This document shows, piece by piece, positions 1-64,000 of a stretch of 64,000 nucleotides of DNA. A program made the translations under genes and the position numbers. Numbering within the stretch: position 1 is the first letter of the stretch; every line of letters starts with the position of its first letter. Source of the DNA: Actinoplanes sichuanensis (GTDB lineage Bacteria > Actinomycetota > Actinomycetes > Mycobacteriales > Micromonosporaceae); contig NZ_AP028461.1 in NCBI RefSeq assembly GCF_033097365.1, positions 8,804,001-8,868,000 on the forward strand, in the 5' to 3' direction. Below the pieces are notes generated by a model. The model was given only the letters and a program-made list of their open reading frames with translations, was not told where the DNA came from and did no database searches.

Positions 1-61
1 TCGACGCCCTCGCCCGACTCACCCTGGGCGGGACGCCGTGAGCCGGCGCCTCAGCGGCTCT

Positions 62-1945
62 TCACTCGACGGTGACCGACTTGGCCAGGTTGCGGGGCTG
101 GTCCACGTCGTAACCGCGGGCCGAGGCGATCTCACAGGCGAGGATCTGCAACGGCACCGTGGTCATCAGCGGGGCGAGCAGCGTCGGCGTGTGCGGCACA
201 TAGATCAGGTGATCGGCGAACTGCCGGACGTCCTCGTCGCCCTCCTCGGCGATCACGATGGTGCGGGCGCCCCGGGCCCGTACCTCCTGGATGTTGGAGA
301 CGACCTTGTCCCGCATCACGCCGCGCCCCTGCGGGGACGGCACCACGCAGACCACCGGGGTGCCCTTGTCGATCAGGGCGATCGGGCCGTGCTTGAGCTC
401 GCCCGCGGCGAAACCCTCGGCGTGGATGTAGGCGAGCTCCTTGAGCTTGAGCGCGCCCTCCAGCGCCACCGGGAAGCCGACGTGCCGGCCGATGAAGAGC
501 ATCGTCGAGGCGGTCTTGAGATCCCGGCCCAGGGCCCGCACCTCCTCCATCCGGCCGAGCAGGTCACGCAGGTTGTCCGGGGTCCGGCGCAGACGCGACA
601 CCACGGCGGCGACCTCGTCGGCGTACATGACGCCGCGGATCTGGGCCAGGTGCAGGCCGATCAGGTAGCAGGCGACCAGCATGGTGAGGAACGCCTTGGT
701 GGACGCCACCGCGATCTCCGGGCCGCCGTGGGTGTAAAGGACGGCGTCCGACTCACGGGGGATGGTGGAGCCGTTGGTGTTGCAGATGGCCAGGACCCGG
801 GCCTTCTGCTCCTTGGCGTGCCGGATCGCCATCAGGGTGTCCATGGTCTCGCCGGACTGGCTGATCGCGATGACCAGAGTGGACCGGTCCAGGATCGGGT
901 CGCGGTAGCGGAACTCGCTGGCCAGCTCCACCTCGCACGGGATGCGCACCCAGTGCTCGATGGCGTACTTGGCGACCATGCCGGCGTGGTAGGCGGTACC
1001 GCAGGCGACGATGAACACCTTGTCCACGTCGCGCAGGTCCTGGTCGGTGAGGCGGACCTCGTCCAGGATGATCTCGCCGCGCTCGGAGAGCCGGCCGATC
1101 AGGGTCTCGGCGATCGCCTGCGGCTGCTCGGCGATCTCCTTGAGCATGAAGTACTCGTAGCCGCCCTTCTCCGCGGCCGAGGCGTCCCAGTCGATGTGGA
1201 ACTCGGTGCCGATGGCCGGCGAGCCGTCGAAGCCGGTGATCTCGATACCGGCCGGGGTGATCAGGACGACCTGGTCCTGGCCCAGCTCGATCGCCTCGCG
1301 GGTGTGCTCGATGAACGCGGAGACGTCACTGGCCAGGAAGTTCTCCCCGTTGCCACGGCCGACCACGAGCGGCGAGTTGCGCCGGGCGGCGACGACCGCG
1401 TCGGGTACGTCGACATCGACGGCGAGCAGGGTGAAAGCGCCTTCGAGCCGGTTGGCGACGCGGCGCATGCCCTCGGCGAGCATGGCCGGGCCGTCCTCCG
1501 CACCGGACTCGCGCAGCTTGCGCATCTCGGCGGCGAGCAGGTGGGCCGCGCACTCGGTGTCGGTGTCGCTGCGGAACTCGACGCCGGTGGCTTCGAGCTC
1601 GACGCGCAGACGGGCGAAGTTCTCGATGATGCCGTTGTGGATGACGGCGACCCGGCCGTCGACGGAGACATGGGGGTGGGCGTTACGGTCGGTCGGCCCG
1701 CCATGGGTGGCCCAGCGGGTGTGGCCGATGCCCGTGACGCCGGCCTCGATGCCGTCGCCGGACCGCTCGGCCAGCGCCTTCTCCAGGTTGGCGAGTTTGC
1801 CCGCCTTCTTCTCGGTCTTGAGCAGGCCGCCGTCGACGATGGCGACGCCCGCGGAGTCGTAACCGCGGTATTCAAGGCGGCGGAGCCCGTCGATGACGAT
1901 ACTCAATGCCGGACGATTACCTACGTAACCCACGATCCCACACAT
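62..1945 (-). CDS. glmS: Glutamine--fructose-6-phosphate aminotransferase (isomerizing)
   Basis: Makes glucosamine-6-phosphate from fructose-6-phosphate and glutamine, the first committed step to UDP-GlcNAc for peptidoglycan. The protein starts MCGIVGYVG, so Cys2 becomes the N-terminal nucleophile of the Ntn glutaminase domain (about residues 1-220). This fixes the start at 1945 although the frame stays open 17 codons further upstream. Two SIS sugar-isomerase domains follow, with SQSGET near the middle, and the C-terminus ends in the family motif DQPRNLAKSVTVE. Length is 627 residues, normal for actinobacteria. The pathway partner glmM lies 2.2 kb away on the same strand but is separated by two plus-strand genes, so they are not one operon. 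Confidence 0.97.
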   Translation of the reverse strand: MCGIVGYVGNRPALSIVIDGLRRLEYRGYDSAGVAIVDGGLLKTEKKAGKLANLEKALAERSGDGIEAGVTGIGHTRWATHGGPTDRNAHPHVSVDGRVAVIHNGIIENFARLRVELEATGVEFRSDTDTECAAHLLAAEMRKLRESGAEDGPAMLAEGMRRVANRLEGAFTLLAVDVDVPDAVVAARRNSPLVVGRGNGENFLASDVSAFIEHTREAIELGQDQVVLITPAGIEITGFDGSPAIGTEFHIDWDASAAEKGGYEYFMLKEIAEQPQAIAETLIGRLSERGEIILDEVRLTDQDLRDVDKVFIVACGTAYHAGMVAKYAIEHWVRIPCEVELASEFRYRDPILDRSTLVIAISQSGETMDTLMAIRHAKEQKARVLAICNTNGSTIPRESDAVLYTHGGPEIAVASTKAFLTMLVACYLIGLHLAQIRGVMYADEVAAVVSRLRRTPDNLRDLLGRMEEVRALGRDLKTASTMLFIGRHVGFPVALEGALKLKELAYIHAEGFAAGELKHGPIALIDKGTPVVCVVPSPQGRGVMRDKVVSNIQEVRARGARTIVIAEEGDEDVRQFADHLIYVPHTPTLLAPLMTTVPLQILACEIASARGYDVDQPRNLAKSVTVE

Positions 1946-2127
1946 GACGGGCAGCCTAACCGACTTTCGCTCATCCGTCATGCTCGGGAGGACCACTTAT
2001 GAGCATCGCATGTGATCGGAAGCCTAGTCCAACCAGGTCGTCACCTCTGTAGGCCGTACGGGTGGTTGATCCTCGCCGTGCGGCGCTGGCGTACCGTCGG
2101 AAGACGGTGCCCCCACCGGGAGGAAAG

Positions 2128-2895
2128 ATGAGCGATCCGAGCGAGCCGCGGCAGCCACCCCGCCCACCGCACTTCACGCCGCCGCCCGACTACCCCCCGA
2201 CCGCTCAGTTCCCGCCGGTCGGCCCCGATCCCGGCTATGCGCAGCCGCCGCCGTACGACCCGAACAGCGGCTACCCGCCACAGCCCGGCTACTCCCCGCC
2301 GCCCGGCTACCCGCCGCAGCCCGGCTACGGTCCGCCGCCCCGACCGCCACGGCGCAGCAAGGCGCCGCTGATCGCCCTGGTCCTGGCGATCACACTGCTG
2401 CTCTGCGGTGGTGTGGTGACGGCCTCGGTGCTCCTGGTCAACCGGACGGTCGACAAGGTCAACGAGGTCACCGACGACGCCAAGAAGGCCGCCGAGCCGC
2501 TCACCGAGCCGACCTTCCCCGACCTGCTGCCCTCCGGCGTGCCGGGCCTACCGGGCCTGCCGACCGACTTCCCGGCCCTGCCGACCGACCTTCCGGGCCT
2601 CGGCGAAGGCAAGGAGATCACCGTGACGTATGAGGTGAGCGGCGACGGTCCGGCCGAGATCCTCTACATGGAGAAGCTGGACGGCACACCGAAGCGGGTC
2701 GCCAACGCCAAGCTGCCCTGGAAGATCACGACCACGATGAAGAACCCGTCGGTGGTCTCGGTCATCGCGGTGCGCACCAGCGTCGACTCCGGTTCGATCA
2801 GCTGCCGGGCCACGGTCGACGGCAAGACGGTCACCGAGCACACCGCCGAGGGCGGCCTGGCCACCGCCAACTGCTACGAGCTCGTCCTCTACTGA
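2128..2895 (+). CDS. MmpS-like membrane-anchored protein with proline-rich N-terminus
   Basis: 255 residues. About 75 N-terminal residues are rich in Pro, Tyr and Gly, with several YPPQPGY-type repeats. A single membrane segment follows (about 82-105, after PRRSKAP). The C-terminal domain (about 165-255) has the pattern of MmpS/Mycobact_memb proteins: ITVTYEVSGDGPAEILY, an LPWK motif and two Cys that could form a disulfide. MmpS proteins assist MmpL lipid exporters in mycobacteria, but no MmpL is present here. The start at 2128 is preceded by GGGAGGAAAG; an in-frame start 22 codons upstream has no such site. Function is inferred from the domain only. Confidence 0.75.
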   Translation: MSDPSEPRQPPRPPHFTPPPDYPPTAQFPPVGPDPGYAQPPPYDPNSGYPPQPGYSPPPGYPPQPGYGPPPRPPRRSKAPLIALVLAITLLLCGGVVTASVLLVNRTVDKVNEVTDDAKKAAEPLTEPTFPDLLPSGVPGLPGLPTDFPALPTDLPGLGEGKEITVTYEVSGDGPAEILYMEKLDGTPKRVANAKLPWKITTTMKNPSVVSVIAVRTSVDSGSISCRATVDGKTVTEHTAEGGLATANCYELVLY

Positions 2896-2934
2896 CCTCA
2901 CGCTCTACTGATCCCACGGCAACCAGGGAGCACG

Positions 2935-4107
2935 GTGACCACCTCGATCCCGGCGGATCCCCTCGTCGAGCGGATGCGCCCGTTCGGCACGACGATCTTC
3001 ACCGAGATGTCGGCGCTCGCGGTCCGGACCGGGGCGGTCAACCTCGGTCAGGGCTTCCCGGACACGGACGGACCGGCGGAGATGCTCGCCGCGGCCGCCG
3101 AGGCCCTGGCGAGCGGGGCCAATCAGTACCCTCCGCTGGCCGGCATTCCCGTGTTGCGGCACGCGATCGCCGCCCACGAGCAGCGGTTCTGGAGTCTGGA
3201 ACGGGATCCGGACAGCGAGGTGACGGTCACCGCCGGAGCCACCGAGGCGATCGCGGCGGCGATCCTGGCGCTCTGCGAGCCGGGTGACGAGGTGGTGTGC
3301 TTCGAGCCGTACTACGACTCCTACGCCGCCTCGATCACACTGGCCGGGGCGGTCCGGCGGCCGGTGACGCTGCGACCGGAAATGGGCGGGCGGTACGAGT
3401 TCGACGAGGCGGCACTGCGGGCGGCGTTCGGGCCGCGCACCCGGCTGGTACTGCTCAACACCCCGCACAACCCGACCGGCAAGGTCTTCTCGGGTGCGGA
3501 GCTGACGCTGATCGCCGAGCTCTGCCAGGAGTACGACGCGTTCGCCGTCACCGATGAGGTCTACGAGCACCTGGTCTTCGACGGCGAGCACATCCCGCTC
3601 GCGACCCTGCCCGGGATGCGTGACCGCACGCTGCGCATCTCGTCGGCGGGCAAGACCTTCTCCTGCACGGGGTGGAAGGTCGGCTGGGCCACCGGGCCCG
3701 CGCGACTGGTCTCCGCGGTGCAGCGGGTCAAGCAGTTCCTGACATTCGTGAACGCCTCGCCGTTGCAGCCGGCCGTGGCGGTCGCGCTCGGGCTCCCGGA
3801 CGCCTACTTCACCGAGTTCAACGCCAGGATGCGGGCGAACCGGGATCGTCTGACGGCCGGACTACGCGACGCCGGGTTCGGGGTGTTCCCGTCCTACGGG
3901 ACGTATTTCGTGACCGCCGACATCCGGCCGCTGGGCGGAACGGACGGCGTCGAGTTCTGCCGTGCGCTGCCCGCCCGCTCCGGGGTGGTGGCGGTGCCGA
4001 CCCAGGTCTTCTACGACCATCAGGACGCGGGCCGGCACCTGATCCGCTTCGCCTTCTGCAAACGCCTCGACGTGATCGACGAGGCGGTTCGCAGGTTGCG
4101 GGGCTAG
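2935..4107 (+). CDS. dapC: PLP-dependent class I/II aminotransferase, DapC (N-succinyldiaminopimelate aminotransferase) type
   Basis: 390 residues, GTG start. The N-terminus contains GAVNLGQGFPDTDGP and the middle NTPHNPTGKVFS. The PLP-binding lysine lies in SSAGKTFSCTGWKVGW (about residue 240), and the C-terminal Arg is in IRFAFCKR. This is the fold-type I aminotransferase family that contains mycobacterial DapC and also methionine and kynurenine aminotransferases. DapC acts in lysine and meso-diaminopimelate synthesis. The exact substrate cannot be settled from sequence. It begins 39 bases after the MmpS-like gene and may be co-transcribed; it converges on glmM with 14 bases between stops. 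Confidence 0.8.
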   Translation: MTTSIPADPLVERMRPFGTTIFTEMSALAVRTGAVNLGQGFPDTDGPAEMLAAAAEALASGANQYPPLAGIPVLRHAIAAHEQRFWSLERDPDSEVTVTAGATEAIAAAILALCEPGDEVVCFEPYYDSYAASITLAGAVRRPVTLRPEMGGRYEFDEAALRAAFGPRTRLVLLNTPHNPTGKVFSGAELTLIAELCQEYDAFAVTDEVYEHLVFDGEHIPLATLPGMRDRTLRISSAGKTFSCTGWKVGWATGPARLVSAVQRVKQFLTFVNASPLQPAVAVALGLPDAYFTEFNARMRANRDRLTAGLRDAGFGVFPSYGTYFVTADIRPLGGTDGVEFCRALPARSGVVAVPTQVFYDHQDAGRHLIRFAFCKRLDVIDEAVRRLRG

Positions 4108-4121
4108 GCGGGTTCGACGGG

Positions 4122-5474
4122 CTAGGCCGGGCTGGCCGACCGGACCTCGTCGGCGATCCGCTCGGCCACGGCGCGGGCCTGATCCTCGGTGGCGGCCTCG
4201 ACCATCACCCGGACCAGCGGCTCGGTGCCGGACGGACGCAGCAGCACCCGACCGGTCTCACCGAGCTCGTTCTCGGCGAGCGCGACGGCGGCCTGCACGG
4301 TCGGGGCGGAGGCGCCCGCGTCCCGGTTGCCGACCTTCACGTTGATCAGCACCTGCGGCAGCTTGTGCACCACGGCGGCCAGGTCGGCGAGCGACTTGCC
4401 GGACGCGGCGATCTGCGACATCAGGTGCAGGCCGGTGAGCACGCCGTCGCCGGTGGTGGCGAAGGCCGGCATCACGATGTGACCGCTCTGCTCGCCGCCG
4501 AGGGCGTAGCCGCCGTTCTGCAGTTCCTCCAGCACGTACCGGTCGCCGACCTTGGTCTCCAGCAGCCGGATGCCGGACTGCTTCATCGCGATGCGCAGCC
4601 CCAGGTTGCTCATCACGGTGGCGACCAGGGTGTCGTCGGTGAGCGTGCCGGCGTCGCGCATGGCGAGCGCCAGGATCGCCATGATCTGGTCGCCGTCGAC
4701 GACCTCGCCGGCGGCGGTGACGACCAGGCAGCGGTCGGCGTCGCCGTCGTGGGCGATGCCGAGGTCGGCACCTTCCCGGAGGACCGCTTCCCGGAGCGAG
4801 TCGAGGTGGGTGGAGCCGCAGTCCAGGTTGATGTTGAGCCCGTCCGGCTCGGCGTGGATGGCGATCACCTCGGCGCCGGCTTCCCGGTATGCCACCGGCC
4901 CGACCTCGCTGGCCGCCCCGTTGGCGCAGTCGACCACGACCTTGAGCCCGTTGAGCGGGTGCGGGATCGACTCGACCAGGTGCTTGATGTAGTACTCGGC
5001 GCCGTCGAGCAGGTCGTTGACCCGGCCGATCCCGGCGCCGGTGGGGCGTCCGACCAGTCCGTGGCCGTCCTCGATCGCCTTCTCGATGCGCTCTTCGAGC
5101 TCGTCCGGCAGCTTCGTGCCGCCGGCCGCGAACAGCTTGATCCCGTTGTCGGGCATCGGGTTGTGCGACGCGGAGATCATCACCCCGAGGTCGGCGTTGG
5201 TCTGCCCGACGAGGTAGGCGACAGCCGGTGTGGGAAGTACCCCGACCCGGACCACGTTGGCTCCGGCGCTGGCCAGCCCCGCGACGACGGCGGCTTCGAG
5301 CATCTCGCCGCTGGCCCGGGGGTCACGCCCCACGATGGCGAGCGGCGGGTGACTGCCGTCGGTCTCGACCAGCACCCGGGCCGCCGCTACGGCGACCGAC
5401 AGGGCCAGTTCCGGAGTGAGCAGATCGCCGTTCGCGAGGCCGCGAACGCCGTCCGTGCCGAAGAGTCGCCCCAT
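4122..5474 (-). CDS. glmM: Phosphoglucosamine mutase
   Basis: 450 residues. Converts glucosamine-6-phosphate to glucosamine-1-phosphate for UDP-GlcNAc. The start [12 protein letters not shown] is the family signature. The catalytic phosphoserine is Ser103 in ISASHNP, the metal site is DGDADR (about residue 243), and the phosphate-binding loop RPSGTEP lies near the C-terminus. Length and motifs are standard. It lies downstream of rplM-rpsI on the same strand, but a strong hairpin after rpsI suggests its own transcription. Confidence 0.96.
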
Positions 5475-5578
5475 GGCGGCTTCCTTTCACCGGTGATTGC
5501 GACCTCAAGCCTGCATCAGTGTTCGGCTGGTCACGAGTACCGGAACGGCTAGTTGGGGAGGGAGTCGAACCTAAACAT

Positions 5579-5625
5579 CGACGGCCGAGCACACCCCTTG
5601 AGAAAAGGGGCGTACTCGGCCGTCG
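5579..5625 (-). terminator. Hairpin terminator after rpsI
   Basis: An 11-bp perfect arm (CGACGGCCGAG / CTCGGCCGTCG) encloses a second 6-bp stem (CCCCTT / AAGGGG) around a small loop. It lies 21 bases beyond the rpsI stop. There is no long U tract, as is common in actinobacteria. Confidence 0.75.
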
Positions 5626-5646
5626 ATACGGACCGAGGCGCAAAAA

Positions 5647-6144
5647 TCAGCGCTTCGAGTACTGCGGAGCCTTACGGGCCTTCTTGAGACCGTACTTCTT
5701 GCTCTCCTTGACCCGAGCGTCACGGGTCAGGAAGCCGGCCTTCTTCAGAGCGGGACGGTCGTCCGGGTCGCTCTCGATGAGGGCACGGGCGATGGCGAGG
5801 CGGAGGGCGCCGGCCTGGCCGGTGATGCCACCACCACGGAGGTTGGCGATCACGTCGAACTGCTCGGTCCGCTCAGCGGTGACGAGCGGCTCACGGATGA
5901 GCTGCTGGTTGACCTTGCTCGGGAAGTAGTTCTCGAGGTCACGGCCGTTGCAGGTGATCTTGCCGTTGCCGGGCACGAGACGCACCCGGACGATGGCCTC
6001 CTTGCGGCGGCCGACGGTCTGGATCGGACGTCCACCGGGGCGCGGGGCGCGGACCGGGGCCGGCGCGGCCGTCTCGACGACGACGACCGTCTCAGCGGGC
6101 TCCTCGACGGTCTCGACGACCTCGGGCTCGATGATGTCGGACAT
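5647..6144 (-). CDS. rpsI: 30S ribosomal protein S9
   Basis: 165 residues. An acidic N-terminal extension rich in Val, Glu and Ala (about 40 residues) precedes the S9 core, which begins at [14 protein letters not shown] and ends in the typical KAPQYSKR tail that reaches the P-site tRNA. I take the start at MSDIIEPE (6144) because GGGAGAAGG lies eight bases upstream. An in-frame GTG eight codons earlier overlaps the rplM stop and is less likely. It is the second gene of the rplM-rpsI operon, with a 20-base spacer. Confidence 0.96.
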
Positions 6145-6164
6145 GCTGCTGCCTTCTCCCGCGC

Positions 6165-6608
6165 TCACTGCGCGATCTGCTTGATTTCGAACGGCTGGGG
6201 CTGCTGAGCGGCGTGCGGGTGCTCAGCGCCCGGGTAGACCTTCAGCTTCTTGATGATCTGCCGCGCGAGCTTGTTGTGCGGGAGCATGCCCTTGACGGCC
6301 AGCTCGATCGCCTTCTCGGGGCGCTTGGTGAGCAGCTCCTCGTAGCCGACCTGCTTCAGACCACCCGGGTAGCCGGAGTGGCGGTAGGCGACCTTGGTCT
6401 GCCGCTTGTTGCCGGTCAGGGCGACCTTGCCGGCGTTGATGATCACTACGAAGTCGCCGGTGTCGACGTGCGGGGCGAACGTCGGCTTGTGCTTGCCACG
6501 CAGAAGGTTCGCGGTGTGGGTGGCCAGGCGACCCAGAACGACGTCAGAAGCGTCGATAATGTGCCACTGACGCTCGATTTCACCCGGCTTCGGGCTGTAC
6601 GTACGCAC
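6165..6608 (-). CDS. rplM: 50S ribosomal protein L13
   Basis: 147 residues from a GTG start ([15 protein letters not shown]), the usual actinobacterial N-terminus, with AAGG seven bases upstream. An upstream in-frame ATG would add 16 residues that do not match the family. Core motifs include [17 protein letters not shown], the [11 protein letters not shown] strand and [14 protein letters not shown]13 is an early 23S rRNA-binding assembly protein. First gene of the rplM-rpsI operon. Confidence 0.96.
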
Positions 6609-7237
6609 AGAATTACCTTGTCTCGTCGTCGGTCTGAGGGTGCGCGCTGGCCGCATCGAGCCGATGCGTCAAGCAACCCCGCAGAGGGACCACTCGCATC
6701 AGTCGCACAACAGCAGGCAACGATACCCGGCTGCGCGGCGTGTGGTCAAAACAGGCAGTGTTCAGGGCATAAAACATCCGGCGAAGGTTCTGGTTGCAAA
6801 CCCTCAGCCCGATGAACTCCAAACGAGCCCAGCATACTCCGCACCGCGGACCCCCTCACAGCGGGTCGCACCCGGAAGACCGGGCCGACTTAGCAGGCTC
6901 GAAACAAATGGGACGCTCATAGGAAATTCCACCCCGGCACGCTTCGGTGCATGGCCAACGGTGCGGACCTCAGGACGACGCGGCCCGGCATTGGCCGAAG
7001 CCGCGCCTTCTGGCGCACCATGGAGAGACCATCGTCAGGGTTGAGGACGGACCTGACGGTGTTCACCGAGCCGGCTCGCCGGTTCGGTGCAGAGGAGTCG
7101 CGGCGTGCCCCGGACGGAGGCATGGCGAGGAACGCAAGCGTGACGTGGGAGCGGGTCTACGCTGAGGACGGCGGGCTTCGAGCGTGCCCTTCGGTGGACC
7201 GTTCGGCCACGCCGCGACTTCTCGACCCGGGGATCGG
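6609..7237. other. Divergent intergenic region rplM / HemD-like regulator
   Basis: 629 bases with no convincing gene. It should carry the rplM promoter and about 220 bases of leader on the minus strand, and the promoter of the regulator on the plus strand. A 96-codon plus-strand frame (6951-7241) overlaps the regulator start as ATGA, but its composition (Arg/Ser/Pro, no recognisable domain) looks like a chance frame. I see no tRNA or riboswitch here. Confidence 0.5.
6831..6860 (-). promoter_or_regulatory. Candidate rplM-rpsI promoter
   Basis: On the minus strand TGTGAG and TATGCT are 18 bases apart, about 220 bases before the L13 start. The -10 is acceptable for a SigA-type promoter and the -35 is poor. 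Confidence 0.35.
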
Positions 7238-8383
7238 ATGACCGACCGGACCCCGGGCGCCCGACGGGCGGTGCTGACGGCGGCCGCTCTGGCGGAGCCG
7301 GCCTCCGCGCTGTCCGGCTACACGATCGGCGTCACCGCCGACCGTCGCAAGGACGAGTTGGCCACCCTCCTGGAGGCGCGCGGCGCCCGGGTGGTGCTGG
7401 CCCCGGCCCTGCGGATCGTTCCGATCTCCGACGACGCCGAGCTACGCGCCGCCACCCGCGCCTGCCTCGACACCCCACCCGACATCGTGCTGGTCAACAC
7501 CGGTATCGGTATGCGCGGCTGGCTGGAGGCGGCGGAGAACTGGGGTCTCGGCGAGCCGCTTCGCACCGTGCTCTCCCGGGCTTACCTGGTGGCCCGCGGG
7601 CCGAAGGCACGGGCCGCGGTCCGCGCCGCCGGGCTGCAGGACCGGTGGTCCCCCGAGGGCGAGGGCTACGAGGAGGTCGTCGAGCATCTGACCGCCCGCG
7701 GGGTGGCCGGATTGACCGTCGCCATGCAACTGCACGGGGAGAGCCAGCCGGAGTACACCGAGGCTCTGGAGTCGGCCGGCGCCCGGGTCATCGAGCTGCC
7801 GGTCTACCGCTGGGCGCCGCCGACCGATCCGGCACCGCTGCACCGGCTGACCGATCTGATCATGGGGCGACTGGTCGATGCCGTGACGTTCACCTCAGCC
7901 GCCGCCGTGCAGGCCGTGCTGCGTGCGGCCGGGCCCGGTACGGACAGTCTGCTGGACGCTCTCCGGGACGACGTGATGGCCGCGTGTGTGGGTCCGGTCA
8001 CCTCGGCTCCGTTGCGTCGCCTCGGCATCCCGGTGGCCACTCCCCACCGGGCCAGGCTGAGCGCGCTGGTTCGTACCATCGTGGATGAATTGCCGAAACG
8101 GGCCGTGACGTTCCAGGTGTCCGGCCACTCGATCACCCTCCGCGGCCATGCCGCGGTGGTAGACGGCGAGCTCCGTCCGCTGGCGCCCGCCCCGATGGCG
8201 GTCCTCCGGGCGCTCGCCAACTCCCCCGGCCGGGTCCTGTCCCGCGCCGCGCTGCTCCACGCCCTGCCCCGTGGCGCCGACGAGCACGCCGTCGAGATGG
8301 CGGTGGCCCGACTCCGGGCCGGTCTGGCCGTGCCCGGAGTCGTGCAGACCGTCGTGAAACGCGGTTACCGGATCCCCCTCTGA
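7238..8383 (+). CDS. Uroporphyrinogen-III synthase (HemD)-like domain fused to winged-helix DNA-binding domain
   Basis: 381 residues. Residues about 25-280 follow the HemD two-lobe pattern: GYTIGVTADRRKDEL, a VLVNTGIGMRGWLE segment, FTSAAAVQAVL and a GPVTSAPLRRLGI segment. Residues about 290-381 form a winged helix of the OmpR/Trans_reg_C type (LAPAPMAVLRALANSPGRVLS, then VVKRGYRIPL). Actinobacteria have several such fusions; mycobacterial Rv0260c has the same layout from memory. It is not in a haem operon, so a regulatory role sensing a ligand is more likely than catalysis. The ATG at 7238 follows GGGGATCGG; an earlier in-frame start 18 codons upstream is possible. Confidence 0.8.
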   Translation: MTDRTPGARRAVLTAAALAEPASALSGYTIGVTADRRKDELATLLEARGARVVLAPALRIVPISDDAELRAATRACLDTPPDIVLVNTGIGMRGWLEAAENWGLGEPLRTVLSRAYLVARGPKARAAVRAAGLQDRWSPEGEGYEEVVEHLTARGVAGLTVAMQLHGESQPEYTEALESAGARVIELPVYRWAPPTDPAPLHRLTDLIMGRLVDAVTFTSAAAVQAVLRAAGPGTDSLLDALRDDVMAACVGPVTSAPLRRLGIPVATPHRARLSALVRTIVDELPKRAVTFQVSGHSITLRGHAAVVDGELRPLAPAPMAVLRALANSPGRVLSRAALLHALPRGADEHAVEMAVARLRAGLAVPGVVQTVVKRGYRIPL

Positions 8384-8390
8384 GGGGATC
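8371..8390. terminator. Bidirectional terminator overlapping both convergent stops
   Basis: GATCCCC, six bases, GGGGATC. The stem starts within the last codons of the HemD-like gene and its far arm overlaps the stop of the conservon GTPase gene, so one hairpin could serve both strands. Confidence 0.5.
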
Positions 8391-9006
8391 AGCCGACGGG
8401 CGTGGCCCGCTCGTGCTCGGCCACCAGCGTCGTCATCGCGTGCTCGACCACACTGATCAGCACCGACTTCACCGAGTCGCGGTGGCGGGCGTCACACATC
8501 ACGAGCGGCACCCGAGCCGGAATGGCCAGCGCCTCCCGGACCTCCTCCGGTTCGTAGCGCGGTGCGCCGTCGAAGCAGTTGACCGCGACGAGGTACGGCA
8601 GATGCCGGTTCTCGAAGTAGTCGAGGGGCGCGAACGCGTCGGTGAGCCGGCGGGTGTCCACCAGCACGGCCGCGCCGACCGCGCCACGGATCAGCTCGTC
8701 CCACATGAACCAGAACCGGGTCTGCCCGGGTGTGCCGAACAGATAGAGGATCAGGTCCTCGGCCATGGTGATCCGGCCGAAGTCCATGGCGACCGTGGTG
8801 CTGCCCTTCTCCGGCACCTTGGAGGCGTCGTCGATCCCCTGGCCGGCCACCGTCATCACCGCTTCGGTGGTGAGTGGCTCGATCTCGGAGACCGCCCCGA
8901 CGAGAGTCGTCTTACCCACGCCGAAGCCACCCGCGACCACGATCTTCGCGGAGGTGATCTCGGCGGGATTCGGCCGCGTCCGCTCCTCAGAGCTTGCGAA
9001 GTCCAC
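8389..9006 (-). CDS. Conservon small GTP-binding protein (CvnD type)
   Basis: 205 residues. Walker A is GGFGVGKTTLVGAV at about 25-38; the downstream GTPase pattern includes TVAMDFGR, LFGTPGQTRFWFMWDEL (switch II) and AVNCFDG in place of NKxD. This is the Ras-like ATP/GTP-binding family that closes each conservon (cvn) operon of Streptomyces and relatives. The start is GTG at 9006 (VDFASSEE), 20 bases inside the end of the DUF742 gene and preceded by GGAAGG. It would act with the roadblock protein at the membrane kinase, somewhat like a eukaryotic receptor-G-protein complex. Confidence 0.92.
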   Translation of the reverse strand: MDFASSEERTRPNPAEITSAKIVVAGGFGVGKTTLVGAVSEIEPLTTEAVMTVAGQGIDDASKVPEKGSTTVAMDFGRITMAEDLILYLFGTPGQTRFWFMWDELIRGAVGAAVLVDTRRLTDAFAPLDYFENRHLPYLVAVNCFDGAPRYEPEEVREALAIPARVPLVMCDARHRDSVKSVLISVVEHAMTTLVAEHERATPVG

Positions 9007-9349
9007 CCAACACCCTTCCCAGCAGGTCCATCCGCTCCGTGAAGCCGGTCTTGGGAGCGGCACTGTGCAGCTGTAGCAATCCGTCGGCGACCATGTCGGC
9101 GACGAGCACCCGGGTTACCCCCAGTGGTAACCGGGTGTGCGCCGCGAGCTCGGCCAGCGAAATCGCTTTCGGCTCACACAGCACGGCGATGCGGTACTTG
9201 TCGTGTCCGGCGAACCGCGCCTCTTGCACGGCCGCCGGACTCGCGAACAGGAGCGCCTCGATCGGGATGTCCCGGCTCGGTTCGGTCCGGCCGCGCGTGA
9301 CCGCATACGGCCGCACCAGGTTGCCCCGGGGATCATGCGGCTGTGTCAT
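8987..9349 (-). CDS. DUF742 family protein (CvnC type)
   Basis: 120 residues. It starts MTQPHDPRGNLVRPYAVTRG and contains a winged-helix-like stretch (AISLAELAAHTRLPLGVTRV, then LVADMVADGLL), the DUF742 pattern. It is the third gene of the conservon: its end overlaps the GTPase gene by 20 bases, and a 43-base spacer separates it from the roadblock gene. DUF742 proteins are thought to be adaptors in conservon signalling; the biochemical role is not established. Confidence 0.92.
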   Translation of the reverse strand: MTQPHDPRGNLVRPYAVTRGRTEPSRDIPIEALLFASPAAVQEARFAGHDKYRIAVLCEPKAISLAELAAHTRLPLGVTRVLVADMVADGLLQLHSAAPKTGFTERMDLLGRVLGGLRKL

Positions 9350-9392
9350 GTCGCGGTCACCTCGTCTCCGCCAGGGCGATCAACCCCGGCGA

Positions 9393-9800
9393 CTAGTGGC
9401 TGACGGCCTCGCGCGCCGCTGGCGACAATGCCGCGCCGACGCGCTCCACCAGCAGGGCCATCTCGTAGCCGACCTGACCGACATCGCAACTGCGCGCTGC
9501 CAGGACCGCCATCGATGAACCGTCGCTGATGGACATCAGGAAAAGATAGCCGCTGTCCATTTCGATGATGGTCTGTTGCACCGCGCCGGCGTTGAACATC
9601 CGGGACGCGCCGTCCGTGAGACTGACCACGCCGGAGGTGATGGCGGCGAGCTGGTCGGCGCGATCACCTGGCAGGTCCCGGGACGAGGCCAGCAGCAGCC
9701 CGTCGGCGGAGACCGCGATCACGTGCGCGATGCCCGCGACACTGTCCGCGAAGTTGCTGAGCAGCCAGCCCATGTCGTGCATGGTGGGGGGCCTGGTCAC
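9393..9800 (-). CDS. Roadblock/LC7 domain protein (CvnB type)
   Basis: 135 residues. The segment MGWLLSNFADSVAGIAHVIA followed by VSADGLLLASS is the typical start of an actinobacterial roadblock domain, and the family core TSGVVSLTDGASRMF follows. Roadblock proteins regulate small GTPases, here presumably the CvnD-type protein. The GTG start overlaps the kinase stop as GTGA (9797-9800), which indicates translational coupling. Confidence 0.92.
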   Translation of the reverse strand: MTRPPTMHDMGWLLSNFADSVAGIAHVIAVSADGLLLASSRDLPGDRADQLAAITSGVVSLTDGASRMFNAGAVQQTIIEMDSGYLFLMSISDGSSMAVLAARSCDVGQVGYEMALLVERVGAALSPAAREAVSH

Positions 9801-12460
9801 TGTTCGTTCTCCTTAGGAGCCTGTGTTGCCGCGGCGGCGGTCTCGGCAACGCCGTCCGTCCGCCCTCGTTGCACTCCTCTGTGATACGCGGAAAGTAGCC
9901 CGCGAACCTCATCCGGACTGCGCCGCTGTTGCGCCCGCGGGGTGGCCTCCACTCCGCCGGGGACGAGTTGGGCCTGCGGGATCCGTTTGGGGAGCCCGGA
10001 CCGGGTGATACCGGCATCCTTGGGGTCGGACGCCGCCATGGCGCGATGCCAGCCCTCGTCGGCCGCGGTCCGCCAGCGCTCGTCCCCGTTGGTCGGGCGC
10101 GGTTTCGGGGCGGGCTGGGCCGGAGCGGTCGGCGGTGTCGGCGGCGGGGCGTACCCTGCGGTCGGCATGCCGTGGCTGTCGGCCTTCTCGTCCTCACCCT
10201 CGAACCAGCTGTGCTGCATCTCCATCTGAATGGACGCGGGCGGCGCCAGCGGGGGCGGGGGCTCCGGTGCCGCTTCGGCGGCGGGAACCGGATCCACAGG
10301 TTTCGGAACCCGCGTCGGCAACTTCGGGCGGTTCGGCGTCGGGTTCAAATCCAATTCGGACATGGGTACGCCCAAAGGCGCCGTCCGCACCGGAGCCGGG
10401 GCCGGCGGTGGAGCGGTACGCACCACCGGCCGTGCCTCCGGGCTGCGGGGGATCCCGATCGGCAACTGGGGCGGCGGTCCCGGCCGGGTCCAGCTGGCCG
10501 CCCGCGGTGGCAGCGGGCTCGGCGCGCCCGGCATGACGATGATGTCGGCGGGCAGCGTCACCTCGGCGACGACACCGCCCTCCGGCCCGGGTCGCAGCTC
10601 GACCCGGATGCCGTGCCGGGACGCCAGCCGGCCGATCACCGCGATACCCATCAGCCGGAACACCGAGGCGTCCACATCGGCCGGTTCGCTGAGCTTGATG
10701 TTGAGCTGTTCCATCTGCTCGGCGGAGATGCCCAGGCCGCGGTCCTCGATCCGGATCACGGCGTGCTCCCCGAGCCGCCCGGCCTGCGCCATCACCACGG
10801 TGTCCGGCGCGGAGAAGCGGGTGGCGTTGTCGAGCAGTTCGGCGATCAGCCGGACCACGTCGTTGACGGCGGCCGCGGTGATCAGTACGTCGGTGTCGAC
10901 GGTGCCGAACTCGATCCGGTGGTAGAGCTCGATCTCCGACTGGGCGGCCCGGAGCGCGTCGATCAGCAGCGCGTCCTCGCGGCGCGGGGTGCCGACCTCG
11001 GCGCCCGCCAGCACCAGCACGTTCTCGTCGTTGCGGCGCATCCGGGTGGCGAGGTGGTCGAGTTCGAAGAGGCGGGCCAGCCGCTTCGGGTCCTCCTCCA
11101 TCCGCTCGATCTGGTCGAGCTCGCCGATCATCCGGTCGACCAGCGACTGGCTACGCCGGGCCAGGCTGAGGAACATGGTGGAGAGGCTGATCCTCAGGGC
11201 GGCCTGCTCGGCGGCGACCCGGATGGCCTCCCGGTGGACCATGTTGAACGCCTCGGCCACCTCGCCGAACTCGTCACGGTCGGCGAGGTTGATCGGGTCA
11301 CGGCTCTGCGCCACGATCCGGTCGACGCCGCCCTCACCGAGGCTCTCCACGTCCTGGAGCAGGCTGACCGCCTCGGGCAGGTCCCGGCTGGCCACCGCGA
11401 GGGCGCCCTCCCGCAGACGGCGCACCGAGAGCAGCAGTGACCGGCCCAGATAGACGGCGATCGTGACGGTCGCGATCAGGACCACCAGCACCGTGATGAA
11501 CTCGACGGTGGCCAGGCGGGTGGTGGAGGTCCGCGCGTCCTCGGCGAGGGTGACGGTCTGCTCCTCCAGTTGCCGTTCCACGCCACGGAACAGCACCGTC
11601 ACGTCACCGAAGGCATCCGAGACCTCGTCCAGACCGGCTGCTCCGTCACCGGTCAGGCGGGCGCTCAGCTCGTCGGCACGGGCGATCGCCGGATCGGCGA
11701 GCACCGAGTCGACCAGGGCGACCTGGTCGCGGGTGGCCACCTCACGGAGGTCGGCGAGGGCCGAGGCGCGGGTGGCCTGCGCCGCGATCAGCGCCCGCTG
11801 CCGCTCGGCGTCGAGGCTGTCGGTGGCCCGGGCGATGTACGCCAACGCGGCCTGTTCGGTGGCGGCGCTCTCCAACTCGGTGAACGCGGCGACGGTACGC
11901 AGGCCGTCGGCGACCTCACCGCGCTCGGCGATCTGGCTCAGCAGGTTCTCGTACCCGTCGAGGCCGGCCAGGACGGCGCCGTAGCGCTGCGCCACGTCGG
12001 CCAACCCCGGCACGCTGCGCGCGTCGACCGCGGTCCGCAGGTCGGTCAGGCTGCCCAGTTGGGCCTCGATGGCGGTGAGGCGGGTCTCGACCCGTTCCGG
12101 GATCAGTACGATCGCGGCCCGGTCGGTACGGAACTCCCGCGCCTGCGAGTCGACCGCCTTGACCGCCTCACGGAAGCCGGTGACCGGCCCGTCCGGCGTG
12201 GCCAGGAACTCGACGGCGGCCATCCGCTCGTCGTGCAGCAGTCGGCTCAGGTTGGAGATGTCGGTACCCAGCTCGGCGAGTTGCGCGACCCGCTCGGCGT
12301 CACTCGCCTCCTGGCCGACCTGGAGCAGCCGCATCGACGAGACACCGGCCACCGCGAGCAGGGGGAGGACCAGCATGCCGGCGAGCCGGCTCCGAAGTCG
12401 TGGCCGCCGCTGACTCCGTAGGCCCCGTCGCGCAGCCAGGGGCGAGGATCCCGTGCTCAC
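9797..12460 (-). CDS. Conservon sensor histidine kinase-like protein with nitrate/sulfate-sensor (NIT) ectodomain
   Basis: 887 residues. A basic N-terminus (about 1-30) leads into a membrane segment (SRLAGMLVLPLLAVAGVSS). An extracytoplasmic helical NIT-type domain (about 50-310) is followed by a second membrane segment (TVEFITVLVVLIATVTIAVY) and a HAMP-like region. The HATPase_c domain (about 500-640) shows ELLDNATRFSAPDT and IEDRGLGIS. The last 240 residues are proline-rich and probably disordered. No clear phospho-acceptor His box is seen, as in other conservon kinases. The GTG at 12460 has AAGGAG five bases upstream, better than a start 12 codons earlier. Confidence 0.9.
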   Translation of the reverse strand: MSTGSSPLAARRGLRSQRRPRLRSRLAGMLVLPLLAVAGVSSMRLLQVGQEASDAERVAQLAELGTDISNLSRLLHDERMAAVEFLATPDGPVTGFREAVKAVDSQAREFRTDRAAIVLIPERVETRLTAIEAQLGSLTDLRTAVDARSVPGLADVAQRYGAVLAGLDGYENLLSQIAERGEVADGLRTVAAFTELESAATEQAALAYIARATDSLDAERQRALIAAQATRASALADLREVATRDQVALVDSVLADPAIARADELSARLTGDGAAGLDEVSDAFGDVTVLFRGVERQLEEQTVTLAEDARTSTTRLATVEFITVLVVLIATVTIAVYLGRSLLLSVRRLREGALAVASRDLPEAVSLLQDVESLGEGGVDRIVAQSRDPINLADRDEFGEVAEAFNMVHREAIRVAAEQAALRISLSTMFLSLARRSQSLVDRMIGELDQIERMEEDPKRLARLFELDHLATRMRRNDENVLVLAGAEVGTPRREDALLIDALRAAQSEIELYHRIEFGTVDTDVLITAAAVNDVVRLIAELLDNATRFSAPDTVVMAQAGRLGEHAVIRIEDRGLGISAEQMEQLNIKLSEPADVDASVFRLMGIAVIGRLASRHGIRVELRPGPEGGVVAEVTLPADIIVMPGAPSPLPPRAASWTRPGPPPQLPIGIPRSPEARPVVRTAPPPAPAPVRTAPLGVPMSELDLNPTPNRPKLPTRVPKPVDPVPAAEAAPEPPPPLAPPASIQMEMQHSWFEGEDEKADSHGMPTAGYAPPPTPPTAPAQPAPKPRPTNGDERWRTAADEGWHRAMAASDPKDAGITRSGLPKRIPQAQLVPGGVEATPRAQQRRSPDEVRGLLSAYHRGVQRGRTDGVAETAAAATQAPKENEQ

Positions 12461-13015
12461 GACATCTCCTTCACGGTCGTCCCCACTCCGCGCCACGGCG
12501 GGAGGCGGCCCCTTCCGGGCCGCGGTCCGGCCCCGTCCGATGGCCGCAGCAAGGCCCGCGCCGTTTCCGGCACGGCGGCGATTTCATCAGAACGCCAGGC
12601 CTTTTGGGAAGTCTGGATCCTCCTGTAAAAGGCTCCGCTGTCCGGGTGATAAGTGCGCGCGACTTCGCCCGGCGTCAACTCGCCCGGTGTTGACGTGCAC
12701 GAATACGTCACGCACAACCGTCCGTGAGGTCATGATCACCGGACACCATCAGGATTCCAACCACTATGTGGGAGTTCTGTCCCGCGACCTCGATGAACAC
12801 GTTGACAAGGTTTGGCGTGACATGACGGACTCGTTGTCCGTGCGCGACAGTGTCCACTCTGGACTCAACAGTTGGCAAGTCGCTCGGGAGTTGCCCGCAA
12901 GTCACCGTAAGTGACCGATTTTTGATCGATGAACGTCGATCATAGACGCACGCGACTTTAGGCTGCCTTAAGAAGACGACCCCGGACTGGCGCATCATGT
13001 GGAACATTCCGTAAC
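12461..13015. other. Divergent intergenic region with inverted repeats
   Basis: 555 bases without a convincing gene between the conservon and the membrane-protein gene. It holds two perfect inverted repeats, GTCAC-cgtaa-GTGAC (12901-12915) and TGATCGA-tgaacg-TCGATCA (12923-12942). An imperfect GACGT/ACGTC pair lies near 12690-12710. These are plausible operators or promoter elements for either flanking transcript. Confidence 0.45.
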
Positions 13016-14677
13016 GTGCCCACCATGGCATTTCGGAGCTGGCTGAAGCTGCTGGCCGCCACCACCATGGCGGCCGCGGTTGTCGGGGCCGGTCAACTCG
13101 GCATCGCCTACGGGCTGGGCATGGTGCGGCTCGACCAGACTTTGGAACTCACTCAGCGTGACCAATGGACAGCGCAACTGGCCTGGGTCGCATGGATCAC
13201 CATGACCGCCGCCGCCATCGGTGCCGTGGTCGCGACCGGCCTGCGTCCCCGCTGGTCAGCGCGCCCGGTCAGCGCCGGCGGCGCACTCGGGATGGGCCTG
13301 GCGGCGGGTCTCGGCGCCCTCGCGGTACTACCGCTGACCATGCAACCGGCCCGCGCCGCCCAGATCGCCGGCGTGCAGCCGGTCCTGGTCATCGGCATCT
13401 GCGCCGGCCTGGGCGCGGCCACCGGCATCTTCGCCGGTTACGCCGCGGCGGCCCGCGCCGTCGCCCGCTGGAGCGTCGCCACCCTGACCGTCGCCGTCTG
13501 GTCCGTCGCCCTGATCTCGCTCGCGCCGTCCCTGCTGCCCGGCCGCACCCAGGACGCCGCCCGTCTCGGCGTCCTCGAAGGCGACCTGATCCCCGGCGCG
13601 GTCGTCGAGCACACCCAGTTCGCCACCATGCCGGTCATCGCGCTGCTGGCCGGGCTGATCGTCGGATGGGTCGCCCGCGGCCGAAAGATGCCGACGATCA
13701 CCGTGGCCCTCAGTGGACTCGCCGGTCCGGCACTGCTGACCGTGGCTTATCTGATCGCCGGCCCCGCCGCGGCCGGCGGCTTCCGCCTCGACCCCTACTG
13801 GGGTGCGATGACCGCGGCCGGCGCCGGCGTGCTCGGCTCGGTGCTGGCCGCCATCATCCGCAGCACACCTGAGCCGGCCCGGGCCCCTGAGCCGGAGACC
13901 CCGGTCGCCGACACACCCACCGACGCCAAGCCCGAGCCGGGACCCGTCACCGCCTCCGGTCGGGCCACGCTGCCCCGCCGGGACGTACCCGTGCAGTCCG
14001 CCATCGCGCAGGCCGCGGCGGTCGCGGCCCGCCGCCCGGAAAACGAGCTGCGTCCTTCGGACACCGGCGTCCTCCCAGTGGCGGTCGCCGAGCGCCCACA
14101 CCCGCTGCAGGACCTGAGCAGCTCGGCCCCGTCCGGGTTCGCCGCGTACCCCCCGGCGCCCCTACCGGGCGGCGCCACGCCGGCCACCGCCTACCCTCCG
14201 ACTCCTTCCGCGGGCGGCGTCGCACCGGCCGTCACCCATCCCCCGGCACCCCTGCCCGGCGGTGTCGCGCCGGCCACCGTCTATCCCCCCGGCTCCTACA
14301 GCCAGGCTTCCGCGGAGCCACGTTTCTCCGGGCAACAGCAGCAGGCGCCCGCCAAGGCCTCAGGCGGTCTGCGACGCGGATGGCGTACGCGTAAACAGCC
14401 CCCCGAGCCACAGCCCGCCTCGCCGTCGCCGGCACTGACCGGCGACACCGGATCATTCAACGGTTTCGCCGCCACCCAGCCCGGCCCACGCACCGGAATC
14501 GACACCGCCGAACACCCGCGGGTCGCACAGCGGGCCCCGCTGACCCCGGAGCCGACGCCGATCAGCGCCCCACTGCCCCAGCCGACGCCGATCGCGCCAC
14601 CGCCCACCGCGCCCAGCGCGCAGGGCCGCAAGGAAGACGAGTACGTCAACTGGGTCAACGGCCTCGGCGGAGCCTGA
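13016..14677 (+). CDS. Multi-pass membrane protein of unknown function with proline-rich cytoplasmic tail
   Basis: 553 residues, GTG start at 13016 (an ATG three codons later is equally possible). The first 285 residues hold about seven to eight hydrophobic segments, for example LAATTMAAAVVGAGQLGIAY and GLAGPALLTVAYLIAGPAAAG. The remaining 265 residues are rich in Pro and Ala, low in complexity and contain tandem repeats. It ends EDEYVNWVNGLGGA, where the acidic and aromatic end looks conserved-type. I do not recognise a family. It stands alone between the conservon promoter region and a strong terminator. Confidence 0.75.
   Translation: MPTMAFRSWLKLLAATTMAAAVVGAGQLGIAYGLGMVRLDQTLELTQRDQWTAQLAWVAWITMTAAAIGAVVATGLRPRWSARPVSAGGALGMGLAAGLGALAVLPLTMQPARAAQIAGVQPVLVIGICAGLGAATGIFAGYAAAARAVARWSVATLTVAVWSVALISLAPSLLPGRTQDAARLGVLEGDLIPGAVVEHTQFATMPVIALLAGLIVGWVARGRKMPTITVALSGLAGPALLTVAYLIAGPAAAGGFRLDPYWGAMTAAGAGVLGSVLAAIIRSTPEPARAPEPETPVADTPTDAKPEPGPVTASGRATLPRRDVPVQSAIAQAAAVAARRPENELRPSDTGVLPVAVAERPHPLQDLSSSAPSGFAAYPPAPLPGGATPATAYPPTPSAGGVAPAVTHPPAPLPGGVAPATVYPPGSYSQASAEPRFSGQQQQAPAKASGGLRRGWRTRKQPPEPQPASPSPALTGDTGSFNGFAATQPGPRTGIDTAEHPRVAQRAPLTPEPTPISAPLPQPTPIAPPPTAPSAQGRKEDEYVNWVNGLGGA
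14147..14295 (+). repeat. Tandem repeat of about 45 bases coding for YPPAPLPGG units
   Basis: Three to four degenerate copies of a unit reading YPPAPLPGGxxPA (first copy YPPAPLPGGATPAT, then YPPTPSAGGVAPAV, HPPAPLPGGVAPAT, YPPGS). They lie in frame inside the tail of the membrane protein. Copy number may vary between strains. Confidence 0.7.
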
Positions 14678-14688
14678 CCAGAAACGTC

Positions 14689-14722
14689 GAAGGCCCGGAC
14701 ACGATCACGTGTCCGGGCCTTC
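14689..14722 (+). terminator. Strong hairpin terminator
   Basis: A 15-bp perfect stem, GAAGGCCCGGACACG / CGTGTCCGGGCCTTC, with loop ATCA, begins 11 bases after the membrane-protein stop. Confidence 0.85.
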
Positions 14723-14951
14723 GTCATCACCTGCCGCCGCCCACCGCGTCACATCGACGTTGCCGCCGCCCTCTCCCCCGGTTGCATCGTCGTGAACTCC
14801 TGGCCAGAGCCCTGCCGCCGGAGTTTCGCCGCCGTAAAACATCGGCAAACGCCGATGGAATGATGGGATCGGGAGGTACCGCGAAGCACTCAAAGAAGTG
14901 ACGATTGTCGATGTCCGGGTTCATCCCCCACCGAACATCGGGAGTCCGAAC

Positions 14952-15371
14952 ATGATCACCCGCATCGGCCGGTTCTTCTCCGGCCTGGCCCTGGTCCTGG
15001 CCCTCTCCGGGACCGCCCTCATCGCCCCCGCGGTCGTGTCACCGACGTCGACCGACGCGGCTCAGGCGGCCGTCTACAGCACCTGCACGATCAGTCGCTG
15101 TTCGGCCGCGCGTACCGCTTTCACCGGCTGGCAGTCCCTCGGCTGGCCCACGTCGGCCGGCTGGTACTCCTGGCCCTACGGCAACTACAACTACACCGGC
15201 GGCCAGTTCTACAACCGCGAGGGCCAGCTCCCCACCGCCACATACAGCGAATACGACGTCTACTCCCGCGCCCGAGGCGCTTCCCGCGACGCCTACCGCA
15301 TCGTGGTCAACCGCAGCACCCGGGTCGCCTACTTCACCCCCGACCACTACGTGACCTTCTACAAGCTTTAA
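14952..15371 (+). CDS. Secreted guanyl-specific ribonuclease, Sa/T1/N1 family
   Basis: 139 residues. A Sec signal peptide (ITRIGRFF, a hydrophobic core, then a likely cut near DAAQA, about residue 39) precedes a mature domain of about 100 residues. It matches RNase Sa in order: FYNREGQLP, YSEYDV (catalytic Glu100), DAYRIV (Arg116) and FTPDHYVTF (catalytic His132). The cleaved substrate would be extracellular RNA, 3' of guanine. The ATG at 14952 gives a proper signal peptide; a GTG 18 codons earlier does not. No barstar-like inhibitor gene is adjacent. The two Cys (45 and 50) are close together, unlike the terminal disulfide of RNase Sa. Confidence 0.85.
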   Translation: MITRIGRFFSGLALVLALSGTALIAPAVVSPTSTDAAQAAVYSTCTISRCSAARTAFTGWQSLGWPTSAGWYSWPYGNYNYTGGQFYNREGQLPTATYSEYDVYSRARGASRDAYRIVVNRSTRVAYFTPDHYVTFYKL

Positions 15372-15388
15372 ACCCTCTTCTTCTGTAC

Positions 15389-15420
15389 GCGCGGCGGCCG
15401 TCCCCCGACGACCGCCGCGC
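15389..15420 (+). terminator. Hairpin terminator after the RNase gene
   Basis: GCGCGGCGG-C-CGTC, loop CCCC, GACG-A-CCGCCGCGC: 13 pairs with one mismatch, followed by a T-rich stretch (TTGCGTTTGT). Confidence 0.75.
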
Positions 15421-15597
15421 TTGCGTTTGTGGCTGTTACCGCATGGCTGCCCGTTCCCCGCAACCAACCGGCAACCGCATAACACCGCCGCTGATCTAAG
15501 GCAGCGAAATCCTGAAAGTCCCGCGAAAAACCGTCCCCCGAACCATCAGCAGGCCCCCTCCCCGACCGAAACAACTGGCGCAAGCAACGAGCACCCG

Positions 15598-15677
15598 CTC
15601 GGCCGACAAACGCAAACCCGTCGCAAGCCGGGGACGCAAAGCCACAGGGCCCACGAGGCCGGCTGGGCTACCGACCA
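15598..15677 (+). promoter_or_regulatory. Cyclic-di-GMP-I (GEMM) riboswitch
   Basis: The aptamer core is nearly letter-perfect: GCAAACC, a short stem closed by a GCAA tetraloop, then GGGACGCAAAGCC, a GGGCC-cacga-GGCC stem, and GGCTGGGCTACCGA on the 3' side. The GCAAACC-to-GGGACGCAAAGCC spacing equals that of the well-studied Vibrio Vc2 aptamer. The Shine-Dalgarno AAGGGGAG begins right after the 3' element, 16 bases before the ATG at 15693, which suggests control of translation initiation. On or off behaviour cannot be read from the sequence. Confidence 0.92.
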
Positions 15678-15692
15678 AGGGGAGACACACAT

Positions 15693-16103
15693 ATGCGCAA
15701 CATGATCCAGCTGCTGGGCGGCGTCGCCGTCGCCGGCGCCGTCGCCGCCGGTTCCACCGCCTTCACCGCTTCAGGCCTTAGTGGGGCGCCTGCGTCCACC
15801 TTCGTCGGCGGAAAGGCTTCGCTCGGCGTCAAGGGTGCGGTCATGTCCTCCTTTGCATTTGACTTCGACGGCTCCGACCCGAACAAGATCACCGGCCTGC
15901 ACTTCAACCTCATGGACGACGCCGGCGCTGCCCTGTCAACGAGCCCGCAGCCCACGGTCGTGGTCACGGTCACGGGTGATGTAACCAACGCCACCGATGC
16001 CACGCCCACTTGCGTTCGCACCACCAACACGTGGCAGTGCAATGCCGATGGCAGCAGCGCCTACTTCACGGCGCTTACCAACGTCGCCGTTCAGGTTTCA
16101 TGA
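15693..16103 (+). CDS. Small secreted protein with SipW-type signal peptide, under c-di-GMP riboswitch control
   Basis: 136 residues. The N-terminus (MRNMIQLLGG then VAVAGAVAAGSTAFTASG) has the GGxAVAGxxxAGxxAFTA look of signal peptides processed by SipW/archaeal-type signal peptidases. The mature part (about 105 residues) is rich in Thr, Val, Ser and Ala with alternating hydrophobic residues, consistent with a beta-sandwich, and has two Cys (107 and 116) that may bond. TasA and camelysin, the known SipW substrates, are of this general kind, but I cannot show homology. The SD AAGGGGAG lies next to the riboswitch. The next gene is an S26B signal peptidase, so this is its likely substrate. Confidence 0.8.
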   Translation: MRNMIQLLGGVAVAGAVAAGSTAFTASGLSGAPASTFVGGKASLGVKGAVMSSFAFDFDGSDPNKITGLHFNLMDDAGAALSTSPQPTVVVTVTGDVTNATDATPTCVRTTNTWQCNADGSSAYFTALTNVAVQVS

Positions 16104-16126
16104 GAGGCTGAATAACGAGCCTCGGT

Positions 16127-16155
16127 TCGGGTGGGTCTCGTCGAGACCCACCCGA
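16127..16155 (+). terminator. Intercistronic hairpin between secreted protein and signal peptidase genes
   Basis: TCGGGTGGGTCTCG, one base, CGAGACCCACCCGA: a perfect 14-base inverted repeat (11 pairs once a loop is allowed), without a T tract. It may terminate part of the transcripts and keep peptidase levels below substrate levels, or protect the upstream mRNA. Confidence 0.55.
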
Positions 16156-16204
16156 CTCATCGTTTGACGGAGTCAACATTCGCCCGTCGATTCGTCGTCT
16201 AGTC

Positions 16205-19198
16205 ATGGCCGCCGTCCTTGCGACGGCGGCCATCGGTGCGTGGGGCATCAAAACTGAACAACTGTCATATGTCGTAACCCACGGCATCAGCATGCAACCC
16301 ACGTACCACGCTGGCGATCTCGTAATCCTCCTCAAGTTCGATTCATACGAGGTGGGACAGATTGCCGCATACGATGGCACGGACGGCGTAGAAGTCTTGC
16401 ACCGGATCATCGGCGGCAGTGCCGATACTGGGTTTGTCTTGCAAGGGGACAACAACAAGTCGATCGACCATGCCCAGCCCAAGTCCGATGAATTGATCGG
16501 ACGTGCCGTCCTGCATATCCCCAAGGCTGGCACCTGGATCCAGCCCCTGCTCAGTCCTACCGGGCTGGGGATGCTCGGCTTCTTGTTCGTCAGTGGTGGA
16601 GCGGCCCGCGCCAAGTCGAGGCGCGACATACTGCGTGGTCGCAGCAGGAAGAGAGTGAAGGGCATGTCTGGCGGAGGCGGCTCTTGGGCAACCGCAGCGG
16701 CCGTGTTCAAGGCGGTCAGCCGTCTACACCCCGCCCTTCGAGTGTTAGCCGCAGTCACCGTTGTGTGTGGCGTCCTAGGCCTCGCACTCGGCTCACTTGG
16801 ATGGATTAAGCCGGTCACCGAGATCGTTACGGGAACTGGAAGACCCGGCGAATCGATGACCTTCGCCTACTCTGCCGAAGTACCGCACTCTGCGGCCTAC
16901 GACGGAACGACCGTCTACTCACCGGATCCGGTATTTCGGAAACTTGCCGGGCTGATCGATCTCCACCTGAACTATCGGGGAGAGGCAGGCCGGATCGAGG
17001 TTACCGGTCGCCTCGCGGCCCAAAACGGCTGGCACAAGACCCTTCAGTTGTCCCAGCCACAACAGTTCATGACTGACCGATATACCGGGACGGTTCAAAT
17101 CAATCTTGAAGCCATCGATCAGCGCATTGCAGCCGCCGGCACGGCGATCGGGGCAGATATGACCGGAACTACCCTCGCGATCACCGCTCGCGTAGAGCAC
17201 AACGACGGTACCGTCTTCGAGCCGCAGATCTCCCTGAACGTTTCTCCGCTTCTCCTCACGCTCACCAGCGGCCCACAGTCACTAGTGGTGGATCAATCGA
17301 GCGCCTCGGTAGGCAGCAGGATTCAGGATCGTCAGATCGGCGCCTTCGGCTACGACCTGGTCACCGCGGCCTCTGCTCGGAAGTATGCCGTCTATCTGAT
17401 CCTCGCTGCATTGGCCGGAGCCGGAATCGTGGCATGGATGGCGCTGGGGCACGTGCCCTTGCGAACTCGCACCCAGATCCAGCGCCGCTACCCACACCTG
17501 ATCGTTCCGGTGGAGCCGATGGCCAGCCCTCCTGGTAAGCCTGTCGTCGTTGTCGATACCTTCCCGGCGCTGGTGAAGCTTGCTGAGAAATACGGGCAAC
17601 TGATCCTCACCTGGACTCGGCCTGATGGTGCGGACGACTTCGTGGTTCGGGATGAAGGCATCCTCTACCGGTATCGGATCGAGCCGAACTTGGTTCCGGT
17701 CGTCCCGGCGAAGGTTGAGAGGCAGCCGGCCGCCTCCTCTCCCTCGGGGCGGGTCGCCCCCGGGGCCGGGACTGTACCGCCTCTGCAACTGCCGCCGGTT
17801 CCCGAGACGCCACCAGAATTGCAAGCCGATCTGCGGGAAGCCGAAGACCCTGCCAGGCTCGAAGGCGCCCCGGTGAACAAGACGGCGCCCCGCAAACGCG
17901 CCTCTCGTACCGCAGCCGCCAAGGCCGCCGCGAAGACGACCGCCACGAAGGCTGCCCCCACGAAACGCGCTCCGGCGAAAGCCCCCGCGAAACGCACCCG
18001 CGCACAGGCGAAGACCCCCAGCGCTCCCGCTCCCGAGGCAGCCATGACGGCGGCATCCGAAATCGCGTTCTCCCCCGACGAGCCGACGCAATCGGCCTTC
18101 GACGCCGGCGGTCTCGAAGCAGGTGGGCCGGATGTGACCACCGATGCCGCCCAGAGTCCCGGGACCGGCGTTACCGCCGAGGCCATTGTCGAAGCGATGG
18201 ATCTGCAGCCGGAACGGGTTCCGACGGACGAAGCCTCCGCCAGCACTCCCCTGCCTGGGTCGACCACTGACAAATCCGGCACCAGTCTGGCCGCCGAACC
18301 CGAACTGAAGACGTCGCCAGAATCTACGTCCGATTCCGGGCAGCCGGAACAGGACCCGGCGGCGCTCGCCATCCCACCGGAAACGCACATACCCGAGGAC
18401 ACATCGTCCGCGCACCCGGAAGGACTAAAAGTCGAGGCGGATTTACTCCCCTTCGAGCGGGGCCAGGTTACGGCCGGGACCGAGGACCCGGACCGAGATG
18501 CGGCCGAAACGGAGCACCCCGTCGCTCAGGCGAAGGTGATCACCCCCTCACCGGGCGCGGAAGCCGCAGAACCAGTCGGCCACGCCGCCAAGCCCGAACA
18601 TTCAACGACGGGTCCGAAGGCCCAGACCGCCGCGCCCGGACAGTCAACGGTAGAACCAGATGCCACCGCCCTCGGGCCCGGACGACCAACGACCGAATCC
18701 GAAAGCACTGTGGCCGAGCCTGCGCCGACCGAACCCGCGGGTCCAGAGGGCATCGAACCCGAACCCGCTCCGGAAGCGATCCGGCTAGAACCGTCGGCTA
18801 TGACCGAAACCACCCAGGCGGAATCCACCACAGCACCGGAGACGGCCCGGCCCGAGGCGACGGATTCCCGGCCTTCGCGGAGTCAGCAGCGGACCAGCCG
18901 CCGAAAGGGCCGCTCGCGTCGCTCCCCGCAGCCGGCCATGGACGAGCCACCCACCGCAGACCGACCCGCGTCGGCGGACGAGCCCGTCGAGCAACCGACC
19001 GCAGTAATTCCCGACGCCCCGGCCAACGAGGCGCGCGAGGCAATGAAGGACCTGGCCGACCGCAACCGCCCCATCACCACGCCAGAGCCGGAACCCGAGG
19101 CTCAGCCCGAGCCGAAGCGCGAACCCATCTACGACTTCCTGCCGGCGGCGAAGCGCGCCCCGAGCCCTCCAGACCCTGAAGACGAGCCGGAAGCTTGA
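16205..19198 (+). CDS. Archaeal/SipW-type signal peptidase I (S26B) fused to DUF5305-like ectodomain and long disordered tail
   Basis: 997 residues. A membrane segment (1-15) is followed by the S26 catalytic domain: THGISMQPTYHAGD with Ser29, EVLHRIIGG with His66 in place of the bacterial Lys, and LQGDNN with Asp82. This is the Ser/His/Asp type of SipW and archaeal enzymes. Membrane segments lie at about 119-133, 177-200 and 393-413. The 200-392 ectodomain and the adjoining YPHLIVPV region to about 490 resemble archaeal DUF5305, a weak call. Residues 559-602 are Lys/Ala-rich, like histone-H1 tails, and 610-997 are Glu/Pro/Ala-rich. No SD precedes the ATG at 16205. The frame stays open upstream, where GGAG sits five bases before an ATT at 16178 that would give a basic N-terminus (RPSIRRLV). 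Confidence 0.82.
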   Translation: MAAVLATAAIGAWGIKTEQLSYVVTHGISMQPTYHAGDLVILLKFDSYEVGQIAAYDGTDGVEVLHRIIGGSADTGFVLQGDNNKSIDHAQPKSDELIGRAVLHIPKAGTWIQPLLSPTGLGMLGFLFVSGGAARAKSRRDILRGRSRKRVKGMSGGGGSWATAAAVFKAVSRLHPALRVLAAVTVVCGVLGLALGSLGWIKPVTEIVTGTGRPGESMTFAYSAEVPHSAAYDGTTVYSPDPVFRKLAGLIDLHLNYRGEAGRIEVTGRLAAQNGWHKTLQLSQPQQFMTDRYTGTVQINLEAIDQRIAAAGTAIGADMTGTTLAITARVEHNDGTVFEPQISLNVSPLLLTLTSGPQSLVVDQSSASVGSRIQDRQIGAFGYDLVTAASARKYAVYLILAALAGAGIVAWMALGHVPLRTRTQIQRRYPHLIVPVEPMASPPGKPVVVVDTFPALVKLAEKYGQLILTWTRPDGADDFVVRDEGILYRYRIEPNLVPVVPAKVERQPAASSPSGRVAPGAGTVPPLQLPPVPETPPELQADLREAEDPARLEGAPVNKTAPRKRASRTAAAKAAAKTTATKAAPTKRAPAKAPAKRTRAQAKTPSAPAPEAAMTAASEIAFSPDEPTQSAFDAGGLEAGGPDVTTDAAQSPGTGVTAEAIVEAMDLQPERVPTDEASASTPLPGSTTDKSGTSLAAEPELKTSPESTSDSGQPEQDPAALAIPPETHIPEDTSSAHPEGLKVEADLLPFERGQVTAGTEDPDRDAAETEHPVAQAKVITPSPGAEAAEPVGHAAKPEHSTTGPKAQTAAPGQSTVEPDATALGPGRPTTESESTVAEPAPTEPAGPEGIEPEPAPEAIRLEPSAMTETTQAESTTAPETARPEATDSRPSRSQQRTSRRKGRSRRSPQPAMDEPPTADRPASADEPVEQPTAVIPDAPANEAREAMKDLADRNRPITTPEPEPEAQPEPKREPIYDFLPAAKRAPSPPDPEDEPEA

Positions 19199-19445
19199 CC
19201 TGCACAGGCAGCCGAGGGCCGAGCGGATCTTGCACGATTCTCCCCGCCTCTACGACCTTGCCGAATTCTTCCCAGCAGCGAATCGGCCGCAAGATCCACT
19301 TGGCTGTGCGGACCTTGCGGGCCAATACCGACCAGAACTGAAAAGTTCGCCATATCAAATCAGATGTGGAGTTTCGCGCAAGATCCACGCGCCCGCCCGG
19401 CGACCGCAACGACGGCGAGAGCGACAACGGCGCCGAATCGTCGTC

Positions 19446-21044
<1,599 letters not shown>

Positions 21045-21808
21045 CTAGATGGACCACCCGAAGTGGTCCAGCGGGCCCGGCCCGGCGCCGAGCCGCCAGG
21101 AGCTGCCGCCGCGCAGCCCCCGGTTGACGTAATCCTTGGCCGCCGCCACCGCGTCCGGCACCTGGTCACCGGCCGCCAGCCGGACCGCGATCGCGGACGA
21201 GAACGTGCACCCCGAGCCATGGTTGTTTCCGGTCACGACCGGCTCGCCGCGCAACAGCGTCGTCTCCCCCGCGACATGCAGGACGTCCAGCGCCAGCTCA
21301 CTTCCGGTCACCACGACGGCGCGCGGCCCGAGGGCCGCCAGCTCGGCCGCCGCCGAGATCATCTCCTCGGTGGTCTCCACTCGCCGCCCCAGGAGGGCGC
21401 CGGCTTCGTGCCGGTTCGGAGTCAACACGCAGGGGTACGCCGTAAGCACCCCGACAACCGCAGCCTCCCCCAGCCGGCTGCCCGCGGTGGCCACCAGAAC
21501 CGGGTCGACGACCAGGTTGGGCAGATCGTCCACACGCGACGCGATCAGCTTCGCCACCGCCGGATCCGAGATCATCCCGACCTTGACCGCGGCCACCGGC
21601 AGATCCGACAGCACGGCATCAAGCTGAGCAGCGACAACATCGACGGGTACGGGGTGAATGGCCGTGACGCCGAGCGTGTTCTGCGCCGTGATGGCCGTGA
21701 TCACCGACGTCCCGAACGCCCCGAGCGCGGCAAACGTCTTCAGGTCCGCCTGAATCCCGGCCCCGCCCCCGGAGTCCGACCCGGCAATCGTCAACACCAC
21801 CGGAGGAG

Positions 21809-21812
<4 letters not shown>
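21045..21812 (-). CDS. thiD: Hydroxymethylpyrimidine/phosphomethylpyrimidine kinase
   Basis: 255 residues. Phosphorylates HMP and HMP-P to HMP-PP, the pyrimidine substrate of ThiE. The ribokinase-fold pattern is clear: LTIAGSDSGGGAGIQADLKT at the start, VDPVLVATAGSRL, the LTPNRHEA segment and NNHGSGCTFSSAIA, which holds the catalytic Asp/Gly anion-hole region. The start is GTG at 21812, overlapping the preceding gene's stop as GTGA. The open frame continues 67 codons upstream but that part lies over the previous gene. Confidence 0.95.
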
Positions 21813-23409
<1,597 letters not shown>

Positions 23410-23413
<4 letters not shown>

Positions 23414-24585
23414 CGGAACCTCCCGGGACCGAACGCGTCGAGAATCGGATCGGCCGAGCCGGTGAGCACCAGGTCGGCGATGAGTCGTGCGGTGATCGGG
23501 GCGAGCAGGATGCCGTTGCGGAAGTGTCCGGCCGCGACCACCACGCGGCGGTCGTCGTCGAGATACCCGAGGATCGGTGCGTTGTCCGGGGTACCCGGCC
23601 GGTGTCCGACGGTGACCTCGGCGAGTTCGTGTTCGGCCAGACCCGGCACCAGATCGAGGGCGGCGCGCAACAGGTCGTGGACACCGGCGGCGGTGGGCAT
23701 CCGGTCGGCACGTTCCTCCTGGGTGGCGCCGACCACGACCTCACCGTCGGCCCGCGGGACCAGGTACACGTGCCGCCCGTCGGCAGCGCCGTCGATCACG
23801 TGCTCGAGCAGGCCGGGTTCGCCGCGCAGCCGAAGCACCTGCCCTTTGACCGGCCGGATCGGCAGCCCGGTGAGCGCCCCGGTCCGATGCCCGGCGGCCA
23901 CGATGATCACGTCGGGCCGGCCTGCCGAAGCGCCCGTCCCGCTCCCACCGTCAGCGTCCAGTTCGGATAGATCCGTTATCTCGCGAGTGATGATCCGGCC
24001 CGCCAACCGATCCCGGAGAACCGCGACGACCTTGCGCGGGTCGACCTGATGCTCAGCAGCCGCGAACGCCCCCGCCCGAACCCGAGGTGAGATCGCCGCC
24101 TCGAGATCACGCACCTGCGAACCGGTCAGCGGCGTCAACTTCTGGTGCTTCCACTCCCTCGCCGCCTCGGCCACGTCATCCGCCGTCAACGCCAGCGAAA
24201 GCGTCCCCGTCCTGTCGTAGCCGACGTCTCCGAGGCCCGCCGCAAACGAGGGCCACAGCTCCTGCCCGGCTTCCAACAGCCGGGTGAGGTGCGGATACTC
24301 GAAGGCCGACTCCCCACCGGGTGCGAGCATCCCGGCCGCGACATGCCAGGCTCCGCCCGTCCCGTCCGGCGCCGACTCGTAAACGACGACGTCGGCGCCG
24401 CGGCCCGACAACTCCGCTGCGATGGCGAGCCCGATGATCCCGCCGCCGACGACCGCGATCCGGCGAGGCGCGGCAGAGAGGGGGGTCGAGGCGCCGTCGG
24501 TGCCGGCAACGGGGTCAGGAGTCGGGGCACGGTCGGGGACCGCGTCGGGGCCGGCGGCGGAAGAGGCTGCGAGATCGCGGTTCAC
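23410..24585 (-). CDS. thiO: Glycine oxidase
   Basis: 391 residues. FAD-dependent oxidase that turns glycine into the dehydroglycine used by ThiG in aerobes. The Rossmann FAD motif is RIAVVGGGIIGLAIAAEL at about 42-59, followed by VYESAPDG. The GxxxG-rich AWHVAAGMLAPGGE and C-terminal GHFRNGILLAPIT are typical of the DAAO/ThiO family. The GTG start (24585) overlaps the thiE stop as GTGA. The first 40 residues (Ala, Pro, Asp) are an unusual low-complexity extension; a later start cannot be excluded. Confidence 0.93.
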
Positions 24586-25166
24586 GGCAGGACCGCCAGG
24601 AATTCCGCGACCGCCCCCTTCGGATCCGCCGCGAAGGCGGAGACAGCCGCGACCCCGTGCACCGCGAGCTGCGGCACCCGTTCCGCGGTGATACCGCCGA
24701 TCGCCAGAACCGGAGTGCCCGGCACCGCGTCGGCGACGGCCGCGATCGCGGCCGGCCCGAGTGGTGGCGGCAGTCCGTCCTTAGTGGACGTGGGGAAGGC
24801 CGGTCCGACGCCGAGATAGCTCGCCCCGGCGTCGACGGCGGCTCGCGCCGCTCGGGGGTCACGGCAGGTCGCGCCGACGATCGCGGTCGGGCCGAGGACG
24901 CGGCGTCCGGCGGACACCGGCAGGTCGTCGGCCCCGAGGTGTACGCCGTCCGCCTGAGCCGCGAGGGCGACCCCGACCCGGTCGTTGACCAGCACGATCG
25001 TGCCGGCCGGTCGGCACACCGCAATCGCGGCGCAGGTCAACGCGTACGCCGAAGCGTCGTTGCTCTTGACTCTGATCTGGACGGCCACGTCGGGAAGCCC
25101 GGCGACACCGCGAACAACGTCGATGTCATCGGTTATGACGTGGATACGGGGGAAGGATGCGCCCAT
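24582..25166 (-). CDS. thiE: Thiamine-phosphate synthase
   Basis: 194 residues. Couples HMP-PP and thiazole phosphate to thiamin phosphate. The active-site residues are present: Gln and Lys in VQIRVKS, Asn-Asp in VNDRVGVALAAQADGVHLG, PAFPTSTKDG, and the phosphate-binding AIGGI. It is slightly short for the family. It starts 8 bases after the TPP riboswitch, whose 3' end carries the SD, and is the first gene of the operon. Confidence 0.93.
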   Translation of the reverse strand: MGASFPRIHVITDDIDVVRGVAGLPDVAVQIRVKSNDASAYALTCAAIAVCRPAGTIVLVNDRVGVALAAQADGVHLGADDLPVSAGRRVLGPTAIVGATCRDPRAARAAVDAGASYLGVGPAFPTSTKDGLPPPLGPAAIAAVADAVPGTPVLAIGGITAERVPQLAVHGVAAVSAFAADPKGAVAEFLAVLP

Positions 25167-25174
25167 GGAGAACT

Positions 25175-25262
25175 CCTCCCTGCGCCGGCATTACCCGGAT
25201 CAGGTTCGACGGTCGGGGGCCGCATCAGCCCCCCTCTCAGCCCGGTGCCCGGACTCCCGTGG
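25175..25262 (-). promoter_or_regulatory. TPP riboswitch (THI element)
   Basis: On the minus strand the element reads ACGGGAGTCCGG, then GGGCTGAGAGG (pyrimidine-binding CUGAGA), a GC-rich P3 stem, and ACCTGATCCGGGTAATGCC (pyrophosphate side). It ends in GCGCAGGGAGGAG. The last bases are the thiE Shine-Dalgarno, so ligand binding probably blocks ribosome access rather than causing termination; no U-tract hairpin lies between the aptamer and thiE. Confidence 0.95.
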
Positions 25263-25305
25263 GTTGTGTCTGTAACCGGACCCTAACCGGTCCGTGACGA
25301 GAAAA

Positions 25306-26952
25306 CTAGCGGACGTCCCAGACCGGCTCGGGAACCTCGACCACTTCTCCGTCCCCTCTGAACAGCACGAAGCGATCGAAAGACCTGGTGAACCACCGAT
25401 CGTGGGTGACCGCGATCACCGTACCGTCAAACGCCTTCAGTCCTTCCTCGAGCGCTTCGGCGGAGGCGAGGTCCAGGTTGTCGGTCGGCTCGTCGAGGAG
25501 CAGCACCGTCGCCCCGGACAATTCGAGCAGGAGCACCAGGAACCGCGCCTGCTGCCCACCGGAGAGGGTGCCGAACCGCTGGTCGCCCTGGGCGGCCAGC
25601 TCGTACCGGTTGAGGTGCTTCATGGCACCGGCCCGGTCCTGTCCGGACCGATGCTCGTCACCGCGCCAGAGGATCTCGACGAGGGTCTTCTCGACGAGTT
25701 CCGGCCGGTCGTGGGTCTGCGAGAAGTGGCCGGGCCGGACCCGCGCCCCGAGCCGTGCCTTGCCGTCGTGCGAGACCTTCGCGAGCGGCGCCCCGTCGAC
25801 GGGCCGGTGTTCCAGGTCGGGGTCGGTGCCGCCGGCCGCGAGCAGGCGCAGGAAGTGCGACTTGCCGGTGCCGTTCGCGCCGAGCACGGCGACCCGGTCG
25901 CCATACCAGATCTCCAGGTCGAACGGGAACGTCAGGTTCTCGAGTTCGAGCTGTTCACAGATGACCGCGCGCTTGCCGGTGCGGCCACCGCGCAGGTTCA
26001 TCTTGACGGCCTGGTCCTTCGGTGGCAGCGGCGGCGGGCCGGCCTCCTCGAACTTGCGGAGCCGAGTCTGCGCGGCCTGATAGCGGGAGGCCAGGCCGTC
26101 GTTGTAGGCGGCCTTGTTCTTGAGCATGAAGACCAGTTCCTTGATCTTCTCGTGCTCCTCGTCCCAGCGGCGGCGCAGCTCCTCCATCCGCTCGTGCCGG
26201 TTCATCCGAGCCTCGTGCCAGGAGGCGAACCCGCCCGGATGGGTCCAGGCGCCGCCACCCTCGACGGCGACGACCCGGCTCGCGGTCTCGGCCAGCAACT
26301 CGCGATCGTGTGAGACGTAGAGCACCGACTTGTTCGACTCGCGCAGCCGTTGCTCCAGCCAGCGTTTGGCCGGCACGTCGAGGAAGTTGTCCGGCTCGTC
26401 GAGCAGCAGTACCTCGTCGTTGCCGCGCAGCAGCAGATCGAGGGCGAACCGTTTCTGCTCACCACCGGAGAGGGTCCGCACGATCCGGGTGCGAGCCTCC
26501 TCCCACGGCTTGCCGAGGATGGCGACCGTCACCGTGTCGAAGAGCACCTCGGCGTCGTACCCACCGACCTCACCCCAGTGCGCGAGCGCGTTGGCGTACG
26601 CGATCTGGGTCTTCTCGGTCTCGCCGAGGGCCGCGGCAGCCGCCCGCAACCGCTCGCCGGCCTCGCGCAACGCGGGTGAGACGAGCGACAGAGCAAGATC
26701 TTCGAGGGTACGGTCGTCGCCGATCATGCCGATGAACTGGCGCATCACTCCGAGCCCTCCGGCCCGCGCGATGGTGCCGCTCTGGGTCGGTATGTCACCG
26801 GCCACCATGCGCATCAGCGTGGTCTTACCCGCCCCGTTGGGACCGACGAGCGCGACCTTCTGCCCCTCGCCGACCCGGAACGACACGTCGGCGAACAGCT
26901 CCCGCCCGTCCGGGAGCACAAAACCGGCGCCGGCGACATCCACGTAACCCAT
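25306..26952 (-). CDS. ABC-F family ATP-binding protein
   Basis: 548 residues with two ATPase domains and no membrane segment. Domain 1 has GPNGAGKTT, LSGGEQKRF and LLLDEPDNFLD. The charged linker (MNRHERMEELRRRWDEEHEK onward, about 245-320) links to domain 2 with GANGTGKS, LSGGQQARF and LLLDEPTDNLD. ABC-F proteins act on the ribosome, either as translation factors or as antibiotic-protection proteins. This DEPDNFLD form is common in actinobacteria as a housekeeping paralogue. The start at 26952 has GGGAGG nine bases upstream; the frame is open another 46 codons over the neighbouring gene. Confidence 0.92.
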   Translation of the reverse strand: MGYVDVAGAGFVLPDGRELFADVSFRVGEGQKVALVGPNGAGKTTLMRMVAGDIPTQSGTIARAGGLGVMRQFIGMIGDDRTLEDLALSLVSPALREAGERLRAAAAALGETEKTQIAYANALAHWGEVGGYDAEVLFDTVTVAILGKPWEEARTRIVRTLSGGEQKRFALDLLLRGNDEVLLLDEPDNFLDVPAKRWLEQRLRESNKSVLYVSHDRELLAETASRVVAVEGGGAWTHPGGFASWHEARMNRHERMEELRRRWDEEHEKIKELVFMLKNKAAYNDGLASRYQAAQTRLRKFEEAGPPPLPPKDQAVKMNLRGGRTGKRAVICEQLELENLTFPFDLEIWYGDRVAVLGANGTGKSHFLRLLAAGGTDPDLEHRPVDGAPLAKVSHDGKARLGARVRPGHFSQTHDRPELVEKTLVEILWRGDEHRSGQDRAGAMKHLNRYELAAQGDQRFGTLSGGQQARFLVLLLELSGATVLLLDEPTDNLDLASAEALEEGLKAFDGTVIAVTHDRWFTRSFDRFVLFRGDGEVVEVPEPVWDVR

Positions 26953-26980
26953 GGCGGCATCCTCCCTGTCAGTGATGCGT

Positions 26981-27598
26981 TCAGTCAGCCGATTTTCCGG
27001 TGACCCGCAGGACCCGGAACCCCTTCTGGCTGGCCGTCCGCTCGACGGTCCAGCCGAGACCGACCAGCCAGGTGTGCAGCGAGTCACCACCGAGGTTGCG
27101 GTTGATCACCAACCAGGCCGTGCCGCCGGGCGCGAGCCGGGGCAACCAGCGCTCCAAGAGGGTGTGCAGTTCGGCCTTACCGATGTGGGTGGGCGGGTTG
27201 CTCCAGATCTCCGCGAACGTCACGTCCGCCGGCACCTCGTCCGGTGCCCGGACCAGCACCCGTTCGCCGAGGCCGAGCCGACCGGCGTTCTCCACCGCCA
27301 GATCACGGGCCCGGGAGTTGACGTCGACCGCGTAGACGGTCACCTGAGGGGCCTCAGTGGCCAGCACACAGGCGATCGGGCCATAGCCACACCCGAGGTC
27401 GAGGAACGCACCCTCGGCCCGGCTGTCGGGCAGCCCGGCCTTGCGCAGCAGCACGGCGGTGCCCGGGTCGAGACGGCCGGCCGAGAAGACCCCGGAGGCC
27501 ACGGCCAGCCGGTAGTCGCGGCCGGCAACGGTGAACTCGATCTCGCCACGGCGCAGGGGCGCGTCGGGATCGGCGGTGAAGTAGTGGTCGGCGGTCAC
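26981..27598 (-). CDS. RsmC-like class I SAM methyltransferase
   Basis: 205 residues from the GTG at 27598 (VTADHYFTADP). The SAM motif is FLDLGCGYGPIACVLA, then VYAVDVNSRA, and the substrate-amine motif IWSNPPTHIGK (NPPx, as in N2-guanine methyltransferases). This matches the RsmC/RlmG family that methylates a guanine of rRNA. It lacks the degenerate N-terminal domain of E. coli RsmC, as is usual in actinobacteria. An ATG at 27664 would add 22 residues and is possible. It lies 28 bases upstream of the ABC-F gene and may share a transcript with it. Confidence 0.85.
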   Translation of the reverse strand: MTADHYFTADPDAPLRRGEIEFTVAGRDYRLAVASGVFSAGRLDPGTAVLLRKAGLPDSRAEGAFLDLGCGYGPIACVLATEAPQVTVYAVDVNSRARDLAVENAGRLGLGERVLVRAPDEVPADVTFAEIWSNPPTHIGKAELHTLLERWLPRLAPGGTAWLVINRNLGGDSLHTWLVGLGWTVERTASQKGFRVLRVTGKSAD

Positions 27599-27659
27599 CC
27601 GACAAGTGTCGCGCCGCGCCCCGGCGAGCACCTCGCCGGGGTGGCGGACACCGTGTGCG

Positions 27660-27687
27660 TTCATAGATCAGCGTGCGCGCCTAGCTT
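27660..27687 (+). promoter_or_regulatory. Candidate leaderless promoter
   Basis: TTCATA and TAGCTT are 16 bases apart, and TAGCTT ends six bases before the ATG at 27694. That places transcription start on the A of the start codon. No Shine-Dalgarno precedes this ATG. Confidence 0.45.
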
Positions 27688-27693
27688 GAGCCC

Positions 27694-28455
27694 ATGCGGT
27701 ACGTCACCCCGACGCGCTCCGCCCACCGCGCCGCACCGGCGGGCGGTCTGCCCCTCCCGATCCGATTTCCCGCCCGTGGCCAGCATCGACGCCGGTCCCG
27801 GCGGCACCTGCGGCGCGAGCCGTTGACCACCCATCTGTTCACCCGGGGCCTGGCCGGCCTGATCGTGCTCGGCATCGTGGTGATGCTGGGTGTCCTCATC
27901 GTCGCCGACGATCGCCGGTCCCCGGCCCAGCTCGCGTCGGCCGAGGTCGACGCGCGGATCGCGACGCGCGAGGTGGATCCGGCGCCGCTGCGCGCGGACG
28001 AGGTGTTCCCCGCGGGCGGCACCGCCTTCGGCGTCACCCGATCCGACCTCACCGTCGACTGTTCCCTCGCGGCCGGCGGCGCCCTACGCACCACCCTTCA
28101 GCGGTACGGCTGCTCGCAGGCGGTCCGGGCCGCTCTGACCGTCCCGTACGCCGACTACCGGATCACCGCGGGTCTGCTGAACCTGCCCGACACGACGAGC
28201 GCGATGGCCGTCGGCGACCAGGTCCGCTACCTGGTGGAGACCGGGGACGGCAGCTTCACCGACATGTCCGGCTCGGCGACCGGCCCGGGTACCCCGGTCC
28301 TGTGGCGTACCCGCGGCCACTACGTCATGTACTGCGTGATCACCGGCCCGTCCGGCGAGCTGGTCGCCCCGGACGCCCCGCAGGTGGCCCAGCTCGCCCA
28401 CGACATCCTCGACACCCACCTGCACGACACGGTCCTGATCCGCCGAGCGTCGTGA
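27694..28455 (+). CDS. Single-pass membrane protein of unknown function
   Basis: 253 residues. The N-terminus is strongly basic (about 1-45, many Arg), then one membrane segment (LAGLIVLGIVVMLGVLIVA, about 53-71), leaving about 180 residues outside. The outer part contains two Cys (VDCSLA and RYGCSQA) and a third in YVMYCVITG. It has a regular alpha/beta look. I do not recognise the family; similar proteins without assigned function are common in Micromonosporaceae. It converges on truA with 10 bases between the stops. Confidence 0.7.
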   Translation: MRYVTPTRSAHRAAPAGGLPLPIRFPARGQHRRRSRRHLRREPLTTHLFTRGLAGLIVLGIVVMLGVLIVADDRRSPAQLASAEVDARIATREVDPAPLRADEVFPAGGTAFGVTRSDLTVDCSLAAGGALRTTLQRYGCSQAVRAALTVPYADYRITAGLLNLPDTTSAMAVGDQVRYLVETGDGSFTDMSGSATGPGTPVLWRTRGHYVMYCVITGPSGELVAPDAPQVAQLAHDILDTHLHDTVLIRRAS

Positions 28456-28465
28456 CGCCGGGCGT

Positions 28466-29278
28466 TCAGGCGCGCAGGCGCCTGGTGGCGTCGGCCCGGG
28501 CCGCGTACTCGGCCTCGTCCGGGTAGCCGACCGCGACCAGCGTGAGCCCGTGCGCTGCGGCGACCATCACCTCACTCGACCGTTCGCGCATGGTGAGCAG
28601 CTTGGCCGGCCACTCCGGCTGCCGCCGGCCGTCCCCGACGGTCAGCATCGCTCCGACCAGGCTGCGGACCATGGCCTGGCAGAACGCGTCCGCCTGCACG
28701 GTCGCCACACAGACCCCGTCCGGGTCGCGCCGCCAGTCCAGCCGGTTGATCGCCCGGATCGTGGTCGCGTGCTCCTTGCGCTTGCAGAACGCGGCGAAGT
28801 CGTGTTCCCCGACCAGCCCGGCCGCGGCGACGTTGAGCCGGTCCAGGTCGAGCGGCCGCATCCAGCCCAGCGTGTCGTGTCGGCGCAGCGGCTCCGGTCC
28901 CCACTGTGCATCGGTGACGCGGTATTCGTACCGCCGGAAGGTCGCCGAGAATCGCGCGTCGAAGGTGTCCGGCACCGGCGTGATCGCCCGCACCCGGGCG
29001 TCCGCCGGCAGCACCGCGGCGAGCCGCCGCAGCAGCGAGCCGTCCAGCTCGGTCCAGCGTTCCACCGGCAGATCGACGTGGCAGACCTGTCCGGTGGCGT
29101 GCACCCCGGCGTCGGTTCGCCCGGCGACGGTCAGCCCGAGCGGCGTCTCGGCCCCGATCAACCGGGCGAAGGCCTCGATCAAGACCCCGGCGACGGTACG
29201 GCGACCCGGTTGAGCCGCCCAGCCGGAGAAGTCGGTGCCGTCATACGACACGTCCAGGCGCAGCCGAATGGTGTCCAT
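28466..29278 (-). CDS. truA: tRNA pseudouridine(38-40) synthase
   Basis: 270 residues. Makes pseudouridine at positions 38-40 of the tRNA anticodon arm. The catalytic Asp is Asp56 in VAGRTDAGVHATGQ. The N-terminus RLRLDVSYDGTDFSGW and the later FRRYEYRV and FCQAMVRSLVG are family signatures. It is the usual last gene after rpoA-rplQ. A perfect hairpin in the 78-base gap after rplQ may reduce read-through into it. Confidence 0.96.
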   Translation of the reverse strand: MDTIRLRLDVSYDGTDFSGWAAQPGRRTVAGVLIEAFARLIGAETPLGLTVAGRTDAGVHATGQVCHVDLPVERWTELDGSLLRRLAAVLPADARVRAITPVPDTFDARFSATFRRYEYRVTDAQWGPEPLRRHDTLGWMRPLDLDRLNVAAAGLVGEHDFAAFCKRKEHATTIRAINRLDWRRDPDGVCVATVQADAFCQAMVRSLVGAMLTVGDGRRQPEWPAKLLTMRERSSEVMVAAAHGLTLVAVGYPDEAEYAARADATRRLRA

Positions 29279-29296
29279 GCTCTCTCCAGATATGGC

Positions 29297-29330
29297 CGAG
29301 GCCCGGCACCCCGAAGGATGCCGGGCCTCG
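29297..29330 (-). terminator. Hairpin between rplQ and truA
   Basis: CGAGGCCCGGCA, ten bases, TGCCGGGCCTCG: 12 perfect pairs, no U tract. Probable partial terminator at the end of the rpoA operon. Confidence 0.65.
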
Positions 29331-29356
29331 CCCGTGGTGGATCCGATCCGTGTGGA

Positions 29357-29926
29357 TCAGGCCTTGTCGGTGTCTTCGCCCTCGGCCTTGTCGCCGGGCT
29401 TGTCACCGGAGGCGCTCACCGGAGCCTCGGCGTCCTGGTCGTCCTGGACGTCGTCGGCCTTGGCGGCGGCGACCGGGGTCTCGTCCTCGGGGGCGAGAGC
29501 CTCGACCTTGGCCTGCTGCGCGGCGGCCTTGCGGGCCTCCTTGGACGGGCCGGTGTTGGCCGCGACCTGCAGCTCCTCGACCAGCTCGATGACGGCCATC
29601 GGAGCGGCGTCACCCTTGCGCGGGCCGATCTTGGTGATCCGGGTGTACCCACCGGGGCGGTTGGAGTACCGCGGAGCGATCTGCTCGAACAGGGCGTACA
29701 CGACGTCCTTGTCCTTCACGGTGGCCAGCACCCGGCGACGGGCGTGCAGGTCGCCGCGCTTGGCCTTCGTGACGAGCTGCTCAGCCAGCGGACGCAGCCG
29801 CCTGGCCTTCGACTCGGTGGTCTTGATCTTCCCGTGCCGGAAGAGCTCAGTGGCCAGGTTGGCCAGGATGAGCTTCTCGTGGGCCGGGCTGCCGCCGAGG
29901 CGGGCACCCTTGGTGGGCGTGGGCAT
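29357..29926 (-). CDS. rplQ: 50S ribosomal protein L17
   Basis: 189 residues, longer than the E. coli protein. The L17 core starts [19 protein letters not shown] and continues to about residue 125, with [17 protein letters not shown] and [18 protein letters not shown]. An acidic, Ala-rich tail of about 60 residues follows and ends GEDTDKA. Such tails are frequent in actinobacterial L17. The gene lies 36 bases after rpoA. Confidence 0.96.
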
Positions 29927-29962
29927 TTCAATTGCTCCTTGAAATGGGGCGCAGCCGAGCTC

Positions 29963-30985
29963 TTAGAGCTGCTCGGTCTCGCGGTAGTCGTCGGTGTCGT
30001 AGTCCACGTCGCCGAACGAGTCGACCACGTGCGCGGGGTCGAAGGACGGCGCGCTGTCCTTCAGGCCCAGGCCCATCCCGGCGAGCTTCATCTTGACCTC
30101 GTCGATCGACTTCTGGCCGAAGTTCCGGATGTCCAGAAGGTCGGCCTCCGTACGCCCTATCAACTCGCCCACGCTGTTGATGCCCTCGCGCTTGAGGCAG
30201 TTGTACGACCGGACGGTGAGGTCCAGCTCCTCAATCGGCAGGGCCAGGTCGGCAGCGAGCTGCGCGTCCTGCGGCGACGGGCCGATGTCGATGCCCTCGG
30301 CGGTCTCGTCGAGCTCACGGCAGAGGCCGAAGAGTTCCACGAGGGTCGAGCCGGCCGAGGCCAGCGCGGTCCGGGGGGAGATCGACGCCTTCGACTCGAC
30401 GTCGATGATCAGGCGGTCGAAGTCGGTGCGCTGCTCGACACGGGTCGCCTCGACGCGGTAGGTGACCTTGAGCACCGGCGAGTAGATCGAGTCGACCGGG
30501 ATACGGCCGATCTCGGCGCCGGCGTTCTTGTTCTGCGCCGCGGTGACGTAGCCACGACCGCGCTCGACGGTCAGCTCCATGTCCAGCCGGCCCTTGCTGT
30601 TCAGGGTCGCCAGCTTCAGATCGGGGTTGTGCACGGACACACCGGCCGGGGGCTGGATGTCACCGGCGGTGACGTCGCCCGGGCCCTGCTTGCGCAGGTA
30701 CATGCTGACCGGCTCGTCGTGCTCGGAGCTGACGGTGAGCTCCTTGACGTTCATGACGAGCTCGACCACGTCCTCCTTGACACCGGGGATCGTGGTGAAC
30801 TCGTGCAGCACGCCGTCGATCTTGATGCTGGTGACCGCCGCGCCCGGGATGGACGACAGCAGGGTCCGCCGCAGAGAGTTACCGAGGGTGTAGCCGAAGC
30901 CCGGCTCCAGCGGTTCGATGGTGAACCGGGACCGGGTCTCGCTGAGCGACTCCTCCGAGAGGGTCGGCCGCTGGCTGATGAGCAC
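29963..30985 (-). CDS. rpoA: DNA-directed RNA polymerase subunit alpha
   Basis: 340 residues. The N-terminal domain (about 1-225) carries the assembly motif [20 protein letters not shown] and the RGRGYV segment. The C-terminal domain (about 245-310) contains [20 protein letters not shown], the UP-element and activator contact region. The tail is acidic. It dimerises and recruits beta and beta'. It lies 82 bases after rpsD with a perfect hairpin in the gap, so its level may be set separately from the S4 operon. Confidence 0.98.
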
Positions 30986-31034
30986 GCTGTTCTTCTTTCT
31001 GTCAGGCCACCCGCTATTTGATGGCCGTCGGAGT

Positions 31035-31062
31035 CGCCCGGCGCCTTGGTAAGCGCCGGGCG
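31035..31062 (-). terminator. Intercistronic hairpin between rpsD and rpoA
   Basis: CGCCCGGCGC, eight bases, GCGCCGGGCG: 10 perfect GC-rich pairs six bases after the rpsD stop, without a U tract. Confidence 0.5.
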
Positions 31063-31067
31063 ATTCG

Positions 31068-31694
31068 TTACTTCGAGTAGAGCTCGACGATCAGCTGCTC
31101 CTGGACCTGCGTGTCGATGACAGCGCGGGCCGGGAGCGAGTGGATCAGGATCTTCATCTCGCTCGGGATCGGCTCCAGCCACGCCGGAACCGGCTTCGAG
31201 CCGGCCTGGGCCTGGGCGACGACGAAGGGCGTGAGCTCCTTCGACTTCTCCCGCAGCGTGACGATGTCCTTGTCCCGGACGCGGTACGACGGGATGTCGA
31301 CCTTGACGCCGTTCACCAGGAAGTGGCCGTGCTTGACCAGCTGGCGGGCGGCGTCACGGGACGCGGCGTAGCCGGCCCGGTAGACGACGTTGTCGAGACG
31401 CGACTCGAGGATCTGCAGCAGCACCTCACCGGTCTTGCCGGGCTTGGTGACAGCCTCCTCGTAGTAACCGCGGAACTGCTTCTCGAGCACGCCGTACACG
31501 CGACGGGCCTTCTGCTTCTCGCGGTGCTGGAGCAGGTACTCGGTCTCCTTGGTCCGACCACGGCCGTGCTGGCCGGGCGGGAAGGGACGCGACTCGAACG
31601 GGCACTTCGGCCCATCGCACTTGCTGCCCTTGAGGAACAGCTTCATCTTCTCGCGGCGGCAGCGCTTGCAGTCCGCACCTGTGTAACGAGCCAT
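31068..31694 (-). CDS. rpsD: 30S ribosomal protein S4 (zinc-binding form)
   Basis: 208 residues. The start [20 protein letters not shown] is the actinobacterial S4 N-terminus. Cys9, Cys12, a Cys near 26 and one near 31 ([10 protein letters not shown]) form a zinc site, so this is the C+ form. The S4 RNA-binding domain includes [20 protein letters not shown] and [14 protein letters not shown]. It nucleates 30S assembly and in E. coli represses its own operon. The frame is open far upstream over rpsK, but MARYTG is certain. Confidence 0.97.
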
Positions 31695-31707
31695 CTCTGT
31701 ATCCCCC

Positions 31708-32115
31708 TCAGACCCGGCGACGCTTCGGCGGGCGGCAACCGTTGTGCGGCTGCGGCGTGACGTCGGAGATCTGACCGACCTCGAGGCCGGCGGCCTGCAG
31801 CGAACGGATGGCGGTCTCCCGGCCGGAGCCCGGACCCTTGACGAAAACGTCGACCTTGCGCATGCCGTGCTCCATGGCACGACGGGCGGCCGCCTCGGCA
31901 GCGAGCTGCGCGGCGAAGGGGGTCGACTTGCGGGAGCCCTTGAAGCCCACCTGGCCGGAAGAGGCCCAGGAGATGACCGCACCGGTCGGGTCGGTGATCG
32001 ACACGATGGTGTTGTTGAAGGTGCTCTTGATGTGCGCCTGCCCGTGGGCGACGTTCTTGCGTTCCTTGCGCCGGACCTTCTTTACTGCGGCCCCAGCGCG
32101 TGCCTTCGGTGGCAT
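31708..32115 (-). CDS. rpsK: 30S ribosomal protein S11
   Basis: 135 residues. A basic N-terminus ([18 protein letters not shown]) leads into the core [29 protein letters not shown] and [33 protein letters not shown]. It forms part of the platform near the E site. It sits 17 bases after rpsM and 13 before rpsD. Confidence 0.97.
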
Positions 32116-32132
32116 AAGTCAGTGCGCTCCTA

Positions 32133-32513
32133 TTACTTCCGACCGGGCTTCTTCTTACCGGCGACCGTCCGCTTCGGACCCTTACGGGTACGAGCGTTGG
32201 TCCGGGTCCGCTGACCACGCACGGGCAGGCCCTTGCGGTGGCGGATACCGGCGTAGCAACCGATCTCAACCTTGCGGCGGATGTCCGCAGCGACCTCGCG
32301 GCGCAGGTCGCCCTCAACCTTGAAGTTGGCCTCGATGTAGTCGCGGAGCTGAACCAGCTCCTCTTCCGTGAGGTCCTTGGCGCGCTTGTTCAGGTCAATC
32401 GCGGTAGCAGTCAGTGTCTCCACGGCACGGGTACGCCCGATGCCGTAGATGTAGGTGAGCGCGATCTCCAACCGCTTCTCGCGGGGGAGATCGACGCCGA
32501 CGAGACGAGCCAT
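32133..32513 (-). CDS. rpsM: 30S ribosomal protein S13
   Basis: 126 residues. It starts [20 protein letters not shown], has [10 protein letters not shown] and ends in a basic [19 protein letters not shown] tail. S13 contacts the 50S head bridge and the P-site tRNA. It follows rpmJ after 154 bases that contain two stable hairpins. Confidence 0.97.
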
Positions 32514-32563
32514 TACTGGCGGTACTCCTCGTTCGTGATCCCGGAGGTCTGTGCCCGACCCAT

Positions 32564-32600
32564 CCCGTCTGCAAAGACGGGCCCCGGCCTCCGACCGGGG
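32564..32600 (-). promoter_or_regulatory. Two adjacent hairpins in the rpmJ-rpsM gap
   Basis: CCCGTC-tgcaaa-GACGGG (32564-32581) abuts CCCCGG-cctccga-CCGGGG (32582-32600). They lie in a 154-base spacer inside the operon. A ribosomal-protein leader or processing site is possible; there is no U tract. Confidence 0.45.
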
Positions 32601-32667
32601 GTACAGCCGCGGTTACCCACGGCCGGGACGAGCTTGTTCAGTGGTGCGGATCCTTGCGGCGCGGGAC

Positions 32668-32784
32668 TCAGCCCTGGCGCTGCTTGTGGCGCGGGTCGGT
32701 CGAGCAGATGACCATGACCCGGCCGTGCCGCCGGATGACCCGGCAGTTGTTGCAGATCCGCTTGACGCTCGGCTTGACCTTCAC
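32668..32784 (-). CDS. rpmJ: 50S ribosomal protein L36 (zinc-binding form)
   Basis: 38 codons from a GTG start, too short for most gene finders. The protein starts [20 protein letters not shown] and ends DPRHKQRQG. It carries the C-x2-C ... C ... H zinc ribbon (ICNNC, VICS, PRHK). It is one residue longer than the usual 37 because of an extra residue in CSTDPRH. AAGG lies seven bases before the start. It stands between infA and rpsM, the standard order. Confidence 0.95.
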
Positions 32785-32835
32785 GGTTTGCCTTAACTCT
32801 CAGTCAGACGGGATTGGTGATTCCCCGCGACCCGC

Positions 32836-33057
32836 TTACTTGTAGCGGTAGACGATTCGCCCACGGGTCAGGTCGTACGGCGAAAGCTCGACGACGACCC
32901 TGTCCTCGGGAAGGATACGGATGTAGTGCTGACGCATCTTCCCGGAGATGTGTGCCAGGACCCTGTGACCATTGGCGAGCTCCACTCGGAACATGGCGTT
33001 CGGTAGAGGCTCGATCACTCGGCCTTCGATCTCGATGGCTCCGTCTTTCTTAGGCAT
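32836..33057 (-). CDS. infA: Translation initiation factor IF-1
   Basis: 73 residues, an OB-fold protein that binds the A site during initiation. It starts [20 protein letters not shown] and ends [13 protein letters not shown], all typical. It is the first gene of the infA-rpmJ-rpsM-rpsK-rpsD-rpoA-rplQ unit, with a strong promoter match about 150 bases upstream. Confidence 0.98.
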
Positions 33058-33205
33058 GTCCTCCGCTACCTGACATCGGGTTCTTAGGGCAGGCTTGCGC
33101 AACGTCACATCCGGGCCCACGATGGGGCCCGAACCAGCCGCGGCTCCCGCGTGTCCTCGAAGCGCTTGAGGACATGAAGGAGTGGACGCTACGCGCCAGC
33201 GAGCC

Positions 33206-33234
33206 AGTCTACGCGCCCGTAACAGCGACGCCAA
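33206..33234 (-). promoter_or_regulatory. infA promoter
   Basis: TTGGCG, 17 bases, TAGACT on the minus strand, about 150 bases before infA and downstream of the DUF1707 gene. A good match to the actinobacterial housekeeping consensus. Confidence 0.7.
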
Positions 33235-33296
33235 ACCGAGGGTTCCGTAACCCGCTGTCGGGCGTGTTCTGACCGGACAACTCGACCATATCCGTC

Positions 33297-33737
33297 TCAG
33301 TGGCCTCGATTGCCCCGGTCTCTGAAGTGCGCCACAAGTGCCCACACCACGGGGATCAGCACCCAGCCCGGCCAGAAGTAGTGCCACTCCCCCGAGCCGA
33401 GGCTGCTCATCGCCCAGACCACGACGCAGACCAGGAAGACCCCGAGCATCCCCGGAAACGCCGACCGGCCCGGCCGGCGGCGATTCTCCGGCTCCGGCGC
33501 TACGGCGTTGCGGTGCGGCTCCACCTGGGCCTTCTCCACCGGGACCGTGCCGGGAAGGTCGGCGAGCAGGCCCTCCAGGTCACCGTACGTCTTCGCCGCA
33601 TACGCCTTCTGGACCCGCTCGTCATACTCGCTCAGATCCAGCCGACCCTGGTCGAGCGCCTGTTTCAGCTGTTCGGCAACCGTTTCGCGGTCACCGTCGC
33701 CAGCCCGCATCCCCTCGTGCACCATGCGCATCAGCAT
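33297..33737 (-). CDS. DUF1707 / two-transmembrane protein
   Basis: 146 residues. Residues about 10-63 form DUF1707: [20 protein letters not shown], then [20 protein letters not shown] and LLADLP. Two membrane segments follow ([20 protein letters not shown] and [17 protein letters not shown]), then a short basic end. The N-terminal domain occurs in many actinobacterial membrane proteins and may bind DNA or partner proteins; its function is not established. Starts at M1, M4 or M10 cannot be told apart; none has a good SD. It lies 22 bases after map. Confidence 0.85.
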
Positions 33738-33759
33738 GGCAGGACGACACCATCGACGC

Positions 33760-34593
33760 CTATGGCTGACGAGCGGTGACCAGCTCGCCCAGACGGGCCC
33801 GTCCGCCGTCCGGTGCCGTGGTGACCCACACCCCGTCCGGCAGCAGCGCCATCGTGTGCTCGACGTGCGCCGCGAACGAGTTGTCCCGGGTCACCACCGT
33901 CCAGCCGTCCTCCAGCTCGACGGTCCGCGGCGAACCCATCGTGATCATCGGCTCGATGGCCAGGGCCAGGCCCGACTGGAGCTTGATGCCGCGACCCGGC
34001 TTCCCGTGGTTGAGGATGTGCGGGTCCTGGTGCATCTCGGTGCCGATGCCGTGGCCGCCGTAGCCGTCCACGATCCCGTACCGCCCGGCCTTGCGGATCG
34101 ACCGCTCGATGTTGAACGAGATGTCGGTCTGCTTGCCCCGGCCGTTGAGGATGCCCCGGGCCGCCGCCGCGATCCCGGCCCACATCGCGTCCTCGGCGAC
34201 CTCGGCCATCCTCAGCAGCGCCGGGTCGGTCTCGCCCACGCCGACGGTGATCGCCGAGTCGCCGTGCCAGCCGTCCAGGATCGCGCCACAGTCCAGCGAG
34301 ATCAGGTCACCCTCACGCAGCACCTGGGTGGCGCTCGGGATGCCGTGCACGACCTGCTCGTTCACCGAAGCGCAGATCGACGCCGGGAAGCCGTGATAGC
34401 CCTTGAAGGACGGCACCGCACCCGCGTCACGGATCACCTTCTCAGCGATCGCGTCCAGGTCCGCAGTGGAGACGCCGGGGGCGATCGCCGCGCGCATCGC
34501 GTCCAGCGCCGCCGCGACGACCAGGCCGGCCGCCCGCATCAACTCGATCTGCTCGGGAGTCTTCAGCTGGATGTTCAGCTCTTGGCGGCGCAT
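33760..34593 (-). CDS. map: Methionine aminopeptidase, type I
   Basis: 277 residues. Removes the N-terminal Met of new proteins. The five metal ligands are visible: two Asp in LDCGAILDGWHGDSA, His in YGGHGIGTEMHQ, Glu in LAIEPMIT and Glu in HVEHTMA. The substrate-gate His lies in FKGYHGFPASIC. It starts MRRQELNIQLKTPEQI. It follows adk after an 89-base spacer with a strong hairpin, so it may have its own promoter. Confidence 0.97.
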   Translation of the reverse strand: MRRQELNIQLKTPEQIELMRAAGLVVAAALDAMRAAIAPGVSTADLDAIAEKVIRDAGAVPSFKGYHGFPASICASVNEQVVHGIPSATQVLREGDLISLDCGAILDGWHGDSAITVGVGETDPALLRMAEVAEDAMWAGIAAAARGILNGRGKQTDISFNIERSIRKAGRYGIVDGYGGHGIGTEMHQDPHILNHGKPGRGIKLQSGLALAIEPMITMGSPRTVELEDGWTVVTRDNSFAAHVEHTMALLPDGVWVTTAPDGGRARLGELVTARQP

Positions 34594-34628
34594 GGCGGTG
34601 AGCCTAACTCTCTGGGTCTCAAATATGC

Positions 34629-34657
34629 CGCCGCCCCGGGATGCACCCGGGGCGGCG
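34629..34657 (-). terminator. Hairpin terminator between adk and map
   Basis: CGCCGCCCCGGG, five bases, CCCGGGGCGGCG: 12 perfect pairs, followed on the minus strand by GCATATTTGAG, a short U-rich run. Confidence 0.7.
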
Positions 34658-34682
34658 TCGGTCCGACTATTGGGGGGCGGAA

Positions 34683-35336
34683 TCAGCCGCCGTACGACCG
34701 TAGGGCGTCGATCGCGCGGACGGTGACGTCCTCGACCGGCCCGGTGGCGTCGATGCCCACCAGCTTGCCCTGAGCGCCGTAGAAGTCGACCAGGGGCGCC
34801 GTCTTGTCCGCGTACTCGACGAGGCGGTTACCGATGGTCTCGGCCTTGTCGTCGTCACGCTGGAACAGCTCGCTGCCACAGCGGTCGCAGATGTTCTCCT
34901 TGCTCGTCGGGTCGAACTCGACGTGCCAGATCTTTCCGCAACCACGACAGGTCCGGCGGCCGGACAGCCGACGGATGACCTCGTCGTCGTCGACCACGAG
35001 CTCCATCACCAGGTCCAGCGCGGTGCCCAGGTCGGCCAGCAGCTTGTCCAGCGCCGACGCCTGCGGCACGGTCCGTGGGAAGCCGTCCAGCAGGAAGCCG
35101 TCGCCGGCGTCCGGCTCGGCGAGCCGATCCCGGACCATGTTGATGGTGACCTCGTCCGGGACCAGCTGCCCGGCGTCCATGTAGCGCTTGGCCTCGACGC
35201 CCAGCGGCGTCCCCTGCGACACGTTCGCCCGGAAGATGTCCCCGGTCGAGATCTTCGGTACGGCGAGATGGGCGGCGATGAACTCAGCCTGGGTCCCCTT
35301 GCCGGCCCCCGGAGGGCCCACCAGTACCAGCCGCAC
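34683..35336 (-). CDS. adk: Adenylate kinase (zinc-LID form)
   Basis: 217 residues. ATP + AMP to 2 ADP. The P-loop is [18 protein letters not shown]-binding residues lie in [12 protein letters not shown] and [13 protein letters not shown]. The LID domain carries four Cys ([12 protein letters not shown] and ENICDRCG), a structural zinc site of Gram-positive enzymes. It follows secY after 74 bases, the conserved secY-adk-map order. Confidence 0.97.
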
Positions 35337-35410
35337 CTACATCGCCTCGCTTCGGTCAGGAAGAACCACGCCCACCGTAGACGCCAGAGCCCCCCGGCCC
35401 TGCGTACCCA

Positions 35411-36751
35411 CTACCGGAGGAACCCTTCGTAGTTCCGCTGCATGAGTTGGCTCTCGATCTGCTTGACCGTCTCCAGACCCACACCCACCATGATCAGCAC
35501 TGCGGTACCACCGAACGGGAAGTTCTGGTACTGCGACTGATTCAGCCAGATGAAGAAGAAGTTCGGCAGAACCGAGATCAAGCCAAGGTACAGGGCGCCC
35601 GGCAGGGTGATCCGGCTGAGGATGAAGTCCAGGTAGTCGGCGGTCGGCTTGCCCGGGCGGATACCCGGCACGAACCCACCGTACTTCTTCATGTTCTCCG
35701 CGACCTCGGTCGGGTTGAACGTGATCGACACGTAGAAGTACGTGAAGAAGATGATCAGCAGGAACATCACGCCGATGTACAGCGGGCTGACCGGGTCGGC
35801 CAGGTGGTTCTGGATCCAGACCTGGTACGGCTTGTAGTTGTTCTTGTCGAAGAACTGCAAGTACAGCTGCGGCAGGTAGAGCAGCGACGACGCGAAGATG
35901 ACCGGGACGACACCCGCCTGGTTGACCTTCAGCGGGATGTAGGTGGAGGTGCCGCCGTACATCCGCCGGCCGATCATGCGCTTCGCGTACTGGACCGGGA
36001 TCCGGCGCTGCGCCTGCTCGATGAAGACCACCAGCGCGATGATGACCACGACCAGGCCGATCACCAGCATGAACTTGCCGGTGCTGGTCGACTCCTTGAT
36101 GCTCCAGCCCTCACCGGGCAGGCGAGCCGCGATCGAGGTGAAGATCAGGACGGACATGCCGTTGCCGACGCCCCGGTCGGTGATGAGCTCGCCGAGCCAC
36201 ATGACCATGCCGGTACCGGCGGTCATCGTCATCACGAGGATGCTCAGCGTGAGCCACATCGGGATGCCGGTGCCCTCGGGGATGATCTGGTAGGTCGGGT
36301 CGTCCTGGTCGCACAGACCGTTGAACAGCTGACCGGTCCGGGCGAGCGCCACGAACGCCGAGGCCTGCAGAACGGCCAGACCGAGCGTCAGGTAGCGGGT
36401 GTACTGCGTGATCTTCGCCTGGCCGCTCTGACCCTCCTTGCGGAGCTGCTCCAGACGCGGGATGACCACGGTCAGCAGCTGCAGGATGATCGACGCGGTG
36501 ATGTAGGGCATGATGCCCAGCGCGAAGACGGACAGCTGCAACAGCGCGCCGCCGGAGAACAGGTTCAGGAGATTCAGGATGCCGCTCGTGTCGGACTTGG
36601 CGACTTCGAGGCAAGCCCGGACGTTGGCGTAGGACACACCGGGGCTGGGCAATGTGGCACCGAGACGGTAGATCCCAACGATCGCTACCGTAAAGAGCAG
36701 CTTCTTCCGCAGGTCAGGCGTCCGAAGCGCACTCGTGAAGGCGGACAACAA
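35411..36751 (-). CDS. secY: Preprotein translocase subunit SecY
   Basis: 446 residues, ten membrane segments, the protein-conducting channel. Signature regions include LRKKLLFTVAIVGIYRLGA, TPLPS-like ATLPSPGVSY, LNLFSGGALLQLSVFALGI (plug region) and the cytoplasmic loop GFVPGIRPGKPTADYLD. I place the start at TTG 36751 (read M-LSAFTSALRTPDL). AGGAGG lies five bases upstream of it, and the family starts MLSAF. The in-frame ATG at 36766 would put the SD inside the gene. It lies far (967 bases) from rplO. Confidence 0.95.
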   Translation of the reverse strand: MLSAFTSALRTPDLRKKLLFTVAIVGIYRLGATLPSPGVSYANVRACLEVAKSDTSGILNLLNLFSGGALLQLSVFALGIMPYITASIILQLLTVVIPRLEQLRKEGQSGQAKITQYTRYLTLGLAVLQASAFVALARTGQLFNGLCDQDDPTYQIIPEGTGIPMWLTLSILVMTMTAGTGMVMWLGELITDRGVGNGMSVLIFTSIAARLPGEGWSIKESTSTGKFMLVIGLVVVIIALVVFIEQAQRRIPVQYAKRMIGRRMYGGTSTYIPLKVNQAGVVPVIFASSLLYLPQLYLQFFDKNNYKPYQVWIQNHLADPVSPLYIGVMFLLIIFFTYFYVSITFNPTEVAENMKKYGGFVPGIRPGKPTADYLDFILSRITLPGALYLGLISVLPNFFFIWLNQSQYQNFPFGGTAVLIMVGVGLETVKQIESQLMQRNYEGFLR

Positions 36752-36850
36752 CTGATCCTCCTGCATGCTTGCCGAGTCAGACCGCGGCGGCCCCGCGCCC
36801 AGAACAAGGGCACCAAATACCGGACAGCCAGATTTGGCCGCCAGCCGAGC

Positions 36851-36859
36851 ACTGTATCA
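36851..36859 (-). promoter_or_regulatory. Candidate secY promoter (extended -10)
   Basis: TGA-TACAGT on the minus strand, about 95 bases before the TTG start. It has the TGN extension and a good -10 but no clear -35. Confidence 0.45.
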
Positions 36860-37154
36860 GCCGCCGGAGTTGCGCCGCCCCCCAGGACACTGCCATCGCT
36901 AGATTCAGTTGACCAGACGCTACGCGGATGAGGCATCGACGAGCACCGTCACGCGACGATCGGTACCGGTGCGCGGGCTCCCGACATAGCTTAAGCCGAC
37001 CGGTCCAGCCCCGGGGCGGCCGAGCGAAGGCCCAGCCAAGCACGGGTGTGTACGACGTCGACAGCGCCTGAGAATAGCCCGCCGAGCAACCGGGATCGCC
37101 GGCCGGGCACCGCTCCCGCCGAGCCGAAGACGTCGTCCCAGGTCCTTTTAGTTA

Positions 37155-37172
37155 CGAATGTAATGACATTCG
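37155..37172. promoter_or_regulatory. Perfect palindrome in AT-rich patch (operator candidate)
   Basis: CGAATGT-aatg-ACATTCG, seven perfect pairs, in a locally AT-rich stretch (37147-37183) that stands out from the surrounding GC-rich DNA. No gene start is close enough to name its target. Confidence 0.4.
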
Positions 37173-37641
37173 ATATCTTAAGTCTGTTGGCGGCCTAGCC
37201 GCACGCGACCGCCGACCATACCGAGCACGGGCACATCGAACGCGATACGTGGGGCACCCACGCTCTCGTGACGCGGGTCCACCGCGCCGCCGAAACTCGT
37301 GAACGACTGCGCGGGCCAGCCGAGTTCGCCATTCCCGAAAGCAGCGCGGCGCCCCGGCCGGGGCTGGGATCGATCGCCGCACCGACGTCTGATCGAATTG
37401 CGTGTCAACAAGCCGACAGCGCCCGATCGGTGACTTTTCCGGAACCCTGATCCGAACCGTTTTTCCACAGCTCAGGGGCATCCACTGACGGTCTTTCCAG
37501 AGCCGGCACAGCACCGTTCACGAGGCTCTTCATCAGCCCTTAGACCCGACCTGAATAGGCTGAAGAATACGCCTGGGAGCGGCTGACGGGGGCGAGCAGA
37601 ATGCACTTCCGAAAGCGCAAAGAAAAGGATGAGCCGCAACA

Positions 37642-37678
37642 AAGAATGCCCGCAGGACAATGTCCTGCGGGCATTCTT
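37642..37678 (-). terminator. Strong terminator after rplO
   Basis: AAGAATGCCCGCAGGACA, one base, TGTCCTGCGGGCATTCTT: an 18-base perfect inverted repeat ending in TTCTTTGTTG on the minus strand. It ends the S10/spc transcript. Confidence 0.85.
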
Positions 37679-37718
37679 CAGCGCGTGTCAACCACCAGGT
37701 GGCCGCACAGCGACCGAC

Positions 37719-38168
37719 TTACAGCTCGGTGACAGAGCCACCCGCGGCCGCGATCTTCTCCTTGGCCGACTCGCTGAACGCGTGCGCCGAGATGGTCAGC
37801 GCGACGCCGCCCAGCTCGCCCGAGCCCAGCACCTTGACCGGCTGGTTCTTCCGGACGGCGCCGGCCTCGACCAGCTCCGCCGGACCGACCGAGCCGCCGT
37901 TGGGGAACAGCTCGGCGAGCCGGTCCAGGTTCACGACCTGGAAGACGACCTTGTTGCGGGGCCGGTTGCCCAGACCCTTCACCTTCGGCAGGCGCATGTG
38001 GATGGGCATCTGCCCACCCTCGAACGACGCCGGGGTGTTCTTACGTGCACCGGTGCCCTTGGTACCGCGGCCGGCGGTCTTGCCCTTGGAACCCTCACCA
38101 CGACCCACGCGGGTCTTGGCGGTCTTCGCACCGGGCGCCGGGCGCAGGTGGTGAACCTTGATCGCCAT
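37719..38168 (-). CDS. rplO: 50S ribosomal protein L15
   Basis: 149 residues. It starts [20 protein letters not shown], followed by [17 protein letters not shown], the glycine-rich loop that threads into 23S rRNA, and [14 protein letters not shown]. It directly abuts rpmD with no spacer. Last gene of the S10/spc unit here: unlike the E. coli spc operon, secY is separated by a strong terminator and about 1 kb. Confidence 0.97.
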
Positions 38169-38351
38169 TTACTCGACCTCCTCGACAGTGACGAGGTGGT
38201 TCACCGCGAAGATCATGCCCCGAATCTCGGGGCGGTCCTCCTTGACCACCACATCGTTGATCCGCTTCAGGCCGAGCGACCGCAGGGAGTCCCGCTGGTT
38301 CTGCTTACGGCCGATCCCGGACCGGATCTGGGTGACCTTCAAGCGTGCCAT
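38169..38351 (-). CDS. rpmD: 50S ribosomal protein L30
   Basis: 60 residues: [20 protein letters not shown], then [15 protein letters not shown] and a [15 protein letters not shown] end. The ATG overlaps the rpsE stop by one base (TGATG) and the stop touches the rplO start. The open frame continues upstream over rpsE but is not coding there. Confidence 0.96.
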
Positions 38352-38974
38352 CAGTGCACCGCCGCTTCCGCACGCGCTGCAAGCATGGCCGCCGGCGCGA
38401 CGTCCTCGACCGGCAGACCGCGACGCTTCGCGACCATCTCCGGGGACTCGAGGCCCTTCAGAGCGGCCACAGTCGCGTGCACGATGTTGATCGGGTTCGA
38501 CGAGCCGAGGCTCTTCGACAGGATGTCGTGGATACCGGCGCACTCCAGCACGGCACGCACCGGACCACCGGCGATGACACCGGTACCAGCGGAAGCCGGC
38601 TTGAGCAGGACGACACCCGCGGCAGCCTCACCCGTGATCGGGTGCGGAATGGTCGCACCGATCCGCGGGACCTTGAAGAAGTGCTTCTTGGCCTCCTCGA
38701 CGCCCTTGGCGATCGCCGCGGGCACCTCCTTGGCCTTTCCGTAGCCGATACCGACGGTGCCGTCACCGTCGCCGACGATCACCAGGGCGGTGAAGCTGAA
38801 GCGACGACCACCCTTGACGACCTTCGCGACACGGTTGATCGCGACGACCCGCTCCAGGTGCGGGGTCTTCTCGACGGGCGCGTTGCCGCGGCCGCCCTCG
38901 CGACGGTTGTCCCTGCGGTTGCCACCCTCGGTGTTACCGCCGGACCCGCCGCCTCGGCGCTGCTGACCAGGCAT
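38351..38974 (-). CDS. rpsE: 30S ribosomal protein S5
   Basis: 207 residues. A Gly/Arg-rich N-terminal extension (about 40 residues) precedes the core [20 protein letters not shown]. The loop [20 protein letters not shown] and [13 protein letters not shown] are typical. S5 contributes to decoding accuracy. Thirteen bases after rplR and one-base overlap with rpmD. Confidence 0.97.
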
Positions 38975-38987
38975 TGGTCAATTCCTC

Positions 38988-39383
38988 CTAGAACTCGAGT
39001 CCGGCTTCGCGAGCGGCGTCCGCAAGCGCGGCGATCCGCCCCGCGTACTTGTTGCCACCCCGGTCGAAGACGACCTTGGAAATCCCCGCGGTCTTGGCCC
39101 GCTCGGCGAGCAGAGCGCCGACCTTGCCGGACAGCGCGGTCTTGTCGCCCTCGTTGCCCCGGATCGAGGCGTCGAGCGTGGAGGCCGAAGCCAGCGTGTG
39201 GCCCTTGAGGTCGTCGATGATCTGCGCGGAGATGTGCCGCGCGGACCGGGTGACGACCAGGCGCGGACGCTCGGCCGTACCACGGACGTTCTTGCGGACC
39301 CGGAAGTGCCGACGCGCCTTGCCGACGGCACGCTTGGCGGCAACCCCGCCGCCGTTGCGGCGCTTGAGCAGCGTGGCGGTCAC
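38988..39383 (-). CDS. rplR: 50S ribosomal protein L18
   Basis: 131 residues. Binds 5S rRNA with L5. An N-terminal basic stretch ([20 protein letters not shown]) leads into [32 protein letters not shown] and [20 protein letters not shown]. The start overlaps the rplF stop by four bases. Confidence 0.97.
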
Positions 39384-39919
39384 TTCTTACCTGCCTTTCC
39401 AGCCTTGCGGCGGATGACCTCACCCTGGTACTTGACACCCTTGCCCTTGTAGGGCTCCGGCGGGCGGATCTTGCGAATGTTCGCGGAGACCTCACCCACC
39501 AGCTGCTTGTCGATACCGGTGACAGTGAACTGGGTCGGCTTCTCGACCGAGAAGGTGATGCCGGCCGGGGGAACCACGAGCACCGGGTGCGAGAAGCCCA
39601 GAGCGAACTCCAGGTCCTTGCCCTTCGCGGTGACGCGGTAACCGGTGCCGTTGATCTCCAGCACCTTCTTGTAGCCCTCGGTGACGCCGACGATCATGTT
39701 GGCGACCAGGGTCCGCGAGAGGCCGTGCAGTTCCTTGGCCTTGCGCTCGTCGTTGGGCCGGTTGACGACCAGCTCGCCACCGTCCTGCGCGACCGTGATC
39801 GGCTCGGCGACGGTGTGCGAGAGCTCGCCCTTGGGGCCCTTGACCTTGACGGTCTGGCCCGAGATGGTGACGTCGACGCCGGCCGGGACCGGGATCGACT
39901 TACGTCCGATTCGCGACAT
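39380..39919 (-). CDS. rplF: 50S ribosomal protein L6
   Basis: 179 residues, two duplicated L6 domains near the factor-binding site. It starts [20 protein letters not shown]. The second domain ends [19 protein letters not shown], the L6 signature, then [12 protein letters not shown]. Fourteen bases after rpsH. Confidence 0.97.
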
Positions 39920-39933
39920 GTCTAAGTCTCCAG

Positions 39934-40341
39934 TTACCAGACGAAGGCGAGGACTTCCCCGCCAACGCTCCGCTTGCGGGCCTGCTTGTCGGTCAGCAGT
40001 CCCTGGGACGTCGAAATGATCGCGACACCGAGACCACCGAGCACGCGCGGCAGCTCGTCGGACTTGGCGTAAACCCGCAGGCCCGGCTTCGAGACGCGCT
40101 TGATGCCGGCGAGGCTGCGCTCGCGGTTCTGGCCGTACTTGAGCTCAACGACCAGACGCTTGCCGACCGCGCCCTCCTCGGGCTCCTCAGACGTCCACGC
40201 GGCGATGTAACCCTCGGCCTTGAGGACCTCGGCGATGTTCGCCTTGATCTTCGAGTAGGGCATCGTCACCTTGTCGTGGTACGCCTGGTTGGCGTTACGC
40301 AGACGCGTGAGCATGTCTGCGATCGGGTCCGTCATCGTCAT
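39934..40341 (-). CDS. rpsH: 30S ribosomal protein S8
   Basis: 135 residues. It starts [19 protein letters not shown] and ends with the S8 signature [20 protein letters not shown] followed by [10 protein letters not shown]. In E. coli S8 is the repressor of the spc operon. Here it follows rpsN after an unusually long 117-base spacer with a hairpin. Confidence 0.97.
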
Positions 40342-40426
40342 GGGTATTCGTCAACCTTTCTCGCCGGGGTTCCCGAGCAGGACTCAGGCCTACGGCGAAG
40401 CGGCATTACATTCGGGTCCGCCTGGT

Positions 40427-40447
40427 GGCCCGTCACGAGGACGGGCC
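40427..40447 (-). terminator. Hairpin in the rpsN-rpsH gap
   Basis: GGCCCGT, seven bases, ACGGGCC, twelve bases beyond the rpsN stop in a 117-base spacer. No U tract; partial termination or mRNA processing are possible. Confidence 0.4.
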
Positions 40448-40458
40448 GGGGCGGAAAG

Positions 40459-40644
40459 TTACCAGGAGGCCTTGGACACGCCGGGGAGCTCACCGCGGTG
40501 GGCCATGTCCCGCACGCAAACGCGGCAGAGGCCGAACTTGCGGTAAACCGAGTGCGGACGTCCGCACTTCTGGCAGCGGGTGTAGGCACGAACGGCGAAC
40601 TTCGGCTTCGCGGCAGCCTTCAGGATCAGCGCCTTCTTGGCCAT
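40459..40644 (-). CDS. rpsN: 30S ribosomal protein S14 type Z (zinc-binding)
   Basis: 61 residues: [20 protein letters not shown], then [20 protein letters not shown] and [21 protein letters not shown]. The two C-x2-C pairs form a zinc ribbon, the short C+ form found in spc operons of Gram-positives. Two bases after rplE. Confidence 0.97.
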
Positions 40645-40646
40645 GC

Positions 40647-41216
40647 TCAGTTCTCCTTGAACGGGAAGCCCAGGAGCTTGAGCAGCGCCCGGCCCTCGTC
40701 GTCGGTCGACGCGGTGGTGACCACGGTGATGTCCATGCCCCGCGGCCGATCGATCTTGTCCTGGTCGATCTCGTGGAACACCGACTGCTCGGTCAGACCG
40801 AAGGTGTAGTTCCCGTGGCCGTCCAGCTTCCGGCCGTCGAGCCCGCGGAAGTCGCGGATACGCGGCAGCGAGATGGACAGCAGCCGGTCCAGGAACTCCC
40901 ACATCCGGTCGCCGCGGAGGGTGACCTTCGCGCCGATCGGCATGCCCTCACGCAGCTTGAACTGCGCGATGGACTTGGTCGCCCGGCGAACCAGCGGCTT
41001 CTGACCGGTGATGGTGGTCAGGTCGCGGACCGCGCCGTCGATCAGCTTGGCGTCCCGGGCAGCTTCGCCGACACCCATGTTGACCACGATCTTCACCAGA
41101 CCGGGGATCTGCATCGGGTTGCCGTACTTGAACTGCTCCTGGATCGCCGGCACAACCTCGGTGCGGTACTTCTGCTTGAGACGCGGCAGCGTCTTCGGCT
41201 CGGTAGCGGCAGTCAT
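40647..41216 (-). CDS. rplE: 50S ribosomal protein L5
   Basis: 189 residues. Binds 5S rRNA and contacts P-site tRNA. Motifs include [40 protein letters not shown] and [20 protein letters not shown]. The ATG overlaps the rplX stop by one base, a translational coupling typical of this operon. Confidence 0.97.
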
Positions 41217-41530
41217 CAGAGTTCCTTACCGGTCGTGCGCGCGATCCGGACCTTGTTGCCGTTCTCGTCAATCTTGTAACCGATGCGAGTCGGCTTGCCG
41301 TCCTGGTCCAGCACCTGCACGTTCGAGATGTGGATGGCGGCTTCCTGAGTGACGATGCCACCGGTCTTCGAACCGCGCTGGTTCGTACGGATGCGCTCGT
41401 GCTTCTTGATCCGGTTGACGCCCTCGACCAGGACCTTGTCCCGGGCCGGGTAGGCCGCGATGACCTTACCCTTGGCGCCCTTGTCCTTACCGGCGATGAC
41501 GACGACCGTGTCGCCCTTCTTGATCTTCAC
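41216..41530 (-). CDS. rplX: 50S ribosomal protein L24
   Basis: 104 residues. The KOW motif is in [20 protein letters not shown], which gives the initiator site for 50S assembly. It continues with [19 protein letters not shown] and ends IARTTGKEL. Two bases after rplN. Confidence 0.97.
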
Positions 41531-41532
41531 GG

Positions 41533-41901
41533 TCAGAGCACCTCCGGCGCCAGGCTGATGATCTTCATGAACCGCTTGTCGCGCAGCTCGCGCCCGACCG
41601 GGCCGAAGATGCGGGTACCGCGGGGGTCCCCGCCGTCCTTGATGATGACGGCGGCGTTCTCGTCGAAACGGATGTACGAGCCGTCCGGACGACGCCGCTC
41701 CTTGCTGGTGCGGACGACGACCGCCTTGACGACGTCACCCTTCTTCACACCGGCACCGGGAATGGCGTCCTTGACCGTGGCCACGATGACGTCGCCGATG
41801 CTCGCGTAACGGCGACCGGAACCGCCGAGCACGCGGATGCACAGGATCTCCCGGGCACCCGTGTTGTCGGCGACGCGGAGTCGCGACTCCTGCTGGATCA
41901 C
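41533..41901 (-). CDS. rplN: 50S ribosomal protein L14
   Basis: 122 residues: [40 protein letters not shown] and the L14 signature [20 protein letters not shown]. It lies at the subunit interface. A 94-base gap with two perfect hairpins separates it from rpsQ. Confidence 0.98.
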
Positions 41902-41964
41902 GTCTGTCTCCTATGTCTGCCAGTTCTCCGGGCCGCAGGCCCGAAGCTTGGCGGAACGATGGTC

Positions 41965-41992
41965 CGCTGGGCCGACCGGAGTCGGCCCAGCG
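41965..41992 (-). terminator. Hairpin in the rpsQ-rplN gap
   Basis: CGCTGGGCCGAC, four bases, GTCGGCCCAGCG: 12 perfect pairs starting three bases after the rpsQ stop. A smaller GGGCC-gca-GGCCC hairpin follows near 41930-41942. No U tract, so it probably acts as an attenuator or RNA end rather than a full stop. Confidence 0.5.
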
Positions 41993-41995
41993 CAC

Positions 41996-42271
41996 TCACT
42001 TGGCCTTTTCGAGGATCTCCACGATGCGCCACCGCTTGGTGGCGGAGAGCGGACGAGTCTCCATGATCGAAACCCGGTCGCCCACGCCGGCAGCATTCTG
42101 CTCGTCGTGCACCTTCAGCTTCCGCGTACGGCGGATGACCTTGCCGTACAGGGCGTGCTTGACCCGGTCCTCGACCTCGACAACGACGGTCTTGTCCATC
42201 TTGTCGCTGACCACGAGGCCCTCACGCACCTTGCGCTGAGCGCGCGGAGCGGTGGTGGTGTTCTCACTCAT
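41996..42271 (-). CDS. rpsQ: 30S ribosomal protein S17
   Basis: 91 residues, OB fold. Core [20 protein letters not shown], then [20 protein letters not shown] and [20 protein letters not shown]. Its start overlaps the rpmC stop by four bases. Confidence 0.97.
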
Positions 42272-42501
42272 GCCGTCACCTCATCCGGCGCAACCGAGAG
42301 GCCCAGCTCCCGCTCACGCATGATCGTGTAGATCTTCGCGATGTCCTTGCGGACGACCTGGAGCCGACGGTGATTGTCGAGCTGCCCGGTCGCGCGCTGC
42401 ACACGAAGGTTGAACAGCTCAGCCTTGGCCTCCCGGAGCTTCGCGACCAGTTCCTCTTCAGGAAGCTCGCGGAGCTCGGCGGCCTTAACGCCCGCTGCCA
42501 T
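42268..42501 (-). CDS. rpmC: 50S ribosomal protein L29
   Basis: 77 residues, a two-helix protein beside the exit tunnel. [20 protein letters not shown], then [20 protein letters not shown] and [19 protein letters not shown]. The ATG overlaps the rplP stop by one base. Confidence 0.96.
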
Positions 42502-42926
42502 CAGCTTTCACCCACTTCGCGCGTCACGATGCGGCACTTCATCGGGAGCTTGTGGATCGCGCGGCGCATCGCCTCACGCGCGACCGTCTCGTTCGGGAAC
42601 GACATCTCGAAGAGGATGCGTCCCGGCTTGACGTTCGCCACCCACCACTCGGGAGAACCCTTACCGGAACCCATGCGGGTCTCGGCCGGCTTCTTGGTCA
42701 GAGCCTGGTCCGGGAAGATCGAGATCCAGACCTTGCCGCCACGCTTGATGTGACGGGTCATGGCGATACGAGCCGACTCGATCTGACGGTTCGTCACGTA
42801 CGCCGGCTCGAGAGCCTGGATACCGAACTCACCGAAGACGACCCGGTTGCCACCCTTGGACGCGCCACTGCGGTCCGGGTGGTGCGGCTTACGGAAGCCC
42901 TTCGGGGGCTTACGGGGCATCAGCAC
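42501..42926 (-). CDS. rplP: 50S ribosomal protein L16
   Basis: 141 residues, GTG start reading [18 protein letters not shown]; the MLMPR-type start is usual in the family, so I keep 42926 over the ATG two codons later. [40 protein letters not shown] and the signature [20 protein letters not shown] are present. L16 organises the tRNA acceptor end at the peptidyl-transferase centre. Three bases after rpsC. Confidence 0.97.
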
Positions 42927-42929
42927 AGG

Positions 42930-43757
42930 TCAGCCCTCCTGCTGCGTTTCAGCCGCAGCCGGAGCAGCGGCGGTGTCATCGGCGGTCGCCGCGGCCTGAG
43001 CGGCCCGGCCGGCCTCGGTGCCGCCCGCGGTCGTGCCGGACGAGCCGGAACGGCCACGACGCGGACGCTCGGGACGGTCAGCCCGGTCCCGGCGCGGACG
43101 CGCGGGCGCCTCGGTGACGACCTCGCGACCCGGAACGGCGTCGCCCTTGTAGATCCAGACCTTCACACCGATCCGGCCGAACGTGGTACGGGCCTCGAAG
43201 AAGCCGTACTCGATGTTGGCGCGGAGGGTGTGCAGCGGAACGCGACCCTCACGGTAGAACTCCGTGCGGCTCATCTCCGCGCCGCCGAGACGGCCGGAGA
43301 CCTGCACCCGGATGCCCTTGCAGATCGGGTTCTTCATGGCCGACTGCATGGCCTTGCGCATCGCGCGGCGGAAGCTGACCCGGGAGGACAGCTGCTCCGC
43401 GACACCCTGCGCGACCAGCTGAGCGTCCGACTCGGGGCTCTTCACCTCGAGGATGTTCAGCTGGACCTGCTTGCCGGTGAGCTTCTCCAGCTCGCCGCGG
43501 ATCCGGTCGGCCTCCGCACCCTTACGGCCGATGACGATGCCCGGCCGGGCGGTGTGGATGTCGACACGTACCCGGTCGCGGGTCCGCTCGATGTCCACCT
43601 TGGAGATGCCGGCGCGCTCGAGGCCCTTGGACATCATGCGGCGGATCTTGACGTCCTCGCCGATGTAGTCCTTGTAGAGCTTGTCCGCGAACCAGCGGCT
43701 CTTCCAGTCGGTGGAGATGCCGAGGCGGAACCCGGTGGGGTGAACCTTCTGACCCAT
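42930..43757 (-). CDS. rpsC: 30S ribosomal protein S3
   Basis: 275 residues. [20 protein letters not shown] starts the protein; the KH domain carries [16 protein letters not shown] and the C-terminal core ends about residue 210 ([18 protein letters not shown]). The last 60 residues are a low-complexity extension rich in Arg, Ala and Thr, common in actinobacterial S3. S3 forms the mRNA entry helicase with S4 and S5. It overlaps rplV by one base. Confidence 0.97.
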
Positions 43758-44200
43758 TACTCGGCACCCTCCGTGCTCTGGGACTCGGCCTTCGGCGCAG
43801 CCTTCTTGGCTGTGGCCTTCTTCGCCGGGCGGGCCGTCTGGACCGCCTCGACCGCGATGGTGATGTGGCTGGTGCGCTTGCGGATCCGGTACGCACGGCC
43901 CTGGGCCCGCGGACGGAAACGCTTGAGGGTCGGGCCCTCGTCCACGAACGCCTCGCTCACGAGCAGGGCGTCGGGGTCGAGCCGCTCGTTGTTCTCCGCG
44001 TTCGCAATAGCGCTGGCAAGCACCTTGTAGACCTGCTCGCTGGCGGCCTGCGGCGCGAACTGCAGGACGACCAGCGCCTCCTTCGCGGGCAGACCACGAA
44101 CGAGGTTGATCACCCGGCGCGCCTTGTTCGGCGAGATGCGCACGTGCCGCGCAACCGCCCGCGCGCCCGGAAGCACCGGAGCGTCGCCTTTAACTGGCAT
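43757..44200 (-). CDS. rplV: 50S ribosomal protein L22
   Basis: 147 residues. Core [20 protein letters not shown], then a beta-hairpin that lines the exit tunnel near [21 protein letters not shown] 30-residue Ala/Lys/Glu tail ends [10 protein letters not shown]. It lies 37 bases after rpsS. Confidence 0.97.
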
Positions 44201-44237
44201 CGCTGTAGCTCCTAAATCCTCTAATCCGTGAATCTGC

Positions 44238-44519
44238 TTAGCGACGACGGCTCTTGCGGTCGTCCTTCTCGTGACCCTTGAACGTACGGGTCAGAGCGAA
44301 CTCGCCGAGCTTGTGCCCGACCATCGCCTCACTGATGAACACCGGGACGTGCTTACGTCCGTCGTGCACAGCGATCGTGTGCCCGAGCATGTCGGGGATG
44401 ATGGTCGAACGCCGCGACCAGGTCTTGATGACGTTCTTCGAGTTCTTCTCGTTCTGGACTTCCACCTTCTTGAGCAGGTGGTCGTCGACGAACGGGCCCT
44501 TCTTCAGGCTGCGAGGCAT
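44238..44519 (-). CDS. rpsS: 30S ribosomal protein S19
   Basis: 93 residues: [20 protein letters not shown], the [20 protein letters not shown] loop and [20 protein letters not shown]. It sits in the 30S head with S13. Thirteen bases after rplB. Confidence 0.98.
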
Positions 44520-44532
44520 CTTTTAACTCCCG

Positions 44533-45372
44533 TTACCCGCGCTTGCGGGTGGCGTAGCGGCGGCGAACGATCAGCTTGTCGCTCTCCTGGCCCTTGCGGC
44601 GGGTACGGCCCTCCGGCTTACCAGCCGGGTTGACCGGGTGACGACCACCGGAGGTCTTACCCTCACCACCACCGTGCGGGTGGTCGACAGGGTTCATGGC
44701 GACACCACGGACGGTCGGGCGCTTGCCCTTCCACCGCATACGGCCGGCCTTACCCCAGTTGATGTTCGACTGCTCGGCGTTGCCGATCTCGCCGACCGTC
44801 GCGCGGCAGCGGATGTCGACGCGACGGATCTCACCGGAGGGCATACGCAGCGTGGCGTAGGCACCTTCACGGCCGAGCAGCTGGATGCCGACGCCGGCCG
44901 AGCGGGCCAGCTTGGCTCCACCGCCGGGACGAAGCTCCACACCGTGGATCGTCGTACCGACCGGGATGTTGCGCAGGGGAAGGTTGTTCCCCGGCTTGAT
45001 GTCCGCGCCCACGCCCGACTCGACGCGGTCGCCCTGCTTCAGGTCCTTCGGCGCCAGGATGTAGCGCTTCTCACCATCGGCGTAGTGCAGCAGCGCGATG
45101 CGGGAGGTGCGGTTGGGGTCGTACTCGATGTGAGCGACCTTGGCCGGCACGCCGTCCTTGTCGTTCCGCTTGAAGTCGATCAGCCGGTACTGCCGCTTGT
45201 GGCCACCGCCCTGGTGCCGGGTGGTGATCCGGCCGTGGACGTTGCGGCCGCCCTTCTTGGGCAGCGGGACCAGCAGCGACTTCTCCGGCGTCGACCGAGT
45301 GATCTCGGCGAAGTCGGCGACGCTCGAGCCACGACGGCCCGGAGTGGTCGGCTTGTACTTACGGATTGCCAT
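44533..45372 (-). CDS. rplB: 50S ribosomal protein L2
   Basis: 279 residues. [40 protein letters not shown]; the conserved loop [20 protein letters not shown] with the His important for peptidyl-transferase assembly, and a basic tail ending RYATRKRG. One of the most conserved proteins of the cluster. Fourteen bases after rplW. Confidence 0.98.
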
Positions 45373-45386
45373 GATTCACAAACCCC

Positions 45387-45689
45387 TTAGCTGACCGGGC
45401 CGCCGAAGGCCTCGATACGGTCACCGTCAGCCAGCTTCACCATGGCGCGCTTGGTCGCCTTGCGCTGACCCCAACCGGTCTTGGTGCGCTTGCGCTTGCC
45501 CTCGCGGTTCGCCGTGTTCACGGTCAGCACGCGGACGTTGAAGATCTGCTGGATCGCGATCTTGATCTGGGTCTTGTTCGCGGTCGGGCTGACCTCGAAC
45601 GTGTACCAGTTCTGGTCGAGAACGCTGTAGCTCTTCTCGGAGACCACCGGCGCGAAGATGATGTCGCGCGGGTCGGCGATCGTGCTCAC
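45387..45689 (-). CDS. rplW: 50S ribosomal protein L23
   Basis: 100 residues. [40 protein letters not shown]; the basic loop [20 protein letters not shown]. It forms the docking site at the tunnel exit for trigger factor and SRP. The start overlaps the rplD stop by four bases. Confidence 0.97.
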
Positions 45690-46333
45690 TTGTCGCCCTC
45701 CTCGGACTTCTCGGTCCCGCCGAGGAACTCGTCGAGCGCGACCTTCGTGAAGACCACCTCGTCGGCGACCAGCACGTCGTACGTGTTGAGCTGGCCGGCC
45801 TCGATGAGGTGCACGGACGGCTCGTTGCGCAGCGACACCCAGTTCAGCTCGTCCTGGCTGTCCAGAACGACCAGGACCTTGGTGGTCTGGGTGACCTTCC
45901 GCAGCGTCGCCAGAGCGGCCTTGGTCGACGGCTTCTCGCCGGTGACGAAGGCCTCGACCACGTAGACGCGGCCGTCACGAGCCCGGTCGGAGAGGGCGCC
46001 ACGCAGAGCGGCGGCCTTCATCTTCTTGGGGGTCCGCTGGCTGTAGTCGCGCGGCACGGGACCGTGCACGACGCCACCGCCGGTGAACTGCGGCGCGCGG
46101 ATCGAGCCCTGACGGGCGCGACCGGTGCCCTTCTGCTTGTACGGCTTCTTGCCGCCGCCGGCGACCTCGCCGCGCGTCTTGGCCTTGTGCGTGCCCTGAC
46201 GGGCCGCAGCCAGCTGCGCCACGACGACCTGGTGCATCAGCGGGATGTTCGCCTGAACGTCGAAGACGTTCGAGGGCAGGTCGACAGAGCCGGCCTTGGT
46301 GCCCTCCGCGTTGATCACGTCAACCGAGCTCAC
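45686..46333 (-). CDS. rplD: 50S ribosomal protein L4
   Basis: 215 residues. The long tunnel loop is visible as [20 protein letters not shown] then [21 protein letters not shown]4 is an assembly protein and, in E. coli, the repressor of the S10 operon; whether it acts on this S10 leader is unknown. Four-base overlaps with rplC and rplW. Confidence 0.97.
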
Positions 46334-46989
46334 TTGGCACCACCCTTCGCGGTCTTCTTCGCGGCGGTGCGGACCAGGATCAGCGCGCCCTTGGGACCGG
46401 GCACCGCGCCACGGACCAGGATCAGGTTGCGCTCGGTGTCGACCGCCTGGATCACCAGGTTCTGCACGGTGAAGCGCTTGCCACCCATGCGACCGGCCAT
46501 CTTGACACCCTTGAAGACGCGACCGGGGGTCGCGCAGGCGCCGATCGAGCCGGGCGAGCGGTGCTTGCGCTCGACACCGTGGCTCGCGCGCAGACCGTGG
46601 AAGCCGTGCCGCTTCATGACACCGGCGTAGCCCTTGCCCTTGGTCTTACCGGTGACGTCGACCGGCTGACCGGCCGCGAACGCCTCAACGGTGACTTCCT
46701 GCCCGAGCTCGTACTCGCTCGCGTCGACGGTGCGCAGCTCGACGACGTGACGGCGCGGCGAAACGCCGGCCTTGGCGAACTGGCCGCTCTCCGGCTTGTT
46801 CACCTTCCGCGGGTCGATGGCGCCGTACGCCAGCTGGACAGCCGCGTAGCCGTCCTTCTCATCGGTACGGACCTGGGTCACGACGCAAGGGCCGGCCTGA
46901 ACCACGGTTACCGGGACGACCTTGTTGTTGTCCCAGACCTGGGTCATGCCGAGCTTGGCGCCCAGGATCCCCTTAACTTGCCTGTCCAT
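46330..46989 (-). CDS. rplC: 50S ribosomal protein L3
   Basis: 219 residues. [20 protein letters not shown]; the signature near [20 protein letters not shown] and [20 protein letters not shown] with the Gly-Arg finger near the peptidyl-transferase centre. Ten bases after rpsJ. Confidence 0.97.
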
Positions 46990-46999
46990 TGTCCGGTCC

Positions 47000-47308
47000 C
47001 TACAGCTTGATCTCGATGTCGACGCCAGCCGGCAGGTCGAGGCGCATGAGCGAGTCGACCGTCTTCGGAGTCGGGTCGATGATGTCGATCAGACGCTTGT
47101 GCGTGCGCATCTCGAAGTGCTCGCGCGAGTCCTTGTACTTGTGCGGCGAACGGATCACGCAGAAACGGTTGATCTCCGTGGGCAGCGGCACCGGGCCCGC
47201 GACCTGCGCCCCGGTACGCGTCACCGTCTCGACGATCTTCCGCGCCGAGGAGTCGACGACCTCGTGGTCATAGGCCTTGAGCCGGATGCGGATCTTCTGT
47301 CCCGCCAT
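47000..47308 (-). CDS. rpsJ: 30S ribosomal protein S10
   Basis: 102 residues, also the NusE partner of NusB in antitermination. [60 protein letters not shown]. First gene of the S10/spc cluster, with a GGGAGAAGG-like GAAGGAAACAG region upstream and a 343-base leader/promoter gap before it. Confidence 0.98.
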
Positions 47309-47651
47309 GGTGGCTTCTGTTTCCTTCTCTCGATGCCGCTACCTGCGGAAGCGGGTAACCTCCGCATGCCCGCAGGACGGTTGGTCCTGCGTTGTCCGAC
47401 CCCCGCGGTCGGGCGTGTCGCGCCCCTGGGCCGATGGAGCCCGGGCAGAGTGCATAGGCACTCCAGTCGATCACGGGGATCTGTGGTGTCGGGCGGCAAA
47501 CAGAACACACCCGGACACCCGGCGAGGGTGGGTAACTGAACGAGCAGTGTTACCTCGGACAGCTACCCACCCCGCGCGGACGCAACCTGACTAGTATGCC
47601 GGATTGAATCCGGCAATGCTAATCGGGGTCACCTGAGGGCAGAACCCTCAA
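47309..47651 (-). other. tuf-rpsJ gap with S10 leader hairpins
   Basis: 343 bases. Close to rpsJ lie two stems on the minus strand: CGCAGGAC-5 nt-GTCCTGCG (47371-47391) and TGCGGA-11 nt-TCCGCA (47344-47366), which look like a structured leader. Near tuf lie TGAGGG/CCCTCA (47634-47650) and a perfect TGCCGGATT-g-AATCCGGCA palindrome (47597-47615), a candidate tuf terminator. I cannot fix the S10 promoter with confidence. Confidence 0.55.
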
Positions 47652-48845
47652 TCACTTGTTGATCTTCGTGACCGTTCCGGCGCCGACGGTGCGGCCACCC
47701 TCACGGATCGCGAACTTCAGGCCCTGCTCCATGGCGATCGGCTGGATCAGCTTCACGGACATGGAGGTGGAGTCGCCGGGCATGACCATCTCGGTGCCCT
47801 CGGGCAGCGTGACGACGCCGGTGACGTCCGTGGTACGGAAGTAGAACTGCGGCCGGTAGTTCTGGAAGAACGGGGTGTGCCGGCCACCCTCCTCCTTGGA
47901 GAGGATGTAGACCTGGCCCTCGAACTCCGTGTGCGGAGTCGTGGTGCCCGGCTTCACGACGACCATGCCGCGCTCGACGTCCTCGCGCTTGATGCCGCGG
48001 AGCAGCAGACCGACGTTCTCACCCGCGCGGGCCTCGTCGAGCAGCTTGCGGAACATCTCGATGCCGGTGCAGACGGTCTTGGTCGACTTCTCGCGGATAC
48101 CGACGATCTCGACCTCCTCGTTCGGCTTGAGGATGCCACGCTCGGCCCGGCCGGTGACGACGGTGCCACGACCGGTGATCGTGAACACGTCCTCGATCGG
48201 CATGAGGAACGGCTTCTCGGTCTCACGCTCGGGCTGCGGGATCGCGGTGTCGACCGCGTTCATCAGCTCGAGGAGCTTGCCGGTCCACTCGGGGTCACCC
48301 TCGAGGGCCTTGAGCGCCGAGACGCGAACGACCGGCAGGTCGTCGCCCGGGAACTCGTAGGTGCTGAGCAGCTCGCGGACCTCGAGCTCGACGAGCTCCA
48401 GGAGCTCCTCGTCCTCGACCATGTCGCTCTTGTTCAGGGCGACGACGATGTACGGAACGCCGACCTGGCGGGCCAGAAGCACGTGCTCCTTGGTCTGCGG
48501 CATCGGGCCGTCGGTCGCGGCGACCACCAGGATCGCGCCGTCCATCTGCGCGGCACCGGTGATCATGTTCTTGATGTAGTCGGCGTGGCCGGGGCAGTCC
48601 ACGTGCGCGTAGTGGCGCGCCGCGGTCTGGTACTCGACGTGCGCGATCGAGATCGTGATACCACGGGCCTTCTCTTCAGGCGCCTTGTCGATCTCGTCGA
48701 ACGGGGTGTACGGGTTCAGGTCCGGGAACTCGTCGTGCAGGACCTTCGTGATGGCCGCAGTCAGCGTCGTCTTACCGTGGTCGATGTGACCAATGGTGCC
48801 GATGTTGACGTGCGGCTTAGTCCGCTCGAACTTCGCCTTCGCCAC
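47652..48845 (-). CDS. tuf: Elongation factor Tu
   Basis: 397 residues. Delivers aminoacyl-tRNA to the ribosome. G1 [15 protein letters not shown]2 effector region [16 protein letters not shown]3 [13 protein letters not shown]4 NKSD and G5 SALKALEG are all present; domains 2 and 3 are complete and it ends [10 protein letters not shown]. It lies 119 bases after fusA with a strong hairpin in the gap, as expected for a gene that also has independent expression. Confidence 0.99.
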
Positions 48846-48924
48846 TGGTGTCCTCCTGTGGACTGATCAATACTTTTCGCCCGGCACGCCCAGTAAGGCG
48901 CTCAGGACTCTGTCGACTGCTAGT

Positions 48925-48955
48925 GCACGTGCGGCCCTCGACAGGCCGCACGTGC
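48925..48955 (-). terminator. Hairpin between fusA and tuf
   Basis: GCACGTGCGGCC, seven bases, GGCCGCACGTGC: 12 perfect pairs nine bases after the fusA stop, no U tract. Confidence 0.55.
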
Positions 48956-48964
48956 CTCAACGCG

Positions 48965-51067
<2,103 letters not shown>

Positions 51068-51113
51068 CCCTACTTTTCTTCGTCGTCGTCTCGTGGACCG
51101 GTACGACTGCCAT

Positions 51114-51134
51114 GGCCCGGCGATGTGCCGGGCC
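51114..51134 (-). terminator. Hairpin between rpsG and fusA
   Basis: GGCCCGGC, five bases, GCCGGGCC: 8 perfect GC pairs about 12 bases after the rpsG stop. Confidence 0.45.
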
Positions 51135-51145
51135 TCAGCAGGGTC

Positions 51146-51616
51146 TTACCAGCGGTAGTGCGCGAAGGCCTTGTTGGACTCCGCCATCTTGTGAGTGTCC
51201 TCGCGACGCTTGACCGCGGCGCCGAGGCCGTTGCTGGCGTCGAGCAGCTCGTTCTGGAGGCGCTCGATCATGGTCTTCTCACGGCGGGCCTTGGAGTACT
51301 GGACCAGCCAGCGCAGACCGAGAGTGGTCTGACGCGGGGTACGGACCTCGACCGGAACCTGGTAGGTCGCGCCACCGACACGGCGGCTGCGAACCTCGAG
51401 GGTCGGCTTGACGTTGTCCATGGCCCGCTTGAGGATCACCACGGGGTCGGTGCCGCTCTTCTCGCGGGCGCCTTCCAGGGCTCCGTACACGATGCGCTCG
51501 GCGAGCTGACGCTTGCCGCCGATCAGGATCTTGTTGACCAGCTGCGTTACCAGCGGGGAGTTGTACACCGGGTCAGCGACCACAGGGTGGCGCGGAGCGG
51601 GTCCCTTACGCGGCAT
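51146..51616 (-). CDS. rpsG: 30S ribosomal protein S7
   Basis: 156 residues: [60 protein letters not shown]. It nucleates the 30S head. The start at 51616 is one base after the rpsL stop; the frame is open upstream over rpsL but is not coding there. Confidence 0.98.
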
Positions 51617-51617
51617 G

Positions 51618-51992
51618 TCAGCTCTTCTCCTTCTTCGCGCCGTAACGGCTGCGGGCCTGCTTGCGGTTCCGGACGCCCTGGGTGTCCAGCGAACCACGAA
51701 CGATCTTGTAGCGGACGCCCGGAAGGTCCTTCACACGACCACCACGCACGAGCACGATCGAGTGCTCCTGGAGGTTGTGGCCGACGCCCGGGATGTACGC
51801 CGTCACCTCGATCTGGCTGCTGAGCTTCACACGAGCGACCTTGCGCAGCGCAGAGTTCGGCTTCTTGGGGGTAGTGGTGTACACGCGCGTGCACACGCCG
51901 CGCCGCTGAGGACTTCCCTTCAGCGCCGGCGTCTTCGTCTTGCTCGTCTTCGCCTGGCGGCCCTTGCGGACCAGCTGCTGGATCGTGGGCAC
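51618..51992 (-). CDS. rpsL: 30S ribosomal protein S12
   Basis: 124 residues. [20 protein letters not shown]; the decoding loops [19 protein letters not shown] and the [18 protein letters not shown] region carry Lys at the two classical streptomycin-resistance positions, so this is the sensitive, wild-type form. First gene of the str operon. Confidence 0.98.
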
Positions 51993-52422
51993 CGGGTTTC
52001 TCCGCTCCCTTCGGCCGCTTCCTGTAATACGGCCGCACCGTGTATTTCTGCCTCTGTGTGCGGACCTCTCCCCGGTGGGGAGTGTCCCGCACCCGCGGTC
52101 GGGCGTGTCGTCCGGCTCACGGTCCCGACGCGCGTGAAAGGTTCACGCGCCCCGGATGTTGTCTGTGTGAACAGAGCTCTTCATGAGCCCTGCCCGTCGT
52201 GGTGCTGTAACCCGTCGCACGTTCCGAAACGGGTGCACGCACGAGTTGCCCGGGCGAGCCCGGGCACGAGGGGAAAGACTACCCACCCTGCGCACCCAGG
52301 TCAAAATGAGCCCAGGCTCCCACGATGGACATCTCCGTATACCAGTGTACCGGGTACTCCTGCGTGCCATCCCTGCGGTGCCGGATCTGCGCTTTCCGCA
52401 CTGTCACAACAGCGTTGAGCAC
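51993..52422 (-). other. rpsL upstream region and leader
   Basis: 430 bases, no gene. It holds the rpsL promoter and, in the predicted leader of about 280 bases, two perfect hairpins: TGCCCGGGC-ga-GCCCGGGCA (52247-52266) and GCGCGTGAA-agg-TTCACGCGC (52130-52150). These may form a structured, regulated leader. Confidence 0.55.
52276..52304 (-). promoter_or_regulatory. rpsL (str operon) promoter
   Basis: TTGACC, 17 bases, TAGTCT on the minus strand, an excellent housekeeping match, 284 bases before rpsL. Confidence 0.75.
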
Positions 52423-52947
52423 TCAGGACAGCTGCACCGCCAGACCCAACCCGAGCGCCAGCACCGACAGTGCGGCACCGGTGATCCCGCACACGATGCC
52501 GGACGTGCTCAGACCACGCCCGGTGAACCGAACCCGGCCGGGCACCGGCGGCCTGCTGATCTGCCGGCGAGCCACCACACCGAGAGTCACCGCACCCGCG
52601 CAGGCCATCACGCTGAGCAACGTGAACGCCCCGGCGGTCCAGCCGCCCCAGCCCTCCTCCGCGCCGGTCAGCCCGAAGCAGAACACCGCCAACGAGACCA
52701 GGATCGCACCGATGCCGGCCACCAGCGACCCGATCGCCGCACCCGAGGTGATCGGCGGCACCTGAAGGTGCACCAGACCGAACCCCGTCCCGGTCACCTG
52801 GTCCACCCGCTCCGGCTGCCACGACGTCGAGGCGGGCGGTGGCGGCTGCACGTAGCCGTAGGGCGATCCATACGGAGCGGGGGGCGCGCTGTACGGCGAC
52901 GGCGGGCCGAACGACGGCTGGTACGGCGGGCCCGGTGGATACGTCAT
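52423..52947 (-). CDS. DUF4190-type membrane protein with proline/tyrosine-rich N-terminus
   Basis: 174 residues. The first 45 residues are rich in Pro, Tyr, Ser and Gly (MTYPPGPPYQPSFGPPSPYS). Then come three to four hydrophobic segments: SGAAIGSLVAGIGAILVSLA, WTAGAFTLLSVMACAGAVTL and TSGIVCGITGAALSVLALGL. The GLSTSGIVCGITG stretch is typical of the small DUF4190-type proteins of actinobacteria. Function unknown. Confidence 0.7.
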   Translation of the reverse strand: MTYPPGPPYQPSFGPPSPYSAPPAPYGSPYGYVQPPPPASTSWQPERVDQVTGTGFGLVHLQVPPITSGAAIGSLVAGIGAILVSLAVFCFGLTGAEEGWGGWTAGAFTLLSVMACAGAVTLGVVARRQISRPPVPGRVRFTGRGLSTSGIVCGITGAALSVLALGLGLAVQLS

Positions 52948-53010
52948 ATCGAAAGCATGTCACCCATACGGGCCGCGCTGCAGCCCACCCTGTGCGGCCG
53001 GGCGCCCGTC

Positions 53011-53361
53011 TCAGTCGGTGCCGGGTGCGAAGTCCTGCCCGGCCGGCGCGGCGGCCAGGTGCAGCAGCCCGGCGATCAGCAGCACCACCAGCGCGGTCAG
53101 CGCCAGCACCAGGCCGACCCAGGCCAGTCGCTGCCCACGTCGGATCCAGGCCGAGCCGGTCAGATAGCCGCCCGCCGCATAGGCCTGACGGGCCGACTGG
53201 CGGGCCAGCAGAAGCGCCAGGGTGGCCGGGATCACCCCGCCCACGAACGGGCCGGTGAGTAGACCCACCAGGCCGAGCGCGAAAACGGCCCGCGCCTTGG
53301 TCGACGGCACCGGCTCCGGGTCCATCGGGTGACGGGTGGGTACGACGGGAAGAGTCACCAA
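53011..53361 (-). CDS. Small membrane protein of unknown function
   Basis: 116 residues, two membrane segments (AVFALGLVGLLTGPFVGGVI, extending to ATLALLLA, and LAWVGLVLALTALVVLLIAG) around a short basic loop (RQSARQAYAAGGYLTGSAWI). The N-terminus is Pro-rich and the C-terminus acidic. No strong SD, so the start is uncertain (GTG 53361 or the ATG 12 codons later). It lies between rpoC and the DUF4190-type gene on the same strand. Confidence 0.6.
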   Translation of the reverse strand: MVTLPVVPTRHPMDPEPVPSTKARAVFALGLVGLLTGPFVGGVIPATLALLLARQSARQAYAAGGYLTGSAWIRRGQRLAWVGLVLALTALVVLLIAGLLHLAAAPAGQDFAPGTD

Positions 53362-53423
53362 CCCATCTTAGGAACGCCCATGGGGCGGCCGCGCCATGCG
53401 CGACCGCCCCATGTGGAGAACCC

Positions 53424-57314
<3,891 letters not shown>

Positions 57315-57365
57315 TTGGACTATCCCTCGTGTTTCGTTGCTCGGGTGAATTCAAGGCCGGCGGGT

Positions 57366-57398
57366 GGCGGCCCCGGGCTCATAGAGCCGGGGGCCGCC
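57366..57398 (-). terminator. Hairpin between rpoB and rpoC
   Basis: GGCGGCCCC-GGGCTC, a short loop, GAGCC-GGGGGCCGCC: a long GC stem with one bulge. It starts 6 bases after the rpoB stop. Probably an mRNA boundary, since rpoC must be co-expressed. Confidence 0.45.
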
Positions 57399-57403
57399 TT
57401 CCG

Positions 57404-60844
<3,441 letters not shown>

Positions 60845-60986
60845 GATGCGTCCTTCCGAGGACCGGTGCTGCTATGCGGCTGAGTTGCTGGTGCAACTGG
60901 TCTGCGTGCACTCCAATGAGCCCCCAAGAGAGTTATCCACATGGATATCTCAGTCGAAGGCAAGGCAGAAGGCAGCGCAAACTAGC

Positions 60987-61015
60987 AGTGTAGCCGCTCG
61001 GCTAACCGCTGTCCA
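60987..61015 (-). promoter_or_regulatory. rpoB promoter
   Basis: TGGACA, 17 bases, TACACT on the minus strand, close to consensus, 143 bases before the rpoB start. Confidence 0.8.
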
Positions 61016-61390
61016 GCCCCACACCCGAGGTTGCCTGCGGAACGTGTCCCCATCGCCGCTGACCTGCGCATCCGCGGTCAGTGCCGTGACGGGGCCGCTC
61101 AAGAAACGCGGCGATCTCCTCTGGTGCCGGTCCGACGGGTATCGGTGGTGAACCCCCGTTACCCATAGGGCGGCTGTCGCAAGCGCGGAAACTTGCTGAT
61201 GTCAGCGTGCCTGCCCGCCGACACACAGTCAAGGGCTGTGCCGCGGGTCGGACGGCCGCGGTCATCCGCCCGACACACCAAACGGACCTTAGCGCATGAT
61301 TTGCGAGCTTTGGCAGTCTTTGCCGTCGAGGTCGACAGCCCTGCCAGCGGGCAGCCCTGAGCTGCCTGAACAAACTCTGCGAACGACAAC

Positions 61391-61417
61391 GGCGGGGATC
61401 CGTTACGGATCCCCGCC
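61391..61417 (-). terminator. Hairpin after rplL
   Basis: GGCGGGGATCCGT, one base, ACGGATCCCCGCC, a perfect 13-base inverted repeat 30 bases after the rplL stop. Confidence 0.75.
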
Positions 61418-61446
61418 ATTGAAGCAGAACGCTGTGGAGCGTTAGA

Positions 61447-61830
61447 TCACTTGAGGGTGACCTTCGCGCCCTCGCCCTCGAGCTTGGCCTTGGCGGCCTC
61501 GGCCTTCTCCTTGTTGACACCCTCGAGGATCGCCTTGGGGGCGGACTCGACGGCGTCCTTGGCCTCCTTGAGGCCCAGGCCGGTCAGCTCACGCACGACC
61601 TTGATGACCTGGATCTTCTTGCCACCGTCGCCCTCGAGGACAACGTCGAACGAGTCCTTCTCCTCGGGAGCGTCGGTAACGGCGCCGGGGCCGGCCGGGC
61701 CGGCGATCGCGACGGGAGCGGCAGCCTTGACGTCGAAGACGTCCTCGAACTGCTTCACGAACTCGGAGAGCTCGATGAGGGTCATCTCCTTGAAGGCCTC
61801 GAGCAGGTCTTCAGTGCTGATCTTCGCCAT
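61447..61830 (-). CDS. rplL: 50S ribosomal protein L7/L12
   Basis: 127 residues. N-terminal dimer domain [20 protein letters not shown] to about 35, an Ala/Gly/Pro hinge (about 36-55), and the C-terminal factor-binding domain with [20 protein letters not shown] and [20 protein letters not shown]. Stalk protein that recruits translation GTPases. It follows rplJ after 50 bases. Confidence 0.98.
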
Positions 61831-61880
61831 GATGGCAACCTTTCCTAAGAACTTTGACGTTTAACGGTTCGCGCGAGGCC

Positions 61881-62426
61881 TCAGGCCTCGGCAGAACCGG
61901 CCTGCTCGCGCTGCGCCCGCAGAGCCTCGACCGTGCGCACCGTCTTGGTGAGGGGCGCCTGGAACGTGGCAGCGGCCTTGCTGAGGTTCGCCTTCATGGC
62001 GCCGGCCAGCTTGGCCAGCAGCACCTCACGGGACTCGAGGTCAGCAAGCTTGTTGACCTCGTCCGCCGTGATGGCCTTGCCCTCGAAGACACCGCCCTTG
62101 ATGACCAGAACGGGGTGGGCCTTGGCGAAGGCACGAAGGCCCTTGGCCGCCTCGACCACGTCACCGTTCACGAAGGCGAGCGCGGTAGGACCGGTGAACA
62201 GCGCGTCGAGACCCTCGATACCCGCGTCGTTCGCAGCACGCTTCGCCAGCGTGTTCTTGGCGACGGCGTACTTGTTCTCGCCGCCCAGCGACCGCCGCAG
62301 CTCAGTGAGCTGCTTCACGGTGAGGCCGCGGTATTCGGTCAACACGGTGGCCGCCGAGTCACGGAAGTGATCCGTGAGCTCTGCAACGGCCGAAGCCTTG
62401 TCGGCCCGGACCGGCTTGTCCGCCAT
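61881..62426 (-). CDS. rplJ: 50S ribosomal protein L10
   Basis: 181 residues. [60 protein letters not shown]. The C-terminal helix that binds L7/L12 dimers is present. With L12 it represses its own mRNA through the leader upstream. Confidence 0.97.
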
Positions 62427-62469
62427 GTCCCTCCTCTCTCAGTGCTTCAGCCACTGGTCGAGAGGGTCC

Positions 62470-62660
62470 GCAAGAAAAAGCAAAACGCCCCGGCACAAGG
62501 GCACGGGGCGGACTCGAACACACGCGCACGGGCGCGGCCGACGATCACGAACCGTTCTCCCCTGCACGGGTCGCCCGCTTTCAGCGGGACCTTCGGCCGC
62601 GGCGTCCGTCGTGATGACGGTCGCTGCGGCGACCAGCGGTCTATGGGTGGAACTTCAAGA
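62470..62660 (-). ncRNA. L10 leader RNA with intrinsic attenuator
   Basis: The region before rplJ contains CCCGCT-gaa-AGCGGG followed by GACCCGTGCAGGGGAGAACG, which looks like the L10/L12 binding leader. Next comes CGCCCCG, 11 bases, CGGGGCG (62486-62510) followed at once by TTTTGCTTTTTCTTG, a genuine intrinsic terminator 44 bases before rplJ. L10 binding could thus control read-through. Confidence 0.8.
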
Positions 62661-62664
62661 CGAA

Positions 62665-62694
62665 AGAGTACGCGGACCCGCCGCCGAAAACCAA
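62665..62694 (-). promoter_or_regulatory. Candidate rplJ promoter
   Basis: TTGGTT, 18 bases, TACTCT on the minus strand, just upstream of the L10 leader structure. The 62427-62802 gap holds nothing else that I can identify. Confidence 0.55.
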
Positions 62695-62802
62695 ATCGAC
62701 CCCGTCCCGCCCTTCCCGGAGGGTCGGCGCCGCCCGAAACGAGCAAGGAAGAGCCGACCGCGCGTCGTCGCGGAGAGGACGGGACGGGGTCAGGTGGGCC
62801 GG

Positions 62803-63504
62803 TCAGGAACGGTCGCGGCGTAGGCGGGCGTAGCCGGTCAGGACTGCGGTGCACCACAGGGCCGCCCACAGGACCAGGATGGTCAGGTCCACCGCGGTCG
62901 GGGCGACGCGGCCGCTCAGTGCCCGGGACGTCGCCATCACCGGCGGCGCCAGCCAGGGGGCGATCGAGCCGCTCAGGCCCAGCACGACCGTCAGGATCGA
63001 GCCGCTCACCAGGATCGCCACGCCCGGCAGGATCCGGCGGGTGACGGCCCGGCTGGCCAGGGCACCCAGCGCCACCGCGGCGACGACGGCCAGGACATGC
63101 GCCAGGACGCCGAGGAGTACGCCCACGGGCAGACTCGGCTCCAGCGAGCCCGGCTCGGGGCCCCGGATGGCGCGGAACGGCAGCGGCGCCAGCATCCCCA
63201 GCACGCACACCCCGACGCAGAGGACCGCGGCGGCGAGCAGGCCGGCGGTGGCCTCCCGGACCGGACCGACGGCCAGGCGGGCCAGTCGACGCTGAGCGTC
63301 CGGCTCGGTGTCCAGCACCAGCTTGGTGAGCCAGGCCAGGATCGGGAAGAGGCAGGCCGCGGAGTAGCTGTAGGCGGCCGAGGCCGACGAGGGGCCGCCG
63401 CTGTACAGGATGAACAGGACGGCCAGCACGGCGATCAGGGGTGCGGTGGCCCGGCCGCCGTGCACGAACCCGTTCAGCCGCATTCGGGTAAGCGCGATCA
63501 CCAC
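62803..63504 (-). CDS. ABC-2 type transporter permease
   Basis: 233 residues with six hydrophobic segments, for example APLIAVLAVLFILYSGG, LAAAVLCVGVCVLGMLAPLP, GVLAHVLAVVAAVALGALAS and TILVLWAALWCTAVLTGYAR. The GTG start overlaps the ATPase stop by seven bases, which strongly links the two as one exporter. The substrate is unknown. Such half-size permeases often accompany antibiotic or lipid export ATPases. Confidence 0.8.
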   Translation of the reverse strand: MVIALTRMRLNGFVHGGRATAPLIAVLAVLFILYSGGPSSASAAYSYSAACLFPILAWLTKLVLDTEPDAQRRLARLAVGPVREATAGLLAAAVLCVGVCVLGMLAPLPFRAIRGPEPGSLEPSLPVGVLLGVLAHVLAVVAAVALGALASRAVTRRILPGVAILVSGSILTVVLGLSGSIAPWLAPPVMATSRALSGRVAPTAVDLTILVLWAALWCTAVLTGYARLRRDRS

Positions 63505-64000
63505 TGCTCCCCCGTCCGCTCCGACACCGTTGTGGGGTGCTCCGGCCGTACCGCTGCCGAATGGAACTCCCGGACCCGCAGGACACGGTGACCGGCCGCA
63601 CGAAGCCGGTCCACCGCGGTGGTCGCGTCCTGTCGCGGCACCGCGACCTCGATCACCACCTCGTCGGTCTCCGCCGGCGTCGCGTCGATCTGAAGGGCGC
63701 CGTCGGCGACCGTCCAGTGCAGCGCGCCGGGCAGGTTGGCGATCTCCCCGCGGTGATCGCTGACCAGCACCGTTCCGCCCACGGCGGTGACCTCGGCGAC
63801 GATCTGCGGGATCAACTCTCGGGACGGGGCGTCCAGGCCCTCCCAGGGTTCGTCCAGGACCAGCAGACCCGGCGGGGTGAGCAGCGCCTGGGCGAGGCCG
63901 ACCTTCTGCGCGGTGCCCTTGGACAGCTCGGCGAGCGGGGTGTCGGCGTGCGCGGTGAGCCCCAGACGGTCGATCCAGGGGTCGGCGGTGGTCGGTGGCA
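63498..64000 (-). CDS. ABC transporter ATP-binding protein (3' part; runs off the window)
   Basis: Only the C-terminal 167 codons are inside the window. The signature LSKGTAQKVGLAQALL, Walker B LLVLDEPWEGLD and the VLVSDHR switch His are readable, then about 80 residues of C-terminal domain ending SERTGEQW. The signature is LSKGT rather than LSGGQ. The Walker A motif and the start lie beyond position 64000. Partner of the permease downstream. Confidence 0.88.
   Translation of the reverse strand, partial: PPTTADPWIDRLGLTAHADTPLAELSKGTAQKVGLAQALLTPPGLLVLDEPWEGLDAPSRELIPQIVAEVTAVGGTVLVSDHRGEIANLPGALHWTVADGALQIDATPAETDEVVIEVAVPRQDATTAVDRLRAAGHRVLRVREFHSAAVRPEHPTTVSERTGEQW

What the first reader, a model, noticed from the sequence alone, without database searches (positions are those of the whole stretch)
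15598..19198. A c-di-GMP riboswitch controls a SipW-type secreted protein and its own fused signal peptidase
The sequence shows a near-perfect GEMM-I aptamer, then a 136-residue protein with a SipW-type signal peptide, then a signal peptidase of the Ser/His type. In Bacillus, SipW matures TasA, a biofilm fibre protein, and c-di-GMP commonly controls matrix production. I infer a compact, second-messenger-controlled matrix or surface-fibre locus in an actinomycete. The two genes also look less GC-rich at third codon positions than their neighbours by eye, which hints at acquisition.
Basis: partly seen in the sequence, partly recalled or inferred. Interest (0 to 1): 0.85.

Follow-up and report, generated by a model that had tools for sequence, protein, structure and literature searches.

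The report
Riboswitch-controlled secreted fibre-like protein module
In Actinoplanes soil bacteria, an RNA sensor for the signalling molecule c-di-GMP sits in front of a small secreted protein and the enzyme that probably cuts its export tag; a similar arrangement recurs in other bacteria, in two cases with an unrelated sensor for the same signal.

Summary
Window 15601-15675 is a c-di-GMP-I riboswitch (52.7 bits, cut-off 35), followed by a 136-aa exported protein and a 997-aa Ser/His signal peptidase fused to DUF5305. By its nearest named relatives the genome is an Actinoplanes. Of 44 strong peptidase hits in 150 related genomes, 28 have the aptamer 522-590 bp upstream. The pair recurs in Arthrobacter, Frankiales, Acidimicrobiia and Chloroflexi. 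In two distant loci an unrelated class, c-di-GMP-II, precedes the peptidase, and one of these peptidases ends in an HD domain. This supports c-di-GMP control independently. The small protein is a new family: predicted beta-sandwich, two conserved cysteines; the window copy matches no Pfam or NCBIfam model. I infer a c-di-GMP-gated secretion and assembly module that works like SipW-TasA but is not shown to belong to it. Fibre formation is untested and the ON/OFF sense undecided. Recent acquisition is not supported: 18 of 34 other Actinoplanes loci examined hold the pair at the same place beside thiC.

The parts
15545..15570 (+). promoter-like element: ATCA-N15-GACCGAA; in relatives CTTA/CTCA-N15-GACCGAA or close to it (resembles FliA/WhiG-type promoters)
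   Evidence: read from the sequence; motif CTYA-N14..18-DCCGAW found in 16 of 18 loci at the thiC site and 2 of 16 other Actinoplanes loci, mean 0.4 of 34 in 50 shuffles; the window's own -35 is degenerate and it is one of the misses
15588..15601 (+). short hairpin CGAGC-ACCC-GCUCG just upstream of the aptamer, overlapping its possible P1 strand
   Evidence: sequence and leader alignment; role inferred only
15601..15675 (+). c-di-GMP-I (GEMM-I) riboswitch aptamer
   Evidence: Rfam RF01051 52.7 bits; 40 linked aptamers align with changes on both sides in 8 of 17 pairs
15677..15684 (+). ribosome-binding site AAGGGGAG directly after the aptamer
   Evidence: sequence; AGGGGA is the leader consensus of the 17 loci aligned
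15693..16103 (+). gene 1: 136-aa secreted protein, SipW-like signal peptide (A23-F24-T25), predicted 7-strand beta-sandwich (residues 43-135), C107 and C116 conserved
15762..15812 (+). residues 24-40 of gene 1: conserved, low-confidence N-terminal arm of the presumed mature protein; candidate donor strand
   Evidence: mean column entropy 1.50 against 2.3-2.4 for residues 52-136; pLDDT block means 46 and 56 for residues 21-40; function inferred
16128..16154 (+). intergenic hairpin CGGGTGGGTCTC-GTC-GAGACCCACCCG between gene 1 and gene 2; possible attenuator or mRNA stabiliser
   Evidence: folding z -4.74 in the window; 19 of 35 loci with z below -2
16205..19198 (+). gene 2: 997-aa membrane signal peptidase fused to DUF5305 and a long tail
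16250..16552 (+). S26 peptidase domain of gene 2 (about residues 16-116), Ser29 and His66
   Evidence: TIGR02228 and Sec11A profile matches, conservation
16817..17689 (+). DUF5305 region of gene 2: beta-rich domain (about 205-387), second TM helix (388-414), small conserved domain (420-495)
   Evidence: PF17231 28.3 bits, cut-off 29, residues 276-490; model m310a36fcde42
17690..19195 (+). low-complexity Ala/Pro/Lys/Glu-rich tail of gene 2 (residues 496-997), variable in relatives
   Evidence: translation; gene 2 open frame 547-1201 aa among the aptamer-linked Actinoplanes rows

Best explanation
A c-di-GMP-gated secretion and assembly module. Steps shown by sequence: a c-di-GMP aptamer abuts the ribosome-binding site of gene 1; gene 1 encodes a small exported protein; gene 2 encodes a membrane Ser/His signal peptidase carrying DUF5305. 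Steps inferred: c-di-GMP binding changes translation of gene 1 (more likely ON, about 60 to 40, by analogy with other surface proteins, recalled); gene 2 removes the unusual signal peptide of gene 1; the freed N-terminal arm (from about Phe24) then lets the Ig-like subunits assemble outside the cell, probably as a fibre, with DUF5305 holding or starting the assembly. In Actinoplanes a FliA/WhiG-like promoter may add timing to sporangium or zoospore stages.
For: Riboswitch call, and key G retained in 40 of 40 linked aptamers. Linkage: aptamer 522-590 bp upstream of 28 of 44 strong gene 2 hits. Gene 1 homologue found upstream by a pattern script in 37 of the 45 of these loci that I gave it. The Chloroflexi gene 2 (L190) ends in an HD domain, PF13487 117.5 bits. 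The signal peptide core is the most conserved part of gene 1 (entropy 0.76 for residues 8-23), as expected for a dedicated peptidase. The top PDB fold hit of gene 2 is S. pyogenes SipA, whose title calls it a signal peptidase homologue essential for pilus polymerisation, though only at E 1.5e-3. In Clostridium perfringens SipW is needed for secretion and polymerisation of BsaA (PMC7395162, passages; [quoted passage not shown]).
Confidence: 0.55

Rival explanations
1. Same regulation and processing, but gene 1 is a monomeric surface or matrix protein (coat, adhesin tip or sporangium-matrix component) and does not form fibres.
For: Gene 1 is small and only weakly like known filament subunits in fold; polymerisation could not be tested.
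Against: Well conserved N-terminal arm next to the presumed cleavage site and the linked SipW-like peptidase fit an assembling subunit.
Confidence: 0.27
2. The riboswitch is an OFF switch: c-di-GMP stops translation of gene 1, so the protein is made when c-di-GMP is low, for example in motile zoospores.
For: FliA/WhiG-like promoter motif in relatives; PMC8325347 (passages) says zoospore flagella and type IV pili of A. missouriensis use WhiG-like flagellar sigma factors. Nine of 39 leaders lose ribosome-site accessibility in the bound model.
Against: 13 of 39 gain accessibility; window unchanged. Adhesive surface proteins are usually induced by c-di-GMP (recalled).
Confidence: 0.35
3. The aptamer is a relic and the gene pair is controlled by its promoter alone.
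For: Aptamer lost or diverged in several lineages: absent in the A. lutulentus locus that keeps promoter element, ribosome site and pair, and altered in Arthrobacter loci L148, L153, L154, L156, L173.
Against: Aptamer kept in 18 of 19 loci at the thiC site, own included; changes on both sides in 8 of 17 pairs; c-di-GMP-II in its place in two loci.
Confidence: 0.06
4. Gene 1 is a diffusible protein with another task (antimicrobial, ligand carrier of neocarzinostatin type) and only its export uses gene 2.
For: One source names a family member 'Neocarzinostatin family protein' (P0013).
Against: The window protein has no Pfam hit, and that family is not among the 25 families shown (of 48) for 80 members; the one gene 1 match in the own genome is the one beside gene 2.
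Confidence: 0.07

Closest known systems
tapA-sipW-tasA operon of Bacillus subtilis
   Same: Signal peptidase encoded beside a small secreted beta-sandwich protein; aromatic residue near the cleavage site (TasA: abstract of PMC10269814 in listing); N-terminal arm precedes the sandwich
   Different: No sequence match of the window's gene 1 to TasA or camelysin models; no TapA seen; peptidase here is fused to DUF5305; a riboswitch here, whereas PMC9674648 (passage) names SinR for the Bacillus operon
sipW-bsaA operon of Clostridium perfringens (PMC7395162, passages)
   Same: Peptidase and polymerising exported protein in one operon, with a predicted terminator behind the subunit gene there and an intergenic hairpin here
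   Different: Needs a two-component system for expression; no sequence relation found or sought beyond the family searches
c-di-GMP-I and c-di-GMP-II riboswitches (RF01051, RF03167, RF03168, RF03169)
   Same: Aptamers above Rfam cut-off upstream of the pair or of gene 2
   Different: No paper tying either class to this gene pair came up in the searches (openly licensed papers only; most listings not opened)
Sec11/archaeal signal peptidase (TIGR02228, Sec11A 7p2p)
   Same: S26 family, Ser/His, significant profile match
   Different: Second TM, DUF5305 and long tail; window protein below the TIGR02228 cut-off
Streptococcus pyogenes SipA (4n31)
   Same: Top fold match of gene 2; a peptidase homologue tied to pilus assembly (title)
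   Different: Weak match (E 1.5e-3, TM 0.54 by target length), DUF5305 not covered

Membership tests
c-di-GMP-I riboswitch (RF01051) | covariance-model score above the curated cut-off over the whole model | tested here: met
   52.7 bits against 35, positions 1-87
c-di-GMP-I riboswitch (RF01051) | ligand-contact nucleotides kept (G20, A47, C92 of Vc2; numbering recalled and mapped by me) | tested here: met
   the G mapped to G20 is 40 of 40; the positions mapped to A47 and C92 are listed as nearly invariant
c-di-GMP-I riboswitch (RF01051) | binds c-di-GMP and alters expression | not testable with these tools
   needs in-line probing and a reporter
SipW/Sec11/archaeal-type signal peptidase | Ser nucleophile with His in place of the bacterial Lys | tested here: met
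   S29 55 of 56 with one gap, H66 56 of 56, D82 and D88 56 of 56
SipW/Sec11/archaeal-type signal peptidase | score above the SipW (NF046067) or archaeal (TIGR02228) curated cut-off | tested here: not met
   window protein 20.2 vs 190 and 42.3 vs 51.85; 56 of 56 relatives match TIGR02228 at E 0.01 or better
DUF5305 (PF17231) | score above gathering cut-off | tested here: inconclusive
   window 28.3 vs 29; relatives L190 46.1 and L198 47.0 pass
TasA/camelysin matrix fibres | sequence profile match of the subunit | tested here: not met
   window protein: no family at E 1 or better in Pfam or NCBIfam. For 80 relatives the tables show 25 of 48 and 25 of 32 families, none of this kind
TasA/camelysin matrix fibres | beta-sandwich (jelly-roll) subunit | tested here: inconclusive
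   7-strand sandwich predicted; fold searches gave only middling matches
TasA/camelysin matrix fibres | SipW-like peptidase encoded beside the subunit | tested here: met
TasA/camelysin matrix fibres | forms extracellular fibres by donor-strand exchange | not testable with these tools
   needs protein or cells

The most novel reading that the evidence does not exclude
A widespread, previously undescribed extracellular filament system, made of a new family of Ig-like subunits and a signal peptidase-DUF5305 assembly protein, is switched by c-di-GMP through riboswitches of two unrelated classes recruited independently, with a c-di-GMP-type HD domain built into the peptidase in a Chloroflexi lineage; in Actinoplanes it is tied to the sporangium and zoospore cycle by a flagellar-type promoter.
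Probability: 0.3. Interest if true: 0.82.

Novelty: new variant of a known kind. Interest (0 to 1): 0.64.

Why it matters
This genome has 118 GGDEF matches but only two GEMM-I riboswitches were detected, and GEMM-I occurs in 110 of 246 genomes drawn across the phylum, so what these switches control matters widely. This locus names one target with a dedicated exported protein and its likely maturation enzyme, and shows the link to c-di-GMP arising with two different aptamer classes. It makes a direct test possible: does c-di-GMP turn on a protein surface layer or fibre in sporangium-forming actinomycetes? It also gives function hints for DUF5305, on which no paper was found.

Tried and rejected
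Recent horizontal acquisition: not supported for this lineage. The pair lies at the same place beside thiC in 18 of 34 other Actinoplanes loci examined; the other 16 lie elsewhere. The low third-position GC is real and shared by some close relatives.

Switch sense from folding: 39 of 40 leaders scored, one without a start codon found; 13 up, 9 down, 17 unchanged. The script's ribosome-site choice was poor in some leaders (for example L070, L072, L079, L195). A first fold script also picked some wrong -10 sites. No sense is claimed from either.

FliA promoter check on own flagellin genes: one of two flagellin genes read has CTCA-N17-GCCGAT upstream, the second has no clear -10 (an earlier script read the wrong strand). 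The Actinoplanes FliA consensus is recalled; the two papers that should hold it are not in the library.

FlgM in the own genome: none. RF01051 at permissive threshold in ten aptamer-less 4.4-kb loci: none.

Phylum-wide sample: gene 2 at E 1e-20 in 12 of 246 genomes, GEMM-I in 110 of 246; linkage could not be counted because the match list was cut.

Changes after the self-check: synteny is now 18 of 34 (not 18 of 18), aptamer retention 18 of 19 at the thiC site, the overlap of 6 loci between two counts is told, and 'always beside gene 2' was withdrawn.
Full report
What is there. The window lies in a 12.14-Mb single-contig genome. Its nearest named relatives by gene 2 are Actinoplanes species, A. 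italicus at 75% identity first. Rfam finds two RNA families in the window: a TPP riboswitch at 25160-25270 (-) and a c-di-GMP-I aptamer at 15601-15675 (+), 52.7 bits against a cut-off of 35. The aptamer is followed by AAGGGGAG at 15677-15684 and an ATG at 15693. Gene 1 (15693-16103) encodes 136 aa and matches no Pfam or NCBIfam family. Gene 2 (16205-19198) encodes 997 aa: an S26 signal peptidase, DUF5305, and a long low-complexity tail.

Gene 2. A profile of 56 relatives matches human Sec11A at E 9.5e-11 and 56 of 56 members match the archaeal-type signal peptidase model at E 0.01 or better. Ser29 is kept in 55 of 56 (one gap), His66 in 56 of 56, Asp82 and Asp88 in 56 of 56. The window protein itself stays below the curated cut-offs of the archaeal and Bacillus SipW models. 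The predicted structure of residues 1-495 (mean pLDDT 84.1, pTM 0.47) shows an N-terminal helix, the peptidase, a helix at 176-201, a beta-rich domain, a helix at 388-414 and a small terminal domain. Its top fold hit is S. pyogenes SipA, E 1.5e-3; no hit reaches 1e-3.

Gene 1. A profile search gives 413 database proteins at E 1e-3 (7991 candidates scored, 120 listed; those with a name are nearly all 'hypothetical protein'). In 80 aligned members Ala23, Thr25, Gly39, Gly40 and Cys107 are kept in 80 of 80, Cys116 in 79 of 80, and residue 24 is Phe in 64 of 80. Mean column entropy is lowest in residues 8-23 of the signal peptide (0.76), then in residues 24-51 (1.50 and 1.39), and highest in the rest (2.3-2.4). 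Conservation of the export tag above the body fits a dedicated peptidase. The predicted fold is a seven-strand sandwich from residue 43 on, with block means of pLDDT 83-93 over residues 41-136; residues 15-27 are below 50. Foldseek found no PDB match at E 1e-3 or better.

Linkage. RF01051 is found in 70 of 150 related genomes (103 places; strict filters, so a lower bound) and the gene 2 core in 55 of 150 (69 rows). Of 44 strong gene 2 rows that I compared, 28 have an aptamer on the same strand 522-590 bp upstream; 25 rows were left out, one partial and 24 weaker. Its leader keeps the promoter-like element and ribosome site but lacks the aptamer. (G066 also has it; its synteny was not tested.) Of the 16 Actinoplanes loci elsewhere in the chromosome 4 have it (G043, G022, G005, G065) and 12 do not. 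A permissive Rfam search of ten aptamer-less loci found nothing.

Wider occurrence. A scan of named genomes with gene 2 gave 162 relatives, of which 78 loci were kept. In L146-L201 (56 loci) the Rfam cut-off search finds GEMM-I upstream of gene 2 in 18, c-di-GMP-II-GAG upstream in 2 (L190 Chloroflexi, L198 Acidimicrobiia) and a GEMM-I only downstream in L175. A signal-peptide pattern found gene 1 upstream in 37 of the 45 of these loci that I gave it; in L190 two copies are present by eye, and in L198 a different small exported protein takes the place. In L190 gene 2 ends in an HD domain (PF13487, 117.5 bits) and in both loci an RTX-repeat protein follows; that this HD domain is of the HD-GYP kind is my reading of its motif. 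Two unrelated aptamer classes for the same ligand in front of the same peptidase family are hard to explain unless c-di-GMP matters.

Aptamer quality. The forty linked GEMM-I aptamers align with 17 consensus pairs, 8 of them with changes on both sides. The G that I map to Vc2 G20 (numbering recalled) is present in 40 of 40. A model built from these (R1) also finds diverged copies upstream of the pair that the Rfam cut-off search did not list: L156 46 bits, L160 43, L165 35, L154 31, L153 24, L173 and L148 14. In L154 and L156 the key G is A and its partner is U. They may be ligand variants or decay.

Mechanism. The aptamer sits directly before the ribosome site, so translational control is likely. 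A fold comparison with and without a forced aptamer left the sense open: 13 of 39 leaders gain ribosome-site accessibility, 9 lose it, the window does not change. Upstream, a CTYA-N14..18-DCCGAW element occurs in 18 of 34 Actinoplanes leaders (16 of 18 at the thiC site, 2 of 16 elsewhere) against a mean of 0.4 in 50 shuffles; relatedness inflates this. PMC8325347 (passages) gives the flagellar consensus as TAAA and GCCGATAA and says that A. missouriensis zoospore flagella and type IV pili use WhiG-like sigma factors. In the window the -35 part is degenerate. Between gene 1 and gene 2 lies a strong hairpin (z -4.74); 19 of 35 loci have z below -2. It could lower gene 2 relative to gene 1, as expected for enzyme and subunit. 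I infer that c-di-GMP gates production of gene 1 protein, gene 2 cuts its signal peptide, and the subunit assembles outside.

Comparison. The module works like SipW-TasA of Bacillus or SipW-BsaA of Clostridium (PMC9674648 and PMC7395162, passages), but gene 1 is not shown to be homologous to either subunit. Literature searches found no paper on DUF5305 and none with c-di-GMP riboswitch, signal peptidase and Actinobacteria together. For c-di-GMP riboswitch with Actinoplanes two papers were listed, one opened, where the term is only in a reference. For SipW with c-di-GMP and riboswitch six were listed, two opened for passages, neither describing such control in what I saw. GEMM with actinobacteria listed four, none opened. 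The library holds only openly licensed papers.

The other target. The own genome's second detected GEMM-I (C1:11226111; 150 of 274 candidates were scored) precedes a 1111-aa protein with Calx-beta domains (PF03160 87.4 bits). I read 24 GEMM loci, chosen mostly for not being linked to gene 2; 20 of the 21 unlinked ones precede a protein with this kind of N-terminus. So both GEMM-I targets found in this genome look like surface proteins.

Noticed in passing
L190:1859-5411: Chloroflexi MAG: c-di-GMP-II riboswitch, two gene 1 copies by eye, signal peptidase-DUF5305 fused to an HD domain (117.5 bits, PF13487), then an RTX-repeat protein.
   Followed up: partly
L154:2308-2401 and L156:2359-2452: Arthrobacter sp. 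H14 has two GEMM-derived leaders in which the nucleotide mapped to G20 is A and its partner is U; possible change of ligand or decay.
   Followed up: partly
   Followed up: partly
L003:6112-9541 (own genome C1:11226111 on): Second GEMM-I in front of a 1111-aa Calx-beta protein, next to a 1930-aa ORF that looks similar by eye; 20 of 21 unlinked GEMM loci read have this kind of target.
   Followed up: partly
window 14898-15371: Secreted barnase-like ribonuclease (PF00545, 41.7 bits) upstream, matched in 16 of the 18 relatives' loci at the thiC site by tblastn.
   Followed up: no
window 25160-25270: TPP riboswitch on the minus strand near thiamine genes (ThiC 19446-21017, HMP-P kinase 21045-22013).
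   Followed up: no
own genome: 118 GGDEF matches in one 12.1-Mb genome but only two GEMM-I riboswitches detected.
   Followed up: no
L175:4620-4707: Arthrobacter mobilis has a GEMM-I downstream of gene 2 rather than upstream.
   Followed up: no
L084, L086, L087, L090, L092 leaders: These Actinoplanes/Paractinoplanes leaders share a conserved aptamer-less stretch between the promoter-like element and the ribosome site that may be a remodelled GEMM or something else.
   Followed up: no
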